From Embleya scabrispora (GTDB lineage: Bacteria; Actinomycetota; Actinomycetes; Streptomycetales; Streptomycetaceae), in contig NZ_MWQN01000001.1 in the NCBI RefSeq assembly GCF_002024165.1, positions 5,518,001-5,582,000 on the forward strand: a DNA stretch of 64,000 nt, read 5' to 3'. Below, one piece after another: positions 1-64,000 of the stretch (position 1 is the stretch's first letter; every line of letters starts with the position of its first letter). The position numbers were made by a program, and so were the translations under genes. Below the pieces are notes generated by a model. It made no database searches, was not told where the DNA came from, and worked only from the letters and a program-made list of their open reading frames with translations.

Positions 1-329
1 GCCACATCGTACGAACCGAACGGTGCGCCCGGCGGCCAATTGCGCCGGCGCCCAGGTCACAACCCGGCCAATCGCTTGATCCCTACCAGGGTTTGTCGCA
101 AGCTTCGATCCGCACCCGCGCGCTCCCGAACGGGCGGTCGATCGGGCGGTCGGACGGGTCCGTTCGCGGGGCGGGTCGTCGGCGTGGACGATCGGCGGCG
201 GGGCAGACGGTGGGTGGGCCCGGACACGCGGGTCCGACGGGTTGTCGACGGGATCGATGGGTTCGGTGGGATCGAGCGGGTGACCGGGGACGGTCGGGCC
301 CGTTCGCATCCGGGCGGGGAGGAGCAGGG
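1..329. other. No gene seen; upstream region of the first esterase
   Basis: No reading frame here has convincing protein character. The open frames on both strands are Arg/Pro/Gly-rich shadows typical of very GC-rich DNA. The last 15 bases carry a GGGGAGGAG ribosome-binding site for the gene starting at 330. No clear promoter or terminator is visible. Confidence 0.5.
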
Positions 330-1208
330 ATGAGCCTGGACGATTGGCAGTTGCCGCCCGCGCGGGAGGGGCGGCCCGCGCCGGAGGAGTTGGAGGCGCG
401 GCGTCGCGGCACGGCGGCGTACCGCGAGGAACCCGAGGAAGGGGTGGCGGTCGCCCGACGCCTGGTGGGCGGCGTGCCGTGCACGTTCCTGGAGGTGCCG
501 GTCCCGGCGCTGACGCTGCTCTACTTCCACGGTGGCGGCTATCGCATGGGCGACGCCGAGGGCTGGCTGGGGATCGCGTCGCGGATCGCGCTCGCGGCCC
601 GGGCGCGGGTGATCCTGGTCGAGTACCGGCTCGCGCCGGAGGCGCCGTTCCCCGCCGCGCTGCACGACGCGGCGAGCGTGTACGACGCGCTCGTGACGGT
701 GGAGGAGGAGGGCCTGGACGCGGCGCCGTTCGTGGGCGGCGACTCGGCGGGCGGCGGGCTGGCGGCGGCGCTCGCGATCGCGGCCCGGGGTGCGCGGGTG
801 CCGATGCCGGCGGGCCTCGTGCTGTTGTCCGCGTGGTTGGACCTGACGGTGACCAAGCCCACATACGACTCGAACGCGGCCACGGACCTGTTCATCTCGA
901 AGCGGTCGCTGCGCGAGGCCGCCGAGATCTACCTGCAACTGCACGACCCGAGCGACCCGTTGGCCTCCCCGCTGTTCGCCGACCTGTCGGGCCTGCCGCC
1001 GATACTGCTCCTGGCCTCCTGCCACGAGGCCCTGCTCGGCGACACCACGGCATTCGCCTCCCGAGCCGCCGCGGCCGGCGTCCCGGTCCAGGCCCACCTG
1101 GTCCCCGACGTCCCCCACGCCTGGCCCGCCATCGACCCGGAAATCCCCGAATCCACCACGGCCATCGGCACGATAGCCCGATTCCTGACGACGACGTCGG
1201 CGCCCTGA
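330..1208 (+). CDS. Alpha/beta hydrolase (HSL/lipase-esterase family)
   Basis: Predicted cytoplasmic carboxylesterase of the hormone-sensitive-lipase family, 292 residues, usual for the family. An oxyanion-hole HGGGY motif lies near residue 70, the nucleophile elbow GDSAGG near residue 137, and the VPHAW near the C-terminus supplies the catalytic His. The ATG at 330 is chosen because GGGGAGGAG precedes it and homology-like sequence begins just after. The frame is open upstream to position 93, but that part has only Arg/Gly-rich shadow composition. The substrate cannot be told. A second enzyme of the same family lies at 48375-49295. Confidence 0.85.
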   Translation: MSLDDWQLPPAREGRPAPEELEARRRGTAAYREEPEEGVAVARRLVGGVPCTFLEVPVPALTLLYFHGGGYRMGDAEGWLGIASRIALAARARVILVEYRLAPEAPFPAALHDAASVYDALVTVEEEGLDAAPFVGGDSAGGGLAAALAIAARGARVPMPAGLVLLSAWLDLTVTKPTYDSNAATDLFISKRSLREAAEIYLQLHDPSDPLASPLFADLSGLPPILLLASCHEALLGDTTAFASRAAAAGVPVQAHLVPDVPHAWPAIDPEIPESTTAIGTIARFLTTTSAP

Positions 1209-1405
1209 CGCCAAGCCGGGAGCCGGCCGGCCCGGGGCGCGCGGCCGGCCCGGCCCGAGGCCAGGGAAGGCCGGCCCGCGCACCCGAGGCAACGGTGGGC
1301 GGTGGGCGCGACCTTCCCGGAGCCCACCGAGGCCCCACCGCCACCCGGCTCGGCGCGAGGCTCCCGGCGAGGCCGTGTGGCCACGAGCACGGCATGATCG
1401 GAGCC

Positions 1406-2068
1406 GTGAGTTCCATCGAATACGTCCTGCCCCTCGTCGCCCACATCGAGAAGGACGAGCCCCCGGCCCGTACCGACGCCCTCGAGGCCGCCGCGCGGGC
1501 GGTTCTCGTGCTGCTCGCCGACGTGCGCTCCACCGACCCCGAAGGGGACTGGCACGAGGTCGTCGAGGCCTGGCAGGGGCATCGGATCCGCAAGGTGGTG
1601 CGCCGGGCCCGTGGCGGCGAGTGGCGTCGCGCCGGTGCCCTGCCCGGGATCACCGTGGCCCACCGCACCGCCGAGGTCCGGGTGTATCCGCCCATTCCGC
1701 TGGACGGATGGCCCAAGGATCTGGCCAGGTTGCAGGTCTCCGGCACCGACCTGGACGAGCCGGCGCCGCCGCCCGCCGCCGACCCCGGGCAGCCGGTGTT
1801 GTGGTTGAACCCGTCCCTGGAGATGACCGCCGGCAAGGCCATGGCGCAGGTCGGGCACGGCGCGCACATCGCCTGGATGGGGCTCGGTCCGGGTGCGCGA
1901 AAGGAGTGGGCCGCGCGTGACTTCGACCTCGCGGTTCGAGTCGCCGACCCCGCCGCATGGCCCGCGCTCGCCGGCAGCGGCCGGCCCGTGGTGCGCGACG
2001 CGGGCTTCACCGAGATCGCGCCGGGATCGTGCACCGTGGTCGCGGACGTACCGTGGCCGACCCGCTGA
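1406..2068 (+). CDS. Peptidyl-tRNA hydrolase, Pth2-like
   Basis: The C-terminal half carries the Pth2 signature AGKAMAQVGHGAHIAW (about residues 145-160), in which the Lys and surrounding Gly/His residues match archaeal/eukaryotic-type peptidyl-tRNA hydrolases. Such enzymes release peptides from tRNA after premature dissociation from the ribosome. The N-terminal about 110 residues are an actinobacterial extension of unknown role. The GTG at 1406 is the likeliest start; an in-frame ATG at 1394 is an alternative. The gene stands alone, and the next gene downstream is 342 bases away. Confidence 0.75.
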   Translation: MSSIEYVLPLVAHIEKDEPPARTDALEAAARAVLVLLADVRSTDPEGDWHEVVEAWQGHRIRKVVRRARGGEWRRAGALPGITVAHRTAEVRVYPPIPLDGWPKDLARLQVSGTDLDEPAPPPAADPGQPVLWLNPSLEMTAGKAMAQVGHGAHIAWMGLGPGARKEWAARDFDLAVRVADPAAWPALAGSGRPVVRDAGFTEIAPGSCTVVADVPWPTR

Positions 2069-2410
2069 ACGTGGCCCCGCACCGCCCCCGCCGCATCGAG
2101 CGAGGTGACACCGGGTGACGTTGCGTCACCGGGACGGCCGGGCGCGCGGGCCATGTCGCTCCGCGTAGCGCCCGGGATGATCCGTGTACGCTGCAACCGA
2201 GACCCGTACGTGACCGGATCGTCACTGCCCCGGTTCCCGCGGCCCACTACGGTAGGTCACAGGCCGGGCCGACCACCCGGCTCCCGAACCACGTGTCCAG
2301 GTCCCGCCCGGATCCGTCGGTGCCATCCGCTGGGGGACGGGTTCGCCGATCGCTCCGGCCGCCCTGTCTCGCGCGGCTCGGGACACCATGGGCGAGGGGA
2401 CTGCCGGCGC
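2069..2410. other. Intergenic region with a TGACG-N3-CGTCA palindrome
   Basis: No gene is seen in these 342 bases. A perfect 7-base inverted repeat, GGTGACG-TTG-CGTCACC, lies at 2114-2130. Its core TGACG-N3-CGTCA (2116-2128) has the same form as two sites at 7654-7666 and 7686-7698. It could be a regulator site or a weak terminator for the hydrolase gene. The rest presumably holds the promoter of the STAS gene starting at 2411. Confidence 0.4.
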
Positions 2411-2791
2411 GTGACTCTTCAGGTGATCAAGGACGATCTCCAGGGCTGGACCGTGCTGCACGTCCTCGGGGAGGTCGACTACGCCGTCGTCCCCGAACTG
2501 CGTGAACACGTCAGACGCGCGGTCGCCGACGGCGATCATCGGATCGTCCTCGACCTCACCCGGGTCGAATTCCTCGATTCAACCGGCATCGGCACCCTCG
2601 TCGCGGCCCGCCGACTGCTCCGCTCCACCGGCGGCTCGCTGCGGCTGGTGATGCCCGGCAACAACGACCACCACGTCAACCGGGTCTTCACCGCCCTGGG
2701 CCTGCGCCGCCTCTTCGACGTACACCCCGACCTCACCGAAGCCCTGTCCGACGACATCCCCACGGACGAGGACCTGAGCGCCGCCGGCTGA
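2411..2791 (+). CDS. STAS-domain anti-sigma factor antagonist
   Basis: Small cytosolic STAS protein of 126 residues, the size of SpoIIAA/RsbV antagonists. The motif FLDSTGIGTL puts the conserved phosphorylatable Ser at about residue 57. In this family an anti-sigma kinase phosphorylates that Ser and a PP2C phosphatase removes the phosphate, so free antagonist can sequester the anti-sigma factor. The GTG at 2411 is chosen because the STAS fold begins immediately after it; the upstream open frame lacks family character. A PP2C gene lies just beyond on the opposite strand, and a second STAS gene lies on its far side. No anti-sigma kinase is in view. Confidence 0.88.
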   Translation: MTLQVIKDDLQGWTVLHVLGEVDYAVVPELREHVRRAVADGDHRIVLDLTRVEFLDSTGIGTLVAARRLLRSTGGSLRLVMPGNNDHHVNRVFTALGLRRLFDVHPDLTEALSDDIPTDEDLSAAG

Positions 2792-2832
2792 CCGGTTGCC
2801 GGAAAAACACCGAGGCGGCTCCGCCTCCGCTC

Positions 2833-3828
2833 CTACAACACCGCGTCCGCCGCCGTCAGCGTGGCGCCCGCGCCGGGGACGTGGGTCAAACGCGTGGCGA
2901 AGGCCCGGTAGGCGGCGGCCAGTGCCTCGCTGGGGACGCGCCGGTGGCCCAGTACGTCGGCGAACCACCGGGTGAAATCCACGAACAGCGCGTCGTCGTC
3001 CAGGAACAGCGAGACGGCGAGCGTATCGACCGCACTGGCCAGGCCGTCGCGCATGGTGGTGTCCGAGCGTTCGCCCTCGATCGGGGCCAGGGCCGACATG
3101 CCCGCGGCGACCAGCGGGGTGCGCAGCAGGCCGACGCCGTCGTGGGCCGGGTCGGGCAGGTGGCGCAGGCGCGGGGCCGGCGTGGTGACGGTCGGCCAGT
3201 CGGGGCCGGTCAGCATCTCGGCGGCGCGTTCGGCGGTCGGCGCCCAGCCGTTCGCGCCGACGACGCCCGCCCAGCGGCCGTTCGGGCCGAAGCCGGGACC
3301 GCCGACCAGCACCGGCACCCCGACCCGGCGGGCCACCTCCACCATCGCCCGCGCACCCGGCAGCGCGGTGGAGACCGTACAGCTCAGCACCACCGAACCG
3401 GCACCCGAGTCGGGCACCACCCGGGCCAGTTCGCCCGCACCCGTACCCGGCGGCAACACCGTGGTGTCGATACCGCGCAGCCGCAACAGCGCGGCCAGGA
3501 TCCGGGACGCGAGCCCGTGCCAGTCGCCCTGCGCGCAGCACACCACGATGCGGGTCTGCGAGCGCGGGCGCGCCGTCGCGTCCGCGACCAGGTGCACCAC
3601 CCGCCCGGTGACGTGCGAGGCGGCGTGCTCGCGCGCCACCGTCCACTCGCCCGTCGCCCACCGCTCGCCCACCACGCGCAGCGCCGGGATCACCAGGTGG
3701 GTCAACACCTCCTCGCCCGGTACCCCCCTGCCCAGCAGGTTGCGGACCAGGTTCAGTGCCTCGACTTCGTCGGCCCGGCCCAAGTGTGCGAGGAACAGGT
3801 CGACTTCGTCGGAGACCACGTGCGTCAT
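2833..3828 (-). CDS. Cobalamin-binding protein with CarH-type photoreceptor motif
   Basis: 331 residues. The N-terminal four-helix B12-binding cap (about 1-85) contains W57-x9-E67-H68, the W-x9-EH pattern that in CarH photoreceptors contacts the adenosyl group of adenosylcobalamin. The Rossmann B12 domain (about 90-205) carries GDWHG, placing H104 as the probable lower axial ligand, followed by SVVLSCTVS and GGPGFGP. There is no MerR-type DNA-binding domain. Instead about 100 mostly helical C-terminal residues follow that I do not recognise. Its ATG overlaps the stop of the PP2C gene by 4 bases (ATGA, 3825-3828), so the two are translationally coupled. Inference: a light or B12 sensor feeding a phosphatase rather than DNA. 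Confidence 0.8.
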   Translation of the reverse strand: MTHVVSDEVDLFLAHLGRADEVEALNLVRNLLGRGVPGEEVLTHLVIPALRVVGERWATGEWTVAREHAASHVTGRVVHLVADATARPRSQTRIVVCCAQGDWHGLASRILAALLRLRGIDTTVLPPGTGAGELARVVPDSGAGSVVLSCTVSTALPGARAMVEVARRVGVPVLVGGPGFGPNGRWAGVVGANGWAPTAERAAEMLTGPDWPTVTTPAPRLRHLPDPAHDGVGLLRTPLVAAGMSALAPIEGERSDTTMRDGLASAVDTLAVSLFLDDDALFVDFTRWFADVLGHRRVPSEALAAAYRAFATRLTHVPGAGATLTAADAVL

Positions 3829-5555
3829 GCGCCGTCCGGATGCTCGTCGGGACCGGGACGACCGAGCTCGGCCAGGATCGGCAGCGCCTCGCGGTCGTCC
3901 CGATAGGGGATGTGAATGGCCAACAGCACCACGTCGTCGATCACCGGGGCGTCGCCGAGATGCTCCAGCAGCCGCTGTTCCAGGCGCTCCACCAGCGCCT
4001 CCACCGGCATGCCCGCGCACGAGGCCAGGTCGTGCCGCAACGCCTCCACCCCGTACGCCTCGCCGTCCGCGTCCCGCGCCTCGGTGACCCCGTCGCTGTA
4101 CAGGAGCAGGGTCGACCCGGCCGGCAGCGGCAGTTCCCGCTCGCCGAACACGGTGCCCGGGATGCCCGCCACCAGCGGATCGGTGAGCGCCATCGCGGTG
4201 ACCCGACCCGCCGGGTCCATCCACAGCGGCGGCGGATGCCCCGCGCAGGTCAGCCGGACCCGCGCGGAGCCGTCCGGATGCACCGAGCAGTCCCCGGTGA
4301 TCGCGGTCAGCACCAACGAGGGGTCGCCGAGGGTGAGTTCCGCGTCGAGCAGCGCCATCCGACGCGCGGGAGCGCAGCCCGCGCTCGCCGCCGTGCGCAG
4401 GATCAGCAGCGAGCGCGAACTGAACATGCCCACGGGCGTGCCGCGTCCGCACACGTCGCCGACGGAGAACGCCCACGTGCCGTCGACCGGAGTGGGATGC
4501 ACGGCGTAGAAGTCGCCGCCGAGACCGTTGGTCAACGACACCGGGCGGTAGCGGGCGGCGATCCGCGCGCCGGGCACCTCGGGCAGCGGGCCCGGGACGA
4601 GTGCCCGGGCGAGCAGCAGGGTGCGCCGGTCCTGTTCGACGTACAGCCGCGAGGTGCGCAGGGCCACGCCCACCCGTTCGGCGTAGTCCACCGCGAGTGC
4701 GATCTCCTCCTCGGCGAACGGCTCCGAGGTCGCCGAGCGCACGAACGTCAGTACGGACGGCGCGTCGTCGTCCGTGGGCACCGGGACCACGAGGGCGCAC
4801 CGCGCGTCGACGGCGAGCAGGTCCGCGACCGCCTCGTCCGGCACCAGTCGGCCGAGCAGTTCGCGATCCATCAGCGGATGCAGTTCCTGCCGGCGGGTGC
4901 GCAACACCCGGCCGACGCCCGCCGGGGCCGTCCACGCCGCGCCCAGGCCGGTGGTCACCCGGGCGATCGGGGCGCCGGTGGCGGGCGCGTAGGTGGTGCG
5001 CATCCGGCCGTCCTCCATGCTCGGCACGGACAGCGCGACCCAGTCGGCCAGTTCGGGCGCGGGCAGCGTGGTGACCAGATCGGTCAGCCGGCGCGGGTGG
5101 GTGGTCGCGGACAACACCCGGCCCGCCTCGGCGAGGAAGACCTTGCGCCGCCGCTCGGCCAACAGCGCGTCCTCGCGCCGCCGTTCGGCCGTGGTGTCGC
5201 GGACGTACCAGGCGTAGTGTCCATTGCTCAGCACCGCCCGGCGCCCGTGCACGCGGCGATCGTCGACCTCGCCCCGCCACGTGGTCCCGGTCGCGGGCAG
5301 GGTCGGGAAGGCGGTGCCCACGGCGCAGTCGGGCAACACCCGCCCCGCGGCGGGGTTGACGTGGCACACGGTGCCCTCGGGGGTGAACACGATCACGCCG
5401 GTGTCGCTCTCGTCGAGCACCTCGGCCGGCGACCAGCCGGGCGGCGCCGTCTCGTCGAGGGCGTGCGGCGGCTCGAAGCCGTCGGTCGGCCGAGAGGCGG
5501 CCGACTCCTGCGTGCTGTTGCCCCGCTCGTCACTCGAGGGGCGTGGTCCGGTCAT
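3825..5555 (-). CDS. PAS-GAF-PP2C (SpoIIE/RsbU-type) serine phosphatase
   Basis: 576 residues from the ATG at 5555; an in-frame GTG at 5621 is an alternative. Domains in order are PAS (about 45-125), GAF (about 130-300) and a SpoIIE-type PP2C phosphatase (about 320-545). The metal-binding acidic motifs LGGDFYAV, FSVGDVCGRG and the late DDVVLL are all present, so the enzyme looks active. The role by family is to dephosphorylate a STAS antagonist and release a sigma factor or other target. Its stop overlaps the start of the cobalamin-binding gene (ATGA), and STAS genes lie on both sides. No histidine-kinase-like anti-sigma domain is fused, unlike many Streptomyces paralogues. Confidence 0.9.
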   Translation of the reverse strand: MTGPRPSSDERGNSTQESAASRPTDGFEPPHALDETAPPGWSPAEVLDESDTGVIVFTPEGTVCHVNPAAGRVLPDCAVGTAFPTLPATGTTWRGEVDDRRVHGRRAVLSNGHYAWYVRDTTAERRREDALLAERRRKVFLAEAGRVLSATTHPRRLTDLVTTLPAPELADWVALSVPSMEDGRMRTTYAPATGAPIARVTTGLGAAWTAPAGVGRVLRTRRQELHPLMDRELLGRLVPDEAVADLLAVDARCALVVPVPTDDDAPSVLTFVRSATSEPFAEEEIALAVDYAERVGVALRTSRLYVEQDRRTLLLARALVPGPLPEVPGARIAARYRPVSLTNGLGGDFYAVHPTPVDGTWAFSVGDVCGRGTPVGMFSSRSLLILRTAASAGCAPARRMALLDAELTLGDPSLVLTAITGDCSVHPDGSARVRLTCAGHPPPLWMDPAGRVTAMALTDPLVAGIPGTVFGERELPLPAGSTLLLYSDGVTEARDADGEAYGVEALRHDLASCAGMPVEALVERLEQRLLEHLGDAPVIDDVVLLAIHIPYRDDREALPILAELGRPGPDEHPDGA

Positions 5556-5834
5556 GGCTACGGAATCCCTTGCGTCCGTGCGTTTCGAGCCGGCTCGCGC
5601 CGGCGCTCGCGCAACCTTCACGGTACGACCGCCGAGGTCGGCCGCGGGTGGCTTCCGACGGAATCACACCTATAGGGGAAGACGGTCCACGAGCGACCGA
5701 TCCGGCGAGTAGGGTGCCGATGCGGCCCTGCGTTCCGGGATGGATGTGTAGGTTCGTCCCGGGACGCGCGCATCGTAGCGAGCGGTCGCGTGCCGCGCGA
5801 CCGAACCGACACTCGACCGGGTGGAGTGGTCCCC

Positions 5835-6224
5835 ATGAGCATCGACGATCTCCCGCCGGACGACGTCGATCACACATCGTTCTCGGCCAGACCGTGCGTG
5901 GTGCACACGGCCCTGGAGGCCGATCTCGGCGGCATCGTGTCCGTGCACGGCGACATGGACATGACCGCGGCGCCGGCCTTCCGCCAGGCGGTGGACCGCC
6001 TCGTCGACGAGGGCGCGCGCAGCCTGCGGATCGACCTGTCGGGGGTGCCGTTCATCGACTCGTCGGGCCTGGGCAGCCTGGTCTACGGCTACCGCCGACT
6101 GCGCGACCGGGACGGGGACGTCGTGGTGTGCGGTGTCGGGCCGCAACCGGCGCGGGTGTTGCGAATCACCCATTTGGATCGGATCCTCAGCGTGGAACCG
6201 ACGGGTGTCCTCCGGAACCGGTGA
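5835..6224 (+). CDS. STAS-domain anti-sigma factor antagonist
   Basis: 129 residues. The motif FIDSSGLGSL (Ser76/Ser77) matches the phosphorylation site of SpoIIAA/RsbV proteins. The ATG at 5835 is preceded by GGAGTGG. It is transcribed divergently from the PP2C gene, with 279 bases between the two starts that must hold both promoters. With the STAS gene at 2411 it brackets the PP2C/cobalamin-protein pair. Whether one or both antagonists are substrates of that phosphatase is inference from position only. Confidence 0.88.
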   Translation: MSIDDLPPDDVDHTSFSARPCVVHTALEADLGGIVSVHGDMDMTAAPAFRQAVDRLVDEGARSLRIDLSGVPFIDSSGLGSLVYGYRRLRDRDGDVVVCGVGPQPARVLRITHLDRILSVEPTGVLRNR

Positions 6225-6303
6225 GCACCGAACACCGCTCGCGCTGTCCCCGCGCCCGTCCCACCCCGCGCGGTCCCCGCGCCCGTCCGCTCCGGCGGCG
6301 CAC

Positions 6304-7491
6304 TCACCGGCCCAGGCCGGCCTCCAACTCGCTCGCCGTGCGACTGCGGATCAGGTCGTTGACCGCCTCGCCCGGTCCGACCTGCTCGAACAGCGCCGGC
6401 GGCCGGAAGGTGACGTACATCGTGCGCCGCCCGCCCACCCCCGCGGGCGGCGGCGACGCGTGCAGTACGTCGGCCACGTGCACCGTCACATCGCCCGGCT
6501 CGGTGGGCACCGCGACATAGGGCAGGTTCGACAGCTCCTCCTGCGTCGGTTGCGGGCAGGTGCGCCCGTGCGAGCCCGGGATCGCCTCCAGGTAGCCGGT
6601 CTCGGCGCAGGAGCCGGTCAGTTGGATGCCGATCGCCACCGACGGACACATGATGTGGTGGCCGCCGAGACCGCAGTCGGTGTGCCACGGGATGTTGGCC
6701 AGGCCCTTGAGCCGACCGGCCGGCTTGAGCAGGACGGATACCCCCTCCATCCGGTCCATGGACGCGGCCAGGTCGTCGTGCAGCAGACCGGCCAGCCGGA
6801 CCAGGCGCGGATCGCGGGCCAACGCGCCGATCGGCGCGGAGCGTTCGCTCGCGTAGACGATCCGGCACAGCACCGCCTCGCCCGACTCGGTCTCCGCCCA
6901 CCAGGACCGGTCGTCGTCCGGCCGGGCCTCGGCGGCGAGCCGGTCCACCTCCGCGTTCAGGGCGGCGATCTCGGCGGCGGAGAACACCCCGCGCACCCGC
7001 ATCACCCCGGTCGCCTCGAAGTGTTCGGCGAGTTCCCGATCGGAGCGGTCGAGGGTGAGTTCGGCCGCCGGGTCCACCGGCGCGCCGTGCCGGTCGTACA
7101 GCTCCGGGCCCTCGGGCAGGTAGATCTCGATGCCCTGGTAGAGCGCCCGCAACGCCGGTTCCCAGCGGAACAGGTCGAGCACCGTGCCGCGTTCGGTGTG
7201 CACCTCGCCCGCGATGGCCAGCGCCGCGGCGGTGCGCAGCAGGGTGACCAGGTCGGTCCACGCGTCGGGGGACAGCCGCACCACGCAGCCGGCATCCGGG
7301 TCGATCCCCTCCACCACGCGCAGTCGGGAGTCCTGGGCGCGATAGGTCCACGCGCCGGTGCCGACTCGCAGACCGAGCGGGTCGAGCCCGGCGAGGCCCG
7401 CCTCGGCCCGTTTGCCGTGCGCGCCGATGAGCAATCCGGGGACGATGTCCCGGTGGTACGTTTCCGCGTCGATCCGGTCGTGCCCGAGCAT
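6304..7491 (-). CDS. Phytanoyl-CoA dioxygenase family protein with N-terminal extension
   Basis: 395 residues. The C-terminal half (about 150-370) has a PhyH-type cupin fold with the Fe(II)-binding triad H270-x-D272 (WHTD) and distal H344 (VADVLHAS); an Arg after GVGGR could bind 2-oxoglutarate. The first about 130 residues are not part of PhyH. The stretch from about 70 to 125, ending WEPALRALYQG, resembles SCP2-type sterol/lipid carrier domains, which would suit a lipid hydroxylase; that resemblance is weak and by eye. The gene stands alone. Two identical TGACGGTTCGTCAG sites lie 160-210 bases upstream of its start and may regulate it. Confidence 0.75.
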   Translation of the reverse strand: MLGHDRIDAETYHRDIVPGLLIGAHGKRAEAGLAGLDPLGLRVGTGAWTYRAQDSRLRVVEGIDPDAGCVVRLSPDAWTDLVTLLRTAAALAIAGEVHTERGTVLDLFRWEPALRALYQGIEIYLPEGPELYDRHGAPVDPAAELTLDRSDRELAEHFEATGVMRVRGVFSAAEIAALNAEVDRLAAEARPDDDRSWWAETESGEAVLCRIVYASERSAPIGALARDPRLVRLAGLLHDDLAASMDRMEGVSVLLKPAGRLKGLANIPWHTDCGLGGHHIMCPSVAIGIQLTGSCAETGYLEAIPGSHGRTCPQPTQEELSNLPYVAVPTEPGDVTVHVADVLHASPPPAGVGGRRTMYVTFRPPALFEQVGPGEAVNDLIRSRTASELEAGLGR

Positions 7492-7653
7492 CCTCGCGAC
7501 CTCCTGCGCTGTACGTTGCCGCGCAGTATGCCGGGCCGGAGCGCTGTGTCACCAGAGCGTTGCGCGCTTTGCCCGAAGTCGGCGCGAGCGGCCGGTCGAC
7601 GACCCGCCCCCGGCCGCGACCCGTCGACCGATCGCCTTGTCACACGCGGTCGA

Positions 7654-7699
7654 TGACGGTTCGTCAGCTATTTTGGCCGGATCATTGACGGTTCGTCAG
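7654..7699. promoter_or_regulatory. Paired TGACGGTTCGTCAG operator-like sites
   Basis: Two exact 14-base copies, at 7654-7667 and 7686-7699, start 32 bases apart, about three helical turns. Each contains the palindrome TGACG-N3-CGTCA. They sit upstream of the PhyH-like gene (start 7491, minus strand), and the distal copy overlaps the stop codon of the GntR gene. A related site, TGACG-TTG-CGTCA, lies at 2116-2128. The cognate regulator is unknown. Confidence 0.5.
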
Positions 7700-8439
7700 T
7701 TCTCCGGGGAGGACGCGTCCTCGCGGACTCGGGACACCTGCGGGTAGGCGCGGCGCAGATGCGCGGCCACCGCACCGGCCGCGGCGCGCGGGTCGCGGGC
7801 CACGATCGCGGCCAGGATGGCCCGGTGGTCCGCGCGCAACGCGCCCGTGTCCGGCCCCAGTTCGGCCACCGCCCGGCGCTGGTGCCGGCGGACGGTGTCG
7901 CGCAGCGCGCGCATGAAGGTGGTCACCAGCGCGTTGCCCGACAACTCCGCGATCGTGGTGTGGAACTCGGTGTCCAGTTCGTTGAACCGGTCCGGGGACA
8001 GGTCCGGGTCGTCCATCGCGGCCACGATCGCACTCAGCCGGTCGAGGTCGGCCTCGCCCGCGTGCCGCGCCGCGCCCTCGACCGCCCACGACTCGATCAG
8101 CAGCCGGGCCTCGACCACGTCGTCCACGGCGAAGTTGGCCAGCCCCAGATGCAGCCGGAGTACGCCGGTCAGCGCGGGGCCCGCCGAGCCGGCCAGGACC
8201 GCCCCCGCCTCCGGGCCGCTGCCCGGGCTGGCCACCAGCACCCCCATGGCCTCCAGGACCCGCATCGCCTCGCGCACCGAGGGGCGGCTGACCCCGAGCG
8301 CGGCGGCCAACGCGCGCTCGCCCGGGAGCTTGTCGCCGGCCCGCAGTCGGCCGCTCGTGATCTGCTCCTCGATCTGCGCCACGACCTCCTCGAACGCGCG
8401 TACACGCTTGACCGGACGCCAGTCGGGGCCGTCTGTCAC
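7696..8439 (-). CDS. GntR/FadR-family regulator, likely of the lut operon
   Basis: 247 residues from the GTG at 8439, which has a GAGGAG ribosome-binding site; the frame is open further upstream without family character. The N-terminal winged helix (about 15-75) has the GntR signature LPGERALAAALGVSRPSVREAM. The C-terminal all-helical FCD domain includes FHTTIAELSGN and a DHRAILAAI motif typical of metal/ligand binding in LldR/FadR proteins. It is divergent from lutA, with a GntR-type palindrome between them. By family and position it is expected to repress lactate utilisation until L-lactate is present; that effector is inferred. Confidence 0.85.
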   Translation of the reverse strand: MTDGPDWRPVKRVRAFEEVVAQIEEQITSGRLRAGDKLPGERALAAALGVSRPSVREAMRVLEAMGVLVASPGSGPEAGAVLAGSAGPALTGVLRLHLGLANFAVDDVVEARLLIESWAVEGAARHAGEADLDRLSAIVAAMDDPDLSPDRFNELDTEFHTTIAELSGNALVTTFMRALRDTVRRHQRRAVAELGPDTGALRADHRAILAAIVARDPRAAAGAVAAHLRRAYPQVSRVREDASSPEN

Positions 8440-8530
8440 GGGGGCTCCTCGGATGCGGGCGTCGCGGATCGCGAATCGGGGGGTGTCTTGTGGCCAAGCA
8501 TGCCATGCCCTTAGCGTGAGCACACCACAG

Positions 8531-8545
8531 TGTGGTCAGACCACA
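8531..8545. promoter_or_regulatory. FadR/LldR-type operator in the lut divergent promoter
   Basis: TGTGGTCAGACCACA is a perfect 15-base palindrome around one central base. Its core TGGTCAGACCA fits the T-N-GT-N1-3-AC-N-A consensus of FadR-subfamily GntR regulators. It lies 30 bases before the lutA start and 92 bases before the regulator start, so one dimer could control both. Confidence 0.75.
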
Positions 8546-8575
8546 TGATCCGACAGTCGCGAGGAGGCCGCCCGC

Positions 8576-9307
8576 ATGCGCGTCGGGCTGTTCATCACCT
8601 GCGTCAACGACACGCTCTATCCCCGCACGGGACGGGCCGTCGTCCGCCTCCTGGAACGGCTCGGCTGCACCGTGGACTTCCCCACCGCGCAGACGTGCTG
8701 CGGCCAGATGCACTGGAACACCGGCTACGGCAAGCGGATCGAGCCGATGGTGGCCGGATTCGCGGACACCTTCGCCGGCTACGACGCGGTGGTCACCCCG
8801 TCCGGGTCCTGCGGCGCGATGATCCGGGACAACCACCCGCGCGCCGCCGCACGCGCGGCGGATCCGGGGTTGTCGGCCCGGGTCGCGGCGGTGGTGCCGA
8901 AGGTGTACGACCTCACCGAGTTCATCGTGGACGTGCTCGGCGTCACCGACGTCGGCGCCTACTTCCCGCACCGGGTCGTCTACCACCCCACCTGCCACTC
9001 CCGCCGCCTCCTGGGCCTGGGCGACCGGCCGACCGCGCTGCTTCGCGAGGTGCGCGGCCTGGAGCTGGTCGACCTGCCGGGCGAGGAGGAGTGCTGCGGC
9101 TTCGGCGGCACGTTCGCGGTGAAGAACCCGGACGTCTCCACCGCGATGGGCGCCGACAAGGTGCGGCACGCGGCCGGTACGGGGGCGGAGGTGCTGTGTG
9201 CGGCGGACAACTCGTGCCTGATGCACATCGGTGGGCTGATGGATCGTCAGCGGACCGGCATGCGCGTTGTGCACCTGGCGGAGATTCTCGCCTCGACGGC
9301 GGGTTAG
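8576..9307 (+). CDS. lutA: L-lactate oxidation Fe-S protein LutA
   Basis: 243 residues with two CCG-type cysteine domains (CCGQMHW near residue 41 and ECCGFGG near residue 174) that ligate an iron-sulfur or related cluster. By family it is the LutA/LldE subunit of the LutABC complex, which oxidises L-lactate to pyruvate in the cytoplasm. The ATG at 8576 follows a strong GAGGAGG. It is first in lutA-lutB-lutC; the gap of 128 bases to lutB is larger than usual and contains a hairpin (9362-9397). Confidence 0.9.
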   Translation: MRVGLFITCVNDTLYPRTGRAVVRLLERLGCTVDFPTAQTCCGQMHWNTGYGKRIEPMVAGFADTFAGYDAVVTPSGSCGAMIRDNHPRAAARAADPGLSARVAAVVPKVYDLTEFIVDVLGVTDVGAYFPHRVVYHPTCHSRRLLGLGDRPTALLREVRGLELVDLPGEEECCGFGGTFAVKNPDVSTAMGADKVRHAAGTGAEVLCAADNSCLMHIGGLMDRQRTGMRVVHLAEILASTAG

Positions 9308-9361
9308 GGGGTTGGTGTACCCGCCCGCTCCACCCGTTGCCGCCTCCGTATCGGCTGCGGA

Positions 9362-9397
9362 CTCACAGGCGGCGGTGTGGCCCCTCCGGCCTGTGAG
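9362..9397. other. Hairpin between lutA and lutB
   Basis: CTCACAGGC (9362-9370) pairs with GCCTGTGAG (9389-9397) over an 18-base loop. No T-run follows. It may set the ratio of LutA to LutB messages or be a processing site; it does not look like a full terminator. Confidence 0.35.
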
Positions 9398-9435
9398 CCG
9401 ACCTGCCTCGACCCGTTGATCGGAAAGCTTTCGCC

Positions 9436-10944
9436 ATGACCTCACCGCCCACGTTCCTGGGTATGCCGCCGTTTCCCGAGGCCGCTCGATCGGCCGTTTC
9501 GAATCCCCAGCTTCGCCATAATCTGCGTAAGGCAACCCATACCATCCGGGACAAACGTGCCCATGTGGTCGGCGAGCTTTCCGACTGGGCCGAGTTGCGA
9601 GCCGCCGGGGCGGCGATCAAGGACCGGACGTTGCGTCGGCTCGACGAGTACCTGCTCGCCGCCGAGGCGGCCGTCGCCGCCGCCGGCGGCACCGTGCACT
9701 GGGCGGCGGACGCGGCGGAGGCGAATCGCATCGTCGCCGATCTGGTGCGGGCCACCGGGGAGACCGAGGTGGTCAAGGTCAAGTCGATGGTCACCCAGGA
9801 GATCGGGCTGAACGAGGCGCTGGCCGCCGAGGGGATTCGGGCCTACGAGACCGATCTGGCCGAGTTGATCGTGCAGTTGGGCGACGATCTGCCGTCGCAC
9901 ATCCTGGTGCCGGCCATCCACCGCAACCGGGCCGAGATCCGGGAGATCTTCGTCCGGGAGATGGCCGAGTGGGGGGTGCCGGCGCCGCCCGGGCTGAGCG
10001 ACGAGCCGGCCGCGCTGGCCGAGGCCGCGCGACGACACCTGCGGGAGCGCTTCCTGTCCGCGAAGGTCGCGGTGTCCGGGGCGAACTTCCTGGTCGCCGA
10101 GACCGGCACGCTGGTCGTGGTCGAGTCGGAGGGCAACGGGCGGATGTGTCTGACCCTGCCCGAGACGCTGATCTCGGTGGTCGGCATCGAGAAGGTGGTG
10201 CCGACCTGGGCCGATCTGGAGGTGTTCCTGCAACTGCTGCCCAGGAGTTCGACCGGGGAGCGGATGAACCCGTACACCTCGATGTGGACCGGCGTCACCC
10301 CCGGCGACGGCCCGCGGGACTTCCACCTGGTGCTGCTCGACAACGGCCGTACCGACGTGCTGGCCGACACCACCGGGCGACAGGCGCTGCGCTGCATCCG
10401 GTGTTCGGCCTGCCTGAACGTGTGTCCGGTGTACGAGCGCACCGGGGGCCACGCGTACGGGTCGGTGTACCCGGGGCCGATCGGCGCGATCCTGGTGCCG
10501 CAACTGCGGGGCGTGGCAACCGGGAAGGTGGACCCGCAGACCGCGTCGTTGCCCTACGCGTCGTCGTTGTGCGGTGCGTGCTACGAGGTGTGCCCGGTCG
10601 CCATCGACATCCCCGAGGTGCTGGTGCACCTGCGCGAACAGGTGGTCGAGGGCGGCGGTCATCGGGCCGAGCGGGCGGCGATGCGGGCGGCCGAGTGGGT
10701 GTTCGACGACGCGAAGCGGCTGCGCACGGTACAGCGGGTCGCGGCCCGCTCGCGTCGGCTGCTGCCCCGCCGCGCGCCCGGGCCCGGTGCGGCCTGGTCG
10801 GACAGCCGGGCCCTGCCGGAGGTGCCGGCGCAGTCCTTCCGCGACTGGTGGGTGCGCGAACGCGGCGCGCCGCCGGCGCGACCCCCGGCTGCTCCGGCAC
10901 AACCGCCGGTGGAGAAGAACCGGATCGAGGAGGACGACCGATGA
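9436..10944 (+). CDS. lutB: L-lactate oxidation iron-sulfur protein LutB
   Basis: 502 residues, usual for LutB/LldF. The N-terminal LUD domain (about 60-300) is followed by two 4Fe-4S motifs, CIRCSACLNVCPVY (about 319-332) and CGACYEVCPVAID (about 379-391), then a Pro/Arg-rich tail. It is thought to pass electrons from lactate within LutABC. The ATG at 9436 has GGAAAG upstream. Its TGA overlaps the ATG of lutC (ATGA, 10941-10944), showing translational coupling. Confidence 0.92.
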   Translation: MTSPPTFLGMPPFPEAARSAVSNPQLRHNLRKATHTIRDKRAHVVGELSDWAELRAAGAAIKDRTLRRLDEYLLAAEAAVAAAGGTVHWAADAAEANRIVADLVRATGETEVVKVKSMVTQEIGLNEALAAEGIRAYETDLAELIVQLGDDLPSHILVPAIHRNRAEIREIFVREMAEWGVPAPPGLSDEPAALAEAARRHLRERFLSAKVAVSGANFLVAETGTLVVVESEGNGRMCLTLPETLISVVGIEKVVPTWADLEVFLQLLPRSSTGERMNPYTSMWTGVTPGDGPRDFHLVLLDNGRTDVLADTTGRQALRCIRCSACLNVCPVYERTGGHAYGSVYPGPIGAILVPQLRGVATGKVDPQTASLPYASSLCGACYEVCPVAIDIPEVLVHLREQVVEGGGHRAERAAMRAAEWVFDDAKRLRTVQRVAARSRRLLPRRAPGPGAAWSDSRALPEVPAQSFRDWWVRERGAPPARPPAAPAQPPVEKNRIEEDDR

Positions 10945-11636
10945 GTTCGCGTGCAGCGATCCTGGCCCGGGTCCGCCGGGCGCTCGCCGACGTGCCGAGC
11001 GACGACGACTTCCCGGTCGCGCGCGACTACGCACGGGCGCATGTCGCCGAGGGTGTGCTCGAACTGTTCGTCGCGCACCTGCGCGACTATCGGGCCGTGG
11101 TGCACGAGGTCGCCGAGGACGCCCTCCCGGACGCGGTCGCCGCGGCGGTTGAGCGGCGCGGGGCCCGCACCGTGGTGACCCCGGCCGGGCTGCCGCCGGC
11201 GTGGACGGCCGGGCTCGCCGAGGGGGTGTGCCTGGCGGACGGCTGGGCGTACGAGCAGTTGTACGACAATAGTATTAATAACAGGCCTACGGTTGCCGAC
11301 CGTGCCGACCGTGCCGACATCCTGACCACGTCCACCCTCGACACCGCCGACGGCGTACTCACCGCCGCCGCCGTCGGCATCGCCGAAACCGGCACGATCG
11401 TGCTCGACGCCGGACCCGGCCAGGGCCGTCGGGCGCTGACCCTGGTGCCGGACTGGCACCTGTGTGTGATGCGCGCCGCCGACGTGGTCGCCTCGGTGCC
11501 GCAGGCGCTGGAGCGACTCGACCCCGGTCGACCGCTGACCTGGATCTCCGGGCCGTCCGCGACCAGTGACATCGAGCTGGATCGGGTCGAGGGGGTGCAC
11601 GGGCCCCGCACCCTCGAAGTGCTGATCGTGCGGTGA
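10941..11636 (+). CDS. lutC: L-lactate oxidation protein LutC (LUD domain)
   Basis: 231 residues of LUD domain with the family motifs VGIAETGTIVLD and GPSATSDIE near the C-terminus. It completes lutABC. Unusual for this DNA, codons 110-114 are AAT AGT ATT AAT AAC (11268-11282), followed by a tandem 9-base repeat encoding RADRADRAD-like sequence (about 11292-11320). This 20-residue segment sits where LutC proteins normally have a short linker, so it looks like a small insertion that kept the frame. Function is probably intact since the motifs on both sides are preserved. Confidence 0.88.
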   Translation: MSSRAAILARVRRALADVPSDDDFPVARDYARAHVAEGVLELFVAHLRDYRAVVHEVAEDALPDAVAAAVERRGARTVVTPAGLPPAWTAGLAEGVCLADGWAYEQLYDNSINNRPTVADRADRADILTTSTLDTADGVLTAAAVGIAETGTIVLDAGPGQGRRALTLVPDWHLCVMRAADVVASVPQALERLDPGRPLTWISGPSATSDIELDRVEGVHGPRTLEVLIVR

Positions 11637-11666
11637 CGGGCCGGCGATCATTTACAGTCCATAGGC

Positions 11667-12341
11667 GTGGCACCTGATACGAACGCACTCGTCCGCTCGA
11701 CCAAGAACCTGATGGAGATGGTCGATCTCCTCGGCAACACCAGCCCGCCCGAGGCGTACGACGCGATCGCCGAGCAGTTGGCAAACACGCGGCGTCTGCT
11801 CGGCCGGCTGACCGCGCCGGCGCCGACCACGCTGTGCAACGAGCATCCGCACGGTCCGGTCGACGAGGACGCGCGGGACAAGTGCCTGTTCTGCGAGAAC
11901 CGGCGGCGGCGCGGGCGAGCCCGGGACGCGGCCGACGCGCGACCGCGTTCGGCGCCGTGTCCCCGGCACCCCGAGCGCGGTCTGCTCGCGCTCGGCGAGG
12001 CGTGTCCGCTGTGCGGCGGCCCCGAGGGGGTGTCGATGCCGCGTCAGGGCGTGCCGAGCGTGCGCGACCCGCGGCCGGCGCCGTTGGCCGGTGTCCGGGG
12101 CGTCGACATGCGGCTGACCGTGCTCACCCGGCAGCTCGCCGGGATGGCGGGCGAACCGGGCCGGGACGCGCGCGGGGAGGCGCTGCTCGCCGCGGCGATC
12201 GACGCGCTCAAGGGCGCCCAGGGGCTGATCCAGGCGGCCAACGCGTTCTCCGAGGGGCGCGGCGACGAGGCGTACAACACCGCCACCCGGGTCGCGCGCG
12301 GCCTGCGCGCCACGGCCGCCGAGGTGCTGGAGGACCTGTGA
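11667..12341 (+). CDS. Conserved-looking cysteine-rich protein of unknown function
   Basis: 224 residues from a GTG at 11667. I do not recognise the family. A short helical N-terminus (about 1-50) is followed by two similar cysteine/histidine units: C-N-E-HP ... CLFC (about 57-78) and C-P-R-HP ... CPLC (about 96-117), each able to bind one zinc. The C-terminal part (about 145-224) is helical and Ala-rich. The start is 30 bases after lutC; TACAGT about 10 bases upstream of the GTG could be the -10 of a leaderless promoter. A link to lactate metabolism is not supported beyond position. Confidence 0.6.
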   Translation: MAPDTNALVRSTKNLMEMVDLLGNTSPPEAYDAIAEQLANTRRLLGRLTAPAPTTLCNEHPHGPVDEDARDKCLFCENRRRRGRARDAADARPRSAPCPRHPERGLLALGEACPLCGGPEGVSMPRQGVPSVRDPRPAPLAGVRGVDMRLTVLTRQLAGMAGEPGRDARGEALLAAAIDALKGAQGLIQAANAFSEGRGDEAYNTATRVARGLRATAAEVLEDL

Positions 12342-12396
12342 GCCGGGTGGGGCGCGGGGGCGCGAGGGCGCCGCGAGGGCTCGGCCGCGCCGGTCG

Positions 12397-12963
12397 TCAG
12401 TCCTCGTAGGTCGAGGCCATCGGGTCGTGTCCGTTCCACACGACGAAGACCGACGAGGTCTGTCCGTGTCGGACGAAGTCGACCCGGATCCACCGGTCGC
12501 CCGGCCACACCTTGACCGCCCACCCCGGGTTCGGCGACGCGGCGATCAGCGTCGCGGTGGTCGCCTGGTAGCGGAACGACGCCCGCCCGCCGCGCACCTC
12601 GAAGCTCTGCACCGCCGCGGCCGGCGGCTGCTCCCGCAACTGCGCGGGCGGCGCCGCCGGCGGGGCCTTCGTGGTCGGCGGGATGGTGGTCGGGGGCGGG
12701 GACGGCGAGGTGGGCGGCGGGGTGCGGTTGACGGCCGAGATCAGGTCCGGCGCCTCGGAGGTCGGCGGCGCCGAGGGTGTGGGCGGCGGCGTGGACACCG
12801 AGGGCGGCGGTACGTCCCCCGCCACCGGGCTCGGCGGCCTGGGCGGTTCGAACACGGTCTCGCGCAGCACACTGCGCACTCCCCACCAGGAGAGCGCGAC
12901 GGCGACCGCGGTCACCGCGAGCCACACCGAGATCGACGTGATGATTCTCCGCACGGGCCCCAT
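12397..12963 (-). CDS. Membrane-anchored proline-rich protein of unknown function
   Basis: 188 residues from the ATG at 12961-12963. A short basic N-terminus precedes one transmembrane helix (about 8-30). A long Pro/Thr/Ser-rich linker (about 40-110) follows, then a compact beta-rich domain of about 75 residues ending in a WNGHDP motif. The arrangement suggests a type II membrane protein whose C-terminal domain sits outside the membrane beyond a wall-spanning linker. It is divergent from a two-component system, which may mean shared regulation. The family is not recognised. Confidence 0.6.
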   Translation of the reverse strand: MGPVRRIITSISVWLAVTAVAVALSWWGVRSVLRETVFEPPRPPSPVAGDVPPPSVSTPPPTPSAPPTSEAPDLISAVNRTPPPTSPSPPPTTIPPTTKAPPAAPPAQLREQPPAAAVQSFEVRGGRASFRYQATTATLIAASPNPGWAVKVWPGDRWIRVDFVRHGQTSSVFVVWNGHDPMASTYED

Positions 12964-13102
12964 CCTTCCGCCCCGGGCCCGCCCGTCCCCGGCGGGGTGG
13001 CGGCGAGAGCACGGGTCTGTCCCGGGCCGGCGCCGGGGGAGCCGAGAGCACGGGCCCCTCCCGGGCCGGGGGGAGCCGACGTTACGGGTACGGTTCCGAA
13101 CC

Positions 13103-13780
13103 ATGGCACAGGTGCTCGTTGTCGAGGACGACCAATTCGTACGTTCGGCGCTGATCCGCTACCTCACCTCGTCCTCCCACGCGGTGCGCAGCGTGGGCAC
13201 CGCCCTGGAGGCGCTGCGCGAGGTGGCCCAGTACTCGTTCGACGTGGTCATCCTGGATCTCGGCCTGCCGGACCTGGACGGATCCGAGGCGTTGAAGATG
13301 TTGCGCGGCATATCCGACGTCCCGGTGATCATCGCGACCGCCCGGGACGACGAGGCGGAGGTGGTCCGGCTGCTCAACGCCGGCGCCGACGACTATGTGA
13401 CGAAGCCGTTCTCCGGGGAGCATCTGGGCGCCCGGTTGTCGGCCGTGTTGCGCCGCGCGCGTGGCGGCAGTACACCCGAGGTGTTCAGCACCGGCGGCCT
13501 GCGGATCGACACCCGGCGCCGCGAGGCGCACCTGGACGGCCGCGAACTGGAGCTGACCCGGCGCGAGTTCGACCTGCTGGCGTTCCTGGCCGCGCGGGCC
13601 GGCCGGGTGGTGCCGCGGCGCGAGATCCTGGCCGAGGTGTGGGGTCAGGCGTACGGGGACGACCAGACCATCGACGTGCACCTGTCGTGGTTGCGCCGCA
13701 AGCTCGGCGAGAAGGCGCGGGAGCCGAGGTATCTGCATACCGTGCGGGGTGTCGGGGTGAAGCTGGAGCCCCCGGCGTGA
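13103..13780 (+). CDS. OmpR/PhoB-family response regulator
   Basis: 225 residues. The receiver domain (1-120) shows VEDD, the phospho-acceptor Asp in VVILDLGLPD, and the K of VTKPF. The C-terminal winged helix (about 130-222) has the OmpR-type ELELTRREFDLL and YLHTVRGVGVKL motifs. It starts at the ATG at 13103 with little leader. The GTG of the sensor kinase overlaps its stop (GTGA, 13777-13780). The stimulus is unknown; the divergent proline-rich membrane protein is a candidate target. Confidence 0.92.
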   Translation: MAQVLVVEDDQFVRSALIRYLTSSSHAVRSVGTALEALREVAQYSFDVVILDLGLPDLDGSEALKMLRGISDVPVIIATARDDEAEVVRLLNAGADDYVTKPFSGEHLGARLSAVLRRARGGSTPEVFSTGGLRIDTRRREAHLDGRELELTRREFDLLAFLAARAGRVVPRREILAEVWGQAYGDDQTIDVHLSWLRRKLGEKAREPRYLHTVRGVGVKLEPPA

Positions 13781-15291
13781 GACTGCGCTCCGGCGGGCGC
13801 GGGGCGGCCGGGCGGCGCGGGGAGGGCCGGTCCGGGAGTCGGGCCGCGGGCGCGGCGGAGCGGGCCGGCGGGTCCGCCCGGGTCTCGAAGCCGGCACGCG
13901 GCCCCAGGCCGGCCCGGGCGCCGAGGGGGTTGCGCGGCACGCTCGTCCGGGTCTCGTTGGCGGTGACCTCGATGGTGGCGCTGGCGTTCCTGATCCCGCT
14001 GGTCCTGGTGATCCGGGAGATCGCCGCGGACCGGACCTTCACCGATGCCGAGCGGCAGGCCGCCGCGCTGCAGCCGGCGCTGGTGATCACCACCGATCGG
14101 GCCGCGCTGGAGCCGGCGATCGCGAGTGTGCCGGCCGGATCGGGTGGGCGGATCGCGATCCACCTGCCCGACGGCTCGGTGCTCGGGCGACCGCGGGCGA
14201 GCGAGCACAACGTGGCGGGCGCGCGCGAGTCGGCCCGCTCGTTCCGGGTCCGGGCGGGCGGCGGCTGGGCGCTGTTGCAGCCGGTGGTGCTGGACCAGGG
14301 GCGGATCACGGTGATCGAGGTGTACGTCCCGGACGGCGATCTCGACCACGGCGTGGGCACCGCGTGGCTGGTGCTGACCGGGGTGGCGGTGGTGCTGGTC
14401 GGCGGTTCGGTCCTGGTCGCCGACCGGCTCGGGGCGCAGGTGGTGCGCTCGGCCCGGTCGTTGGCCGCCGCCGCGCGTTCGCTGGGTACGGGCGACCTGG
14501 AGGCGCGGATCGCCCCGCAGGGCCCCTCCGAACTCCAGGAGGCCGCCACGTCGTTCAACACGATGGCCGATCGGGTCGAACAACTGCTGGCCAACGAGCG
14601 GGAGGTGGCCGCCGACCTGTCGCATCGCCTGCGCACCCCGCTGACCGCGCTGCGGCTGAACGCGGCGGCGCTCGGGGACGATCCGGTGGCCGAGCAGACC
14701 CGGCACGCGGTGGCGCAACTGGAGCGCGAGGTGGACGAGTTGATCCGCGGCGCGCGGCGTTCCAGCGCGAGCATCGAACGGGTGGGCTGCGACGCGGCGG
14801 AGGTGGTGCGGGCCCGGATGGACTTCTGGTCCGCGCTGGCCGAGGACGAGGACCGCCCGTGGCAACTGGTGGGCGCGGAGGTGCCGGTACGGGTCCCGGT
14901 GTCGCGGGGCGACCTGGCGGCCGGTCTGGACGCGATGCTGGGCAACGTGTTCCGGCACACCGAGGAGGGGGTGCCGTTCTCGGTCACGCTGCACGCGGGC
15001 CGGGAATCGGTGATCCTGCTCGTCGCCGACGGCGGTCCCGGCATCGCCGACCCGGAGACCGCGCTGCGGCGTGGGCACGGGCAGGGCGGCGACGGCTCGA
15101 CCGGCCTGGGTCTGGACATCGTGCGCCGGCTCGCGGAGGCCACCGGGGGAGAGGTCGGCCTGGGCCGCTCGGTGCTCGGCGGCGCGGAGGTGAGTGTGCG
15201 GTTGGGCGCGGGCCGTACCGACGCGGTCACCCGGCGCAGTCGTAGGGCCGGCAAGAGTCGGCGCGGACGGCGCAGGACCGGTGTCGGCTGA
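13777..15291 (+). CDS. Two-component sensor histidine kinase
   Basis: 504 residues. A long basic, disordered N-terminus (about 1-50) precedes the first transmembrane helix (about 60-85). An extracytoplasmic domain of about 110 residues, a second helix and HAMP (about 205-275) follow, then HisKA with the phospho-His in ADLSHRLRTPLTALR, and HATPase with N-box GNVFRHT, G1 DGGPGIAD and G2 GLGLDI. All catalytic boxes are present. It is translationally coupled to the response regulator just upstream through the GTGA overlap. Confidence 0.92.
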   Translation: MRLRSGGRGAAGRRGEGRSGSRAAGAAERAGGSARVSKPARGPRPARAPRGLRGTLVRVSLAVTSMVALAFLIPLVLVIREIAADRTFTDAERQAAALQPALVITTDRAALEPAIASVPAGSGGRIAIHLPDGSVLGRPRASEHNVAGARESARSFRVRAGGGWALLQPVVLDQGRITVIEVYVPDGDLDHGVGTAWLVLTGVAVVLVGGSVLVADRLGAQVVRSARSLAAAARSLGTGDLEARIAPQGPSELQEAATSFNTMADRVEQLLANEREVAADLSHRLRTPLTALRLNAAALGDDPVAEQTRHAVAQLEREVDELIRGARRSSASIERVGCDAAEVVRARMDFWSALAEDEDRPWQLVGAEVPVRVPVSRGDLAAGLDAMLGNVFRHTEEGVPFSVTLHAGRESVILLVADGGPGIADPETALRRGHGQGGDGSTGLGLDIVRRLAEATGGEVGLGRSVLGGAEVSVRLGAGRTDAVTRRSRRAGKSRRGRRRTGVG

Positions 15292-15617
15292 GTGATCCGG
15301 CGCTCTCGGCCGGTTGTCGACGGTGTCGATTTTCTCACCGTGAGTCACTGCTCGTGCGCCCCCCGGAACCTCGGCGACGATTCACTCTTAAGAGGGCCTT
15401 AAACCCTCGTCCCGGGCCCAATCCGGTCGGGTCGACAGGTGTTCTTCGGCCACGGTTTTCACTAGCCTTCAGAACGACGGTCCATTCGGAACCAACGGGA
15501 CTCCCCCCTTTCCGAGTGGGCCAGGCGCAGCCCAATCCCCCCAGGGTCTGTAGCCGTTCGGGGATTTGATCCCCGGCCGTTCGTGTCCCCACCCCCACCC
15601 GGGGCGCGACGGCATCC
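15292..15617. other. Intergenic region after the histidine kinase
   Basis: No coding region is supported; the open frames have poor composition. A small hairpin CGGGGAT-TTG-ATCCCCG lies at 15559-15575. An AT-richer patch around 15381-15402 contains the self-complementary CTCTTAAGAG. A long-stem terminator follows at 15618-15643. Confidence 0.4.
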
Positions 15618-15643
15618 GGCCCGAGAGCGTGAGCTCTCGGGCC
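15618..15643. terminator. Strong bidirectional terminator hairpin
   Basis: GGCCCGAGAGC (15618-15628) and GCTCTCGGGCC (15633-15643) form a perfect 11-base stem around a GTGA tetraloop, followed by CTTCTTT on the plus strand. It lies between the histidine kinase and the convergent monooxygenase gene and could end both transcripts. Confidence 0.75.
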
Positions 15644-15677
15644 GGCCTTCTTTGCGCCCTCGCCGGCGCCGATCGCC

Positions 15678-16907
15678 CTACAGCGCGCCGACGCCGTGCA
15701 GGAACGCCTTCGTCTTCTCCGGGTCGTACATGAAGTCCTCGAACTCCGCCGGGTTGTCGAACGCGCTCATGATCGCGTCGCAGACGGCCGGGCAGTCGTT
15801 GCCCGCGCCCATCAGCATCCGCACGTGCTCGGGCGGGGGGCCGAGCAGGGCGGTGGAGAACTTCACCCCGTGCCGGGCGCGGTCCCAGAACGTGGCGAAG
15901 AGCAACTCCATCCAGTCGGCGTCGAACGGCCGATCCCCGTGCGCGACGATCGCGTTCAGGTACAGGTCGGCGGCCCGGGCGGCGTTGTTGGCGCCCTGGC
16001 CGCTGAGCGGGTCGTTGGTCACCAGCACGTCGCCGATGCCCAGGGCGACCCCGCCGGAGGGGAGTCGGGCGACCGGCTTGCGCACGATGGGGGAGAAGCC
16101 GCCGCTGAGCACGCACATCGGGTCGGTGAGTTCGGCCCGGCTGATCCGGTCGTGGTCCCACGGTGCGAACTGGCGGACCACGTCGCGCATCAGCGCCCAG
16201 TAGGCCTGCGGGTCGCGCACGCCGCCGAACACGTCCAGCGGCCCGCCGGGGATCGCCTCCAGCAGGATGATGTCGCACGGCCCGGACAGGGTCAGGCCCG
16301 GGAACATGATGATCTCGCCCGCCTCGGGGATGGCGTTGACGTGCAGCGCGTCGTGCCCCACCGCCGGCCTGGGCGTCGCGCCGTGGAAGTAGGCGACGGC
16401 CAACTGCCGCTGCGGGGTGGTGAATTCGGACTTCTCGTGGTCCCGGTCGAACATCGACACCAACTCGCCCTTGCCGGCCGCCACCACCACCAGGTCGTGG
16501 GCGCGGGTGAACCAGTCGATGTCGGACACCGCGACCGGGTGCACCACCAGGTTGCCGCCCCGGGCCACGAACAGCTCCATCCAGGCGGGCATCTTCATCC
16601 GCTGGTCCACCGACTGCGCGCCGCCCAGATCGCCCAGCCAGTCCACCACGGGCGTGCCGTCCGGGCCGGGGATGGTGAAGCCCGCCCGGTCGATCGGCGG
16701 CACCCGGTCGGCCCACAGGTCCAGTCCGTGCGGCCGTTCGAGGGCGATCGTCGACGGCATCATGATCTGTGTCGAGGTCACCCGGCCCGCGCGTATCTCG
16801 TCGGGCGTGCGCTCGGTCATCACGGTCACGTCGTAGCCGTGGGCGAGCAATCCCAGGCCGAGCTGGAGCCCGGATTGGCCGGCACCGACGATGAGGATCC
16901 TGCGCAT
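15678..16907 (-). CDS. StyA-type flavin monooxygenase
   Basis: 409 residues, the size of StyA-family oxygenases. An N-terminal Rossmann FAD site (ILIVGAGQSGLQLG, 4-17) and the overall pattern, including DVLVTNDPLSGQGANNA (FAD-ribityl region near residue 290), match styrene/indole monooxygenase oxygenase subunits and the related Smoa substrate-binding domain. Such enzymes need a separate flavin reductase (StyB) to supply FADH2; none is adjacent, so a distant reductase is assumed. A GGGAAGGGA ribosome-binding site precedes the ATG at 16907. The substrate is unknown; in Streptomyces relatives act on indoles or secondary metabolites. Confidence 0.75.
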   Translation of the reverse strand: MRRILIVGAGQSGLQLGLGLLAHGYDVTVMTERTPDEIRAGRVTSTQIMMPSTIALERPHGLDLWADRVPPIDRAGFTIPGPDGTPVVDWLGDLGGAQSVDQRMKMPAWMELFVARGGNLVVHPVAVSDIDWFTRAHDLVVVAAGKGELVSMFDRDHEKSEFTTPQRQLAVAYFHGATPRPAVGHDALHVNAIPEAGEIIMFPGLTLSGPCDIILLEAIPGGPLDVFGGVRDPQAYWALMRDVVRQFAPWDHDRISRAELTDPMCVLSGGFSPIVRKPVARLPSGGVALGIGDVLVTNDPLSGQGANNAARAADLYLNAIVAHGDRPFDADWMELLFATFWDRARHGVKFSTALLGPPPEHVRMLMGAGNDCPAVCDAIMSAFDNPAEFEDFMYDPEKTKAFLHGVGAL

Positions 16908-17046
16908 GGCTGAAGTCCCTTCCCCTGATCAAGTCGCATGCATCGTATGGCTCGCGCTGCGTGTTCACGGGGGCACCGACGGGAACTCGGGGGCCGCCGA
17001 CCGGAGATCGGCCCTCGGCGGGTGGGCGCGTAGGCGGGCGTCGGCG

Positions 17047-17520
17047 TCAGGGGCGGGGCGCCGTCCACCGCTCGCGGGCGCTCCAGTCGGAGTCCCGGCC
17101 CCGGTCGTCGCGAATCCGCACGCTCCAGTAGTACGTGGTGCCCGATTCGTAGCGGAACCCCGAAGGGCGCACCCCGACGCGCTGCGCGGAGTACACGACC
17201 CCGCTGTCCCACACGTCCGGGTCGACGCCGCCGGCGAGCACCGTGTCCAGGGAGGCGGGATCGGCGGAGATGACCAGTCGGTAGGTGCGCTGCCGGCGGT
17301 CGTGACCGAGGCCGCCGTAGCGGACCGCCCAGCCGATGCCGTCGGCCCCCGTCCGCGCCTCGTCCGACAGCGCGACCACGGTCGGCGCGCGTCGGGACGC
17401 CGGCGATCCGGAGCGGGCCGCGTACCCGAGGAGGCTGCCCACCAGGACCACGCCGGTGAACAGCACCAGCCCCGTGCGCAGCACCGGACCCACCCGCCCC
17501 ACGCGTCGTGCCGATCCCAC
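17047..17520 (-). CDS. Small membrane-anchored protein with fibronectin-III-like domain
   Basis: 157 residues from the GTG at 17520, which has GGGAG five bases upstream. One N-terminal transmembrane helix (about 10-35) is followed by an extracytoplasmic domain of about 115 residues. Its end, YESGTTYYWSVRIRDDRG with SDWS, has the Trp/Tyr pattern of fibronectin type III-like modules such as those at the N-terminus of bacterial rhamnosidases. No catalytic domain follows. The role is unknown. It is divergent from the helicase gene. Confidence 0.55.
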   Translation of the reverse strand: MGSARRVGRVGPVLRTGLVLFTGVVLVGSLLGYAARSGSPASRRAPTVVALSDEARTGADGIGWAVRYGGLGHDRRQRTYRLVISADPASLDTVLAGGVDPDVWDSGVVYSAQRVGVRPSGFRYESGTTYYWSVRIRDDRGRDSDWSARERWTAPRP

Positions 17521-17565
17521 GAGCACTCCCGACCCCGGAGGCGGATGATCACGCGACCCTAGACA

Positions 17566-17581
17566 TGTGACACGCGTCACC
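17566..17581. promoter_or_regulatory. Candidate Crp-type site
   Basis: TGTGA-CACGCG-TCACC fits the TGTGA-N6-TCAC form and the GTG-N6-GNCAC pattern reported for Streptomyces Crp. It sits in the 165-base divergent region between the membrane protein (start 17520) and the helicase (start 17686). It is a single match by eye in GC-rich DNA. Confidence 0.35.
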
Positions 17582-17685
17582 GGAAGCCCCCGCGACCGGC
17601 GCCCGGAGCGCCGCCGCCGACGCGCGGGCGAGGTCGTATCCGGGTTGGGTCCGGGGCGGGGGCGGCGAGCAGGCAGGATAGACGG

Positions 17686-20199
17686 GTGACTCTCATCGAT
17701 CTGCTCCCCGCCGAGGCCGACCCCGACGCCCTGTACGAGGCCTTCGCCGCGTACGCGGAAGAGCGCGGCCTCACCCTGTACCCCGCGCAGGAAGAGGCGC
17801 TGATCGAGCTGGTCTCGGGCAACAACGTCATCCTGAACACGCCGACCGGCTCGGGCAAGAGCCTGGTCGCCGCCGGCGCGCACTTCGCCGCGCTGGCCCG
17901 CAAGGAGCGCAGCTTCTACACCGCGCCGATCAAGGCGCTGGTCTCGGAGAAGTTCTTCGACCTGGTGGCCCAGTTCGGCACCGAGAACGTCGGCATGATG
18001 ACCGGCGACGCCTCGGTCAACGCCGGCGCGCCGATCATCTGCTGTACCGCCGAGGTGCTGGCCAACATCGCGCTGCGCGACGGCGCGGAAGCCGACGTCG
18101 GCGTCGTGGTGATGGACGAGTTCCACTTCTACGGCGACCCGGACCGGGGCTGGGCCTGGCAGATCCCGCTGATCGAGCTGCCGAGGGCGCAGTTTTTGCT
18201 GATGTCGGCCACGCTCGGCGACATGGACCACTTCCGGGCCGACCTGAAGCGGCGTACCGGCCGGTCCACCACGATCGTCAAGTCGGCCACCCGCCCGGTG
18301 CCGCTCTACTTCTCCTACCGGGTCACCCCGCTGCACGAGACCATCGAGGAGTTGCTGACCACGCGTGAGGCGCCGGTGTACATCGTGCACTTCACCCAGG
18401 CGTCGGCGGTCGAGCGGGCCCAGTCGTTGATGAGCATCAACATGTGCACGCGCGCGGAGAAGGACCAGATCGCGTCGGTGATCGGCCGCTTCCGGTTCAC
18501 CACCAAGTTCGGCCGCCAGCTCTCGCGCTGGGTGCGACACGGGATCGGCGTGCACCACGCGGGCATGTTGCCCAAATACCGCCGGCTGGTGGAGCGCCTC
18601 GCCCAGGCCGGGCTGCTCAAGGTGATCTGCGGCACCGACACCCTCGGCGTCGGGGTCAACGTGCCGATCCGCACGGTGTTGTTCACCGCGCTGTCGAAGT
18701 ACGACGGCCAGCGGGTGCGCCGACTGCGGGCGCGCGAGTTCCACCAGATCGCCGGGCGCGCCGGGCGGGCCGGCTTCGACACCGTGGGCAACGTGGTGGC
18801 GCAGGCCCCCGAGTACGAGATCGAGAATCTCAAGGCGCTGGCCAAGGCCGGCGACGACCCGAAGAAGCGCCGCAAGGTGGTGCGCAAGAAGGCCCCGGAG
18901 GGCTTCGTCGGCTGGAACGAGGAGACCTACACCAGGCTCCAGGAGGCCGAGCCGGAGCCGCTGGCGTCCCGCTTCCGGGTCACCCACGCGATGCTGCTCG
19001 CGGTGATCAACCGGCCCGGCAACGCGTTCGAGGCGATGCGGCACCTGCTGGTCGACAACGACGAGCCGCGCGCGCAGCAGTTGCGGCACATCCGGCAGGC
19101 GATCGCGATCTACCGCTCGCTGCTCGACGGCGGCGTGGTGGAAAAGCTCGACGCCCCGGACGAGGAGGGCCGCATCGTGCGGCTCACCGTGGACCTCCAG
19201 GCCGACTTCGCGCTCAACCAGCCGCTGTCCACCTTCGCGCTGGCCGCGTTCGACCTGCTCGACCCGGAGGCCCCGACCTACGCGCTCGACGTGCTCTCGG
19301 TGGTCGAGGCGACCCTGGACGACCCCCGGCAGATCCTGGCCGCGCAGTTGAACAAGGCCAAGGGCGAGGCGGTCGGGCAGATGAAGGCCGACGGCATCGA
19401 GTACGAGGAGCGGATGGAGCGGCTGGCCGACATCCAGTACCCGCGCCCGCTGGAGGACCTGCTCGAACACGCCTACGCCATCTACATGCGCAGCCACCCC
19501 TGGGTGGGCGACCACCCGCTGTCGCCCAAGTCGATCGTGCGCGACATGTTCGAACGGGCGATGACGTTCGGCGACTACGTCGGCTGGTACGAACTCGCGC
19601 GCACCGAGGGCATCGTGCTGCGCTACCTGGCGAGCGCGTACAAGGCGCTGAACCAGACCGTGCCGGACGACGCCAAGAACGAGGACCTGCACGACATGAT
19701 CGCGTGGCTGGGCGAACTCGTCCGCCAGGTCGACTCCAGCCTCCTCGACGAGTGGGAGAAGCTGGCCAACCCGGACGCCACGCAGGAGGAGTTGGACGAC
19801 ATCGAGGGGCGGACCGCGCCCGTCACCGCCAACGAGCGCGCGTTTCGGGTCCTGGTGCGCAACGCGCTCTTCCGGCGGGTGGAACTCGCGGCGCTGCGGC
19901 GCTACTTCCAGCTCGGCGAGTTGTCCGAGCAGGAGGGCGACACGGCGTGGGACGCCGAGCGCTGGCAGGACGCGCTGGCGGACTACTGGGACGAGCACGA
20001 CTCGATCGGCACCGGTCCCGACGCGCGCGGGCCCAAGCTGTTGCAGATCACCAAGGAGGACTCGGCGTGGCGGGTCCGCCAGGTGTTCGACGACCCGGCC
20101 CAGGACCACGACTGGGGCATCACCGCCGAGGTGGACCTGACCGAGTCGGACGAGACCGGGCGCGCGGTGGTGCGCGTGGTGGCGGTGGATCGGATGTGA
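17686..20199 (+). CDS. DEAD/DEAH-box RNA helicase with DUF3516 domain
   Basis: 837 residues. The helicase core has Walker A TPTGSGKS (about 56-63), a DEFH Walker B (about 145), LLMSATLGD motif III and HQIAGRAGRAG motif VI (about 352). The C-terminal 400 residues are the DUF3516 region characteristic of Ski2/Mtr4-like superfamily 2 helicases of actinobacteria. The likely role is ATP-dependent RNA unwinding in processing or decay. The GTG at 17686 is used, as the fold starts directly after. The antisense strand is open for about 3.9 kb, which is a shadow. Confidence 0.9.
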   Translation: MTLIDLLPAEADPDALYEAFAAYAEERGLTLYPAQEEALIELVSGNNVILNTPTGSGKSLVAAGAHFAALARKERSFYTAPIKALVSEKFFDLVAQFGTENVGMMTGDASVNAGAPIICCTAEVLANIALRDGAEADVGVVVMDEFHFYGDPDRGWAWQIPLIELPRAQFLLMSATLGDMDHFRADLKRRTGRSTTIVKSATRPVPLYFSYRVTPLHETIEELLTTREAPVYIVHFTQASAVERAQSLMSINMCTRAEKDQIASVIGRFRFTTKFGRQLSRWVRHGIGVHHAGMLPKYRRLVERLAQAGLLKVICGTDTLGVGVNVPIRTVLFTALSKYDGQRVRRLRAREFHQIAGRAGRAGFDTVGNVVAQAPEYEIENLKALAKAGDDPKKRRKVVRKKAPEGFVGWNEETYTRLQEAEPEPLASRFRVTHAMLLAVINRPGNAFEAMRHLLVDNDEPRAQQLRHIRQAIAIYRSLLDGGVVEKLDAPDEEGRIVRLTVDLQADFALNQPLSTFALAAFDLLDPEAPTYALDVLSVVEATLDDPRQILAAQLNKAKGEAVGQMKADGIEYEERMERLADIQYPRPLEDLLEHAYAIYMRSHPWVGDHPLSPKSIVRDMFERAMTFGDYVGWYELARTEGIVLRYLASAYKALNQTVPDDAKNEDLHDMIAWLGELVRQVDSSLLDEWEKLANPDATQEELDDIEGRTAPVTANERAFRVLVRNALFRRVELAALRRYFQLGELSEQEGDTAWDAERWQDALADYWDEHDSIGTGPDARGPKLLQITKEDSAWRVRQVFDDPAQDHDWGITAEVDLTESDETGRAVVRVVAVDRM

Positions 20200-20281
20200 G
20201 CGGCGGCCGGCGTGGGAGCGGCGCGCGCGGCGGTGCGGGTGATCGCGGTTGCTCGGATGTGAGTTCGGGCAGACTGGGCCG

Positions 20282-20665
20282 ATGACGAAGAAGCGGCTCG
20301 CCGTCGACGCACACGGCTCGATCCTGTCCCGGAACTCGCACAACTCGGTGCTCTCGATCGGGTCGGAGGGTTCGGTGCTCTCGATCGGCTCGGTGGGCTC
20401 GGTGTTGTCGATCGGCTCGGTCGGTTCGGCGCTGTCCTTCGGGTCGGTCGGCTCGACCCTGTCGTGCGTGTCGATCGGCTCGTTTTTGGGCGTGGCCTCG
20501 GCGTTCTCGGCGCAATCGGTGTGGTCGGCCTTCTCGTTCCAGTCCAGCGGCGGCCTGTTCGACGCCCACAACAGGCGCCGCAATGCCCGCCGGGCGGCGC
20601 TGCCGGCGGCGGTGACGGTGGCCGCTCTCGCCACGACCGTCGCGCTGGGCCGCCGGTCCCGCTGA
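20282..20665 (+). CDS. Ser/Gly/Leu repeat protein with C-terminal hydrophobic helix
   Basis: 127 residues from an ATG at 20282, 82 bases after the helicase. The N-terminal 85 residues are a degenerate repeat of eight or nine residues of the form SVLSIGSVG (about 20-70), turning into SFLGVASAFSAQS. The period suggests a small solenoid or beta-stack with Ser and Gly at turns. The C-terminal part is a basic NRRRNARR stretch followed by a possible membrane helix (about 106-122). The DNA of the repeats is itself repetitive (TCGATCGGCTCGGTG units). I recall similar hypothetical proteins in other streptomycetes but no function. Confidence 0.65.
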   Translation: MTKKRLAVDAHGSILSRNSHNSVLSIGSEGSVLSIGSVGSVLSIGSVGSALSFGSVGSTLSCVSIGSFLGVASAFSAQSVWSAFSFQSSGGLFDAHNRRRNARRAALPAAVTVAALATTVALGRRSR

Positions 20666-21003
20666 CGGCGCCTTTCGGCGGAGCTACGCCCGGACGTCGG
20701 CCCAGGCCGGGCCGTAGGGGCGAGCTCGTCCGCGCCCGGGACGCCGTCCGCCGCGTCCTCCTCCCATCGGCGGGCCTCGGCCCGGGTGAACGCGCGTACG
20801 CCCCGCGGCGTCGCCGTAGGCCATCCCGGCGTCCGGGCTGCCCAAGCTCGCGCCTGTGCGGGCGGGTGGCCGCCCACCACCAGGGGCAGGTCCGGCGACC
20901 CGGGCGCCACAACACGCGCGCGCTCGCGGGCAGGAACGGGTTGACCCGCTCCTCTGGCGAGTTCGTCGAGAGGCCCCAGGTCGGCCCCCACCAACCGGGA
21001 TCC
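20666..21003. other. No intact gene; possible decayed coding remnant on the minus strand
   Basis: Reading the minus strand, protein-like segments appear in different frames: a VVAPGSPDLPLVVGGHPPAQ stretch, then LGSPDAGMAYGDAAG, then RGVRAFTRAEARRWEEDAADG, and finally PYGPAWADVRA followed by a stop at about 20685. Placed in order they read like the C-terminus of one protein broken by frame changes. I cannot name a family, and chance in GC-rich DNA is possible. Confidence 0.25.
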
Positions 21004-22077
21004 TCAGTGGACCCTGGTCGCGGCGTTGCGGAGTACGCCGGGGACCAGGCGGCGGTGCACGGCGGACAGCGGGGGCCAGATCAGCCGGCCGAGGGTGCGT
21101 TCGTAGCGCAGGAACGTCGCGAGTGCGACCTGCCCCTCGCTCGTGCGGACGACGAGGTTGGCGGTGAGGTGTGGGGACGCCGTCGCCAACCGAATCCAGT
21201 CCGGCCCGCGTTCGGCGACGCGCCAGCCGGCCACCGTGTCCGGCGAGCGCCCGTGAGTGAGCCGCAGGCCGAGCAGGCCGCGCCAGATCAGGCGTTCCCC
21301 GGCGTTGGGGACGTCGCCGAACATCGCCCGGGCCCACTGCTCGGGTGTGGCGTCGCCGGCCGCGTCCGTGGTGAAGGTGAACACGTCGACGTAGTCGAAG
21401 TCGGGCAGCGCGGTGAGGGCGTGGAACGACTTGGGCAGGTCCTTCCGTCCCACGACGCCGTCGACGGTGCCCGCCGGGCTGCCGCCTTCGGGGTTCGGAC
21501 GGCCGTACTCCCGCCAGGCGCTTTCCCATTGCCGGGTCAGCGCCGGATAGACGACGAGGTGGCGGAACGGCGCGATGGCGGCCATGTAGAGCCGGCCGAA
21601 GGTGCCGTTGGGCTTCACCAGGACCGCCATGCGCAACTCGTAATCGCCGCTCGCGGTCGGCACCCATCCGAGGTGCATGATCGTGTGGACGGTCTTGTTC
21701 GCCAACTCCCGGGCGCACTCGGTGTCCAGCTCGTACACGGGGGTGAGCGGCATCTCCTCGGACTCGAAGCCCGGGTTGTCGCGCAGGTCGGCGGGCAGGC
21801 GATCGCGCAGGGACGGGACCCGTGCCGCGAGACCGGTCCTCGGGTCGTCCCAGCCGAGCAGGGCACCGATCTTCCAGCGCGCGGCGAACAGGAACCGGGC
21901 CGGCGCACTCTGCTTCGCGAGCCCGCCGGCCGCCCGCAGCGCGGCGAGCATGGTCGGGAAGTCGTCCGGCCCGGCACCGGGTGTGCGGAACGACCACACG
22001 TCCTCCACCCGGAAGTCGGGGGCGAGTTCGTGAATGCGCCACGGCCGGTCGGTGTACGCGGTGCGGGGGAGCTTCAT
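21004..22077 (-). CDS. DUF2867-type protein of unknown function
   Basis: 357 residues. The sequence appears to contain two related halves of the DUF2867 type: an N-terminal copy around WSFRTPGAGPDDFP and GWDDPRTGL, and a C-terminal copy around VDVFTFTTDAAGD and RLIWRGLLGLRL. The middle contains ELRMAVLVKPNGTFGRLYMAAIAPFRH, a fold shared with SRPBCC-like lipid-binding proteins of this group. It is divergent from a TetR regulator with paired operator-like sites between, so the regulator very probably controls this gene. The biochemical role is unknown. Confidence 0.7.
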   Translation of the reverse strand: MKLPRTAYTDRPWRIHELAPDFRVEDVWSFRTPGAGPDDFPTMLAALRAAGGLAKQSAPARFLFAARWKIGALLGWDDPRTGLAARVPSLRDRLPADLRDNPGFESEEMPLTPVYELDTECARELANKTVHTIMHLGWVPTASGDYELRMAVLVKPNGTFGRLYMAAIAPFRHLVVYPALTRQWESAWREYGRPNPEGGSPAGTVDGVVGRKDLPKSFHALTALPDFDYVDVFTFTTDAAGDATPEQWARAMFGDVPNAGERLIWRGLLGLRLTHGRSPDTVAGWRVAERGPDWIRLATASPHLTANLVVRTSEGQVALATFLRYERTLGRLIWPPLSAVHRRLVPGVLRNAATRVH

Positions 22078-22102
22078 GGGCAGGACCGCCTCGGGTGCGC
22101 GA

Positions 22103-22152
22103 TATACGGCTGCGTATAAAATGAGGTTAGCCGTTTTATACGGCTCCGTACA
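22103..22152. promoter_or_regulatory. Two palindromic TetR operator candidates
   Basis: TATACGGCTGCGTATA (22103-22118) and TATACGGCTCCGTACA (22137-22152) share the TATACGGC half and start 34 bases apart. The first is a TATACG/CGTATA palindrome, the second a TACGG/CCGTA palindrome. They lie between the DUF2867 gene (start 22077) and the TetR gene (start 22179) in a patch markedly richer in A and T than its surroundings. Confidence 0.7.
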
Positions 22153-22178
22153 TCAGCACCGAAAGTGAAGTGGGGCAC

Positions 22179-22754
22179 ATGGTGGGAACGCCGCGCACGC
22201 CGCGGGACCGGTGGGTCGAGGAGGGGCTGCGCGCCCTGGCCGCCGGCGGTCCGGACGCGGTCCGCGTCGAGGCGCTGGCCAAGCGACTCGGCGTTACCAA
22301 GGGCGGGTTCTACGGCTACTTCGCCGACCGCGGCGCCCTGCTGGAGGCGATGTTGGAGACCTGGGAGCGGGAGAGCACCGACGAGGTGATCGACCGGGTC
22401 GAACGGGAAGGCGGCGACCCGAGGACCAAAATCCAGCGCGCGGGCGCGCTCACCTTCTCCAACGACCGCCTGCTGCCCATCGACCTGGCCATCCGCGACT
22501 GGGCCCGTCGCGACGAGGCGGTCGCGGAGCGACTGCGCCGCGTGGACGCCCGGCGCATGGCGCTGCTGCGCGAGATGATCGGCACGTTCTGCGCCGACCC
22601 CGACGAGGTCGAGGCCCGCAGCCTGATGGCCTTCGCGATGGCGATCGGCGGCCACTTCCTGGACCTCGACCACGGCCCCCGAACCAAGGCCGAAGTCCGA
22701 GCCCACGCCGCCGACATCCTCCTCGCCCGCCCCAGACCGAAGCCCAAGCCCTGA
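22179..22754 (+). CDS. TetR-family transcriptional regulator
   Basis: 191 residues from the ATG at 22179; a GTG at 22170 is an alternative start. The N-terminal helix-turn-helix reads VRVEALAKRLGVTKGGFYGYF, a classic TetR motif. The C-terminal ligand domain includes a DWARRDEAVAERL segment typical of this subfamily. It is expected to repress itself and the divergent DUF2867 gene through the two palindromes between them. The ligand is unknown. Confidence 0.9.
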   Translation: MVGTPRTPRDRWVEEGLRALAAGGPDAVRVEALAKRLGVTKGGFYGYFADRGALLEAMLETWERESTDEVIDRVEREGGDPRTKIQRAGALTFSNDRLLPIDLAIRDWARRDEAVAERLRRVDARRMALLREMIGTFCADPDEVEARSLMAFAMAIGGHFLDLDHGPRTKAEVRAHAADILLARPRPKPKP

Positions 22755-22766
22755 CGAGGCAGGCGC

Positions 22767-22900
22767 CTCGGACGGGCCGGGGCATGGGCCCGGCCCGGTA
22801 CATCTCGGCGGCGGGCGCGGTGGTGCTCTTGTCGGCGAGGGCGCCGTAGTCGTATTCGACCATCCACCGGTCACCGTCGTGCCACACCCGGGTGATGGTG
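22767..22900 (-). pseudogene. Duplicated 3' fragment of the cassette gene at 37554-38099
   Basis: The reverse strand of these 134 bases matches 37967-38100 with four mismatches and no gaps, counted by eye. It encodes the same C-terminal motif (TRVWHDGDRWMVEYDYG) but the stop TGA is changed to CGA. The match ends abruptly at both sides. On the right it abuts the truncated regulator at 22908. It is a displaced gene end, not a gene. Confidence 0.85.
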
Positions 22901-22907
22901 GCGCGCC

Positions 22908-23714
22908 GTGCGATCGGCCAAGCGGCACATGCAGGCGTGCCGCTACGGCGTTCTCCTCGACGATCCGCGTGTACGGCGTGCGGCCGTTGCCGCCTATCAC
23001 GTTGTGGCGAGTCTTCTCCGCAAGCGGGGCGATGCGGCCTCGGCCTGGATCGCGGCCGACCGGGCCGCGCAGGCCGCTCGCGCATTGGAGGACCCTGCCG
23101 CAATCGGCAGCGCCGCGAGGATCGTCGTACACGCTATGGGCGGGGTCGGCCACCATCGCCAGGCCATCCGTCACGGAGTCGACACAGCCCATGACCTGAC
23201 CCGCTACCTGCGCAGGGACACGCCCGAACTGATCTCCGTCTTCGGCGCACTGCTCCTGCGGGCAGCCTGGGCGGCGTCGGAGATCGACCACGCGGATACC
23301 GTCGCAGCCCTCCTCACCGACGCCGAGCATGCCGCGGCCATGCTCGGCGTCGACGGCAACCGCGAGTGGACGGCGTTCGGCCCCACCAACGTCGGCGTCC
23401 ATCGTGTGTCCCTGGCCCTCACCCTGGGCAATGCCGGACACGCGGTCGAGGCGGCCCGCGGCGTCGACGTCACGGGCTTGGAGGTCGCCGAGCGACGCGC
23501 GGTCTTCTGGCTTGACGTGGCCCGGGCCCTAGCCGCCTGCGGACACACCGAGAAGGCCGGAATCGCGCTGCTGACGGCAGAGGAACAGGCACCCGAAGAG
23601 ATTCACTCCCGCACTGCGGCCAGGAACCTCACCGGCCAACTGGTGCGTTGCGACGAGTACGGTCGGCTCCCGGAACTGCGTTCTCCGGCCGTGCGATCGG
23701 GAGTGTCGTGGTGA
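22908..23714 (+). pseudogene. N-terminally truncated HTH/TPR-type regulator
   Basis: 268 codons remain. The sequence RVRRAAVAAYHVVASLLRKRG followed by AWIAADRAAQAA and further helical repeats is the C-terminal TPR-like part of actinobacterial helix-turn-helix regulators that are paired with a flavoprotein. The N-terminal DNA-binding domain and first helices (about 150 residues) are missing; homology begins within 25 codons of the duplicated fragment at 22767-22900. Its stop overlaps the GTG of the flavoprotein remnant (GTGA, 23711-23714), as in intact pairs. An intact regulator of broadly similar build is at 35876-37105. It could still be translated from the GTG at 22908 but cannot bind DNA by the usual domain. 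Confidence 0.7.
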
Positions 23715-24070
23715 GTCGTGTGCTGTATCTCGTCGTCTGTGCGGCGGGGCCCGCGCCGTATGTCGAGGTGTTGCTTCGGGACGCGGTGGGGCGGGGGTGG
23801 GATGTATGTACCATCGCGACGCCGGCGGCCGAGGGTGGTGGGTTCGTCGATGCGGCGGCTGTCGAGGCGGTGACCGGGAGGGGGGTTCGTTCCCGCTATC
23901 GGCGTGCCGATCAGCCCGGGCGGTGGCCCAAGCCCGATGCCGTGGCCGTGGCTCCCCTGACCATGAACACCCTCACGAAGTGGGCCGACGGCCACGCGGA
24001 CACCTACGCGCTCGGCGTCCTGACCGAGGCCGTCGGGCTCGGCCTGCCCAGCGTGGCGCTTCCGTCGCGC
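23711..24070 (+). pseudogene. C-terminally truncated flavoprotein (HFCD family)
   Basis: The N-terminal 115-120 codons match the flavoprotein family related to phosphopantothenoylcysteine decarboxylase: VLYLVVCAAGPAP, then AVAVAPLTMNTLTKWADG and a GLGLPSVALPS strand. Intact members continue for about 60 further residues (an NAA-x-HP region). Here the frame runs without a stop into the antisense of the ammonium transporter gene, so similarity ends at about 24068 and the product would carry a nonsense tail. With the regulator remnant upstream it forms one broken pair lacking both outer ends. Confidence 0.7.
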
Positions 24071-24082
24071 GTGCGGTCGGGG

Positions 24083-25408
24083 TCAGTCCAGGTCCAGGTC
24101 CTCCGCCGGTTTCGGGCTCGGGCGCCAGGTCGGGCCCGGGGTGCGCTTGGTGCCGGCGAAGGCGGTCAGGTCATAGGCCGACTCCGCGTGCACCGCCAGG
24201 TCCAGGCCGCGTTGTTCGTGGTCGGCGTGGGCGCGGAAGCCGATGGTGCGGTCGATCACCTTGGCGATCGTGTACGTGACGCCGAAGGAGAACGCCGAGA
24301 CCACCACTATCGCGACCAACTGCTTGCCGAGCAGCGCCGCGCCGCCGCCGTGCAGCAGGCCCGCCGGGCCGCCGGTGACGCCGTCGGCCGCGAACAGGCC
24401 GATCAGCAGCGTCCCGACCACGCCGCCGACGTAGTGCACGCCGACCACGTCGAGCGAGTCGTCGTAGCCGAAGCGGTGCTTCCAGCCGACCGCGAAGCTG
24501 CACAGGACGCCCGCCACGAGGCCGATCACCATCGCACCCGGCATGTCCACCACCCCGCACGCCGGGGTGATCGCGACCAGGCCGGCGACCGCGCCGGAGG
24601 CCGCGCCGAGCGTGGTGGCGTGTCCGTCCCGGCGCTTTTCCACCGCGAGCCAACCGAGCAGCGCGGTACATCCGGCCGCCTGCGTGTTCACCAGCGCCTG
24701 CGCCGCCAGTCCGTTGGCGCCGAGCGCGGAGCCGCCGTTGAAGCCGAACCAGCCGAACCACAGCAGCCCCGCGCCCAACACCACCAGCGGCAGGTTGTGC
24801 GGCCGCATCGGATCCCGTTTGAAGCCGATCCGCGGACCGAGCACCAGGGCCACCGCCATGCCCGCCGCGCCGCAGTTGATCTCCACCACGAGGCCGCCCG
24901 CGAAGTCGAGCGCACCGAGGCGATGTGCGATCCAGCCGTCGGGGCCCCAGACCCAGTGCGCGAGCGGGACGTAGACGCAGGCCACCCACACGGCGCAAAA
25001 GAGCACCCATGCCTTGAACCGGGTGCGGTCCGCGATCGCCCCGGAGATCAGTGCCACGGTCAGGATCGCGAAGGTCAGTTGGAAGGCCATGAACAGCAGT
25101 TCGGGCACCGTGCCGTGCAGATCGGCGGGCTTGGTGCCGGCCATGAACACGCTGCCGAGATCGCCGAGCAGACCGCCGCCCACGTCGCCGCCGAAGGCCA
25201 GGCTGTAGCCGAAGGCGATCCACACCACGGTCACCACCGCGATCGCCACGAAGCTCATCATCAGCATGTTCAGCACGCTCTTGGCCCGCACCATGCCGCC
25301 GTAGAAGATCGCCAGGGCGGGGGTCATCAGCAGCACGAGCGCGGTGGCCACGAGCAGCCACGCGGTGTCTCCGGCGTTCAGGGCGTCGGGGGCGACGGCG
25401 ACGGTCAT
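24083..25408 (-). CDS. amtB: Ammonium transporter (Amt/Mep family), Glu at first twin-His position
   Basis: 441 residues with 11 predicted membrane helices. Family motifs are present: AIFYGGMVRAKS, ALDFAGG, MRPHNLPLVVLGAGLLWFGWFGFN. The first pore histidine (VVHIN in most Amts) is Glu176 here (VVEIN); the second is kept as H325 (GVHYVGG). Glu at this place is known in yeast Mep1/Mep3-type proteins and affects transport. Unlike most streptomycetes, no glnK or glnD follows; a gene scar abuts the 3' end. GTTAC repeats upstream may be GlnR sites. Confidence 0.9.
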   Translation of the reverse strand: MTVAVAPDALNAGDTAWLLVATALVLLMTPALAIFYGGMVRAKSVLNMLMMSFVAIAVVTVVWIAFGYSLAFGGDVGGGLLGDLGSVFMAGTKPADLHGTVPELLFMAFQLTFAILTVALISGAIADRTRFKAWVLFCAVWVACVYVPLAHWVWGPDGWIAHRLGALDFAGGLVVEINCGAAGMAVALVLGPRIGFKRDPMRPHNLPLVVLGAGLLWFGWFGFNGGSALGANGLAAQALVNTQAAGCTALLGWLAVEKRRDGHATTLGAASGAVAGLVAITPACGVVDMPGAMVIGLVAGVLCSFAVGWKHRFGYDDSLDVVGVHYVGGVVGTLLIGLFAADGVTGGPAGLLHGGGAALLGKQLVAIVVVSAFSFGVTYTIAKVIDRTIGFRAHADHEQRGLDLAVHAESAYDLTAFAGTKRTPGPTWRPSPKPAEDLDLD

Positions 25409-25479
25409 GCGGCTCCCTCATGGGCCTGATGGGGTTTCAGGTCAGGGTGCGCAGCGCGGGTTTCCTGGCGTATACCTCG

Positions 25480-25521
25480 GTGTTACGCGCGGGTTAAGGA
25501 ACCGCCCGTGTGTTACGCGCG
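25480..25521. promoter_or_regulatory. Repeated GTGTTACGCGCG, possible GlnR region of amtB
   Basis: GTGTTACGCGCG occurs at 25480-25491 and again at 25510-25521, 30 bases apart, with GTTAA and ATTGC six bases after the GTTAC halves. GlnR sites have the general form GTnAC-N6-GaAAC, and amtB is a classic GlnR target. The match is partial; the location, 70-115 bases before the amtB start, is right. Confidence 0.4.
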
Positions 25522-25633
25522 CATTGCCCGATGGTGAGCGGATGTGCACGGGGTGAACGCCCCGACACGCCGGTGAAACACGGATGGCCGACCCCGGTTC
25601 ACCCCGGCACCAGGCTTTGCCCCCGCGCCCGGT

Positions 25634-26527
25634 TCACCCCGGTGCCCGACCGCCCGAGCGCCGGGTGACCAGTCGGGCCACCGCCCCCAACCGCTCGCCG
25701 TAGTCGCCCACCCGACGGCCCGTCACGGCCTTCAGGCCGTTGAGCGTGAGGGCGACCGCGACCCGCCCGGCGGCGTCGAAGACCGGGGCGACCAGGGTCG
25801 AGATGTCGTAGGTGGTGCCCGGGTCGACCGCGATCAGCTCGTACTCCTCCTCGCCGAGCGCCGCGACCAACTCGGCCAGCCGGTCGCGCAGCAGCGGCGC
25901 CTCGCGGGGGTGTTCGGCCATACGCTCCAGCGTGTCGCCGATCCGGGTCCGGGTCGGGCTGTCCAGGGTGATCGAGTAGCCGCGTTCGCGGACCGCGCCG
26001 AGTGTGGCGGGCAGGTGGATCCGGGCCGTGCCGCGTACCCGCTCGTCGAGCCGGTCCAGCCAGGCGTCCACCTCGTCGGGCCGGGACCACGCGTGGAACA
26101 CCTGCCCGAGCGGCGGCACCATGCGCAGCCGCTGCCCCACCCGGACATCGGCGGACGCCAGTTGCGGCCGGCCCTCGACGGCCAGGATCACCACCTCGTC
26201 GCCGATCGCCACGCTCGCCACCAGCTCGGTGTCGAACTCACCGGCCAGTGCGCGCAGTTCGGCCCGGGCCAGGTCCACCGCCCGATTGCCGCGCAGCGCC
26301 GCGTCGCCCAGCGCGATCGGCGCCGGGCCCAGCTCGTACGTCTTGCGGCGCGGATGCCGCACCAGGTAGCCGCCGTCCTCCAGCGCCTGGAGCACGGAGA
26401 GCGCGGAGGCGAGGTTGATGCCCAGCGCGGTGTGCAGCTCGGACAGCGTGTACGCCTGACCCGGGTGGGCGGCGAAGAAGTTCAGGATCTCCACCGCGCG
26501 ACCGGCGGCGAGGGCGGGACGGACCAT
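25634..26527 (-). CDS. IclR-family transcriptional regulator
   Basis: 297 residues from the ATG at 26527; the longer open frame upstream crosses the divergent promoter and is rejected. The N-terminal winged helix (about 5-70) includes AVEILNFFAAHPGQAYTLSELHTALG. The C-terminal IclR effector domain carries VASVAIGDEVVILA and YDISTLVAPVFDAAGRVAVALTL-type strands, split here for length. Divergent from a luciferase-like oxidoreductase, which is its likely target. Confidence 0.85.
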   Translation of the reverse strand: MVRPALAAGRAVEILNFFAAHPGQAYTLSELHTALGINLASALSVLQALEDGGYLVRHPRRKTYELGPAPIALGDAALRGNRAVDLARAELRALAGEFDTELVASVAIGDEVVILAVEGRPQLASADVRVGQRLRMVPPLGQVFHAWSRPDEVDAWLDRLDERVRGTARIHLPATLGAVRERGYSITLDSPTRTRIGDTLERMAEHPREAPLLRDRLAELVAALGEEEYELIAVDPGTTYDISTLVAPVFDAAGRVAVALTLNGLKAVTGRRVGDYGERLGAVARLVTRRSGGRAPG

Positions 26528-26617
26528 GAGGGCGACTCTCCGACCCGGCGGGCATCTTGTGGCCGATACCTCGCGGGGCCACACTCGGCAGCACGGAATA
26601 CGGGATTCGGAAAAACT

Positions 26618-26633
26618 TTTCGATATGCCGAAA
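26618..26633. promoter_or_regulatory. Candidate IclR-regulator palindrome
   Basis: TTTCG-ATATGC-CGAAA is a five-base inverted repeat in an AT-richer stretch between the IclR gene (start 26527) and the oxidoreductase (start 26670). IclR regulators use palindromes of about this length. An ATG at 26625 inside it is an alternative start for the oxidoreductase. Confidence 0.4.
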
Positions 26634-26669
26634 CATACCGCCTTCGAAGCCGACCTCGGGAGTCGCCCC

Positions 26670-27782
26670 ATGAAGCTCGACGTGCTCTACGAAGTGGACG
26701 TGCCGCGCCCCTGGCCCGGCGAACACCCGCACGGCCAGCGGCAAGCCGAGCAGCGCGCCTACCGCGAGGCGGTGGAGCAGATCCGGTTGGCCGACCGCAT
26801 GGGGTTCCACACCGTCTGGGCGGTCGAGCACCACTTCCGCGAGGGCCGCTCGCACATGCCGGCCTCCGAGGTCTTCCTCGGCCACCTCGCCGGCCTCACC
26901 GAGCGCATCCGGATGGGCTTCGGCGTCACCCTCACCCCGTTCGGCTTCACCCCGCCGCAGCGGATCGCGGAGAAGGTCGCCACCGTGGACATCCTGTCCG
27001 GCGGCCGGGTGGAGTGGGGGACGGGGCGCTCCACGCCCATGGAGCAGACCGCGTTCGGCGTGGACATCGCCCGCTCCCGCGACGACTGGCGGGAGGCGAT
27101 CGAGATCGTCACCGGCATGTGGCGCGAGGAGTACTTCGAGTACGCGTCGGAGCGGTTCACCTTCCCGCGCCGGATGGTCACCCCCAAGCCCTTCCAGGAC
27201 CCGCACCCGCCGTGCTGGATGGCCGCCACCTCGCAGGGCTCGGCGGAGATCGCCGGCCGGTCCGGCCTGGGCATGTTGTCCTTCTCGATCATGCAGCCGC
27301 TGGAGACGATGGCCGCCCAGGTGGCCGCCTACCGCGCGGCGGCGGCCGATCCCACACCGCTGACCGACGTGACCACGAACAAGGTCGCCGCCTACACGCT
27401 CGTGCACACCACCGCCGGCAAGCGGGTGGATCGCCGGGTCTGGGACTCGGTCGCGTGGTGGTACAAGAACCTGGCCATGTTCACCCTGGAATGGGAACTG
27501 CCGCACCTGACCCCGGAGGAACGGGACCGCACCTTCCCGCTCCTGAAGCCGCTGTTCGAGGGCGAGGTCCCGGTGGACACCTTCGACGCCGCCGACATGA
27601 TCGTGATCGGCGACGTGGACACCTGTGTACGCAAGCTCAAGCGCTACGCGGACCTGGGCGTGGACGAGCTGATCTGCTACGTCCAGTGGGGATTCCTGGA
27701 ACACCGGGAGATCATGCGCACCCTCGAAATCCTCGGCAAAGAGGTCATTCCGGAACTTGAGAGATACCGACCAAACAAATAG
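26670..27782 (+). CDS. LLM-class flavin-dependent oxidoreductase
   Basis: 370 residues with the bacterial luciferase-like TIM barrel: N-terminal MKLDVLYEVD, then FHTVWAVEHHF, RIRMGFGVTLTPF and LSGGRVEWGTGRS. These proteins use reduced FMN (or F420) to oxidise a carbon substrate. The ATG at 26670 follows GGGAG with good spacing and matches the usual N-terminus; an ATG at 26625 would add 15 residues. Position opposite an IclR regulator suggests an inducible catabolic monooxygenase; the substrate is unknown. Confidence 0.85.
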   Translation: MKLDVLYEVDVPRPWPGEHPHGQRQAEQRAYREAVEQIRLADRMGFHTVWAVEHHFREGRSHMPASEVFLGHLAGLTERIRMGFGVTLTPFGFTPPQRIAEKVATVDILSGGRVEWGTGRSTPMEQTAFGVDIARSRDDWREAIEIVTGMWREEYFEYASERFTFPRRMVTPKPFQDPHPPCWMAATSQGSAEIAGRSGLGMLSFSIMQPLETMAAQVAAYRAAAADPTPLTDVTTNKVAAYTLVHTTAGKRVDRRVWDSVAWWYKNLAMFTLEWELPHLTPEERDRTFPLLKPLFEGEVPVDTFDAADMIVIGDVDTCVRKLKRYADLGVDELICYVQWGFLEHREIMRTLEILGKEVIPELERYRPNK

Positions 27783-27820
27783 TGGGCACGTGCGGTCGGT
27801 TGCTGATAGTTCTTGGCGCC

Positions 27821-29434
27821 GTGAGCACCTCCATATTCGTGTCGCGAGCGCGACGCATCATCCCCGCCGGCCTCGTCTTGGCCCTGGCCGTCGGCTGCGG
27901 CGGGTCCGGCGGCGGGTCCGAGCCCAAGGCCACACCCAATGCCGAGTCCAAGACCCAGCCGCCGGCCGGCGGCGCCCCCGCGCCCGCCGGCACCACCCCG
28001 CCGACGGCCAAGCCGATCGGGGCGGACGACCCGGCGCTGAAGGAGTTCTACGGTCGCCAACTCGCCTGGGCCAAGTGCCCCGACGACAAGCGCACCAAGG
28101 GCGACGAGGGCATGCTCGAATGCGCGAAGTTGCGCGTGCCGCTGGACTACGCGAACCCCGCCGCCGAGTCGATCGAGCTCCAGGCGTACCGCCGCAAGGC
28201 CACGGGAGAGCGGCTGGGCATCCTCGCGGTCGATCCCGGCGGCCCGGGGTCGGGAGTGCAGGGCATGACGGCGAGCTTCGCGCTACGCCCGGCGCTGGGC
28301 GAGCGCTACGACATCGTGGGGATCGACCCGCGCGGGACCGGCGGAAGCAACCCGGTGACCTGCGTCGACGACGCGGGCACGGACCGGTACAAGGGCATCG
28401 ACCCCACGCCGGACGATCCCGCGGAACTGGAGCGGATCACGACCTACTTCAAGGAGTTCGCCGACGGCTGCACCGCGCGCGCCGGCAAGATGCTCGCGCA
28501 CCTGGGCACCGAGGACGTGGTCCGGGACCTCGACGTGTTGCGCGGGGTGCTGGGTGAGGACAAGCTCAACTACTTCGGCTACTCCTACGGCACTTTCCTG
28601 GGCGCGGTGTATCTGGAGAAGTTCCCCACGCACAGCGGCCGGTTGGTGCTGGACGCGCCGATCAACCCGGCCCTGGACCGGGTCGCGGGGGCGCGCAGCC
28701 AGGCGCAGGGCTTCGAGCGGACCTTCCAAGCCTTCCTGACCGACTGCCTCAAGCAGCGGGACTGCCCGCTCGACGGCACGCCGGCCGAGGCCACGCGGAA
28801 ATTGGCGGATCGACTGCACGAGTTGGGCCGGACACCCCTGACGACCGCCCAGGGCCGCACGATCGGGGAGGGCGAGGTCGTCAACGTGATCGCGCAGGGC
28901 ATCTACAGCGAACGGTCCTGGAAGGACCTGCGCATCACGCTGCGCGCCTACCTGCGCGACGACGCGGCCAAGGCCGCCGCGGAGACCGACCCGTGGCTCG
29001 GGCGGGACCGCAACGGCGCCTACCCCGGCGACCACACAGCGGCCAACCTCACCATCAACTGCGCTGACGGGCGGTCGTTGACCATGGCCGAGGCCGACCG
29101 GCTGGCCCGCGAGGTGGCGGACACGATGCCGATCACCGGGCCCGGGACGGTCTGGTCGTTCGCCGCCGACTGCCGGCCCAACGGGACCGACCGGGCCAGG
29201 CCGATCCAGGCGCCTGGGGCACCGCCGGTGCTGGTGATCGGCTCGACCGGGGATCCGGCGACGCCGTACGAGCAGGCGCAGGCGCTCACGCCGCAATTGC
29301 CGGGCGCGGTGCTGCTCACCCGTGAGGCCAACGGGCACGGGTCGTACAACAGGGGCAATACGTGTGTCGACGGCGCGGTGGAGACGTATCTGGTCAAGGG
29401 TGAACTGCCCGCGGCCGGCACCCGCTGCGGCTGA
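27821..29434 (+). CDS. Secreted TAP-family alpha/beta hydrolase (tripeptidyl-aminopeptidase-like) lipoprotein
   Basis: 537 residues. An N-terminal signal ends in LALAVGC, a plausible lipobox with the lipidated Cys, followed by a Gly/Pro/Thr-rich linker. The catalytic domain shows DPGGPGSG (oxyanion loop), GIDPRGTGGS, the nucleophile in GYSYGTFLG and the C-terminal TAP region with the catalytic Asp in STGDPATPY and His in ANGHGSYN. The role by family is to release short peptides from protein N-termini outside the cell. The GTG at 27821 is 11 bases after TGATAGT, consistent with a leaderless transcript; a GTG at 27782 overlapping the previous stop is less likely. Confidence 0.87.
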   Translation: MSTSIFVSRARRIIPAGLVLALAVGCGGSGGGSEPKATPNAESKTQPPAGGAPAPAGTTPPTAKPIGADDPALKEFYGRQLAWAKCPDDKRTKGDEGMLECAKLRVPLDYANPAAESIELQAYRRKATGERLGILAVDPGGPGSGVQGMTASFALRPALGERYDIVGIDPRGTGGSNPVTCVDDAGTDRYKGIDPTPDDPAELERITTYFKEFADGCTARAGKMLAHLGTEDVVRDLDVLRGVLGEDKLNYFGYSYGTFLGAVYLEKFPTHSGRLVLDAPINPALDRVAGARSQAQGFERTFQAFLTDCLKQRDCPLDGTPAEATRKLADRLHELGRTPLTTAQGRTIGEGEVVNVIAQGIYSERSWKDLRITLRAYLRDDAAKAAAETDPWLGRDRNGAYPGDHTAANLTINCADGRSLTMAEADRLAREVADTMPITGPGTVWSFAADCRPNGTDRARPIQAPGAPPVLVIGSTGDPATPYEQAQALTPQLPGAVLLTREANGHGSYNRGNTCVDGAVETYLVKGELPAAGTRCG

Positions 29435-29518
29435 CTTCGACGCGGCTCGGGGGCGGGGCGCGCATCACGATTGCGGCTCTCGCCCCCCTGTCGCGTCCGC
29501 GCGTTGTACGGTCCGTGA

Positions 29519-31414
29519 GTGACAGTCACATCACTCGCGACGTGGCCCGTCGACTACCCGAGCGACTATGCGGTGGTCGACGTGGAGACCACGGGGCTTC
29601 GGAGTTCGGATCGCATCGTCTCGGTGGCCGTGGAGGTCCTGGACCGGCACGGCACCGTCACCGATCGTTGGTCGACGCTGGTGGATCCCGGGCGTGATCC
29701 CGGACCGGTGCACATTCACGGGCTGACCGCCGAACGGCTGGCCGGGGCACCGACGTTCGACCGCGTCGCGGAGGATCTGGCCGAGTATCTGACCGGGCGG
29801 GTCCTCGTCGCGCACAACGCGCCGTTCGACTGGCAGATGTTGACGTCGGAGTACCGGCGGCTGGGCACGGCGTGGCCGATGGAGCGTCGGTTGTGCACGA
29901 TGGCGCTCGCGCGGCACCTGGAACTGCCGGTCGGCGACTACCGGTTGGCCACGCTCGCCGAGCACTACCGGGTTCGCCAACTGCGGGCGCACGACGCGGT
30001 GGACGACGTGCGGGTGCTCTCCGAGATCTTCCGGTACGGCCTGCACGAGGCGGCCGGCGCGGGCCTGCCGCTGCCGCTGACCGCGCCCGGCGACGAACCG
30101 GGGCAGCGCCGCGCCGCGGTCGCGCGCGGTCGCAACGCGGAACGCGGCACGCCGGCCAAGGCGCCGTGTCCGTGGGTGAATCCGGGTCGGCTCGACCTCG
30201 GCGTCGGGCTGGTCCAGGGCATGCGCGTGGCGTTCACCGGCGCGACCGAGCGGCCGCGCGAGGGGTTGGAGCTGCGCGCGAGCGAGGCCGGGCTGTACGT
30301 CACCGGCTCGGTCAGCGGCAGGACGTCGGTCCTGGTCACGAACCACCCGCGCAGCGGCAGCGGCAAGAACCGCCGGGCGGCGCAGGCGGGGACGCCGGTG
30401 ATCGACGAGGCGACGTTCGTCGAACTGGTGGCCCGGGTGCGGCCCGGGACGGCGCGGGTCGGGGTGGTGCCGGCGCCGCGCGGGGAGGGCGCGAACGGCC
30501 CGGTGGAGGTAGTGGTCCCGGAGCGGGCCGAGGCCGTTCCCGCCGAGGTTGTCGCCGCGTCGGACTCGGCCCGGGGCACCACCGCTCCCGCGCCCGACTC
30601 GCCGCGGGCCGGCGCCCGTGCGGCCGTGCGCCAGGTGCTGGTCCTCCAGGGCCGCGACGAGCACTTGGACGGCGGTCGGGTCCGGCAGCTCGTCCTGGAG
30701 TCCGGGGCCCGGCTGCGGATCAACCTCACCTCGACCGTGGACACCGTGGTGGTGCTGCCCGGCGCGGCGGCCGACCCCCGGATCGCCCGGGCCGAGGGGT
30801 TCGGCGCGGTGTGTCTGACCGAGGCCGAGTGGTCCGCGTCGGTGTCCGCGACCCCGACGGCGCCCGCGACGTCCGGCCGGCCCGACACCGGCCATCTGCC
30901 GCGCGGGGGCACGGTCGAGCTGCCCGGCGGGGCCAACCCCGGCCGGTGGACGCTGAACGCCTCGTGGGCCTGGGATCGCCCCGACGAGGAGATCGACATC
31001 GTGGCCTTCCTCCTCGACGAGCACGAACGGGTACGCGGCGACGCCGACTTCGTGTTCTGGAACCAGCCGGCCACGCCGCTCGACCTGGTCGTCCTCGACG
31101 CGTCGGGGCCGGCCGAGCAGACGGTCACCCTCGAACTGGACGCGCTGCCGCGTGATGTACGTCGCGTCGTGATCGCCGCCGCCGTGGACGGGACCAGTAC
31201 GTTCGACGCGGTCGGGCCGATCGAACTGGACGTCGCGCCGTTCCAGGGGACCGCGTTCCGCCGCTCGGTGCTCGACGCCGCGACGGTGGAACGGGTGCTG
31301 CTGCTGGGCACGTTCTACCGGCTGGGCACGGGTTGGAAGTTCCGTACCGAGGGCCAGGGCTACGAGTTCGACCTCGCCGGCCTGGCCGCTTCCTTCGGCG
31401 TGGACATCGCCTAG
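29519..31414 (+). CDS. DnaQ-type exonuclease - BRCT - BRCT-like - TerD fusion protein
   Basis: 631 residues. The N-terminal DEDDh exonuclease (about 17-175) has D21-x-E23 (DVETTG), D104 (NAPFDW) and H158/D163 (AHDAVDD). A linker leads to a BRCT domain (about 233-312, starting MRVAFTGATE) and, after another linker, a second BRCT-like unit (about 385-455, VLVLQGRDEHLDGGRV). A TerD domain (about 465-630) closes it, with LNASWAWDRPDEEIDIVAFLLDE. TerD proteins bind calcium and belong to stress-response systems tied to tellurite and phage resistance. The fusion points to a nucleic-acid repair or surveillance role. No terB/terC neighbours are seen. The GTG at 29519 seems leaderless. Confidence 0.85.
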   Translation: MTVTSLATWPVDYPSDYAVVDVETTGLRSSDRIVSVAVEVLDRHGTVTDRWSTLVDPGRDPGPVHIHGLTAERLAGAPTFDRVAEDLAEYLTGRVLVAHNAPFDWQMLTSEYRRLGTAWPMERRLCTMALARHLELPVGDYRLATLAEHYRVRQLRAHDAVDDVRVLSEIFRYGLHEAAGAGLPLPLTAPGDEPGQRRAAVARGRNAERGTPAKAPCPWVNPGRLDLGVGLVQGMRVAFTGATERPREGLELRASEAGLYVTGSVSGRTSVLVTNHPRSGSGKNRRAAQAGTPVIDEATFVELVARVRPGTARVGVVPAPRGEGANGPVEVVVPERAEAVPAEVVAASDSARGTTAPAPDSPRAGARAAVRQVLVLQGRDEHLDGGRVRQLVLESGARLRINLTSTVDTVVVLPGAAADPRIARAEGFGAVCLTEAEWSASVSATPTAPATSGRPDTGHLPRGGTVELPGGANPGRWTLNASWAWDRPDEEIDIVAFLLDEHERVRGDADFVFWNQPATPLDLVVLDASGPAEQTVTLELDALPRDVRRVVIAAAVDGTSTFDAVGPIELDVAPFQGTAFRRSVLDAATVERVLLLGTFYRLGTGWKFRTEGQGYEFDLAGLAASFGVDIA

Positions 31415-31538
31415 AACCGGTCCGACTCGTCGACATGACGACCGCCCGACCGGCCGGTAACCGGAGTGCGATTCGGTCGCCGGGCGGCGGAGTGGTTTGC
31501 TTGACCCGGCCGACAGCAATCGAGGGCAAGGAGTGGTC

Positions 31539-31973
31539 ATGGCGCAGGTCAGGGCAACCGCACACACGACTGTGGCGGCGGAACCGGAGGCGGTTTTCGC
31601 GGCCGTCGCGGATTACGCGGACGTGCGACCCAAGCTGCTCACCGAGCACTTCTCGGAGTACGACGTGCGCGAGGGCGGCAAGGGCGCCGGTACGGTCGCG
31701 CACTGGCGGCTGCAGGCCACCAGCAAGCGCTCGCGCGACTGCCTGGTGACGGTCACCGAACCGGCTCCCCTCACACTCGTGGAGACCGACGCCAATTCGT
31801 CGATGGTCACCACGTGGACCGTCTCGCCCGCCGGCGCGGGCAGCCGGGTCGAGGTCGTCACGGTGTGGAACGGGGCCGGCGGCATCGGGGGCTTCTTCGA
31901 GAAGACCTTCGCGCCGGCCGGGCTGAAGCGGATCTACGACGGCGTCCTGGCGAAGCTGCCCGACGCACTCTGA
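31539..31973 (+). CDS. SRPBCC (START/polyketide-cyclase-like) family protein
   Basis: 144 residues with the helix-grip fold pattern: N-terminal TAHTTVAAEPEAVFAAVADYA, central beta strands and a C-terminal long helix ending AKLPDAL. Such proteins bind a hydrophobic ligand. The ATG at 31539 has AAGGAG eight bases upstream; the frame is open 14 codons further without support. It is followed by 10-base direct repeats and a strong terminator. Confidence 0.8.
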   Translation: MAQVRATAHTTVAAEPEAVFAAVADYADVRPKLLTEHFSEYDVREGGKGAGTVAHWRLQATSKRSRDCLVTVTEPAPLTLVETDANSSMVTTWTVSPAGAGSRVEVVTVWNGAGGIGGFFEKTFAPAGLKRIYDGVLAKLPDAL

Positions 31974-32000
31974 CCCGCGCCGACCCGAGCCGGCGCGCTC

Positions 32001-32040
32001 CAACGCGCTTCGACGCGCTTTCACGCGCCTTGACGCGCCG
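32001..32040. repeat. Four 10-base tandem repeats (NNACGCGCNN)
   Basis: ACGCGC recurs at exactly 10-base intervals in four units (CAACGCGCTT, CGACGCGCTT, TCACGCGCCT, TGACGCGCCG), with a further degenerate unit just before (CGGCGCGCTC). It lies between the SRPBCC stop and the terminator at 32063. The spacing equals about one helical turn. The function is unknown. Confidence 0.6.
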
Positions 32041-32062
32041 GAACGGGTCACGCGGAACGGAA

Positions 32063-32103
32063 GAGGCCGCCGGACCCACCGCGAGGTGGGTGCCGGCGGC
32101 CTC
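32063..32103. terminator. Bidirectional terminator hairpin
   Basis: GAGGCCGCCGG (32063-32073) pairs with CCGGCGGCCTC (32093-32103), and inside it CCCACC (32075-32080) pairs with GGTGGG (32085-32090) over a GCGA loop. It separates the convergent SRPBCC and M50-like genes. Confidence 0.75.
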
Positions 32104-32128
32104 GGCGCGTTCGGGCCCGGCGACGGGA

Positions 32129-32848
32129 TCAGGTGAGCAGGGAGCCCGCGCCGATGCCGAGGGCGGCGGCGGAGACCAGGCCGAAGAAGGCGACCCAGAA
32201 CGCGCCCGGTATCCGGGTCAGATCGGCGAGTTGGTCCGCGTCCGACCACGGCGCGCGGCCGCGGCTGCGCATCTGCTGCAACTCCAGGACCGGTCGTACG
32301 CCGGACACCAGCAGGAACCACACCAGCAGATAGGCGAACGCCGCCTGGATCCGGGCACTGGCCAGCCACGAGATGGCCAAGATCACCCCGGCGGTGACCA
32401 GCAGTACCAGGGCGCCGAACCAGTTGCGTATCGCGATGAACATCAGCGCGAGCAGCACCAGCGCCACCCACAACACCATGGTGATGTGCGCGCCCGCGAG
32501 CAGCGCCGCCCCGCCCGCGCCCAGGATCGACGGCGTGATGTAGCCGGCCATCGCGGTGAACACCATGCCCAGGCCGGTGGGTTTGCCCACCGACACGGTC
32601 ACCCCGGAGGTGTCCGAATGCAGCCGGATCCCGGACAGCCGGCGCCCCATCAGCAGCGCCACCATCGCGTGTCCGCCCTCGTGGGCGATCGTCACCACCG
32701 TGCGCAGCGGTCGCCAGGTCGGGCGGTACAGCACCACCGCGACCGCGATCGCCCCCGTCACCAACGCGAGCCAACTCGGCGGATCCGGCTGGGTCCCGAC
32801 CACCCGGTCCCACATGTCCTGCAACGACACCGTGTCGACGTTGCTCAC
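32129..32848 (-). CDS. M50-like integral membrane metalloprotease
   Basis: 239 residues. The zinc motif HEGGH (56-60) lies in the first helical region, followed by five or six membrane helices. This is the form of M50B-type site-2-protease-like proteins of actinobacteria, which cleave within membranes. The GTG at 32848 follows GAGAGGGG. A substrate anti-sigma factor is not visible nearby, so its role is open. Confidence 0.8.
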   Translation of the reverse strand: MSNVDTVSLQDMWDRVVGTQPDPPSWLALVTGAIAVAVVLYRPTWRPLRTVVTIAHEGGHAMVALLMGRRLSGIRLHSDTSGVTVSVGKPTGLGMVFTAMAGYITPSILGAGGAALLAGAHITMVLWVALVLLALMFIAIRNWFGALVLLVTAGVILAISWLASARIQAAFAYLLVWFLLVSGVRPVLELQQMRSRGRAPWSDADQLADLTRIPGAFWVAFFGLVSAAALGIGAGSLLT

Positions 32849-32980
32849 GCCGCCCCTCTCGTCCTACGTCCCGACCGCTGCCCCCGCCGCGAACGCTACC
32901 GTCCGCCGCGCACCCCCGATCGCCCGCGCACCGTCCCGTGACGCGACTGTCGCCGACCCGGGGCCTGCCCGGACCGGGGG

Positions 32981-34045
32981 TCAGCCCGTGGCGGCGGCGC
33001 TCGCGGCTTCGGCGGCGGCGTCGATCCGGCGGTCGGCGACCTCGACCCGGACCCCGCCGCCCAGCACGAGCCGATCACGCGGGGCGAGGACCACCTCGGT
33101 GTCCACGGCCAGGGATCGGCCCGGCTCGTACGTCGCGCCGTTCCACCGCTCCACCTCGGTGCCGTTGGCGGAGCCGAGATCGACCGCGACCACGTGCTCG
33201 CCGGCCCGCCCCGACGCCAGGCGAAGGAGTAGGTGCTGTCGGCTCACGTAGCGCACCGCCTCGCCGAACCGGTGCCCCCGACCGCCCAGGTCGTAGCCGT
33301 TGTCGATGCGCCCCCGGCCGAGTACGAGGGCATCGCCCACCTCCAGCGGAAGGCGCTCGATCGACGCGCCGCCGGCGTGGTCGGCCAGCGCCACCTCGCG
33401 CATCGTCCGGCGCGCGCCCGCCGCCCGGAGCACGCTCGCGCAGCCCGGACAGACCGCCCGCCCACCGTCGTCCACGCACGGCCACACCGGCAGCCGCCCG
33501 CTCCAGGTACGCCCGTACACACACGACGCCTCGGCGCAGCGCCACCGGGTGCGCACGATCTCCGGATGCCGCGCCGGGTCGGGACAGCGGTCGCCGACGT
33601 CCTCGACGCGAGCGACGGGCGACTCGGGCCGGATCCCGGCGGGCACGAAGCGCACCACGCCGTCCGCATCCCGCCGCCAGTGGTGGAACCGCTCGGGGTG
33701 CGCCTCGATCCACGGGTGTCGGCGGCGAAAGTCGAGGAAACGATCCCCGCTCAGCACGTGCAGCCCGCCGGCTTCGGCCCGTTCCAGGATCACCGTGTCC
33801 GCGACCGGCACCAGACTCGCCTCACCGAGCCCGACAAGCCGCCGCAACGCGTGCGCGTCGGCCGGGCTCAGGGTGTACAACAACGCCCGGTCGACCACGA
33901 GTTCGACCCGCGCGTCGGCCCCGTGGCGAGCCCGCCAAGCCGCCGTGGCGGCATCGACGCGAGCCGGAATCGGCCCTTCCGCGCCGGCCGGTTCCCAGTC
34001 CTCGGAGTGGCATACATCGGCCACATCCACGATCGCGTCCCACAT
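32981..34045 (-). CDS. PIN/NYN-like nuclease domain - zinc cluster - FHA domain protein
   Basis: 354 residues from the ATG at 34045 with AGGGGG upstream. The N-terminal about 130 residues look like a PIN/NYN RNase fold: MWDAIVDVADV (D7), VELVVDRALL (D52), VADTVILERA and LSGDRFLDFR (D101). A cysteine cluster follows (C170, C175, C190, C199, C202). The C-terminal FHA domain (about 230-335) has VLGRG, the SRQH motif (268-271) and SANGTEV, the residues that bind phosphothreonine. So phosphorylation by a Ser/Thr kinase may recruit or control an RNase. Divergent from the PadR gene. The nuclease assignment is by pattern only. Confidence 0.65.
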   Translation of the reverse strand: MWDAIVDVADVCHSEDWEPAGAEGPIPARVDAATAAWRARHGADARVELVVDRALLYTLSPADAHALRRLVGLGEASLVPVADTVILERAEAGGLHVLSGDRFLDFRRRHPWIEAHPERFHHWRRDADGVVRFVPAGIRPESPVARVEDVGDRCPDPARHPEIVRTRWRCAEASCVYGRTWSGRLPVWPCVDDGGRAVCPGCASVLRAAGARRTMREVALADHAGGASIERLPLEVGDALVLGRGRIDNGYDLGGRGHRFGEAVRYVSRQHLLLRLASGRAGEHVVAVDLGSANGTEVERWNGATYEPGRSLAVDTEVVLAPRDRLVLGGGVRVEVADRRIDAAAEAASAAATG

Positions 34046-34143
34046 ACCGTCCCCCTGCTCGAACCCTGCCCCATTCCTATCCGAAACCCGCCCGCCCCGC
34101 CGCGCCACACGCCGCCGTACGCACGCGGCAGGCGGTTGGCACG

Positions 34144-34192
34144 ACCACTACTCGGTGATACTTTGTAGTGGTACTCGGTGTCACTCAGTACC
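34144..34192. promoter_or_regulatory. PadR operator/promoter region
   Basis: ACCACTAC (34144-34151) is inverted at 34165-34172 (GTAGTGGT). TACTCGGTG occurs twice (34149-34157 and 34172-34180 with flanks). GTACTCGGTG (34171-34180) is a near-perfect inverse of CACTCAGTAC (34182-34191). These lie 24-72 bases before the PadR start and are typical of an autoregulated PadR promoter; TACTTT within may be the -10. Confidence 0.55.
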
Positions 34193-34215
34193 GGGGCAAT
34201 CGAGGAGAACCCGCG

Positions 34216-34542
34216 ATGGACGACCTGACGGAGATGTTGAAGGGCACGCTCGAAGGTTGCGTGCTCGAAATCATCGCCGGCGAGGAAACCTACGGCTACG
34301 CCATCACCCGTCGGCTGAACGAACTCGGCTTCGCCGACGTCGTCGAGGGGACGGTGTACACCATCCTGCTGCGACTGGAGCGGAACGGCCTCGTCCAGGT
34401 CACGAAACGACCGTCCGGGGTCGGTCCGCCGCGCAAGTTCTACGCCCTCAACGACGCCGGACGCGAGGAACTCGCGAGGTTCTGGGCGAAATGGCAGTAC
34501 GTCTCGTCACGCATCGACAAGCTCAAGGAGGGCGGCGGATGA
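34216..34542 (+). CDS. PadR-family transcriptional regulator
   Basis: 108 residues: a winged-helix domain with LEIIAGEETYGYAITRRLNE and VEGTVYTILLRLERNGLV, both PadR hallmarks, and a short C-terminal helix. GGAG precedes the ATG at 34216. Its stop overlaps the ATG of the first DUF1048 gene (ATGA, 34539-34542). PadR regulators of this small size usually repress their own operon and respond to a small molecule or envelope stress. Confidence 0.92.
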   Translation: MDDLTEMLKGTLEGCVLEIIAGEETYGYAITRRLNELGFADVVEGTVYTILLRLERNGLVQVTKRPSGVGPPRKFYALNDAGREELARFWAKWQYVSSRIDKLKEGGG

Positions 34543-34895
34543 ACTTCCGCGAGACGGTCACCGGCAGCGATCTCACCAGGGAATGGAAGGCGTTCGAAGC
34601 CCGGGCCAAGGCCCTGCCGGACGGCCACCGGGCGGCGTGGGAACAGATCAAGGCCAACCTCTTCCTCTACGGGGACTTCACCGGCCGCAACCTGCTGCCG
34701 ATCCTCGACGGCGCCCTGGGGCTGCTCGAGGAATCGGTGGCGGACGGGCAGGGCGTGCACGAGGTGCTCGGCGACGACATCCCGGGCTTTTGCGCGGCGC
34801 TGGTCGGCGGAAAAGGGGCGCGCACCCATCGCGACCGATGGCGCGAGCAGTTGAACGGGAACGTCGCACGGAAACTGAGCCGGCTGGGAGGCTGA
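34539..34895 (+). CDS. DUF1048 protein
   Basis: 118 residues, all helical, with AFEARAKALPDGHRAAWEQI and a central LFLYGDFTGRNLLPILDG motif typical of DUF1048. PadR-DUF1048 operons are common in Gram-positive bacteria, but the function is not established. Translationally coupled to padR and one base from the next gene, a paralogue. Confidence 0.88.
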   Translation: MNFRETVTGSDLTREWKAFEARAKALPDGHRAAWEQIKANLFLYGDFTGRNLLPILDGALGLLEESVADGQGVHEVLGDDIPGFCAALVGGKGARTHRDRWREQLNGNVARKLSRLGG

Positions 34896-34896
34896 C

Positions 34897-35223
34897 GTGA
34901 GCATCCGGGACATCATCGAGGGCAAGAAGCAGTGGCGGGCGCATACGGCTCGGGTCAAGGCGCTCCCGCCCGACTACCGCATCGTCTACAAGGAGATGCA
35001 GACGTACCTGTTCAAGGTCGGCCCGCTCGACCTGCCCGACGGGCCCCTGCTCCCGGGCATCGTCGACTTCTTCGAGGAGGGCGCTGCCGCGGGCAAGGGG
35101 GTCCTGGAGCTCATCGGCACCGACGTCGCCGCGTTCTGCGACGACCTGATCAAGGACTCCCGCACCCGTGCGGACGCCCTCCGGGAGTCCATCGGCAGTC
35201 GCCCCGGCCCGGCCGAGAAGTAG
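34897..35223 (+). CDS. DUF1048 protein, paralogue of the preceding gene
   Basis: 108 residues from a GTG at 34897, one base after the previous stop. It repeats the family pattern (RVKALPPDYRIVYKEMQTYLF, then LLPGIVDFFEEGAAAGKGV). The two copies are only moderately similar, so the duplication is old. Together with the PadR gene they form one operon; the products may form a heteromer, which is inference. Confidence 0.88.
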   Translation: MSIRDIIEGKKQWRAHTARVKALPPDYRIVYKEMQTYLFKVGPLDLPDGPLLPGIVDFFEEGAAAGKGVLELIGTDVAAFCDDLIKDSRTRADALRESIGSRPGPAEK

Positions 35224-35276
35224 CACCAGCCGCGTCACACCGGTCGCCCGGTCCCCAGTCGCGGAGCGGGACGCCG

Positions 35277-35723
35277 CTACGACTCGCCCATGGCTTTGCG
35301 GAGCCAGCCCAGGGAACCGGTGCCCAGGAGTTCGGCCGCGATGCGCTTGGCGGACTCGGTGCGCATCCGCTTCTGCGAGTTCACGATCCAGCGCTCGGCG
35401 TTGGCGTGCCCCTGGTCCCGGTACTCGACGGCCTGGACCAGGCACTCCAACTTGTCCGCGTCCCCCGCACAGATCGCCTCGGGCGCGAGATCCCCGGTGC
35501 GGCTTTCCCCGGTGTCGTGCCACACACTCAACAACGCGGCCCGCGCCGGATCGGCACCCTCCATCTCGGCGATGATCGAGGCCAACAGGGCGGCCCGCCA
35601 CGAATGCTCGGCCACGCTCTCCGGATCCTTGACCCCCGCGATCCACCACCCGGTGCGCTTGTGGTTCTTCAGCGTCCCCGCCTCGAAAAGAAAGTTCGCC
35701 ACCACACGGTCGTCGTCAGCCAC
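35277..35723 (-). CDS. HD-domain phosphohydrolase (YfbR-like)
   Basis: 148 residues from the GTG at 35723. The metal-binding HD motifs are seen as SVAEHSWRAALLA and WHDTGESRTGD, the order found in HD_3/YfbR 5'-nucleotidases, with a distal Asp region later. It is probably a nucleotide monophosphatase. The longer open frame upstream lacks family character. Convergent with the DUF1048 operon and divergent from the regulator at 35876. Confidence 0.75.
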   Translation of the reverse strand: MADDDRVVANFLFEAGTLKNHKRTGWWIAGVKDPESVAEHSWRAALLASIIAEMEGADPARAALLSVWHDTGESRTGDLAPEAICAGDADKLECLVQAVEYRDQGHANAERWIVNSQKRMRTESAKRIAAELLGTGSLGWLRKAMGES

Positions 35724-35875
35724 GCCAAGCCCCTTGCCTGTCGACCGGCAACGTGATTCGACCGGCCACGTGATGCGGATGTCGGCGATCGTAGTCGGGA
35801 GTCCGACGAGGTCACTGCCGATGCTCTCTCGGCGTACCTTGGCAACAGGCGCACACACCACCTCCGGGGGCATTC

Positions 35876-37105
35876 ATGGACGTGCCGGCTGACCTGACGA
35901 TGGGCGAGCGGATCGAGTGGTTGCGGAGGCGGCGTGGGATGAGCCGTCCGGTCCTGGCCGGGTTGTGTGGCCGCGGGCCCGACTGGCTCAAGAAGATCGA
36001 GTCCGGTGAGCGTGAACTGCGCGATCACAGACTGATACTGCGGTTGGCGTGCGTTCTCGGGCTGACGGATCTCGGGGTCCTCACCGGTGCCGGCGCCGGG
36101 GAGGTGCTGCAGCCCGTGTCACCGGCCCTGCATCACGAATCGATCCCCGGCATCTGGGCGGCGGTGAAGAAGCGGAACCACTCCGCCGTTCGGCCTGCGG
36201 AGGCACCGGACGTGGCGGCGCTCCGGGCGCGCGTCGATGCCGCCTGGCGGCTGTGGCACGGCTCGCGGTTCAACCGCAGCGAGGTCGGCGCGCTCCTGGC
36301 CGATCTGATCGGCGACGGCGAGGTCGCGGTTCGAGTGCTCGACGGGCCGGAGCGGCGTGAGGCGTACGCCGTCCTGGCCACGATCTACCACCTCGTACAG
36401 CAGCACATCGCCTATATCGCGCCTGCCGAGCTGGTGTGGGTGGTGGCCGATCGCGGCATGTCGTCCGCGCAGTACGCCGACACGCCGGAGGCACTCGCGG
36501 GGGCCGCCTGGTGCTACGGCAACGCGTTGCGCGAGACGGCCGACGGCGACGAGGCGCTGGCGGTCGTGATCGACGCGGCGGATGCGATGCGTCCGCACCT
36601 GGACGACCTCGGCGAGGACGCGCGGGGCCTGTACGGCGCGCTGCACCTGCATGCCGCGATCACGCACGCGAAGTCCGGCCACGACGGCGATGCCTGGGCC
36701 CACTGGCAGCGCGGCGACGCGACGGCGAAGTCCCTGCCGGCGGGCTACCTGCATCCGTGGACGGTCTTCGGGCGGACGAACGTGGACATCCACGCGGTCT
36801 CGGTGGCGGCCGATCTGCGGCGCGCGGGAACGGCGTTGGAGTACGCGGACCGGATCGATCCGGAAACCATGCCGTCGATGGAACGCCAGTCGCGACTGTG
36901 GACGGAGAGCGCCCGCAGCCACGTCCAGCGGGGCGAGCACACGGCGGCCCTGCACCTGATGAAACGCGCGGTCACGGTCGGCCCGGAGGCGGTGCGGTTC
37001 ACCCCGGCGGCACGGGGCGTGATCGCCGAGCTGTGGCGGACCACGCGCGGTCCCCTCCGGAACGATGTCGTGCAACTCGCGGAGAACGTCGGCATCGTCG
37101 ACTGA
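35876..37105 (+). CDS. XRE-family HTH regulator with TPR-like C-terminus
   Basis: 409 residues. The N-terminal helix-turn-helix (about 8-70) has MGERIEWLRRRRGMSRPVLAGLCG and a KKIESGER motif. The remaining 330 residues are helical repeats like those in actinobacterial TPR-type regulators. It precedes a cassette of three small genes (37225-38099). Between them lies a hairpin (37117-37167). The truncated regulator at 22908-23714 is of broadly the same class. Confidence 0.82.
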   Translation: MDVPADLTMGERIEWLRRRRGMSRPVLAGLCGRGPDWLKKIESGERELRDHRLILRLACVLGLTDLGVLTGAGAGEVLQPVSPALHHESIPGIWAAVKKRNHSAVRPAEAPDVAALRARVDAAWRLWHGSRFNRSEVGALLADLIGDGEVAVRVLDGPERREAYAVLATIYHLVQQHIAYIAPAELVWVVADRGMSSAQYADTPEALAGAAWCYGNALRETADGDEALAVVIDAADAMRPHLDDLGEDARGLYGALHLHAAITHAKSGHDGDAWAHWQRGDATAKSLPAGYLHPWTVFGRTNVDIHAVSVAADLRRAGTALEYADRIDPETMPSMERQSRLWTESARSHVQRGEHTAALHLMKRAVTVGPEAVRFTPAARGVIAELWRTTRGPLRNDVVQLAENVGIVD

Positions 37106-37116
37106 GCACGCACGAA

Positions 37117-37167
37117 CAACAGGGACGGATTGACCCTTCCGGGTGGAGGGACGATCTGTCCCTGTTG
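37117..37167. other. Hairpin between the HTH regulator and the small-gene cassette
   Basis: CAACAGGGAC (37117-37126) pairs perfectly with GTCCCTGTTG (37158-37167); inside, CCTTCC and GGAGGG can pair too. It may be a terminator, an attenuator or an operator for the regulator. No T-run follows. Confidence 0.55.
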
Positions 37168-37224
37168 CCGTCTGCATCCTCGTCCAAGGTTGCGTGACCG
37201 TTCGCCGTTACCGCGAGGAATGCC

Positions 37225-37347
37225 ATGAGCCGACGCAAGTTCACGCACACCGTGCCAGTTTCACCGATCGGGCGGCTCGACCCGGTCCTGTCCGCGCCCG
37301 ATCGCGTCCTCCGCCCGGACGCGGTGCTCCCGGCGGTGACGCCGTGA
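37225..37347 (+). CDS. 40-residue small protein, first gene of a coupled cassette
   Basis: An ATG at 37225 is preceded by GAGGAA with good spacing and opens a 40-codon frame (begins MSRRKFTHTVPVS). It ends in a TGA at 37345-37347 that overlaps the GTG of the next gene by 4 bases (GTGA). The overlap, the ribosome-binding site and the lack of rare composition favour a real gene. No family is recognised; a basic start and Pro-rich body are all that can be said. Confidence 0.55.
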   Translation: MSRRKFTHTVPVSPIGRLDPVLSAPDRVLRPDAVLPAVTP

Positions 37348-37550
37348 CGCCGCGCAGCGACATCGTCGTCCGGGTCAGCGTCACCGAATCGGGTGACTCG
37401 TCTCGCCCGCATCGCATCGTGTTGCCCGGTCGCCCCGAACTGGACCTGACGCGCGCAGAGTTGACCGCGCTGGTGCACGAGGCCCGGATGCGTCTGGTGC
37501 GGACGCTGCCGCCCACGGGGATCGGCCGGATCTCGAACTCGGGCGGCTGA
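37344..37550 (+). CDS. Small protein of unknown function (68 residues)
   Basis: Starts at a GTG overlapping the previous stop and ends three bases before the next gene. The sequence has an N-terminal beta-like part (SDIVVRVSVTE), then VLPGRPELDLTRAELTALVHEARMRL, a helix. The middle reads like a short strand-helix module. The family is not recognised. Its position in a tightly packed cassette supports it as real. Confidence 0.6.
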   Translation: MTPRSDIVVRVSVTESGDSSRPHRIVLPGRPELDLTRAELTALVHEARMRLVRTLPPTGIGRISNSGG

Positions 37551-37553
37551 ACC

Positions 37554-38099
37554 ATGCTCGACGCCGCCCGCGAGGAGGCCATGCCCCCGCCATCCCGTGA
37601 CCGGCCGGCCGCCCTCGTGCGGCTCGCCGCTGCCGCCGCCGGGCGCGACCGGCTCCAGGGGTGGCAACCCGATCCCGCGACGACGGCCCGTCAGCGGCGG
37701 GATGCGCATCGCCGGGAGTGTCGTGCCGCCGGGGCCGCGCTGCGTGACGCGGTTGCCGACGCGTACCGGGCCGGGATATCCATCGAAGTCGTCGCCCGCG
37801 TTGCCGGGTTCTCGCCCGGCAATGTGCGGATGGTCCTGCACCGCGCGCGCACCGCCCCCGAGCCGAGTCCGTTTCGCATCCCAGGAGAACTCGTGTCCAC
37901 CCCACCCCCCTGGTCCGTCGGCGAGCACCTGTGGCGCAGGCTCGACCACGGGCTGCACCACCTCGGCACCATCACCCGCGTGTGGCACGACGGTGACCGG
38001 TGGATGGTCGAATACGACTACGGCGCCCTCGCCGACAAGACCACCACCGCGCCCGCCGCCGAGATGTACCGGGCCGGGCCCATGACCCGGCCCGTCTGA
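37554..38099 (+). CDS. Helix-turn-helix-like protein of unknown function
   Basis: 181 residues. The central part, AYRAGISIEVVARVAGFSPGNVRMVLHRAR (split here: AGISIEVVARVAGFS then GNVRMVLHRAR), looks like a sigma-region-4 or resolvase-type helix-turn-helix. The C-terminus is a small domain with TRVWHDGDRWMVEYDYG. The DNA encoding the last 44 codons plus stop is repeated in inverted orientation at 22767-22900 with 130 of 134 bases the same. It ends the cassette that follows the regulator at 35876. Function unknown. Confidence 0.65.
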   Translation: MLDAAREEAMPPPSRDRPAALVRLAAAAAGRDRLQGWQPDPATTARQRRDAHRRECRAAGAALRDAVADAYRAGISIEVVARVAGFSPGNVRMVLHRARTAPEPSPFRIPGELVSTPPPWSVGEHLWRRLDHGLHHLGTITRVWHDGDRWMVEYDYGALADKTTTAPAAEMYRAGPMTRPV

Positions 38100-38167
38100 G
38101 CGCCCCTGCGACAGGGTCGATCCGGTCCGGTGCGTTCGGCGGGATGAGCTTCCGACGCAATTCACGC

Positions 38168-38704
38168 TCAGCTGCGGATGGTGGCGGTGAGGCCGGGGTG
38201 GGTGGTGGTGAAGGAATCGAAAAGTTCCCGGAGTTGCCTTTCGCGACGTTCGCGGACGTCGCGAAGGAGGATGCGTGGCGGGTAGCGGGGGAGTTCGTGG
38301 CGCCACTGCCGTTCGAGCGTGGCGAGAGCGGCGTGCAGGCGTGCGTATTCGGGGTTGTCAGGTGAGTCGGACGGGTCCGGATCGTCGTGGCCGTGGGTGA
38401 CGGCGAGGCCGGAGGGTCGGTCGAGGTACACAGTGGCTTGGGAAAAGAAGGTCGGTCCCTCCCGCGGCCCCAGGTCGACACCGTAGACGAGGTCCGTGTT
38501 CCAGGAAAGCGCGTCCATGACGGACTCCAGGAGCCGTTGCGCCTCCGGGCGGCCCGGCTCGGTCAGTCGCCACTCGAGGACTTCCAGGGAACCGATCAGC
38601 GGCCAGAACATGAACGTGGCGATACCACGCTTGCGACCGCGCACGCCCGTCAGCGCGCGTCTCAGACGCTTCGCCCGGGCATCCTTACGGCGACTGCGAC
38701 TCAT
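38168..38704 (-). CDS. Hypothetical protein
   Basis: 178 residues from the ATG at 38704, which has AAGGAG upstream. A basic N-terminus (SRSRRKDARAKRLRRAL) is followed by a mixed domain with FMFWPLIGSLEVLEWRLTEPG and VYLDRPSGLAVTHGHDDPD, and a charged C-terminal helix (LRDVRERRERQLRELF). No family is recognised. Convergent with the cassette gene ending at 38099. Confidence 0.6.
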   Translation of the reverse strand: MSRSRRKDARAKRLRRALTGVRGRKRGIATFMFWPLIGSLEVLEWRLTEPGRPEAQRLLESVMDALSWNTDLVYGVDLGPREGPTFFSQATVYLDRPSGLAVTHGHDDPDPSDSPDNPEYARLHAALATLERQWRHELPRYPPRILLRDVRERRERQLRELFDSFTTTHPGLTATIRS

Positions 38705-38877
38705 GGGAACGCTCCTTCGTCCTCTCGAATGACGTTGGGATTCCGCGCGTCGAACCCGCCCGGCGTGCCCCGCGACCACGACCGTAGCAACGCGGCCGAA
38801 CACGCCGTCGTGGGTCCCACCGGGCGTGAGGCGCAAACTCGCTCGCTCCGCCGGCTCACACGTTCTAACGTGCCCAC

Positions 38878-39729
38878 GTGTCTTCGACCATGCCCACCAC
38901 CCTCGCGCTCTCCGCCCAATCCACCACCACGGGGGAGTTGTTGGCCGGAGCTGCCGTTGGGCGTGGGATGGCGGTTGTCGTGCTTGGCGGGCCCCGGCCC
39001 GAGCTGCGGGGCGCCGCGGCCTACTACGGCGGGCCCCGGTTCGGCGACAGCGTTGCCGCGTCGCTGGATGTGGCGCTGCTGGAGCCTGCGGACGACTGGC
39101 TCGCCGCGTTGCCGGAGCGGTGGACGCGGCGGGGGATCGTCGCGACGACGATGGGTGAGGCGCGGCGGTTGCGGACGCCCGCGTTCGTGAAGCCGCCCAG
39201 TGACAAGTCGTTCGAGGCGGCCGTGTACGCGGACGGCACCCGGCTGCCCGCCGCCGTCCCCGACGCCACGCCGGTGCTGGTCGCCGAGATCCGGACCTTC
39301 GTCGTCGAGTACCGGCTGTTCGTGCTGGACGGCGTCCCGCACACGGGTTCGCGCTACGCGACCTTCGGTCGGCTCGACCCGATGCCGCTGACCGGTGATC
39401 CCAGGGCCGGGGAAGTGTTCGCCTTCGCCCGCGACCTGCTCGCCGAGCACGGCGCGGGGTTGCCGAGTGCGGTGGTCCTGGACGTCGGCCTGGCCGGCAC
39501 CGCCGACAGCGCCGAGGAGCACTGGGTGGTGGTCGAGCCCAACATGGCCTGGTTCAGCAACATCTACGCCGCCGATCCGGCCCGATGCCTGGACGTGATC
39601 GTCGCCGCCGCCGGCCCCCGCGCCGCGCTGCGACCGGCCGACACCCGCTTTGCCCGGGCACGACCCGCCGCACCCGCCGACTGCGGGACCGGTGTTCGCT
39701 CGCCCTACTGCCTGCCCGGCGAGCCGTAG
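38878..39729 (+). CDS. ATP-grasp domain protein (R2K-clade-like)
   Basis: 283 residues. The pattern AFVKPPSDKSFEA (nucleotide-binding Lys), VLVAEIRTFVVEYRLFVLDG and the late VVVEPNMAWFSNIY (E-x-N metal site) fits the R2K clade of ATP-grasp enzymes, which ligate an acid to an amine. The partner substrate is unknown. The GTG at 38878 lies 9 bases after TTCTAACGT and may be leaderless. Its 3' end overlaps the convergent gene by 25 bases. Confidence 0.75.
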   Translation: MSSTMPTTLALSAQSTTTGELLAGAAVGRGMAVVVLGGPRPELRGAAAYYGGPRFGDSVAASLDVALLEPADDWLAALPERWTRRGIVATTMGEARRLRTPAFVKPPSDKSFEAAVYADGTRLPAAVPDATPVLVAEIRTFVVEYRLFVLDGVPHTGSRYATFGRLDPMPLTGDPRAGEVFAFARDLLAEHGAGLPSAVVLDVGLAGTADSAEEHWVVVEPNMAWFSNIYAADPARCLDVIVAAAGPRAALRPADTRFARARPAAPADCGTGVRSPYCLPGEP

Positions 39730-40211
39730 GGCCTCCCTGGGCCGGCTTCGGCTGTCAGGTACGCGTCGGCCAGGGTGGTCACGCAGGTCAGGTTCGTGCC
39801 GAGGCCGGGGCGGATGATCCAGGTCATCGACGAGCCCGGCTGGGGGCGCGGGCCCGGGAGGGTGAGGCAGCCGCCGTGGCCGACGTAGTGGTAGCGGGCG
39901 CCCTGGGCCGGGCCGACCGCGCCCTGCCAGGCCTCCGCGCTGCCCGGTCCGACCAAGTAGGCCCACTTGCCCGCGTGCTCCTCGCCGATCACCGCCCCCA
40001 CGGGGGCGCCCGCCGCGACCAGCACCGCCAGCACCGCCCGCCCCAGATCGGCCCGCACCACCACGGCGTCGAACAGCCGGCCGGTGTCCGCCGCGCGGCG
40101 TGCGCCCGGGTTGGTCAGCCAGGTGTGCCGCGTATCGCGCGGATCGCGGGTGGCGGCACTGATCCACGCGATCCCGGCCTGATTCACGCCGGCGTCTTGC
40201 TCCCGCAGCAC
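39705..40211 (-). CDS. Actinobacterial hypothetical protein
   Basis: 168 residues from a GTG at 40211. The order WISAATRDPRDTRHTWL, GRLFDAVVVRADLGRA, a GPVGAVIG-like strand (GAPVGAVIGEE) and a late GSSMTWIIRPG resembles a streptomycete hypothetical family often found near DUF5753/DUF397 regulator pairs, as here. No function is known. Convergent with, and overlapping, the ATP-grasp gene. Confidence 0.6.
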   Translation of the reverse strand: MLREQDAGVNQAGIAWISAATRDPRDTRHTWLTNPGARRAADTGRLFDAVVVRADLGRAVLAVLVAAGAPVGAVIGEEHAGKWAYLVGPGSAEAWQGAVGPAQGARYHYVGHGGCLTLPGPRPQPGSSMTWIIRPGLGTNLTCVTTLADAYLTAEAGPGRPYGSPGRQ

Positions 40212-40333
40212 GATTCCTCGCCTCCCAAGGTTCGGGACACCGGCGCGGCCCCGGGCGCGACCGGACCCCCGCGAGCCCTTCGGCGGGTGCTCGACGGGTC
40301 GCTGTAAGTAGCGTCCTCGGTACGGGCATCAAG

Positions 40334-40362
40334 TGCAAGTCAAACAACTCACCCGACTTGCA
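40334..40362. promoter_or_regulatory. Inverted repeat upstream of the DUF5753 regulator
   Basis: TGCAAGTC (40334-40341) and GACTTGCA (40355-40362) are perfectly inverted with a 13-base spacer in an AT-richer stretch. It lies about 105-130 bases before the regulator start and between divergent genes, a suitable place for an operator. Confidence 0.45.
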
Positions 40363-40465
40363 TCGTGTCGGATATGAGTACCATGACGCCCACTTCTCGG
40401 GGTGAACTCCCGAAATCTGGCGGAAAAGCCATGAGTATTGCGAAAAGCCGCGACGGGAGGAAGCA

Positions 40466-41455
40466 ATGGGCGCCGAGCAGTACCCGACCGTGCGCAGGCG
40501 CGTCCTGGGCTCCAACCTGCGTCGGCTGCGCGAGGATCGCGCGTTGCTCCTGGAGGACGTGGCCGACGCGCTCTCCTGCCATCCCGCCAAGGTGAGCCGG
40601 ATCGAGTCCGGCCGCAGCGGCATCCGGGCGCTCGACCTCAAGGCGCTGCTCGACCTGTACGACGTGACCGATCCGGCCACGCGCGAGGGCTGGTTGGCGC
40701 TGGCGCGCGAGGGCCGGCGACAGCGCTGGTGGCGCGACCTCGCCGACCGACTCCCGCAGGACTTCCTCGACCTGATCGGTCTGGAAGCCGAGGTCGCCTC
40801 CTGCCTGGGCTTCCAACCCAGCATCATTCCGGGGCTGTTCCAGACCGAGGAGTACGCGACCGCCGTCATCCGCGGTGGCACTGTGGGACCGCTCGACGAA
40901 CAGTGCCGGACCAGGGTCCGGGTGCGACTGGATCGGCAGCGGGTGCTGACCCGCGAGGAGCCCGCCCCGATGCGGGTGTTGATGGTCATCGGCGAAGCCG
41001 CGCTGCGCCAGGAGATAGGCGGCCGGCGGGTGTTGCGCGAGCAGCTCGTGCGCTTGATCGAAATTGCCCAACTTTCGAACGTGACCGTGCAGGTACTACC
41101 CTTTTCGGCAGGCGCCTATCCGGGCGGCCCCACGCCGTTCTCGATCTACGGGTTCCCTCCCCCCTCGGGGATGGAAGTGGTTTCGCTGGAGAGCTTCACC
41201 AGCCACGCCTACCTGGAAAGAGCCCAGGACACCGCTCACTACGGCAAGGTTTTCGCGGACTTGCGGGGAATCGCGCTGAGTCCCATCGAGTCCGAGGCCT
41301 TCATCGCGTCCAGTGCCAAGGAACTCGCAGGCCGATCGTCCTGCGCACCGACCACCTCGCAGCCCCCTCGCGGCCTCACCGACTCGCGGACCGAAGAGCC
41401 GAGTGGCCCGGTAACCGCGCAGCCGAGTAAACGAGCAGCCGAGCAGCCGAGTTAG
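40466..41455 (+). CDS. XRE-family regulator with DUF5753 domain (WhiJ-like)
   Basis: 329 residues. The helix-turn-helix (about 12-70) reads LRRLREDRALLLEDVADAL and KVSRIESGRSG. DUF5753 follows (about 100-285) with the typical FQPSIIPGLFQTEEYA and VTVQVLPFSAGAYPG motifs. A tail rich in Pro, Ser and Glu (about 290-329) is made of short repeats. GGGAGGAAG precedes the ATG. It is paired with a DUF397 gene five bases downstream, the arrangement of whiJ loci that affect development in Streptomyces. Confidence 0.92.
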   Translation: MGAEQYPTVRRRVLGSNLRRLREDRALLLEDVADALSCHPAKVSRIESGRSGIRALDLKALLDLYDVTDPATREGWLALAREGRRQRWWRDLADRLPQDFLDLIGLEAEVASCLGFQPSIIPGLFQTEEYATAVIRGGTVGPLDEQCRTRVRVRLDRQRVLTREEPAPMRVLMVIGEAALRQEIGGRRVLREQLVRLIEIAQLSNVTVQVLPFSAGAYPGGPTPFSIYGFPPPSGMEVVSLESFTSHAYLERAQDTAHYGKVFADLRGIALSPIESEAFIASSAKELAGRSSCAPTTSQPPRGLTDSRTEEPSGPVTAQPSKRAAEQPS

Positions 41456-41460
41456 GAAGA

Positions 41461-41655
41461 ATGCCGATGCCTGAGAACTCACCCCTTTGGGTCAAGAGCA
41501 GCTACAGCATGCAGAACGGCGACTGCACCGAGATCCGCCCCCACCCCGACGGCCGCACCGACGTACGCGACAGCAAGGACCCCGCGATCGGGCAGTTGAC
41601 CGTCGCCCGGGCGCCCTGGGCCGCGTTCGTCGCCACGCTGCGCGCCGACGCCTGA
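41461..41655 (+). CDS. DUF397 protein partner of the DUF5753 regulator
   Basis: 64 residues with the DUF397 pattern: WVKSSYSMQNGDCTEI, VRDSKDP and a C-terminal PWAAFVATLR helix. AGGAAG overlapping the end of the regulator gene serves as ribosome-binding site; ATGs at 41461 and 41467 are both possible. By analogy it is thought to counteract or modulate its regulator. Confidence 0.9.
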   Translation: MPMPENSPLWVKSSYSMQNGDCTEIRPHPDGRTDVRDSKDPAIGQLTVARAPWAAFVATLRADA

Positions 41656-41828
41656 CCGGATCCGCCCGCCCGACCGGCCCCGGCGAACACCCGACCCCCC
41701 GACGGGCGTTCGCCGGGCCCCGCCCCAGCGGCGAACCGCGGCGGCCCGCCGTGAACCGCCGCGACCCACCCCCATGAACCGAACAATGGGTTAGAGCCCC
41801 GCCCCCTCGCCCGGTACGCTCCGGGTGC

Positions 41829-44390
41829 ATGGTTCCCGCCTCTGGTTCCCCCCGCATGCCCGACAAGCCCACCCTCGACGGGCTGGAAGCGAAATGGTCG
41901 CGCGTCTGGGACGAGACGGGCGTATACCGCTTCGATCGCACCCGCACCCGCGACGAGGTCTACTCGATCGACACCCCGCCCCCGACGGTCAGCGGATCGC
42001 TGCACGTGGGCCACGTCTTCTCGTACACGCACACCGACGCCGTCGCGCGCTACCGGCGCATGTGCGGGCGCGAGGTCTTCTACCCCATGGGCTGGGACGA
42101 CAACGGCCTGCCCACCGAGCGGCGGGTGCAGAACCACTTCGGCGTGCGCTGCGATCCGGCGCTGCCGTACGACCCGGACTTCGTGCCGCCCGCGCAGCCG
42201 GCGAAGCGCCAGATCCCGGTCTCCCGACGCAACTTCATCGAACTGTGCGAGGAACTCACCCGGCAGGACGAGCGCGCGTTCGAGGAGTTGTGGCGACTGC
42301 TCGGGCTGTCCGTCGACTGGTCGATGACGTACCAGACCATCGACGCCGTCTCGCGCACCGCGTCACAGCGGGCCTTCCTGCGCAACCTGGCGCGCGGCGA
42401 GGCGTACCCGGCCGAGGCGCCCACCCTGTGGGACGTCACCTTCCGCACCGCCGTGGCGCAGGCCGAGCTGGAGGACCGGGAGCGTCCCGGCGCCTACCAC
42501 CGGCTGACCTTCCGCGCCCCGACCGGCGACGCGCTGGAGATCGCCACCACCCGGCCGGAGTTGCTGCCCGCGTGCGTGGCCCTGGTCGCGCACCCCGACG
42601 ACACCCGCTACACCCACCTGTTCGGCTCGTGCGCCCGCACCCCGCTGTTCGGCGTCGCCGTGCCGGTGTACGCCCACCCGCTGGCCGATCCGGAGAAGGG
42701 CTCCGGGCTGGCCATGGTGTGCACGTTCGGCGACACCACCGACGTCACCTGGTGGCGCGAACTGCGCCTGGAGACCCGGCCCGTCCTCGACTGGGACGGC
42801 AGGTTCCGGAGCGAGCCGCCGGCCGGGATCGAGCGGCCCGAGGGGATCGAGGCGTACGCGCGCCTCGCCGGCGCCACCGTGTTCACCGCACGCGAGCGGA
42901 TCGTGGCGATGTTGCGCGAGAGCGGCGACCTGGTCGGCGAGCCCGAGCCGATCACGCACGCGGTCAAGTTCTACGAGAAGGGCGACAAGCCGCTCGAGAT
43001 CGTCACCACCCGGCAGTGGTACCTGCGCAACGGCGGACGCGACGCGGACCTGCGCGGCCGACTGCTGGCCCGGGGCGCCGAGTTGGCCTGGCATCCCGCG
43101 CACATGAAGGTCCGCTACGACAACTGGGTCGACGGCCTCAACGGCGACTGGCTGATCAGCCGGCAGCGCTTCTTCGGCGTGCCGGTGCCGCTGTGGTACC
43201 CGCTGGACGAGGCCGGCCTGCCGCTCCACGACAAGCCGCTGTCGCCCGCCGAGGCCGACCTGCCGATCGACCCGTACACCGACGTGCCGCCCGGATACAC
43301 CGAGCAACAGCGGGGCGAGCCGGGCGGGTTCGTCGGCGACCCGGACGTGATGGACACCTGGGCGACGTCCTCGCTGACCCCGCAGATCGCGGGCGGCTGG
43401 TGTCGGGACGAGGACCTGTTCGCCCGGGTGTTCCCGATGGACCTGCGGCCGCAGGCGCACGAGATCATCCGTACCTGGCTGTTCTCCTCCGTGGTGCGCG
43501 CCGACGCGGAGCACGACAGCCTGCCGTTCGCGCACGCGGCGATCTCCGGCTGGATCCTGGACCCGGACCGCAAGAAGATGTCCAAGTCCAAGGGCAACGT
43601 GGTCACCCCGGTCGACCTGCTCGCGCAGCACGGCTCCGACGCGGTGCGCTACTGGGCGGCGAACGGCCGGCCCGGCGTGGACACCGCGTTCGACGTCGGG
43701 CAGATGAAGGTCGGCCGGCGGCTGGCGATCAAGCTGCTCAACGTGAGCCGCTTCGTGTTGTCGATCGGCGCGGCGTCGACCGGTGCCGCCGAGGCGCCCG
43801 AGGCGGTGACCGAACCGCTCGACCTGGCCCTGCTCGCCGAGTTGGCGGAGGTGGCCCGGGCGGCGGGGGAGGCGTTCGAGGACTACGACTACGCGCGGGC
43901 CCTGGAGCGGACCGAGCGCTTCTTCTGGTACTTCTGCGACGACTACGTCGAGTTGGTCAAGGCGCGCGCGTACGGCGAGGCCGGCGACGAGGCGGGCGCC
44001 GCCTCGGCCCGGGCCGCACTGGCGGGCGCGCTGTCGGTACTGACGCGGCTGCTCGCGCCGGTGTTGCCGTTCGCCACCGAGGAGGTGTGGTCCTGGTGGC
44101 AGGAGGGCTCGGTGCACCGGGCGGCCTGGCCCGCCCCGGCCGCACCGCCGGCGGCCGACCGGGCCCTGCTCGGCGTCGCGTCCGGCCTGATCGCCGAGGT
44201 GCGCCGGGCCAAGTCCGCCGCGCAGGTGTCGATGCGCGCCGAGGTGGCCGCGCTCACCGTCACCGGCGACGCCGACGCGCTGGCCCGCCTCACGCCGATC
44301 GAGACCGACCTGCGCGCGGCCGGCCACATCGCCCGGATCGACCGGGTGCCGGGGAGCGGGCCGCTGACGGCGGAGGTCGTGCTCGAGTAG
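41829..44390 (+). CDS. valS: Valine--tRNA ligase
   Basis: 853 residues. Class I signature HVGH (SGSLHVGHVF, about 55-64) and KMSKS (DRKKMSKSKGN, about 582) are present, with a CP1 editing domain between (EIATTRPELLPACVALVAHP). The MGWDDNGLPTERRVQ segment is not the GTDHAG pattern of the common bacterial ValRS but that of the archaeal-like branch, and no C-terminal coiled coil is visible. It charges tRNA-Val. The ATG at 41829 follows TACGCT by about 12 bases, so the message may be leaderless; ATG 41856 is an alternative. The gene stands alone. Confidence 0.9.
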   Translation: MVPASGSPRMPDKPTLDGLEAKWSRVWDETGVYRFDRTRTRDEVYSIDTPPPTVSGSLHVGHVFSYTHTDAVARYRRMCGREVFYPMGWDDNGLPTERRVQNHFGVRCDPALPYDPDFVPPAQPAKRQIPVSRRNFIELCEELTRQDERAFEELWRLLGLSVDWSMTYQTIDAVSRTASQRAFLRNLARGEAYPAEAPTLWDVTFRTAVAQAELEDRERPGAYHRLTFRAPTGDALEIATTRPELLPACVALVAHPDDTRYTHLFGSCARTPLFGVAVPVYAHPLADPEKGSGLAMVCTFGDTTDVTWWRELRLETRPVLDWDGRFRSEPPAGIERPEGIEAYARLAGATVFTARERIVAMLRESGDLVGEPEPITHAVKFYEKGDKPLEIVTTRQWYLRNGGRDADLRGRLLARGAELAWHPAHMKVRYDNWVDGLNGDWLISRQRFFGVPVPLWYPLDEAGLPLHDKPLSPAEADLPIDPYTDVPPGYTEQQRGEPGGFVGDPDVMDTWATSSLTPQIAGGWCRDEDLFARVFPMDLRPQAHEIIRTWLFSSVVRADAEHDSLPFAHAAISGWILDPDRKKMSKSKGNVVTPVDLLAQHGSDAVRYWAANGRPGVDTAFDVGQMKVGRRLAIKLLNVSRFVLSIGAASTGAAEAPEAVTEPLDLALLAELAEVARAAGEAFEDYDYARALERTERFFWYFCDDYVELVKARAYGEAGDEAGAASARAALAGALSVLTRLLAPVLPFATEEVWSWWQEGSVHRAAWPAPAAPPAADRALLGVASGLIAEVRRAKSAAQVSMRAEVAALTVTGDADALARLTPIETDLRAAGHIARIDRVPGSGPLTAEVVLE

Positions 44391-44472
44391 CACCCGACCC
44401 CAAACAGCACCCAACCCCAAGCGGCACCCAACATTCATTGACTCGGCCAAGTACTCGTAGTGCCCGTTGGCC

Positions 44473-45190
44473 ATGACCACTTCCCACCCCGACGACAGGT
44501 TCCACCCGCCGGCCGACGACGACCCGTACTGGTCGGAGACCTCCTGGTTCACCTTCACCGTGCCGCACAAGCGGTTGTCCGGGCAGCTGTACCCGTTCTT
44601 CCGGGCGAACCAGGGGGTCGCGGCGGGCGGCGCCTACTTCTGGGACGACAGCGGACAACACCCGCACGACGCGGTCTACGCCAAGAACTTCTGGCATCTG
44701 CCGATCCCCGACCAGGACCTGACCGACCTGCGCCTGCCGAACGGCTTCCGGGTGCGCTGCGTGGAGCCGCAGCGGGTGTACGAGGTCGGCTACGACGACC
44801 CCGACGGCGGCGACGAGATCCACGTCGACCTCACCTTCACCGGCCTGCTGCCGCCGCACTACCTGGGCGAGAAGCACCTCGACCAGCCCGGCCGCTACAC
44901 CGGCACGGTGGTGCTGCGCGGCGAGGAGATCCCGATCGACTCCTACGGCTTCCGGGACCGTTCGTGGGGTCCGCGCTCCCAGTCAACCGCCTCGGCTTCT
45001 TCCTGAACCCGAATCTGTTCACCGTCAACGGCCTCACCGAGTGGACCTTCGACGGCGTCACCGCGTGGGGCGAGGACCACGAGAACTTCTCCGCGGCCGA
45101 GATCCGCCGACACAGCCGGGACTGGCGCCCGCCGCTCCGCCGGGTGACCGGCGGGCGAATCGTGGGCGGGTCGGCGGGTTCGTGTGATGT
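44473..45190 (+). pseudogene. Broken lipocalin-like gene (DUF7065/DUF7064-like)
   Basis: Frame 1 runs from an ATG at 44473 to a stop at 45006. It has an N-terminal domain (ETSWFTFTVPHKRLSGQLYP, DAVYAKNFWHLPIP) and ends in FRDRSWGPRSQ, after which eight unlike residues precede the stop. From about 44989 another frame carries NGLTEWTFDGVTAWGEDHENFS, the kind of motif such proteins contain elsewhere. An internal deletion with frame change near 44985-44990 explains this best. The family is thought to bind or act on hydrophobic ligands. Family call by eye, moderate. Confidence 0.5.
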
Positions 45191-45213
45191 TGTCCACCCG
45201 ACACGGGCTTGAG

Positions 45214-45265
45214 TTAGGCAAGCCTTACCTTTAAATTGCCGGGTGAAGGAAGGCAAGGCTTGCCT
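45214..45265. promoter_or_regulatory. Two iron boxes (IdeR/DmdR-type) before hmuT
   Basis: TTAGGCAAGCCTTACCTTT (45214-45232) matches the IdeR/DmdR1 consensus at 13 of 19 positions. AGGCAAG-G-CTTGCCT (45251-45265) is a perfect palindrome of the same type. Both are 50-100 bases before the hmuT start in an AT-rich pocket. They predict repression by an iron-loaded DtxR-family regulator. Confidence 0.75.
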
Positions 45266-45314
45266 GAATTCGCCGGCTCCGGGTCGGCCCACCCCGTGCA
45301 CGAAAGGCCGCCGG

Positions 45315-46274
45315 ATGCGTCTGCGCCGAACCAGCTTGAAGGTGGCCGCGGCCGTCCTCGCCCTCACCGCGTTCGCCACGGCGTGCGGCGACGACGACAA
45401 GAAGTCCGACGCCAAGACCGCCAAGCCCGACCAGGCCGCCGCCGCGCTGCCCGCCACCGTGGACACCACGATGGGCAAGGTCACCGTCAAGGACGCGAGC
45501 CGCATCGTGCCGCTCGGCGGCGACATCGCGCAGACCGTCTACGCCCTCGGCCTGGCCTCGAACGTGGTCGGCGTGGACACCTCCGGCGCGGTCCTGCCGG
45601 AGAGCAAGGGCAAGCCCACCTTCGGCAACTCGCGCAGCCTCAACTCCGAGGGCATCCTCGCCCAGCGGCCCACCGTCGCGATCGGCAGCGCCTCGGTCGG
45701 CCCGCGCAGCGCGGTCGACCAGCTCAAGGCGGCCGGCGTACCGATCGTGCTGGTCCCGGACAGCGCCAAGCCCGAGGACGCAATCACCCGGATCACCACC
45801 ATCGCCACCGCGCTCGGCGTGCCGGACAAGGGCAAGACGCTGGCCGACCGCACCGCCGGCGAGATCGCCACCGCCAAGGCCAAGGGCGCACAGGCCACCA
45901 CCAAGCCGCGCGTGGCGTTCCTCTACATTCGCGGACAGGCCAACCTGTACCAGATCGGTGGCAAGGGCCTGGGCCCCGACAGCATGATCACCGCCGCCGG
46001 CGGCATCGACACCGGCACCGAACTGGGCGTACAGATGTCCGCCGCGCTCACCCCGGAGGCGATGGTCGCGGCCAAGCCCGACGTGATCCTCGTCTTCCAA
46101 AAGGGCCTCGAGTCGGTCGGCGGCGTCGACGGCGTGCTCAAGCTGCCCGGCGTGGCGCAGACCCCGGCAGGCCAGAACCGCAAGGTCGTCGCGATGGACG
46201 ACCTGGAACTGGGCGGCGGCGGCCCGACCGCGGGCGTCGCGCTGAACAAGCTCGTCGACCTCCTGCATGGCTAG
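45315..46274 (+). CDS. hmuT: Heme ABC transporter substrate-binding lipoprotein HmuT
   Basis: 319 residues from the ATG at 45315 with GAAAGG upstream. The signal peptide ends with FATAC, Cys24 being lipidated. The rest is a class III periplasmic-binding fold: IVPLGGDIAQTVYALG, VGVDTSG, LNSEGILAQRPTVAIG and GQANLYQIGGKG, as in HmuT heme-binding proteins. It should capture heme at the cell surface for HmuUV. Preceded by two iron boxes and followed by a 16-base-pair hairpin before hmuU. Confidence 0.87.
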   Translation: MRLRRTSLKVAAAVLALTAFATACGDDDKKSDAKTAKPDQAAAALPATVDTTMGKVTVKDASRIVPLGGDIAQTVYALGLASNVVGVDTSGAVLPESKGKPTFGNSRSLNSEGILAQRPTVAIGSASVGPRSAVDQLKAAGVPIVLVPDSAKPEDAITRITTIATALGVPDKGKTLADRTAGEIATAKAKGAQATTKPRVAFLYIRGQANLYQIGGKGLGPDSMITAAGGIDTGTELGVQMSAALTPEAMVAAKPDVILVFQKGLESVGGVDGVLKLPGVAQTPAGQNRKVVAMDDLELGGGGPTAGVALNKLVDLLHG

Positions 46275-46332
46275 GCCCGGCCCGATCCGCCGCAGCGGCC
46301 GCGAAGCACGCCGGCCCGAGGTGCACACCGCC

Positions 46333-46371
46333 CGGGCGTCGGACGGGCCCGTCCCGCCCGTCCGACGCCCG
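46333..46371. other. Intra-operon 16-bp hairpin between hmuT and hmuU
   Basis: CGGGCGTCGGACGGGC (46333-46348) and GCCCGTCCGACGCCCG (46356-46371) form a perfect 16-base stem with a 7-base loop and no T-run. In a binding-protein operon such a structure can stabilise the upstream message or partly end transcription, giving more HmuT than HmuUV. Confidence 0.7.
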
Positions 46372-46403
46372 AGGACCGACAACGGGAAGACCCAGGGGAG
46401 CCC

Positions 46404-47531
46404 GTGGCCACGGTGACGGAACGTCAAGAACCGGCGGGCGAGCCGGACTTCTCCTCGCCCGGAGTCGAACTCGGCACGCCCACCGCCGCGGTGCCCGCCG
46501 CGCCGCGCCGACACGGGCGTTGGCTGATGCCCGCCCTCGTACTGCTGCTCCTGGCCACGAGCATCGTCTCGGCCGGCATGGGCGCCTTCGAGATCCCCTC
46601 CGACCAGGTGCTCTACTCCGCACTGCACCACCTGGGCCTGGACGTCGGCCACGTATCCGAGGCCAACGAAGCCGTGTTGTGGAACATCCGCTTCCCGCGC
46701 ATCGTGCTCGGGATCATGGTCGGCGCCTGCCTGGGCTGCGCCGGAGCCGCGATGCAGGGCGTGTTCGGCAACCCGCTGGCCGAACCCGGCGTGATCGGGG
46801 TGTCCTCGGGCGCGGCGCTCGGCGCGGTCGGCGCGATCGTGCTGGGCGTGTCCACCTTCGGATCCTGGACGGTGACCGCGTTCGCCTTCATCGGCGGCCT
46901 GCTCACCACCCTCTTCGTCTATCTGCTCTCCCGCTCCGACGGCCGCACCGAAGTGGTCACCCTGGTGCTCACCGGCATCGCGATCAACGCCCTCGCGGGC
47001 GCCGCGATCGGCCTGTTCACCTTCGTCGCCGACGACGCCGAACTGCGCAGCATCACCTTCTGGAACCTGGGCAGCGTCGGCGGCGCGAGCTGGAAGATCA
47101 TCGGCGCGCTGGCCCCGTTCGCGGTGATCGGCCTGCTGATCCTGCCCCGGTACGCCCGCGCGCTCGACATCATGGCCCTGGGCGAACGCGGCGCCCGGCA
47201 CCTGGGCGTGGACACCGAACGGGTACGCGTCGTGGTGGTCGTGCTGAGCGCGACCCTGGTCGGCGCGGCCGTTGCCGCGGCCGGCGTGATCACCTTCGTC
47301 GGCCTGGTCGTACCGCACATCATCCGGCTGATCGCCGGCCCCCGGCACCGGCTGCTGCTGCCCGCGAGCGCGGTCCTGGGCGCGCTGGTCACCGTCGCCG
47401 CCGACCTGGCGGCGCGCACCGTCGCGATGCCCAAGGAGGTTCCGCTCGGCGTGCTCACCGCGCTGATCGGCGCCCCGTTCTTCCTGTGGCTGTTGCGCCG
47501 GACCCGTTCCCGGCAAGGAGGTTGGGCCTGA
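46404..47531 (+). CDS. hmuU: Heme ABC transporter permease HmuU (FecCD family)
   Basis: 375 residues. An N-terminal tail (about 1-38) precedes nine to ten membrane helices with FecCD motifs: FRIVLG-type (FPRIVLGIMVGACLG), GNPLAEPGVIGVSSGAALGA and ITFVGLVVPHIIRLIAG, the last contacting the ATPase. The start is a GTG at 46404. Its stop overlaps the ATG of hmuV by one base (TGATG). Confidence 0.9.
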   Translation: MATVTERQEPAGEPDFSSPGVELGTPTAAVPAAPRRHGRWLMPALVLLLLATSIVSAGMGAFEIPSDQVLYSALHHLGLDVGHVSEANEAVLWNIRFPRIVLGIMVGACLGCAGAAMQGVFGNPLAEPGVIGVSSGAALGAVGAIVLGVSTFGSWTVTAFAFIGGLLTTLFVYLLSRSDGRTEVVTLVLTGIAINALAGAAIGLFTFVADDAELRSITFWNLGSVGGASWKIIGALAPFAVIGLLILPRYARALDIMALGERGARHLGVDTERVRVVVVVLSATLVGAAVAAAGVITFVGLVVPHIIRLIAGPRHRLLLPASAVLGALVTVAADLAARTVAMPKEVPLGVLTALIGAPFFLWLLRRTRSRQGGWA

Positions 47532-48355
47532 TGAGGCTGCTCGCCCGGAGCCGGTCGGCGATCGACCGGAGCACCCCCGAGATCGGCGCGGTCGGCGTCG
47601 AGGCCGAGGACGTCACCTTCACCATCGGCGGCCGCAACCTGGTCGACGGCGTCTCGCTCACCGTGCGCCACGGCGAGATCGTCGCGGTCCTGGGGCCCAA
47701 CGGCGCCGGCAAATCCACCCTGCTCGGCCTGCTCACCGGCGACCTGACCCCGCACCACGGCACGGTGCGGATCGCCGGGCGTCCGGTGCCCGACTACGCG
47801 CAGCGGGAACTGGCGCTGCGCCGAGGGGTGTTGCCGCAGAGCGTGACGCTGTCCTTCCCGTTCACGGTGGATGAGGTGGTCCGGATGGGCCGCGCGCCGC
47901 ACGCGGGGCTGCCGAGCGAGGAGTCCGAGGACACGATCGTGGCCCGCTGCCTGGCGGAGACCGACGTGGCGCACCTGGCCGACCGGACCTACCCGTCGTT
48001 GTCCGGCGGCGAGCGGGCCCGGGTCTCGCTCGCCCGGGTGCTGGCGCAGGGCGCGCCCGTGCTGTTCCTCGACGAACCCACCGCCGCGCTCGACCTCAAG
48101 CACACCGAGGACGTGCTGCGCCTGGCCCGTGCCCGGGCCCGGCTGGGCGACGCGGTGGTGATCGTGCTGCACGACCTCAACCTCGCCGCCGCCTACGCGG
48201 ACCGGATCGCGCTGCTTGCGGGCGGACGGCTGGTCGCGTGCGGCGTACCGGACGAGGTGTGCACCGCACCGGTGCTCTCCGACCTGTACGGCCATCCGGT
48301 CGAGGTGCTGCGCCGGCCCGGCACGGACGAGCTGCTGATCCTGCCGTCCCGCTGA
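47531..48355 (+). CDS. hmuV: Heme ABC transporter ATP-binding protein HmuV
   Basis: 274 residues with Walker A GPNGAGKST, Q-loop GVLPQS, signature LSGGERARVSLARVL, Walker B VLFLDEP and switch His in VLHDLNLA. It energises HmuU for heme import. It begins at the ATG overlapping the hmuU stop and ends the operon; the next gene is convergent 19 bases away with no clear terminator between. Confidence 0.92.
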   Translation: MRLLARSRSAIDRSTPEIGAVGVEAEDVTFTIGGRNLVDGVSLTVRHGEIVAVLGPNGAGKSTLLGLLTGDLTPHHGTVRIAGRPVPDYAQRELALRRGVLPQSVTLSFPFTVDEVVRMGRAPHAGLPSEESEDTIVARCLAETDVAHLADRTYPSLSGGERARVSLARVLAQGAPVLFLDEPTAALDLKHTEDVLRLARARARLGDAVVIVLHDLNLAAAYADRIALLAGGRLVACGVPDEVCTAPVLSDLYGHPVEVLRRPGTDELLILPSR

Positions 48356-48374
48356 GCGCGAGCCGGGTCCCGTC

Positions 48375-49295
48375 TCATGGGTGCAACGCCCGGTGCAGCG
48401 CGGCGAACGAGCCCGTCGCGCACTCCTCACAGCGCGGGACCAGGTCCACGAAGCTCATGAACCCGTGCACCATGTCGTCGAACGACTCGCACTCGACGGT
48501 GTTGCCGGCCGCGCGCAACCGCTCGGCGTAGTCGGCGCCTTCGTCGCGCAGCGGATCGTGGCCCGCGATCACCACGTGCGCCGGAGCCAGGCCGGACAGG
48601 TCCTCGATGGTGCCGATCCGAGCGTACGGACCGAGGTCGTCGAGCCCTCGGCCGCCGAAATAGTGGTCGAGGAACCACGCGATCGAGGCCGCGGTGAGCA
48701 GCGGCGCGTCGGCGTTCTCGACCTGCGACGCGGTGCCCTCGACGCCGGTCGTCGGATACCAGAGCATCTGCAACGCCGGTTGCGGGAGCCCGTGTTCGCG
48801 AGCGAGGAGGCAGACGGTCGCGGACAGCGTGGCGCCCGCGCTGTCCCCGGCGAGGGCGATCCGGGCGGGATCGGCGCCCAGTTCGCCCGCGTGGTCGAGG
48901 AGCCACCGGTAGGCGGCGAACGCGTCCTCGGTCGCGGCGGGGAAGGGGAATTCGGGGGCCAGTCGGTAATCCAACGACACCACCACGCAGTTCGCGTGCC
49001 GGGCGATCCGCCGGGCCAGCGCGTCGTGGCTGTCCAGGCCGCCGATCACGAAGCCGCCGCCGTGGAAGAACAGGGTCACCGGCAGCCCGGGTTCCTCCGA
49101 CGGCCGGTACACCCGCGCCGGCCGCGCGTCGACGGCGCCGGGGACGGTGCGATCCTCGACCCGCGCCAGCTCGGTCAGTACCGGCAGCAGCGCGACCCCG
49201 GCGTCGATGGTGGCCCGCGCGGTCGCCGCGTCCCCCACGAACAGGTCGTCCGGCAGGACCCCCAACAACTCCACCAGCTGCGGATCGATGGTCAT
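48375..49295 (-). CDS. Alpha/beta hydrolase (HSL-type esterase)
   Basis: 306 residues. HGGGF (oxyanion hole), the nucleophile in LAGDSAGATLS, Asp in HDPLRDEG and His in MVHGFMSF form a full catalytic set for a hormone-sensitive-lipase-family esterase. It probably starts at the ATG at 49293-49295. Downstream neighbour of a FAD monooxygenase on the same strand (122 bases between), so both may serve one catabolic step. Confidence 0.87.
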   Translation of the reverse strand: MTIDPQLVELLGVLPDDLFVGDAATARATIDAGVALLPVLTELARVEDRTVPGAVDARPARVYRPSEEPGLPVTLFFHGGGFVIGGLDSHDALARRIARHANCVVVSLDYRLAPEFPFPAATEDAFAAYRWLLDHAGELGADPARIALAGDSAGATLSATVCLLAREHGLPQPALQMLWYPTTGVEGTASQVENADAPLLTAASIAWFLDHYFGGRGLDDLGPYARIGTIEDLSGLAPAHVVIAGHDPLRDEGADYAERLRAAGNTVECESFDDMVHGFMSFVDLVPRCEECATGSFAALHRALHP

Positions 49296-49417
49296 CGTGC
49301 CCCCTCCGTCGCGCCTCCCATACCGGCCGGTACGGAATGTACGACGCATGCCCCGAAGGCGGAACCCACATCGGCGCCGCACTCGGGTCGCCCGGCCGGC
49401 TGAGACCTCGGCCCGGA

Positions 49418-50623
49418 TCAGACCTCGGCCCGAGTCGAAACGGCAGCCCCCGTCGGCGGACGCCAGGCCAGCACCGGGTCCAGCGGACGCAACGCCGCGT
49501 CCGGCGCGACCCGGCCGGCCACCCGCAGGAGCGTGTCGCGCACGGCGACCGCGCCCCGCCCGTGCCACTGCGCCATCGCCCCGATCCGACGCGACTTGCG
49601 GACCACCGCCGAGGTACGGGCCACCCGGCGCCGGCTGTATCCCGGCAGCGCGTCGACCACTGCGGACGCGGTCGCGCCGGAGAGGACGTCGGCCAACTCG
49701 ATCGCGTCCTCCAACGCCTGGTTGCCGCCCTGGCCCAGGTTCGGCGTCATCGCGTGCGCGGCGTCGCCGATCAGCACGACCCGCCCCCGGTGGTGGGCCG
49801 GCAGCGGCGTGGCCATCTCGTGCACGTCCAGATGCAGGATGTGCTCGGCCGGCGCGGCGGCGATCAGGTCGCCGACGGGCTCGTGGAAGTCCCGGTACAG
49901 CCGCAGCAGTTCGGCCCGCTCGCCGGCGGCGTCGCCGTGCGTGGCGCCGGCCGGCCGGTTCGCCGTCGCGTACCAGTACACCCGCCCGTCGGCCAGCGGC
50001 ATCGCCCCGAAGACCAGTCCGCGCCCCCAGGTCTCGCCCGGTGTGATGTCCATGGCGGGTACGATCGCCCGCCACGTGGTGAAGCCGGCGTAGCGCGGAC
50101 CGGGGTGCTCGGGGAACACCGCCCGCCGAATCGGCGACCGGATCCCGTCGGCGGCGACCACCAGGTCGGCGGTCAGCGTCTCGTCCGCCGTGGATACCGT
50201 CGCGCGCCGATCCGCGTCCCCCGGGGTCACCGTGAGCACGGTCGTCCCGGTCCGCAGCGCGTCGGCCGGCAGCCCCGCGAGCAGCACCCGCATCAACTCG
50301 GCCCGCGCCGCGAGCACCATCGGCTCGCCGAACCGCGCGGTGAACGCCTCCCCGCTGGTCGGCGCGAGCACCCGCCCGTCCGGCCGGCGCAGCGTCGCGG
50401 CGCCCCGGATCGCGGCACACGCGCGCAGCGGCACACCCGCGTCGATGGTGTCCAGGGCGCGCAGCCCGTTCGGCGCGATCGCGATCGCGGCGCCGATCGG
50501 CTCCAGCGTGGCGGAGCGCTCCAGGACCACCACGGACCACCCCTTGCGGTGCAGCGCGGTGGCGGCGGCGAGCCCGCCGGGGCCGGCGCCGACGACGATC
50601 GCCTCGGGCTTGGGAACGGACAT
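49418..50623 (-). CDS. FAD-dependent aromatic-ring-type monooxygenase
   Basis: 401 residues of the PHBH fold: FAD site VVGAGPGGLAAATALHRKG, the DG motif VVAADGIRSPIRR, and RVVLIGDAAHAMTPNLGQGGNQALED. These features mark class A flavoprotein hydroxylases using NAD(P)H. It is divergent from a TetR gene with strong operator palindromes between, so it is probably induced by its substrate, which is unknown. Confidence 0.9.
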   Translation of the reverse strand: MSVPKPEAIVVGAGPGGLAAATALHRKGWSVVVLERSATLEPIGAAIAIAPNGLRALDTIDAGVPLRACAAIRGAATLRRPDGRVLAPTSGEAFTARFGEPMVLAARAELMRVLLAGLPADALRTGTTVLTVTPGDADRRATVSTADETLTADLVVAADGIRSPIRRAVFPEHPGPRYAGFTTWRAIVPAMDITPGETWGRGLVFGAMPLADGRVYWYATANRPAGATHGDAAGERAELLRLYRDFHEPVGDLIAAAPAEHILHLDVHEMATPLPAHHRGRVVLIGDAAHAMTPNLGQGGNQALEDAIELADVLSGATASAVVDALPGYSRRRVARTSAVVRKSRRIGAMAQWHGRGAVAVRDTLLRVAGRVAPDAALRPLDPVLAWRPPTGAAVSTRAEV

Positions 50624-50669
50624 GGTTTCCCCCGATGTCGGTGGGTCGACGGTGTCGACTGCCTGATGT

Positions 50670-50737
50670 CCACTACAGGTGTAGAGGGCATGACCATGAC
50701 TCTACACCTGTAGTGGGCTAGATCTCTACCGCTGTAG
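50670..50737. promoter_or_regulatory. Three TetR operator-like sites in a divergent promoter
   Basis: CCACTACAGGTGTAGAG (50670-50686) is perfectly inverted at 50700-50716 (17 bases each); each arm is itself a CTACA-N2-TGTAG palindrome. A third, weaker copy, CTACCGCTGTAG, lies at 50726-50737 just before the TetR start. They cover the promoters of the monooxygenase (start 50623) and the regulator (start 50759). Confidence 0.8.
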
Positions 50738-50758
50738 CGAGATCGCTAGGCTGCCCCC

Positions 50759-51409
50759 GTGACCACCGCCAAGCGCAGCCCCGACCGTCCGGATCGCCTC
50801 GTGCTGATCGGCGACACCGCGATCCGCCTGCTCGTCGAGCGCGGCATGCGCGGCCTGACCCATCGCGCCGTCGACGAGGCCGCCGGGCTGCCGGCCGGGT
50901 CCACCTCCTACTACGCGCGCACGCGCGTCGCGCTCCTGGAGGTGGCATTGGCCCGGATGACCGTCCTGGAGGCGGGGGAGTTCGCCCCCGCGCCGGCCGA
51001 CGGCGACCTGCCGCCCGCGCTGCCCGGCGACGTGGACGGTGTCGCCGACATGGCCGCCACGATCGTGAGCGAGGCGATCCGCGAGGGGCGCGCGCAGAAG
51101 ATCGCCCGCTACGAACTGGCCCTGGAGGCGACCCGGCGGCCCGAGTTGCGCGGGGTGTACGACAGCGCCGGGGTCGCGTTCCGGGAGGCGGCCGTCGCGA
51201 TGGTGGCCGCCCTCGGCTCGCCCGAACCCGCGCGGCACGGCCGATTCCTGGTCGCGTGGTGCGAGGGGGTGATGTTCGACGCGATCGCCGGCGCGGGCTG
51301 GGCCACGCCCCCCTCCCGCGCCGACATCCGCACCGGAATCGCCGAACTGCTGGCCGGGATGCTCGGCGATACCGCCCGACGGCCCCGCCCGAAAAGCCCC
51401 AACGAGTGA
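50759..51409 (+). CDS. TetR-family transcriptional regulator
   Basis: 216 residues from a GTG at 50759, about 10 bases after GCTAGGCT, so probably leaderless. The helix-turn-helix is GLTHRAVDEAAGLPAGSTSYY, the variant seen in TetR proteins that control flavin monooxygenases and transporters. It is expected to repress itself and the divergent FAD monooxygenase gene through the CTACA-N2-TGTAG sites. The ligand is unknown. Confidence 0.9.
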   Translation: MTTAKRSPDRPDRLVLIGDTAIRLLVERGMRGLTHRAVDEAAGLPAGSTSYYARTRVALLEVALARMTVLEAGEFAPAPADGDLPPALPGDVDGVADMAATIVSEAIREGRAQKIARYELALEATRRPELRGVYDSAGVAFREAAVAMVAALGSPEPARHGRFLVAWCEGVMFDAIAGAGWATPPSRADIRTGIAELLAGMLGDTARRPRPKSPNE

Positions 51410-51483
51410 CATGAACGACGCGTGCGATCGTTCCCGACCCCTTTGGTCAAAAGTCGTTTCATCCTGACTTAGTCTGTTCACTT

Positions 51484-53064
51484 GTGAGTCATGAGCACGT
51501 GCGCCAAAGGGGCGATAGGCACCGGCACCATCCGGCGGGGGAGTCGCACTACCTGCCGGAGTCCGATCTCCAGGACAAGGGGCTGAGCAGAAATTCCATC
51601 GGCCTGCTGGGAAGCGTGGTCGTCGCCATCTCCACGGTGGCGCCGGTGTACACGCTCACCGGCGCGCTCGGGCCCACGGTCAACCAGGTCGGCACCCACA
51701 TGCCGGCGATCTTCCTGGTCGGCTTCGTCCCGATGTTGCTCGTCGCCTTCGCGTACCGCGAACTCAGCAAGGCCGTTCCGGACGCCGGCACGTCCTTCAC
51801 CTGGACGGTCAAGGCGTTCGGCCCGCGCGTGGGCTGGATGTGCGGCTGGGGCCTGGTGATGGCCACCATCATCGTGCTGTCCAACCTCGCCGGAATCGGC
51901 ACGTCGTTCTTCTACCTCGCGCTCGGCGAGGCCTTCGACAGCGACCGGATCCGCGACCTGGACGACAACAAGCTCGTCCACGTGCCCACCTGTCTGGCCT
52001 TCATCGCCATCGCCACCGCGATCAGCTACCGCGGCATGACGGTGACCAAGCGGGTGCAATACGTGCTCGTCGCGCTCCAACTCGCGGTGCTCGCCCTGTT
52101 CGTCGCAATGGCCATCGGCAAGGCCGGCGCGGGCGACGTGCCCACCTCGATCCCGTTCTCGTTCGACTGGTTCAACCCGTTCGGCATCGACGGCTTCGGC
52201 GCGCTGACCGCCGGCCTGTCGTTGTCGATCTTCATGTACTGGGGCTGGGACACCGCGCTGAGCATCAACGAGGAGACCGCCGGCGGGCCCAGGGTTCCGG
52301 GCCGGGCCGCGATCATCTCGGTGTTGTGCATCGTGGTGGCCTACCTGATGACCGGCGTCGCCACGCTGATGTACGCGGGCACCGGGAGCACGGGCCTGGG
52401 CCTGAACAACGACGAGGACGACAACATCTTCGCGAAACTGGCCGATCCGGTGATGGGTTCGGGACTCGGCGTGCTGATGTTCGTCGCGGTGCTGGCCAGT
52501 TCGGTGGCCAGCCTCCAGACCACCTTCATCCCGGTCGCCCGCACACTGCTGTCGATGAGCACCTACCAGGCGGTGCCCAAGGTGTTCTCGCGGGTGCACC
52601 CCCGGTACAAGACGCCGGGGTTCGCCACCATCACCGCCGGCGTCGCGACCGGCGCGTTCTACACGGTCATGACGATCCTGTCGGAGAACGTGCTGACCGA
52701 CACGATCTACGCGCTCGGCCTGATGATCTGCTTCTACTACTCGCTGACCGCGTTCTCCTGCGTGTGGTACTTCCGCAAGGACCTCTCGCGCGGCGTCCGC
52801 GAGGCGATGGTCAAGGGCGTCATGCCGGCCCTGGGCGGGCTGATGCTGGGCGCGATCTTCGTCAAGACGCTGGTCGACGTGGCCGACCCGGGCTACGGCG
52901 ACGGCAACCGGGTCCTGGGGGTGGGCAGCGTGTTCATCATCGGCGTGGGCCTGCTGGTGCTGGGCGTGGTGCTGATGGAGATCCGCCGGATCGGGAGCCC
53001 GGCGTTCTTCCGGGGCGAGGTGCTCAAGCGGGACACGCCCGTTTTGGTACCGGACGAGGACTGA
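51484..53064 (+). CDS. APC-superfamily amino acid permease
   Basis: 526 residues with 12 or more predicted membrane helices. The N-terminal cytoplasmic stretch (about 1-35) is His/Arg-rich. The helix 1 motif VVVAISTVAPVYTLTGALGP and the later YWGWDTALSINEET are typical of APC/AGT-type transporters for amino acids or amines. TTAGTCT precedes the GTG at 51484 by about 10 bases, suggesting a leaderless message. The substrate is not deducible. Confidence 0.88.
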   Translation: MSHEHVRQRGDRHRHHPAGESHYLPESDLQDKGLSRNSIGLLGSVVVAISTVAPVYTLTGALGPTVNQVGTHMPAIFLVGFVPMLLVAFAYRELSKAVPDAGTSFTWTVKAFGPRVGWMCGWGLVMATIIVLSNLAGIGTSFFYLALGEAFDSDRIRDLDDNKLVHVPTCLAFIAIATAISYRGMTVTKRVQYVLVALQLAVLALFVAMAIGKAGAGDVPTSIPFSFDWFNPFGIDGFGALTAGLSLSIFMYWGWDTALSINEETAGGPRVPGRAAIISVLCIVVAYLMTGVATLMYAGTGSTGLGLNNDEDDNIFAKLADPVMGSGLGVLMFVAVLASSVASLQTTFIPVARTLLSMSTYQAVPKVFSRVHPRYKTPGFATITAGVATGAFYTVMTILSENVLTDTIYALGLMICFYYSLTAFSCVWYFRKDLSRGVREAMVKGVMPALGGLMLGAIFVKTLVDVADPGYGDGNRVLGVGSVFIIGVGLLVLGVVLMEIRRIGSPAFFRGEVLKRDTPVLVPDED

Positions 53065-53102
53065 GCACACGCGGCGCACCGAGCACGATAGGCCCGCCCG
53101 CC

Positions 53103-53133
53103 GCCGGCCGGGTCGCTGGGGGACCCGGCCGGC
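53103..53133. terminator. Bidirectional terminator hairpin
   Basis: GCCGGCCGGGTC (53103-53114) and GACCCGGCCGGC (53122-53133) form a perfect 12-base stem with a 7-base loop. It lies between the convergent permease and LURP-one-like genes. Confidence 0.75.
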
Positions 53134-53144
53134 AACGGAACGGT

Positions 53145-53744
53145 TCAGCGGTTCTGGATGGCGTCCATGGCCACCGCGACGCAGATCGCCAGTCGGCGGT
53201 CCATCGTCGGGTCGGGGAGCGACACCAGGTACTGGTCGCGCAGCTTCATCTGCCGCTCGACGGTCAGCACCGGCCGCCCGCCCTCGTCGACGAAGTCGAA
53301 GTGGTAGGTCGGAGCCGGCAACCAGGCCCCGACCACCGGTATGAAGCCCCACACACGGCGCAGGATCGCCCCGAAGAGGCTGCGCTCCTGCCCCGTCGCC
53401 CGGGGAGCGTCCGGGCGCTCCAGGTGCCACGTGGAACGCAGCAGCGACTTCTTGAAGTCCTTCGCGAACATGCCGAGGTTGCTGCCCTCGACACCGGTCA
53501 CGTCGTGCTGGGCCCGGATGTCGAGCATCTGGCGCGCCTTGAACCGGGCGAGTTCGGTGGTCTTGGTGTCGTCGGTGTAGAGGATCACCTCTTCCTTGAG
53601 CTTGCCGCGCTTTTGCTGCGCGAAGGCGATCACCGGTCCGTGCTTGCCGTCCGGGCCGACCAGGTGCACCACGTATTGGTTCACGATCGGGCGGAAGTTC
53701 TGCCGGATGATCAGTTGCGTTTCGTTCTGGAACGGCATGGTCAT
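53145..53744 (-). CDS. LURP-one/phospholipid scramblase-like protein
   Basis: 199 residues. The beginning, FQNETQLIIRQNFRPIVNQYVV, and the beta-rich pattern ending in ERQMKLRDQYLVSLPDPTMDRRLAICVAVAMDAI follow the tubby-like/scramblase fold in which one C-terminal helix sits inside a barrel. Actinobacterial members have no proven role. Both ATGs at 53744 and 53738 are possible starts. Upstream on the same strand lies a gene ending at 53824 whose relation is not clear. Confidence 0.75.
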   Translation of the reverse strand: MTMPFQNETQLIIRQNFRPIVNQYVVHLVGPDGKHGPVIAFAQQKRGKLKEEVILYTDDTKTTELARFKARQMLDIRAQHDVTGVEGSNLGMFAKDFKKSLLRSTWHLERPDAPRATGQERSLFGAILRRVWGFIPVVGAWLPAPTYHFDFVDEGGRPVLTVERQMKLRDQYLVSLPDPTMDRRLAICVAVAMDAIQNR

Positions 53745-53823
53745 GACGTGCGTGATCCCCCCAGGGATTCTTTTGGATTCGCAGGCACGGGGGCCTCGAG
53801 CGGCACAACCTACCGGTGTTCCG

Positions 53824-55371
53824 TCACGAACGCTCGTACTCCTCGACCAGCAGGCGTTTGTACAGCTTCCCCGTCGGCCGGCGCGGAAGGCTGGGACGGA
53901 AGTCGACGGAGCGCGGGCATTTGTAGTGGGCCAACCGGGCGCGGCAGTACGCGATCAGTTCCTCGGCCAACTCCGGTCCGGGCACGGCTCCTTCGGCCGG
54001 CTGGACGACCGCCTTGACCTGCTCGCCGAGGTCCGCGTCGGGCACGCCGAGCACCGCGACGTCGGCGATCGCGGGATGCAGGGCGAGCAGGTTCTCCACC
54101 TCCTGCGGGTAGATGTTCACCCCGCCGCTGATGATCAGGTGCGATTGACGATCCGTCAGGTACAGGAAGCCGTCCGCGTCCAGGTGTCCGATGTCGCCGA
54201 GGGTGGTCCAGCCCCGCCCACCGGGATCGCGGCCGGCCTCGGTCTTGGCCGGATCCTCGTGGTAGGTGAACTGCGGCCCGTCGGCGAAGTAGACCACGCC
54301 GTCCTCGCCCACCGGCAGTTCGCGGCCCTGCTCGTCGCACACGTGCAGGGTGCCCAGGATCGCCCGCCCCACCGTGCCGCGATGGGTCAGCCACTCCTCG
54401 GGCGTGCAGGCGACGTAGCCGTTGGCCTCGGTGCCCGCGTAGTACTCGTACAACACCGGCCCCCACCATTCCAGCATGCGTTCCTTGACCTCGGGCGGAC
54501 ACGGCGCCGACGCGTGCACCGCGTAGCGCAGCGACGACAGGTCGTGCCGATTGCGCACCTCGGCGGGCAGTTTGAGCATGCGCACGAACATGGTCGGCAC
54601 CCACTGACTGTGCGTCACCCGGTATCGCTCGATCGCCGCGAGCGCGGCCTCGGCGTCGAAGCGCTCCAGCACCACCACGGTGTGCCCGCCCCGCAGGAAC
54701 TGCATGCAATAGCGCAGCGGGGCCGCGTGGTACAGCGGCGCCGGGCACAGATACACGTCGCCGCCGGCGCCCGAGGTGTCCATCCCGTACAGCGCGCCGA
54801 GCATCCGATAGAGCGTCACGGCCGGTCCGCTGCCCAGCGGATGGTCCTCGCGGCGGGGCAGCACGCCCTTGGGCCGGCCGGTGGTGCCGGAGGAGTAGAG
54901 CATGTCGACGCCTTCGAGTTCGACGGCGATCGGCGTGCTCGGGTACGGCCGCACCGCCTCCTCGTACGCCTCGAACCCGGCTCTCGCGCCGTCGAGCATC
55001 AGCCGGCGCTCCACCCGGGGCGCCCGTTCCAGGACGGCGTCCGCGAGTTCGCCGACGGCGGCCGAGGAGACGAATACGCGGGCGCCGCAATTGTCGACCA
55101 CGTACGCGAGTTCGTCCGGGTGCAGGCGCACGCTCACCGGCGTGTAGATCAATCCGGAGCGCTGTGCGGCCCAGGTGATCGCGAGACAGAGGGGATGGTT
55201 CTCCAGGGCGATGGCCAGATGGTCCCCGGGACGCAGCCCGGCGTCGTACAGCAGGTGGGCGAAACGATTGCTTTCCGCGTCCAACTCGGCGTAGGTGACG
55301 ACCCGGCCGGAGCCGGCCAGGATCACGGCGGGGCGGTCGGGGTGCGCGGCGGCGATGACACCGGGATGCAT
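53824..55371 (-). CDS. Acyl-CoA synthetase (AMP-binding)
   Basis: 515 residues of the ANL family: P-loop LYSSGTTGRPKGV, YYAGTEANGY (A5), TLGDIGHLDADGFLYLTDR (A7/A8) and the catalytic Lys near PTGKLYKRLL (A10). It activates a carboxylic acid to its CoA ester. It lies several kilobases from the acyl-CoA carboxylase operon on the same strand and may feed that pathway, though a membrane esterase gene is between. The ATG at 55371 is used. Confidence 0.9.
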   Translation of the reverse strand: MHPGVIAAAHPDRPAVILAGSGRVVTYAELDAESNRFAHLLYDAGLRPGDHLAIALENHPLCLAITWAAQRSGLIYTPVSVRLHPDELAYVVDNCGARVFVSSAAVGELADAVLERAPRVERRLMLDGARAGFEAYEEAVRPYPSTPIAVELEGVDMLYSSGTTGRPKGVLPRREDHPLGSGPAVTLYRMLGALYGMDTSGAGGDVYLCPAPLYHAAPLRYCMQFLRGGHTVVVLERFDAEAALAAIERYRVTHSQWVPTMFVRMLKLPAEVRNRHDLSSLRYAVHASAPCPPEVKERMLEWWGPVLYEYYAGTEANGYVACTPEEWLTHRGTVGRAILGTLHVCDEQGRELPVGEDGVVYFADGPQFTYHEDPAKTEAGRDPGGRGWTTLGDIGHLDADGFLYLTDRQSHLIISGGVNIYPQEVENLLALHPAIADVAVLGVPDADLGEQVKAVVQPAEGAVPGPELAEELIAYCRARLAHYKCPRSVDFRPSLPRRPTGKLYKRLLVEEYERS

Positions 55372-55590
55372 GGGCGATCCTCGTCTCGGTGCGGCGGTCC
55401 ACCGCCCGGGCGGGCGACGGGCTGCTGAGCTTCCGTTCGGATGGCGCCGCAGAAGTCTCGCACCGTACGCAGCCGCGTTGAAGGACCGACGGCCACCGCG
55501 TGCTCACGCGGCGCGGTCACCGCGAAGACGCGTGCCGGGTTTGCCGGCGCGGCCGGCTCCGGCCGCGGTGTGACGGTCGCCCGCCCGCGC

Positions 55591-56871
55591 TCAGTGCAGC
55601 GGGCGTCCGCCCGTGAAGGCCGGTCCGCGTACCTCGCCCTGCTGCGCGGTGGCCGCCGCGAGTTCGCGCCCCAGCCACTCGAACGCCGCCGGCAGCCCCC
55701 TGGCCCAGGTGCCGAAGTTGTGCCCGCCGGACGATTCGATCTGTACCTTCACCGTGTCCGTGGGTCGGAACCTGCGGGCGAACTCCCGTGCCTCGCGCAC
55801 CGTCTTGCCCTCGCCCTTGGCCGCGAACAGATACATCCGCACCGGCGCCCGCCGCGGGTTCTCGATGGTGTAGTGCGGGCTGTTGGCTCGGCGCAGTCCG
55901 TCGTCGCCCTTGTACAGATCGCCCGTGGTGATGTCGGTGATCGCCTTGAAGTAGCCGGACAGACTGGCGGCCGCGGCGTAGCGGTCGGGGTGGCGCAGGG
56001 CCAGGTTCGCCGAGCAGAAGCCGCCGGTCGAGTAGCCGAGCAGCCCCCAGCCGGCCGGCGCGGGCGCGGTGCGGAAGTTGGCCGCTATCGCGTCGGGCAC
56101 GTCCTGGCCGAGGTAGGTGTCGGCGCGGGCGCCGCCGGGGGCGTCCACGCACTCGCTGTCCCGGCCCTCGATCGGGTTCTGCGCCGCGATCACCACGATC
56201 GCCGGCGGCATCCGCCCCGACTCCATCAGGCCGGCCAGCATCTGGTGCACCTTCATCCGGCGCAGCCAGGTGTCCGGGGTGCCGGGGAAGCCCGAGGTCA
56301 GCTGGATCACCGGGAAGCGGGTCCGGGCGTTGTCCGGGGTGAAGTAGGCGGCCGGCAGATAGACGAAGGTGTCCAGTTTGTAGCCGGTGCGCGGGCCCTG
56401 GATGCTGGTGTTGACCAGCACGCCGTGCCTGGGGTCGGCGCCGCGCCTCGGGGGGTGCGGGGTGCGCGGCCGGTCGGTCAGCGGGGGTTTGGTGACCATG
56501 AACGGCAGGCCCTTGCCGTCGTCGTCGGAGAACGGCACGGCCGGCTTGGGATCGAGGTGCTTGACCTTCACCGTGGACACCGACACGTCCGGTACGGACG
56601 GTCCGTCGGCGATGTGCATCAGGTCCGACAGGGTCGAGTAGAAGTACATCTGCGCGTTGACCGCGGCCAGGATGGTGAAGGTCACCATGAGCTGGGTGAA
56701 CAACAGCGTGCAGATCCGGCGGGTGCGCTGCAGCGTCGGACGGTTCCAGAACCAGACGGTGGCGAAGGCGGTGCCGGCGGTGGCCACCGCCATGCCTATG
56801 ACGAACCACATGCTCGTGATGTCCACGTCCCAGAAGGGCCGTCCCGCCAGCTCTTGATCCAACGCTCCCAC
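55591..56871 (-). CDS. Membrane-anchored alpha/beta hydrolase (esterase D/mycolyltransferase-like)
   Basis: 426 residues from a GTG at 56871 with GAAGAAGG upstream; the open frame extends further without support. Two membrane helices (about 21-42 and 52-75) precede an extracytoplasmic esterase domain with TFVYLPAAYF, QLTSGFPGTPDTW, the nucleophile in LLGYSTGGFCSANLA and the His in SSGGHNFGTW. This arrangement resembles actinobacterial putative esterases related to antigen 85-type proteins. The substrate is unknown. Confidence 0.82.
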   Translation of the reverse strand: MGALDQELAGRPFWDVDITSMWFVIGMAVATAGTAFATVWFWNRPTLQRTRRICTLLFTQLMVTFTILAAVNAQMYFYSTLSDLMHIADGPSVPDVSVSTVKVKHLDPKPAVPFSDDDGKGLPFMVTKPPLTDRPRTPHPPRRGADPRHGVLVNTSIQGPRTGYKLDTFVYLPAAYFTPDNARTRFPVIQLTSGFPGTPDTWLRRMKVHQMLAGLMESGRMPPAIVVIAAQNPIEGRDSECVDAPGGARADTYLGQDVPDAIAANFRTAPAPAGWGLLGYSTGGFCSANLALRHPDRYAAAASLSGYFKAITDITTGDLYKGDDGLRRANSPHYTIENPRRAPVRMYLFAAKGEGKTVREAREFARRFRPTDTVKVQIESSGGHNFGTWARGLPAAFEWLGRELAAATAQQGEVRGPAFTGGRPLH

Positions 56872-57060
56872 TGCCTTCTTCGCCGAGCCCGACCGATGGC
56901 GCCGGTCCCGGACGACGCCCCGCACGGTCGCGCCGGGAGCGGTGCAGCCTCTGTCTATTTTGTGCCCGACGGATTGCCGGCGCGTCGATCCGGAGTCCCG
57001 TACCCAGTCATTCACAAGTCGCACGCAAGTGCGCCGGCTCCTCCGGCCGCCGATCGGCGA

Positions 57061-58263
57061 TCAGTACGAACGTGGCAATCCCAGTGTGTGCCGCGCCACA
57101 TGGTTGAGGATCATCTCCCGGCTCACCGGCGCGATCCGCAACGTACGGGCCATCGCCCACAGGGGGATCAGCCCGTAGTCGCGGCTCATCCCGTTGCCGC
57201 CGTGGGTCTGGATCGCCGCGTCGACGGCGTGTACGGCCGCCTCGGCGGCGGCGTACTTGGCCATGTTGGCGGCCTCCCCGGCGGCCTTGACCCGCGCCTC
57301 GCCCGCGTCGTGCAGCCGGGCCGCGCGGTAGGTCATCAGCGCGGCCAGTTCGACCTCGATGGCGGCTTGGGCGAGCGGGTGGGCGATCGCCTGGTGGGTG
57401 CCGATCGGGCGATCCCATACCTGGCGGGTCCGGGCGTAGTCGGCCGCGCGGGCGAGGGCGTACCGCGCGATGCCCACGCCCAGTGCCGCCCCGGTCACCC
57501 GCTCGGGGTTGAGGCCGTGGAAGACCTGGCGCAGGCCGTCGCCCTCGGTGCCGATCAGCCGGTCGGCGGACAGCGGTACGTCATCGAAGAAGACGGTGAA
57601 CTGGCGTTCCGGAGCCGCGCCTTCGATGGCCAGCGGGGTCGCGGTCAGCCTCGGGTGTGCGGTGTCGACCAGGAACAGCGAGAGCCGGCCGTGCCCGGAG
57701 TCGGGGTCGGTGCCGGTCCGGGCCACCACGAGCACCGCGTCGGCCTCGTCGACTCCGGAGATGAACTGCTTGGTGCCGTTCAGCAACCAACCGTCGCCGT
57801 CCCGGCGGGCCGTGGTGGCCAGCCGATGGGTGTTGGAACCGGCCTCCGGCTCGGTGATCGCGAACACGATCTTGCGGGTGCCGGCTGCCAGGCCCGGCAA
57901 CCACGCGGCCCGTTGCCCGGCGGTGCCGAAGCGGGTCAGCACCTCGCCGGCGATCGCCCCGGACACCAGGAGCAGCAGCAGCGGGCAGCCGTGCGCGGCG
58001 ACCTCCTCGCAGACGATGGTCAGCTCGACCAGGCCGCCACCGCCGCCGCCGTACTCCTCGGGCAGGTTGACGCCGATGTAGCCGTGCCGGCCCAGTTCCC
58101 GCCACAGCTCGGTGGTGGGGCGGCGCTCGCGGCTGTGTTCGGCGAAGTAGCCGGGGCCGAATCCGTCGGTGATCGCACCCACGGCGGCGCGCAGGGCCCG
58201 GTGCTCGTCGCTTTCGTCGATGCTCGGGTCGAAGCCCGGGTCGCGGGTTTCGTGGAAGCGCAT
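57061..58263 (-). CDS. Acyl-CoA dehydrogenase
   Basis: 400 residues with family motifs FAITEPEAGSNTHRL, WLLNGTKQFISG and the C-terminal QTHGGNGMSRDYGL, which resembles citronellyl- and isovaleryl-CoA dehydrogenases. FAD-dependent, it would make the alpha-beta double bond that the carboxylase subunits encoded upstream require. Last gene of the minus-strand operon 63759 to 57061; three bases separate it from the AtuA-like gene. Confidence 0.9.
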   Translation of the reverse strand: MRFHETRDPGFDPSIDESDEHRALRAAVGAITDGFGPGYFAEHSRERRPTTELWRELGRHGYIGVNLPEEYGGGGGGLVELTIVCEEVAAHGCPLLLLLVSGAIAGEVLTRFGTAGQRAAWLPGLAAGTRKIVFAITEPEAGSNTHRLATTARRDGDGWLLNGTKQFISGVDEADAVLVVARTGTDPDSGHGRLSLFLVDTAHPRLTATPLAIEGAAPERQFTVFFDDVPLSADRLIGTEGDGLRQVFHGLNPERVTGAALGVGIARYALARAADYARTRQVWDRPIGTHQAIAHPLAQAAIEVELAALMTYRAARLHDAGEARVKAAGEAANMAKYAAAEAAVHAVDAAIQTHGGNGMSRDYGLIPLWAMARTLRIAPVSREMILNHVARHTLGLPRSY

Positions 58264-58266
58264 GGG

Positions 58267-60045
58267 TCACCCGTCCAGCAGCGTCGTGGGGATGTCGGTG
58301 TGCCGGGACCGCACGTATTCGCCCAGGCCCTTGGCCTGCGGATCGGGGCGGGTCGAGGAGCCGACGCCCTCGCCGAGCAGGCCGGTGATCACGAAGTTCA
58401 CCGCGCGCAGGTTGTCGAACACGTGGCGTTCGATCGGCAGGTCGGCCGCCTCCGGCAGCAGCTCGCGCAGCCGATCGACGGTCAGGTGTACGCGCAGCCA
58501 GCGATACGAGGCGTCGTCGCGGGTCCACAGGCCGAGGTTGGCGTCGCCGCCCTTGTCGCCGGAGCGGGCGCCGCAGACCAGGCCGAGCGGGACTCGGCGA
58601 GTGGGGGCCGGCGGGTGGGTGGGCCGGCCGGGCGGGTCGGGGCGTGGGGAAGGGAGGGGGTCGCGGACAGCCTTCGGCAGCGCGGCGGTGATCTCCGGCG
58701 GCGGGATCGGGCGGGTGGTGCCGTCGGGGAGCACCACGGTGTGCGCGACCTCGCCCGCCGGGATCGACGCGGCGCGGAAGACGGCGTAGGCGGTCTCGGC
58801 CGTGGGCGGGGTGGTGGTGTGGAAGCCGGGGTAGCCGGCCAGGGCGAGTTCGACGACCGCGCCGGAGAAGGCCCGGCCGACCCTGGCCGGGTCCGGGTCT
58901 TTGACGGTGATCCGCAGGTGCGCGCCGGCCTGCTCGCTGGTCGGCGCGTCGGGGCGGTCGTAGCGGATCAGCCGCACGTCCACCTCGGCGAAGCGGTCCC
59001 GGCCGCCGAGCGCGTCGAACAGCATGTGCTCGGCGTGCGCGGCCTTCGCCTCGATGTCCAGGCCGGTGAGCACCATCGTCATGGTGTTGCGGTAGCCGCC
59101 GAGTTCGTTGACCCCGACCTTGAGCGTGGGCGGCGGCGGCAGGCCGCGCACGCCCCGGATCCGGACCCGGTCGGGGCCGGCCGGACCGATCCGGATGGTG
59201 TCGAAGCAGGCCACCGCGTCCGGGTTGGCGTAGGCGGGTCCGCCGATCTCGTACAGCAGTTGGGCGGTGACCGTGCCGATCGAGACGGTGCCGCCGGTGC
59301 CGCGGTGTTTGGTGATCACCGACGAGCCGTCGGCGGCCACCTCGGCGATCGGGAAGCCGGGGCGGCGGGGGTCGAGGGCGAAGTCGGCCGTGCGGCCCAC
59401 GCGTTGCCGTCGCGGTGGTTCGCCGAGGAAGGGGTAGTTGCCGCCGGTGGCCTGCGGGCCGCACTCGATCACGTGGCCCGCGACGATCGCGCCGGCGATG
59501 CGGTCGTGGTCGGTGCGCCGCCAGCCGTGCCACCACGCGGCGGGGCCGACCACCAAGGACGCGTCGGTCACGCGCGGACAGACCACGATGTCGGCGCCCT
59601 CGGCCAGCGCCTCGGCGATGCCCCAGCCGCCGAGGTAGGCGTTGGCCGTCACGGTGCGCGGGCCGGCGCCGATCCGGTCGAGTACGTCGTCGCCGGTGAT
59701 GTACGCGATCCTCGGCGCCAGGCCCAGGCGTTGCGCGCTCGCGTGCAGCCGCTCGGCCAGGCCGGCGGGATTGAGGCCGCCCGCGTTGGAGACCACCCGG
59801 ATGCCCCGGTCCAGGCACGTGCCCATGACCTGTTCCAGTTGGGTCACGAAGGTGCGCGCGTAGCCGGCGCTCGGGTCCTTGGCCCGGGCCTTCCACAGGA
59901 TGGACATGGTCAGTTCGGCCAGGTAGTCGCCGGTGAGCACGTCGATCGGGCCGCCCTCGACCATCTCGTGGGCGGCGGCGAGCCGATCGCCGTAGAAGCC
60001 GGAGCAGTTGGCGATCCGGATCGGGCGGCTGTCGGTCCGGCTCAT
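58267..60045 (-). CDS. AtuA-like protein of acyclic terpene utilisation (DUF1446)
   Basis: 592 residues. The N-terminal about 450 residues match the AtuA/DUF1446 family (IRIANCSGFYGDR, GDYLAELTMSILWKA, VVSNAGGLNPAGL, VVCPRVTDASLV). The C-terminal about 110 residues (LVCGARSGDKGGDANLGLW, then FVITGLLGEG) are the AtuA-like C-terminal domain, encoded separately in some bacteria. In Pseudomonas atuA is needed for citronellol/geraniol growth; its activity is uncertain. ATGA overlap with the carboxylase alpha gene (60042-60045). Confidence 0.88.
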   Translation of the reverse strand: MSRTDSRPIRIANCSGFYGDRLAAAHEMVEGGPIDVLTGDYLAELTMSILWKARAKDPSAGYARTFVTQLEQVMGTCLDRGIRVVSNAGGLNPAGLAERLHASAQRLGLAPRIAYITGDDVLDRIGAGPRTVTANAYLGGWGIAEALAEGADIVVCPRVTDASLVVGPAAWWHGWRRTDHDRIAGAIVAGHVIECGPQATGGNYPFLGEPPRRQRVGRTADFALDPRRPGFPIAEVAADGSSVITKHRGTGGTVSIGTVTAQLLYEIGGPAYANPDAVACFDTIRIGPAGPDRVRIRGVRGLPPPPTLKVGVNELGGYRNTMTMVLTGLDIEAKAAHAEHMLFDALGGRDRFAEVDVRLIRYDRPDAPTSEQAGAHLRITVKDPDPARVGRAFSGAVVELALAGYPGFHTTTPPTAETAYAVFRAASIPAGEVAHTVVLPDGTTRPIPPPEITAALPKAVRDPLPSPRPDPPGRPTHPPAPTRRVPLGLVCGARSGDKGGDANLGLWTRDDASYRWLRVHLTVDRLRELLPEAADLPIERHVFDNLRAVNFVITGLLGEGVGSSTRPDPQAKGLGEYVRSRHTDIPTTLLDG

Positions 60046-62078
60046 CCGACCGCCTCCTCCGGGGTCCCGGCGGGTGGGTCGGCCGGCTTCGGAGCGGGCC
60101 GCGCCTGCTCCTCGGGATCCGCGGCGCGTACGACCGCCAACACCGCGCCCGCGTCCACCGCTTGGCCCGTGCCGACCGGCAGATGGGACACCACGCCCGG
60201 GTACGGGGCGGTCACCTCGTGCTCCATCTTCATCGCCTCCACGGCCAGCACGAGTTGCCCGGCCGCCACCGGTTGGCCCACGGCGACCGCGACCCGCACC
60301 ACCGTGCCGGGCATCGGCGCGAGTAGCGACCCGGCCGGTTCGGTCTCGGCCGGCGCGGGCTCGGGCAGGCGCGGGAGTTCGGTCAGGACACTCGCCCCGA
60401 GCGGGCTGTCCGCGTACACCGTGTCGCCGACCCGGTGCACGTGGACGGTTCGGCGGACGTTGTCGACGGTCAGGTCGACCCGATCGGCGTGCGCGGCGTG
60501 GATTCGCAGATCCGGCAGGGGTTTTCCGTCGATCGCCACGTGGTCCGGGAGGCGGTAGGACACGGTGGTACGGGTGTCCGGGTCGGATGTGTAGGTCACC
60601 TGCTGGTCGGCGTCGCGGACATTGCGCCAGCCGCTGGGGATGCTCGTCAACACGCGGGCGCCGGAGCGGCGTTCGGCCTGCCCGGCGAGCGCCGCGGCGG
60701 CGGCGTGCACGGGCGTCGCCGAGGGGTCGGCGGCGCACAGGTCGGCGGCGGCGTGCCGATCGAGGAAGCCGGTGTCCACGGCGCCGGCGGTGAACTCGGC
60801 CGAGCGCAGCACGCCGACGAGCAGATCGCGGTTGGTGCGCACGCCGTGCACCCGGGCCCGGGCCAGCGCGCGGGCGAGCCTGCGGCACGCCTCCTCACGG
60901 GTCGGCGCGTACGCGATCACCTTGGCCAGGAGCGCGTCGTAGTGCGCGCCGACCCGACTGCCCGTCACCACCCCGGCGTCCACCCTGATTCCGTCCCGCT
61001 CGGACTCGGCGAGTTCGAAGCGGTGCAGGGTGCCGACCGAGGGGGCGTAGTCCCGGACCGGGTCCTCCGCGTACAGCCGGGCCTCGATCGCGTGCCCGGC
61101 GGAGTGTGCCTGCGCGGGCAGCGCATGGCCCTGGGCCACCTGGAGTTGCAGGCGGACCAGGTCCAGGCCCGTGGTCAGTTCGGTGACCGGGTGCTCGACC
61201 TGGAGGCGGGTGTTCACCTCCAGGAGGTGGAAGGCGCCGGCGCGGTCGAGGACGAACTCGACGGTGCCCGCGCCGACATAGCCGATCGCGCGCCCGGCGG
61301 TCACCGCCGCCGCGCACAACTGGGCGCGCAAGCCGGGGTCGATGCCCGGCGCGGGGCTCTCCTCGATCAGCTTCTGGTGTCGGCGCTGGATCGAGCAGTC
61401 CCGCTCGAACAGGGCGATCACCCGGCCGTGCGTGTCGCCGAAGATCTGGACCTCGATGTGCCGGGGATTCTCGACCAGTTGCTCCAGGAAGACGGTGTCG
61501 TCACCGAACGCGGCGGCGGCCTCGCGACGGGCGGCGGCGACGGCGGCGGGCAGTTCGCCCGGGTCGCGGACCACGCGCATGCCCCGGCCGCCGCCGCCGA
61601 ACGCGGCCTTGACGAGGAGGGGGAAGCCGATGCGGGCGGCCGGTTCGTCCACGGACCCGGGGGTCACGACGCCGCCCGGCAGGACCGGGACGCCGGCGCG
61701 CCCGAGGAGGTCCTTCGCGGCGAGTTTGTCGCCCATCGCGGCGATGGTTTCCGGGGTCGGGCCGACGAAGAGCAGCCCCGCCTCGGCCGTGCGGCGGGCG
61801 AAGTCGGCATTCTCGGACAGGAAGCCGTAGCCGGGGTGGATCGTGTCGGCGCCGGTGGTCCGGGCCGCGTCGATCAGCAGGTCGCCGCGCAGGTAGGTGT
61901 CCGCGGCCGCCGCGCCCGGCAGCCGGACCGCCTCGTCCGCCGCCGCGACGTGCGGGGAGTCGGCGTCCGGATCGGCGTACACGGCCACGGTGTCGATCCC
62001 CATGGCGTGGGCGGTGCGGGCGATCCGGACCGCGATCTCGCCGCGGTTGGCGATCAACAGCCTGCGGATGAGCGGCAT
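60042..62078 (-). CDS. Acyl-CoA carboxylase alpha subunit (biotin carboxylase + BCCP)
   Basis: 678 residues. Biotin carboxylase N-terminus RRLLIANRGEIAVRI, ATP-grasp with AFGGGGRGMRVV and LLEVNTRLQVEHPVTE, then a BT-like linker and a C-terminal biotinyl domain with the target Lys in VEAMKMEH (about residue 620). Length and layout match methylcrotonyl- and geranyl-CoA carboxylases. Works with the beta subunit 82 bases upstream. Stop overlaps the AtuA gene start (ATGA). Confidence 0.92.
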   Translation of the reverse strand: MPLIRRLLIANRGEIAVRIARTAHAMGIDTVAVYADPDADSPHVAAADEAVRLPGAAAADTYLRGDLLIDAARTTGADTIHPGYGFLSENADFARRTAEAGLLFVGPTPETIAAMGDKLAAKDLLGRAGVPVLPGGVVTPGSVDEPAARIGFPLLVKAAFGGGGRGMRVVRDPGELPAAVAAARREAAAAFGDDTVFLEQLVENPRHIEVQIFGDTHGRVIALFERDCSIQRRHQKLIEESPAPGIDPGLRAQLCAAAVTAGRAIGYVGAGTVEFVLDRAGAFHLLEVNTRLQVEHPVTELTTGLDLVRLQLQVAQGHALPAQAHSAGHAIEARLYAEDPVRDYAPSVGTLHRFELAESERDGIRVDAGVVTGSRVGAHYDALLAKVIAYAPTREEACRRLARALARARVHGVRTNRDLLVGVLRSAEFTAGAVDTGFLDRHAAADLCAADPSATPVHAAAAALAGQAERRSGARVLTSIPSGWRNVRDADQQVTYTSDPDTRTTVSYRLPDHVAIDGKPLPDLRIHAAHADRVDLTVDNVRRTVHVHRVGDTVYADSPLGASVLTELPRLPEPAPAETEPAGSLLAPMPGTVVRVAVAVGQPVAAGQLVLAVEAMKMEHEVTAPYPGVVSHLPVGTGQAVDAGAVLAVVRAADPEEQARPAPKPADPPAGTPEEAVG

Positions 62079-62160
62079 ACGATCCCCTCGGTGTGCGGGT
62101 GGCCGGCGGGGGTGGTTGCGGGAGTGGCCGCGCGGGCGCGGACCCCGGCGGAGGTCGGGC

Positions 62161-63759
62161 CTACATGCGGAAGACCCCGTAGCCGGTGGTACCCGCGACC
62201 GGGGCCGAATGTGCGGCGGACAGGGCGATTCCGAGTACCGTGCGGGTGTCGCGGGGGTCGATCACCCCGTCGTCGTAGAGCCGCGCGGTGACGAAGAAGG
62301 CGTGCGACTCGCGTTCGATCTGCGCCTCGATCGCGCCGCGCCGCAGTTCGTCCACGTCCTCGTCGAAGGCGATCCCCCGAGCGGTGGCGGCCTGGCGGCC
62401 GACGATGGACAGCACGCCCGCCAGTTGCGCCGCGCCCATCACCGCGAGTTTGGCGGTCGGCCACGCGAACAGCAGGCGGGGATCGAAGGCACGCCCGGAC
62501 ATCCCGTAGTTGCCCGCGCCGAAGGACGCGCCGATGTTGAGGGTGAGGTGCGGGACGGTGGAGTTGGTCACCGCGTTGATCATCTTGGCGCCGTCCTTGA
62601 CGATGCCGCCCTGTTCGTACGCGGTGCCGACCATGTAGCCCGTGGTGTTCTGGAGGAACAGCAGCGGGGTGTGCGAGCGGTTGGCGAGTTGGATGAACTC
62701 GGCGGCCTTCCGGGACTCCTCGCCGAACAGCACCCCGCGCGCGTTGGCCAGCACCCCGACCGGGAAGCCGTGCACCGACGCCCAGCCGGTGACCAGGGCG
62801 GCGCCGTACTCGGACTTGTACTCGTCGAACCGCGACCCGTCCACCACCCGGGCCAGCACCTCGCGCGGATCGAAGGGGACGCGCAGGTCCGTGGGGACCA
62901 GGCCGAGCACCTCGTCGACGTCGTACAGCGGCTCGTCGGGCGGTCGGCTCGGCCCGGGGCCGTGCTTGCGCCAGTTCAGGTCGGCCACGATGCGCCGCCC
63001 GATCCGCAGGCAGTCGTACTCGTCGGCGGCGTAGTGGTCGGCGAGCCCGGATACCCGCGCGTGCATCGCGGCGCCGCCCAACTCCTCGTCGTCCGCCTCC
63101 TCGCCGGTGGCCATCCGGACCAGCGGCGGGCCGCCGAGGAAGACCTTGGCCCGGCCGGCCACCAGCACCGCGTGGTCGCACAGGCCCGGGATGTACGCGC
63201 CGCCGGCGGTCGAATTGCCGAACACGAGGGCGACGGTGGGGATTCCGAGCGCGGACAGCTCGGTCAGGTCGTGGAAGACCCGGCCACCGGGCACGAACAG
63301 TTCGGCCTGGGTGGGCAGGTCGGCACCCCCCGACTCGACCAGGTTGACCACCGGGAGTCGGTTGCGGCGGGCGATCTCCAGGGCGCGGAGGTTCTTGCGC
63401 AGGGAGTACGGATTGACCGAACCACCGCGCACGGTCGGGTCGTTGGCGATCAGCACACACTCCACGCCGGAGACCGGACCGATACCGGTGACCATGCCGG
63501 CGCCCACGGTGAACTCGGTGCCCCACGCGGCCAGGGAGGACAACTCCAGGAAGGGCGCGTCCCGGTCCAGCAGCAGTTCGATGCGCTGACGGGCGGTCAG
63601 GCGTCCGCGGGCCCGGTGTCGTTCGACGTAACGTTCGCCGCCGCCGGCCCGGGCGAGGTCCAACTGCTCGTGCAGCGCCGCGAGGGCGGCCAGTTGTGCG
63701 GTGCGGTTGGCCCGGTAGGTGTCGGACCGGGGATCGAGACGGGAACGCAGAACGGGCAC
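62161..63759 (-). CDS. Acyl-CoA carboxylase beta subunit (carboxyltransferase)
   Basis: 532 residues of crotonase-fold carboxyltransferase: ARGRLTARQRIELLLD, FGNSTAGGAYIPGLCDHAV, NTTGYMVGTAYEQGGIVKDGAKMI and ITDP-like C-terminus (GVIDPRDTRTVLGIAL). The sequence follows methylcrotonyl/geranyl-CoA carboxylase beta chains more than acetyl/propionyl-CoA ones. First gene of the four-gene operon. The upstream region to 63895 has GTTAAC that could be a -10 element. Confidence 0.92.
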   Translation of the reverse strand: MPVLRSRLDPRSDTYRANRTAQLAALAALHEQLDLARAGGGERYVERHRARGRLTARQRIELLLDRDAPFLELSSLAAWGTEFTVGAGMVTGIGPVSGVECVLIANDPTVRGGSVNPYSLRKNLRALEIARRNRLPVVNLVESGGADLPTQAELFVPGGRVFHDLTELSALGIPTVALVFGNSTAGGAYIPGLCDHAVLVAGRAKVFLGGPPLVRMATGEEADDEELGGAAMHARVSGLADHYAADEYDCLRIGRRIVADLNWRKHGPGPSRPPDEPLYDVDEVLGLVPTDLRVPFDPREVLARVVDGSRFDEYKSEYGAALVTGWASVHGFPVGVLANARGVLFGEESRKAAEFIQLANRSHTPLLFLQNTTGYMVGTAYEQGGIVKDGAKMINAVTNSTVPHLTLNIGASFGAGNYGMSGRAFDPRLLFAWPTAKLAVMGAAQLAGVLSIVGRQAATARGIAFDEDVDELRRGAIEAQIERESHAFFVTARLYDDGVIDPRDTRTVLGIALSAAHSAPVAGTTGYGVFRM

Positions 63760-63895
63760 GACCTCGACTCCTCGCCTGTCGACGCGAAGGCAGCTTCCGG
63801 ATGTTAACGGCCGGTCACTTGGCTATGGAAGGCCCGAGCGGGGCGGGGGAGTCGCGGGCGCCGGCGCTGCCCCCGGGTCGGTCGGCGCACACCGG

Positions 63896-63929
63896 CGCCG
63901 ACGCGACCCCGGGCGGGGCCGCGTCGGCG
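63896..63929 (-). terminator. Terminator hairpin for the gene at the window edge
   Basis: Arms 63896-63910 and 63915-63929 pair at 14 of 15 positions around a GGGC loop. It begins seven bases beyond the stop codon at 63937 read on the minus strand, the right place for a rho-independent-like terminator of that gene. Confidence 0.55.
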
Positions 63930-63936
63930 GCTGGGA

Positions 63937-64000
63937 TCAGCCGTGGTGCCCGTGGTGCCTCGCGTGCGGGTCGGCGGCCTGCTCCGGCGCGTGGGCGTGC
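63937..64000 (-). CDS. Partial gene: histidine-rich C-terminus
   Basis: Read on the minus strand from the window edge, one frame gives 20 residues rich in His, Ala and Gly (ending ARHHGHHG) and a TGA at 63937-63939, followed directly by a terminator hairpin. His-rich tails occur in metal transporters and chaperones, but nothing more can be said from so short a piece. Chance cannot be excluded. Confidence 0.35.
   Translation of the reverse strand, partial: HAHAPEQAADPHARHHGHHG

Follow-up and report, generated by a model that had tools for sequence, protein, structure and literature searches.

The window, by which we mean the whole 64,000-nucleotide stretch of DNA analysed from Embleya, a soil actinomycete, lies in a genome of 10.96 Mb and carries on its minus strand a pair of overlapping genes. 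The first, at 2833-3828, encodes a photocobilin-like protein of 331 residues, assigned from Pfam, a phmmer alignment to 8j2w and a conserved start; the second, at 3825-5555 on the minus strand and directly upstream, encodes a SpoIIE-type PP2C phosphatase of 576 residues with weak PAS and GAF regions, assigned from Pfam, with its start and the Asp residues of its metal motifs kept. Start and stop codons of the two genes overlap in the sequence ATGA (3825-3828, minus strand), as the original prediction had it, an arrangement that suggests translational coupling. The B12 protein has its closest named relatives in Embleya hyalina (97% identity), Embleya scabrispora (82%) and Streptomyces sp. SID3343 (71%); by genome classification all three belong to the genus of the window, and together with the window they are referred to here as the Embleya copies. 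The start positions of both the photocobilin and the PP2C are identical in the alignment of these four (4/4 copies). Pfam also bears out the predicted STAS genes on both sides of the pair, each a probable coding sequence on the plus strand: one at 2411-2791, convergent with the photocobilin gene and containing a DSTG motif, and one at 5835-6224, divergent from the PP2C gene and containing a DSSG motif. We presume these motifs to be candidate phosphorylation sites by analogy with SpoIIAA-type STAS proteins. Farther along the window, translations judged by eye include a GntR-like regulator (7696-8523) adjoining genes that resemble a lactate-utilisation cluster with Fe-S proteins (8576-11636). 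A PADLOC search with the cobalamin protein and the PP2C gave no match for either.

The cobalamin protein contains the Pfam domains B12-binding_2 (PF02607; 43.8 bits, cut-off 23) and B12-binding (PF02310; 47.1 bits, cut-off 32.1), and its Pfam results include no MerR domain, as was expected of it. In a sequence search of solved structures, residues 12-315 match the photocobilin SasPcob (8j2w/8j2x) with an E-value of ~1e-57, and AbPcob (8j2y) follows at 2.5e-41; the best chain named CarH is matched at 2.1e-14, over residues 38-184 only. The layout comprises a four-helix B12 part (~13-78), a Rossmann part (~93-201) and a globin part extending to ~315. Since the SasPcob match covers residues 12-315, the helical C-terminus, which had been described as unrecognised, is the globin (biliverdin) domain of the solved photocobilins; the fusion of this globin domain to the B12 domain is seen in the phmmer alignment of 12-315 to 8j2w, that is, at the level of sequence. 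W57, E67-H68 and H104 are present where they had been predicted and align with SasPcob W61, E71-H72 and H108; the alignment to H108 makes H104, encoded within the D102-W103-H104 codons at 3517-3525 (minus strand), the predicted lower axial ligand. By itself, the bare W-x9-EH motif carries little weight, because it arises in 193 of 20,000 shuffles of the cobalamin protein and occurs three times in the six-frame ORFs of the window (97,443 aa), the cobalamin protein included; judged from the alignments, full-length homology is what decides for a photocobilin. The protein scores 67.6 bits against the NCBIfam CarH model, far from its cut-off of 400, and a reading as an orphan CarH was rejected because SasPcob matches over nearly the full length. 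What stands of the proposed CarH-like B12 light module with a PP2C output is thus the homology and the conserved gene order, but the module is a full-length photocobilin homologue and not an orphan CarH domain. AF2 models built from an alignment of the window and L004-L006 were poor (mean pLDDT 50.7, for the photocobilin, and 38.6), and no conclusion rests on them.

Photocobilins are reported to sense both adenosylcobalamin (AdoCbl) and biliverdin (BV), and SasPcob is described as a dimer in the dark and a monomer in the light (PMC10979010). That paper further reports that a photocobilin controls an enzyme by light both in fusion and in trans, that in vitro a stand-alone photocobilin altered the activity of an enzyme domain separate from it, and that what stand-alone photocobilins do is understood less clearly than the role of the fused ones. 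The enzyme next to the Embleya photocobilin has a SpoIIE domain (PF07228) at 126.3 bits in Pfam (cut-off 25), so the PP2C part of the PAS-GAF-PP2C architecture first proposed is secure, but its PAS (E 0.21) and GAF (E 0.12) matches fall below cut-off; GAF (PF01590) is above cut-off in 6 of 10 hand-picked upstream PP2Cs of other loci. The metal motifs GGDF, GDV, SDG and DD are present, and their Asp positions are kept in 70/70 aligned upstream PP2Cs, the window included. In a tree of SpoIIE domains (70 upstream and 15 other PP2Cs) the four Embleya PP2Cs are long-branched and fall together with two PP2Cs lacking a photocobilin link (95*, flagged as a possible long-branch artefact and unreliable), from which the Embleya PP2C may not share descent with the other upstream PP2Cs. 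The label "upstream PP2C" takes 4 changes on this tree, compared with a shuffled mean of 14.0, and 3 of the 4 are forced by starred branches.

A search of genomes for the B12-domain/PP2C/STAS neighbourhood had been suggested as a check, and the pairing is indeed common. Homologues at E 1e-20 or better occur in 111 of 297 genomes from the family and 61 of 394 from the class; from these we took 80 stretches, 66 of them holding all 68 class-list matches besides the window gene, plus the best 14 remaining of the family list. With the window included, jackhmmer found 85 photocobilin ORFs, of which a short weak match (L101) was dropped by the E-value/length filter to leave 84 rows. In one stretch (L124, ~5595-6600) the photocobilin gene is split between two frames, by a frameshift or an assembly error, and the PP2C and STAS genes remain; its two halves are left out of later counts, giving 82 rows. 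In 70 of these 82 the photocobilin is immediately preceded, on its own strand, by a SpoIIE/PP2C ORF; the class list alone has 56 such rows out of 67, across 10 family codes. The in-frame start nearest the PP2C stop allows a start-stop overlap or abutment in 60 of the 70 PP2C-linked rows, a choice of start that biases the figure towards overlap. The genome as a whole has 36 SpoIIE and 20 STAS matches in its 10.96 Mb, so the PP2C linkage is far from chance; common ancestry of an operon contributes to it as well. Distances among photocobilins and among their upstream PP2Cs are strongly correlated (Mantel r 0.91, n=70; highest of 1000 permutations 0.35), and since this test has no species-tree control the correlation alone does not show interaction. 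Among the stretches taken, five genomes have two PP2C-linked operons, whose paralogous photocobilins, and likewise PP2Cs, are 31-44% identical; for every one of these operons the nearest photocobilin and the nearest PP2C are found in other genomes and not in the paralogous operon. The least clear case is G477, where the paralogous PP2C is third-nearest to the PP2C of L073. Two stretches (L079, L081) have two tandem photocobilin genes behind one PP2C, followed by a STAS gene, i.e. one PP2C with two sensors.

The Embleya version retains the four key residues of the B12 site. The W61/E71/H72/H108 set (SasPcob numbering) is intact in 80 of the 82 rows, including 4/4 Embleya copies, and the window protein has the elements GxxW (GERW), EH (E67-H68) and GxxH (GDWH) of the light-responsive cobalamin-domain signature given for SignatureFinder as GxxW, EH, GxxH and GxxxP (PMC11796333). 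The last element reads PPGTG in 4/4 Embleya copies, and the window protein is therefore not filed under that signature. In CtMerR the Pro of GxxxP is reported to contact the adenosyl group of the neighbouring monomer (PMC11796333), and its loss could weaken adenosyl binding too; the equivalent P134 is also missing in 13 of 80 non-Embleya rows (the two L124 halves included), most of which keep the W/E/H/H set.

The biliverdin site differs from that of SasPcob at His137 and in the Asp270 segment. In SasPcob, Asp270 is described as a key BV contact and H137 as a putative salt-bridge partner of the BV of the other monomer (PMC10979010). The place of His137 is taken by Glu (E133) in 4/4 Embleya copies, and the segment of D270 reads T-x-R-D-G-L in all four. 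Both MAFFT and the family HMM set G262, not D261, at D270; as an alternative placement D261 may occupy D270 with G262 inserted, and in the MAFFT alignment no row but the four of Embleya has an added residue here. Counted from the N-terminal side, D261 preserves the T-x-x-D spacing; W288 (SasPcob W296) is retained. AbPcob, with His at the D270 place, is reported to bind BV poorly, and as described it is without both Asp270 and His137, so neither residue strictly defines a photocobilin (PMC10979010). Because its biliverdin contacts are altered, the Embleya version probably responds through B12 alone; in other words, its residues point to a photocobilin descendant that probably senses mainly or only through B12. 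Heme oxygenase is encoded in 4/4 genomes of the genus, so BV supply is not the reason for the change. The altered version is found in all four genomes examined for the genus, and comparison of the four copies gives a photocobilin dN/dS of 0.13-0.36 and a PP2C dN/dS of 0.14-0.29: both genes are under purifying selection and not decaying.

Changes at the biliverdin site extend beyond Embleya. D270 is Asp in 61 of the 82 rows and absent in the other 21. Nineteen of these retain the full four-residue B12 set and 17 are PP2C-linked; on the tree the fewest changes are 7 for D270 and 8 for H137, and an independent-pairs test of the one against the other had 4 pairs only. A starred clade of seven rows (L099, L107, L108, L110, L113, L116, L119), all PP2C-linked, carries Arg at position 137, lacks Asp at position 270 and is, by its residues, another lineage with an altered bilin site. 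Outside the genus, the tree places L067 and L068 nearest, and the bilin site is canonical in both. The PP2C-linked photocobilin of L118 (~5986-6981) has Arg at both W61 and H108 and is possibly cobalamin-blind.

In partner switching, a STAS protein with a phosphorylatable Ser/Thr is the substrate of the phosphatase and acts with an anti-sigma kinase. A STAS gene lies within 300 nt of the downstream end of the photocobilin in 42 of 82 rows, on the same strand in 39; the three on the opposite strand are those of the window, L131 and L132, and in the fourth Embleya copy the contig stops here. The Embleya STAS genes are on the opposite strand and outside the operon. A same-strand downstream STAS gene is found in 38 of 61 rows with D270 vs 1 of 21 without it, in a comparison uncontrolled for relatedness. 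A STAS tree, built on too few columns, showed only that the closest STAS proteins from beyond the genus reach 37% identity at most, the usual downstream STAS being no nearer than others. No anti-sigma kinase gene adjoins the photocobilin-PP2C pair of the window. Within the stretches taken, a HATPase-like ORF occurs in 23 of 84 rows, and the genome has 76 HATPase_c_2 matches, 59 of them over cut-off, which probably include two-component sensor kinases.

A second photocobilin is present in two of the four Embleya genomes, that of the window among them. This copy (L111) has canonical D270, H137 and GxxxP, a PP2C upstream without overlap, and a STAS gene downstream on the same strand; a HATPase-like ORF lies ~3 kb upstream of it and a second SpoIIE gene ~2 kb downstream. 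The window genome is a natural pair, with one canonical operon and one whose bilin site is altered, and a comparison of the two would reveal the contribution of the second chromophore and whether this is a route by which light acts on sigma-factor control in actinomycetes.

Alongside the observed homology, retained motifs, gene overlap, conserved pairing and purifying selection, the reading that we favour, and consider somewhat better than an even bet, is that the SpoIIE-type PP2C has a dedicated partner in the protein of the overlapping gene, a stand-alone photocobilin homologue that exerts B12-based control over the action of the PP2C on STAS proteins. For the Embleya photocobilin, then, we infer chromophore binding, a light response and control of the phosphatase. 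By analogy with SasPcob, AdoCbl would hold a photocobilin dimer together in the dark through W57 and E67-H68, and light would break the Co-C bond and open the dimer to monomers. One of these states would change the activity of the PP2C by binding it at the N-terminal region or the linker, much as RsbT acts on RsbU; PMC12143880 reports a partner protein that activates the PP2C RsbU through its linker and a predicted RsbP/RsbQ complex. The PP2C would dephosphorylate one or both flanking STAS proteins, and dephosphorylated STAS would capture an anti-sigma kinase encoded elsewhere, as expected from partner switching in general. The Embleya version would respond via B12 alone, to green light or to AdoCbl status, and not across the visible range. 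We advance more tentatively, at rather less than even chance, a fuller version in which the Embleya photocobilin gave up bilin and became a B12-only sensor for the PP2C, its globin domain serving for docking or relay and no longer as a pigment site, and switches two STAS proteins outside the canonical operon, with the bilin site having changed repeatedly among PP2C-linked photocobilins while the B12 switch was kept.

These proposals have to be weighed against others. The Embleya protein could be an ordinary dual-chromophore photocobilin in which D261 replaces Asp270, biliverdin binds, and both green and red light are sensed: the T-x-x-D spacing, the retained W288, the heme oxygenase genes of the genus and the canonical site in L067 and L068 all agree with this, but two alignment methods set G262 at D270, His137 is Glu in every Embleya copy, and poor BV binding is reported for AbPcob, which has His at the D270 place (PMC10979010); we regard it as unlikely. 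Somewhat less likely still is a loss of light sensing altogether, with the photocobilin reporting AdoCbl (B12) status or acting only as a structural partner of the PP2C. The PPGTG sequence, at a motif whose Pro touches the neighbour's adenosyl group in CtMerR, and the two Arg substitutions in PP2C-linked L118 would suit such a loss; the intact W, E, H, H set in 4/4 Embleya copies speaks against it, as do the other rows that have lost P134 and mostly keep the set.

It is finally conceivable, though very improbable, that the two genes are mere neighbours and that the photocobilin acts elsewhere, for example on a diguanylate cyclase, given that known photocobilins can regulate a GGDEF enzyme (PMC10979010) and that 12 of 82 rows have no PP2C directly upstream. 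Two of these 12 are, however, the second copies of tandem pairs behind a PP2C, and one (L109) stands at a contig start; the upstream PP2C in the other 70 rows, across 10 family codes of the class, and the way in which paralogous operons keep their own partner type also oppose it. With a dedicated PP2C partner as the favoured reading, the 70 of 82 rows with a PP2C directly upstream name an enzyme to assay for stand-alone photocobilins.

In the literature searched we found no report of a bilin-site change in a PP2C-linked photocobilin clade and nothing on an Embleya photoreceptor, and among the titles and abstract openings searched no other paper suggests that a B12 domain is paired with a PP2C. 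We make no claim of novelty for the photocobilin-PP2C gene pairing itself, since phosphatase neighbourhoods may be described already, possibly in the photoglobin paper of Schneider (2022). The PP2C pairing is common in relatives, and the unusual part is the altered pigment site of the Embleya version.

The photocobilin-PP2C idea is already in print as a prediction: SasPcob, from Saccharothrix syringae, is predicted in PMC10979010 to interact potentially with STAS, SpoIIE and PP2C-like proteins, so that this predicted association is itself a likeness to the window. SasPcob (PDB 8J2W, 8J2X; PMC10979010) is like the window protein in domain order, in homology over the full length and in being a stand-alone protein, and its W61, E71-H72, H108 and W296 have equivalents there; the Embleya clade differs from it at the GxxxP loop, at His137 and in the Asp270 segment, and the STAS genes beside its gene pair run on the opposite strand. 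The photocobilin-diguanylate cyclase fusion AbDPcob (domain structure PDB 8J2Y) shares the B12 domain and globin and is likewise without Asp270 (His), but it is fused to GGDEF, whereas the likely output enzyme in Embleya is a separate PP2C. The CarH repressor has the same light-type B12 domain with W-x9-EH and an axial His; unlike CarH, the window protein has no MerR domain and has a globin domain instead. The B. subtilis systems RsbU/RsbT and RsbP/RsbQ, as described in PMC12143880, also combine a PP2C bearing an N-terminal sensor region with a separate partner and an expected STAS substrate, but in Embleya the presumed partner and regulator is a photocobilin homologue and not RsbT or RsbQ.
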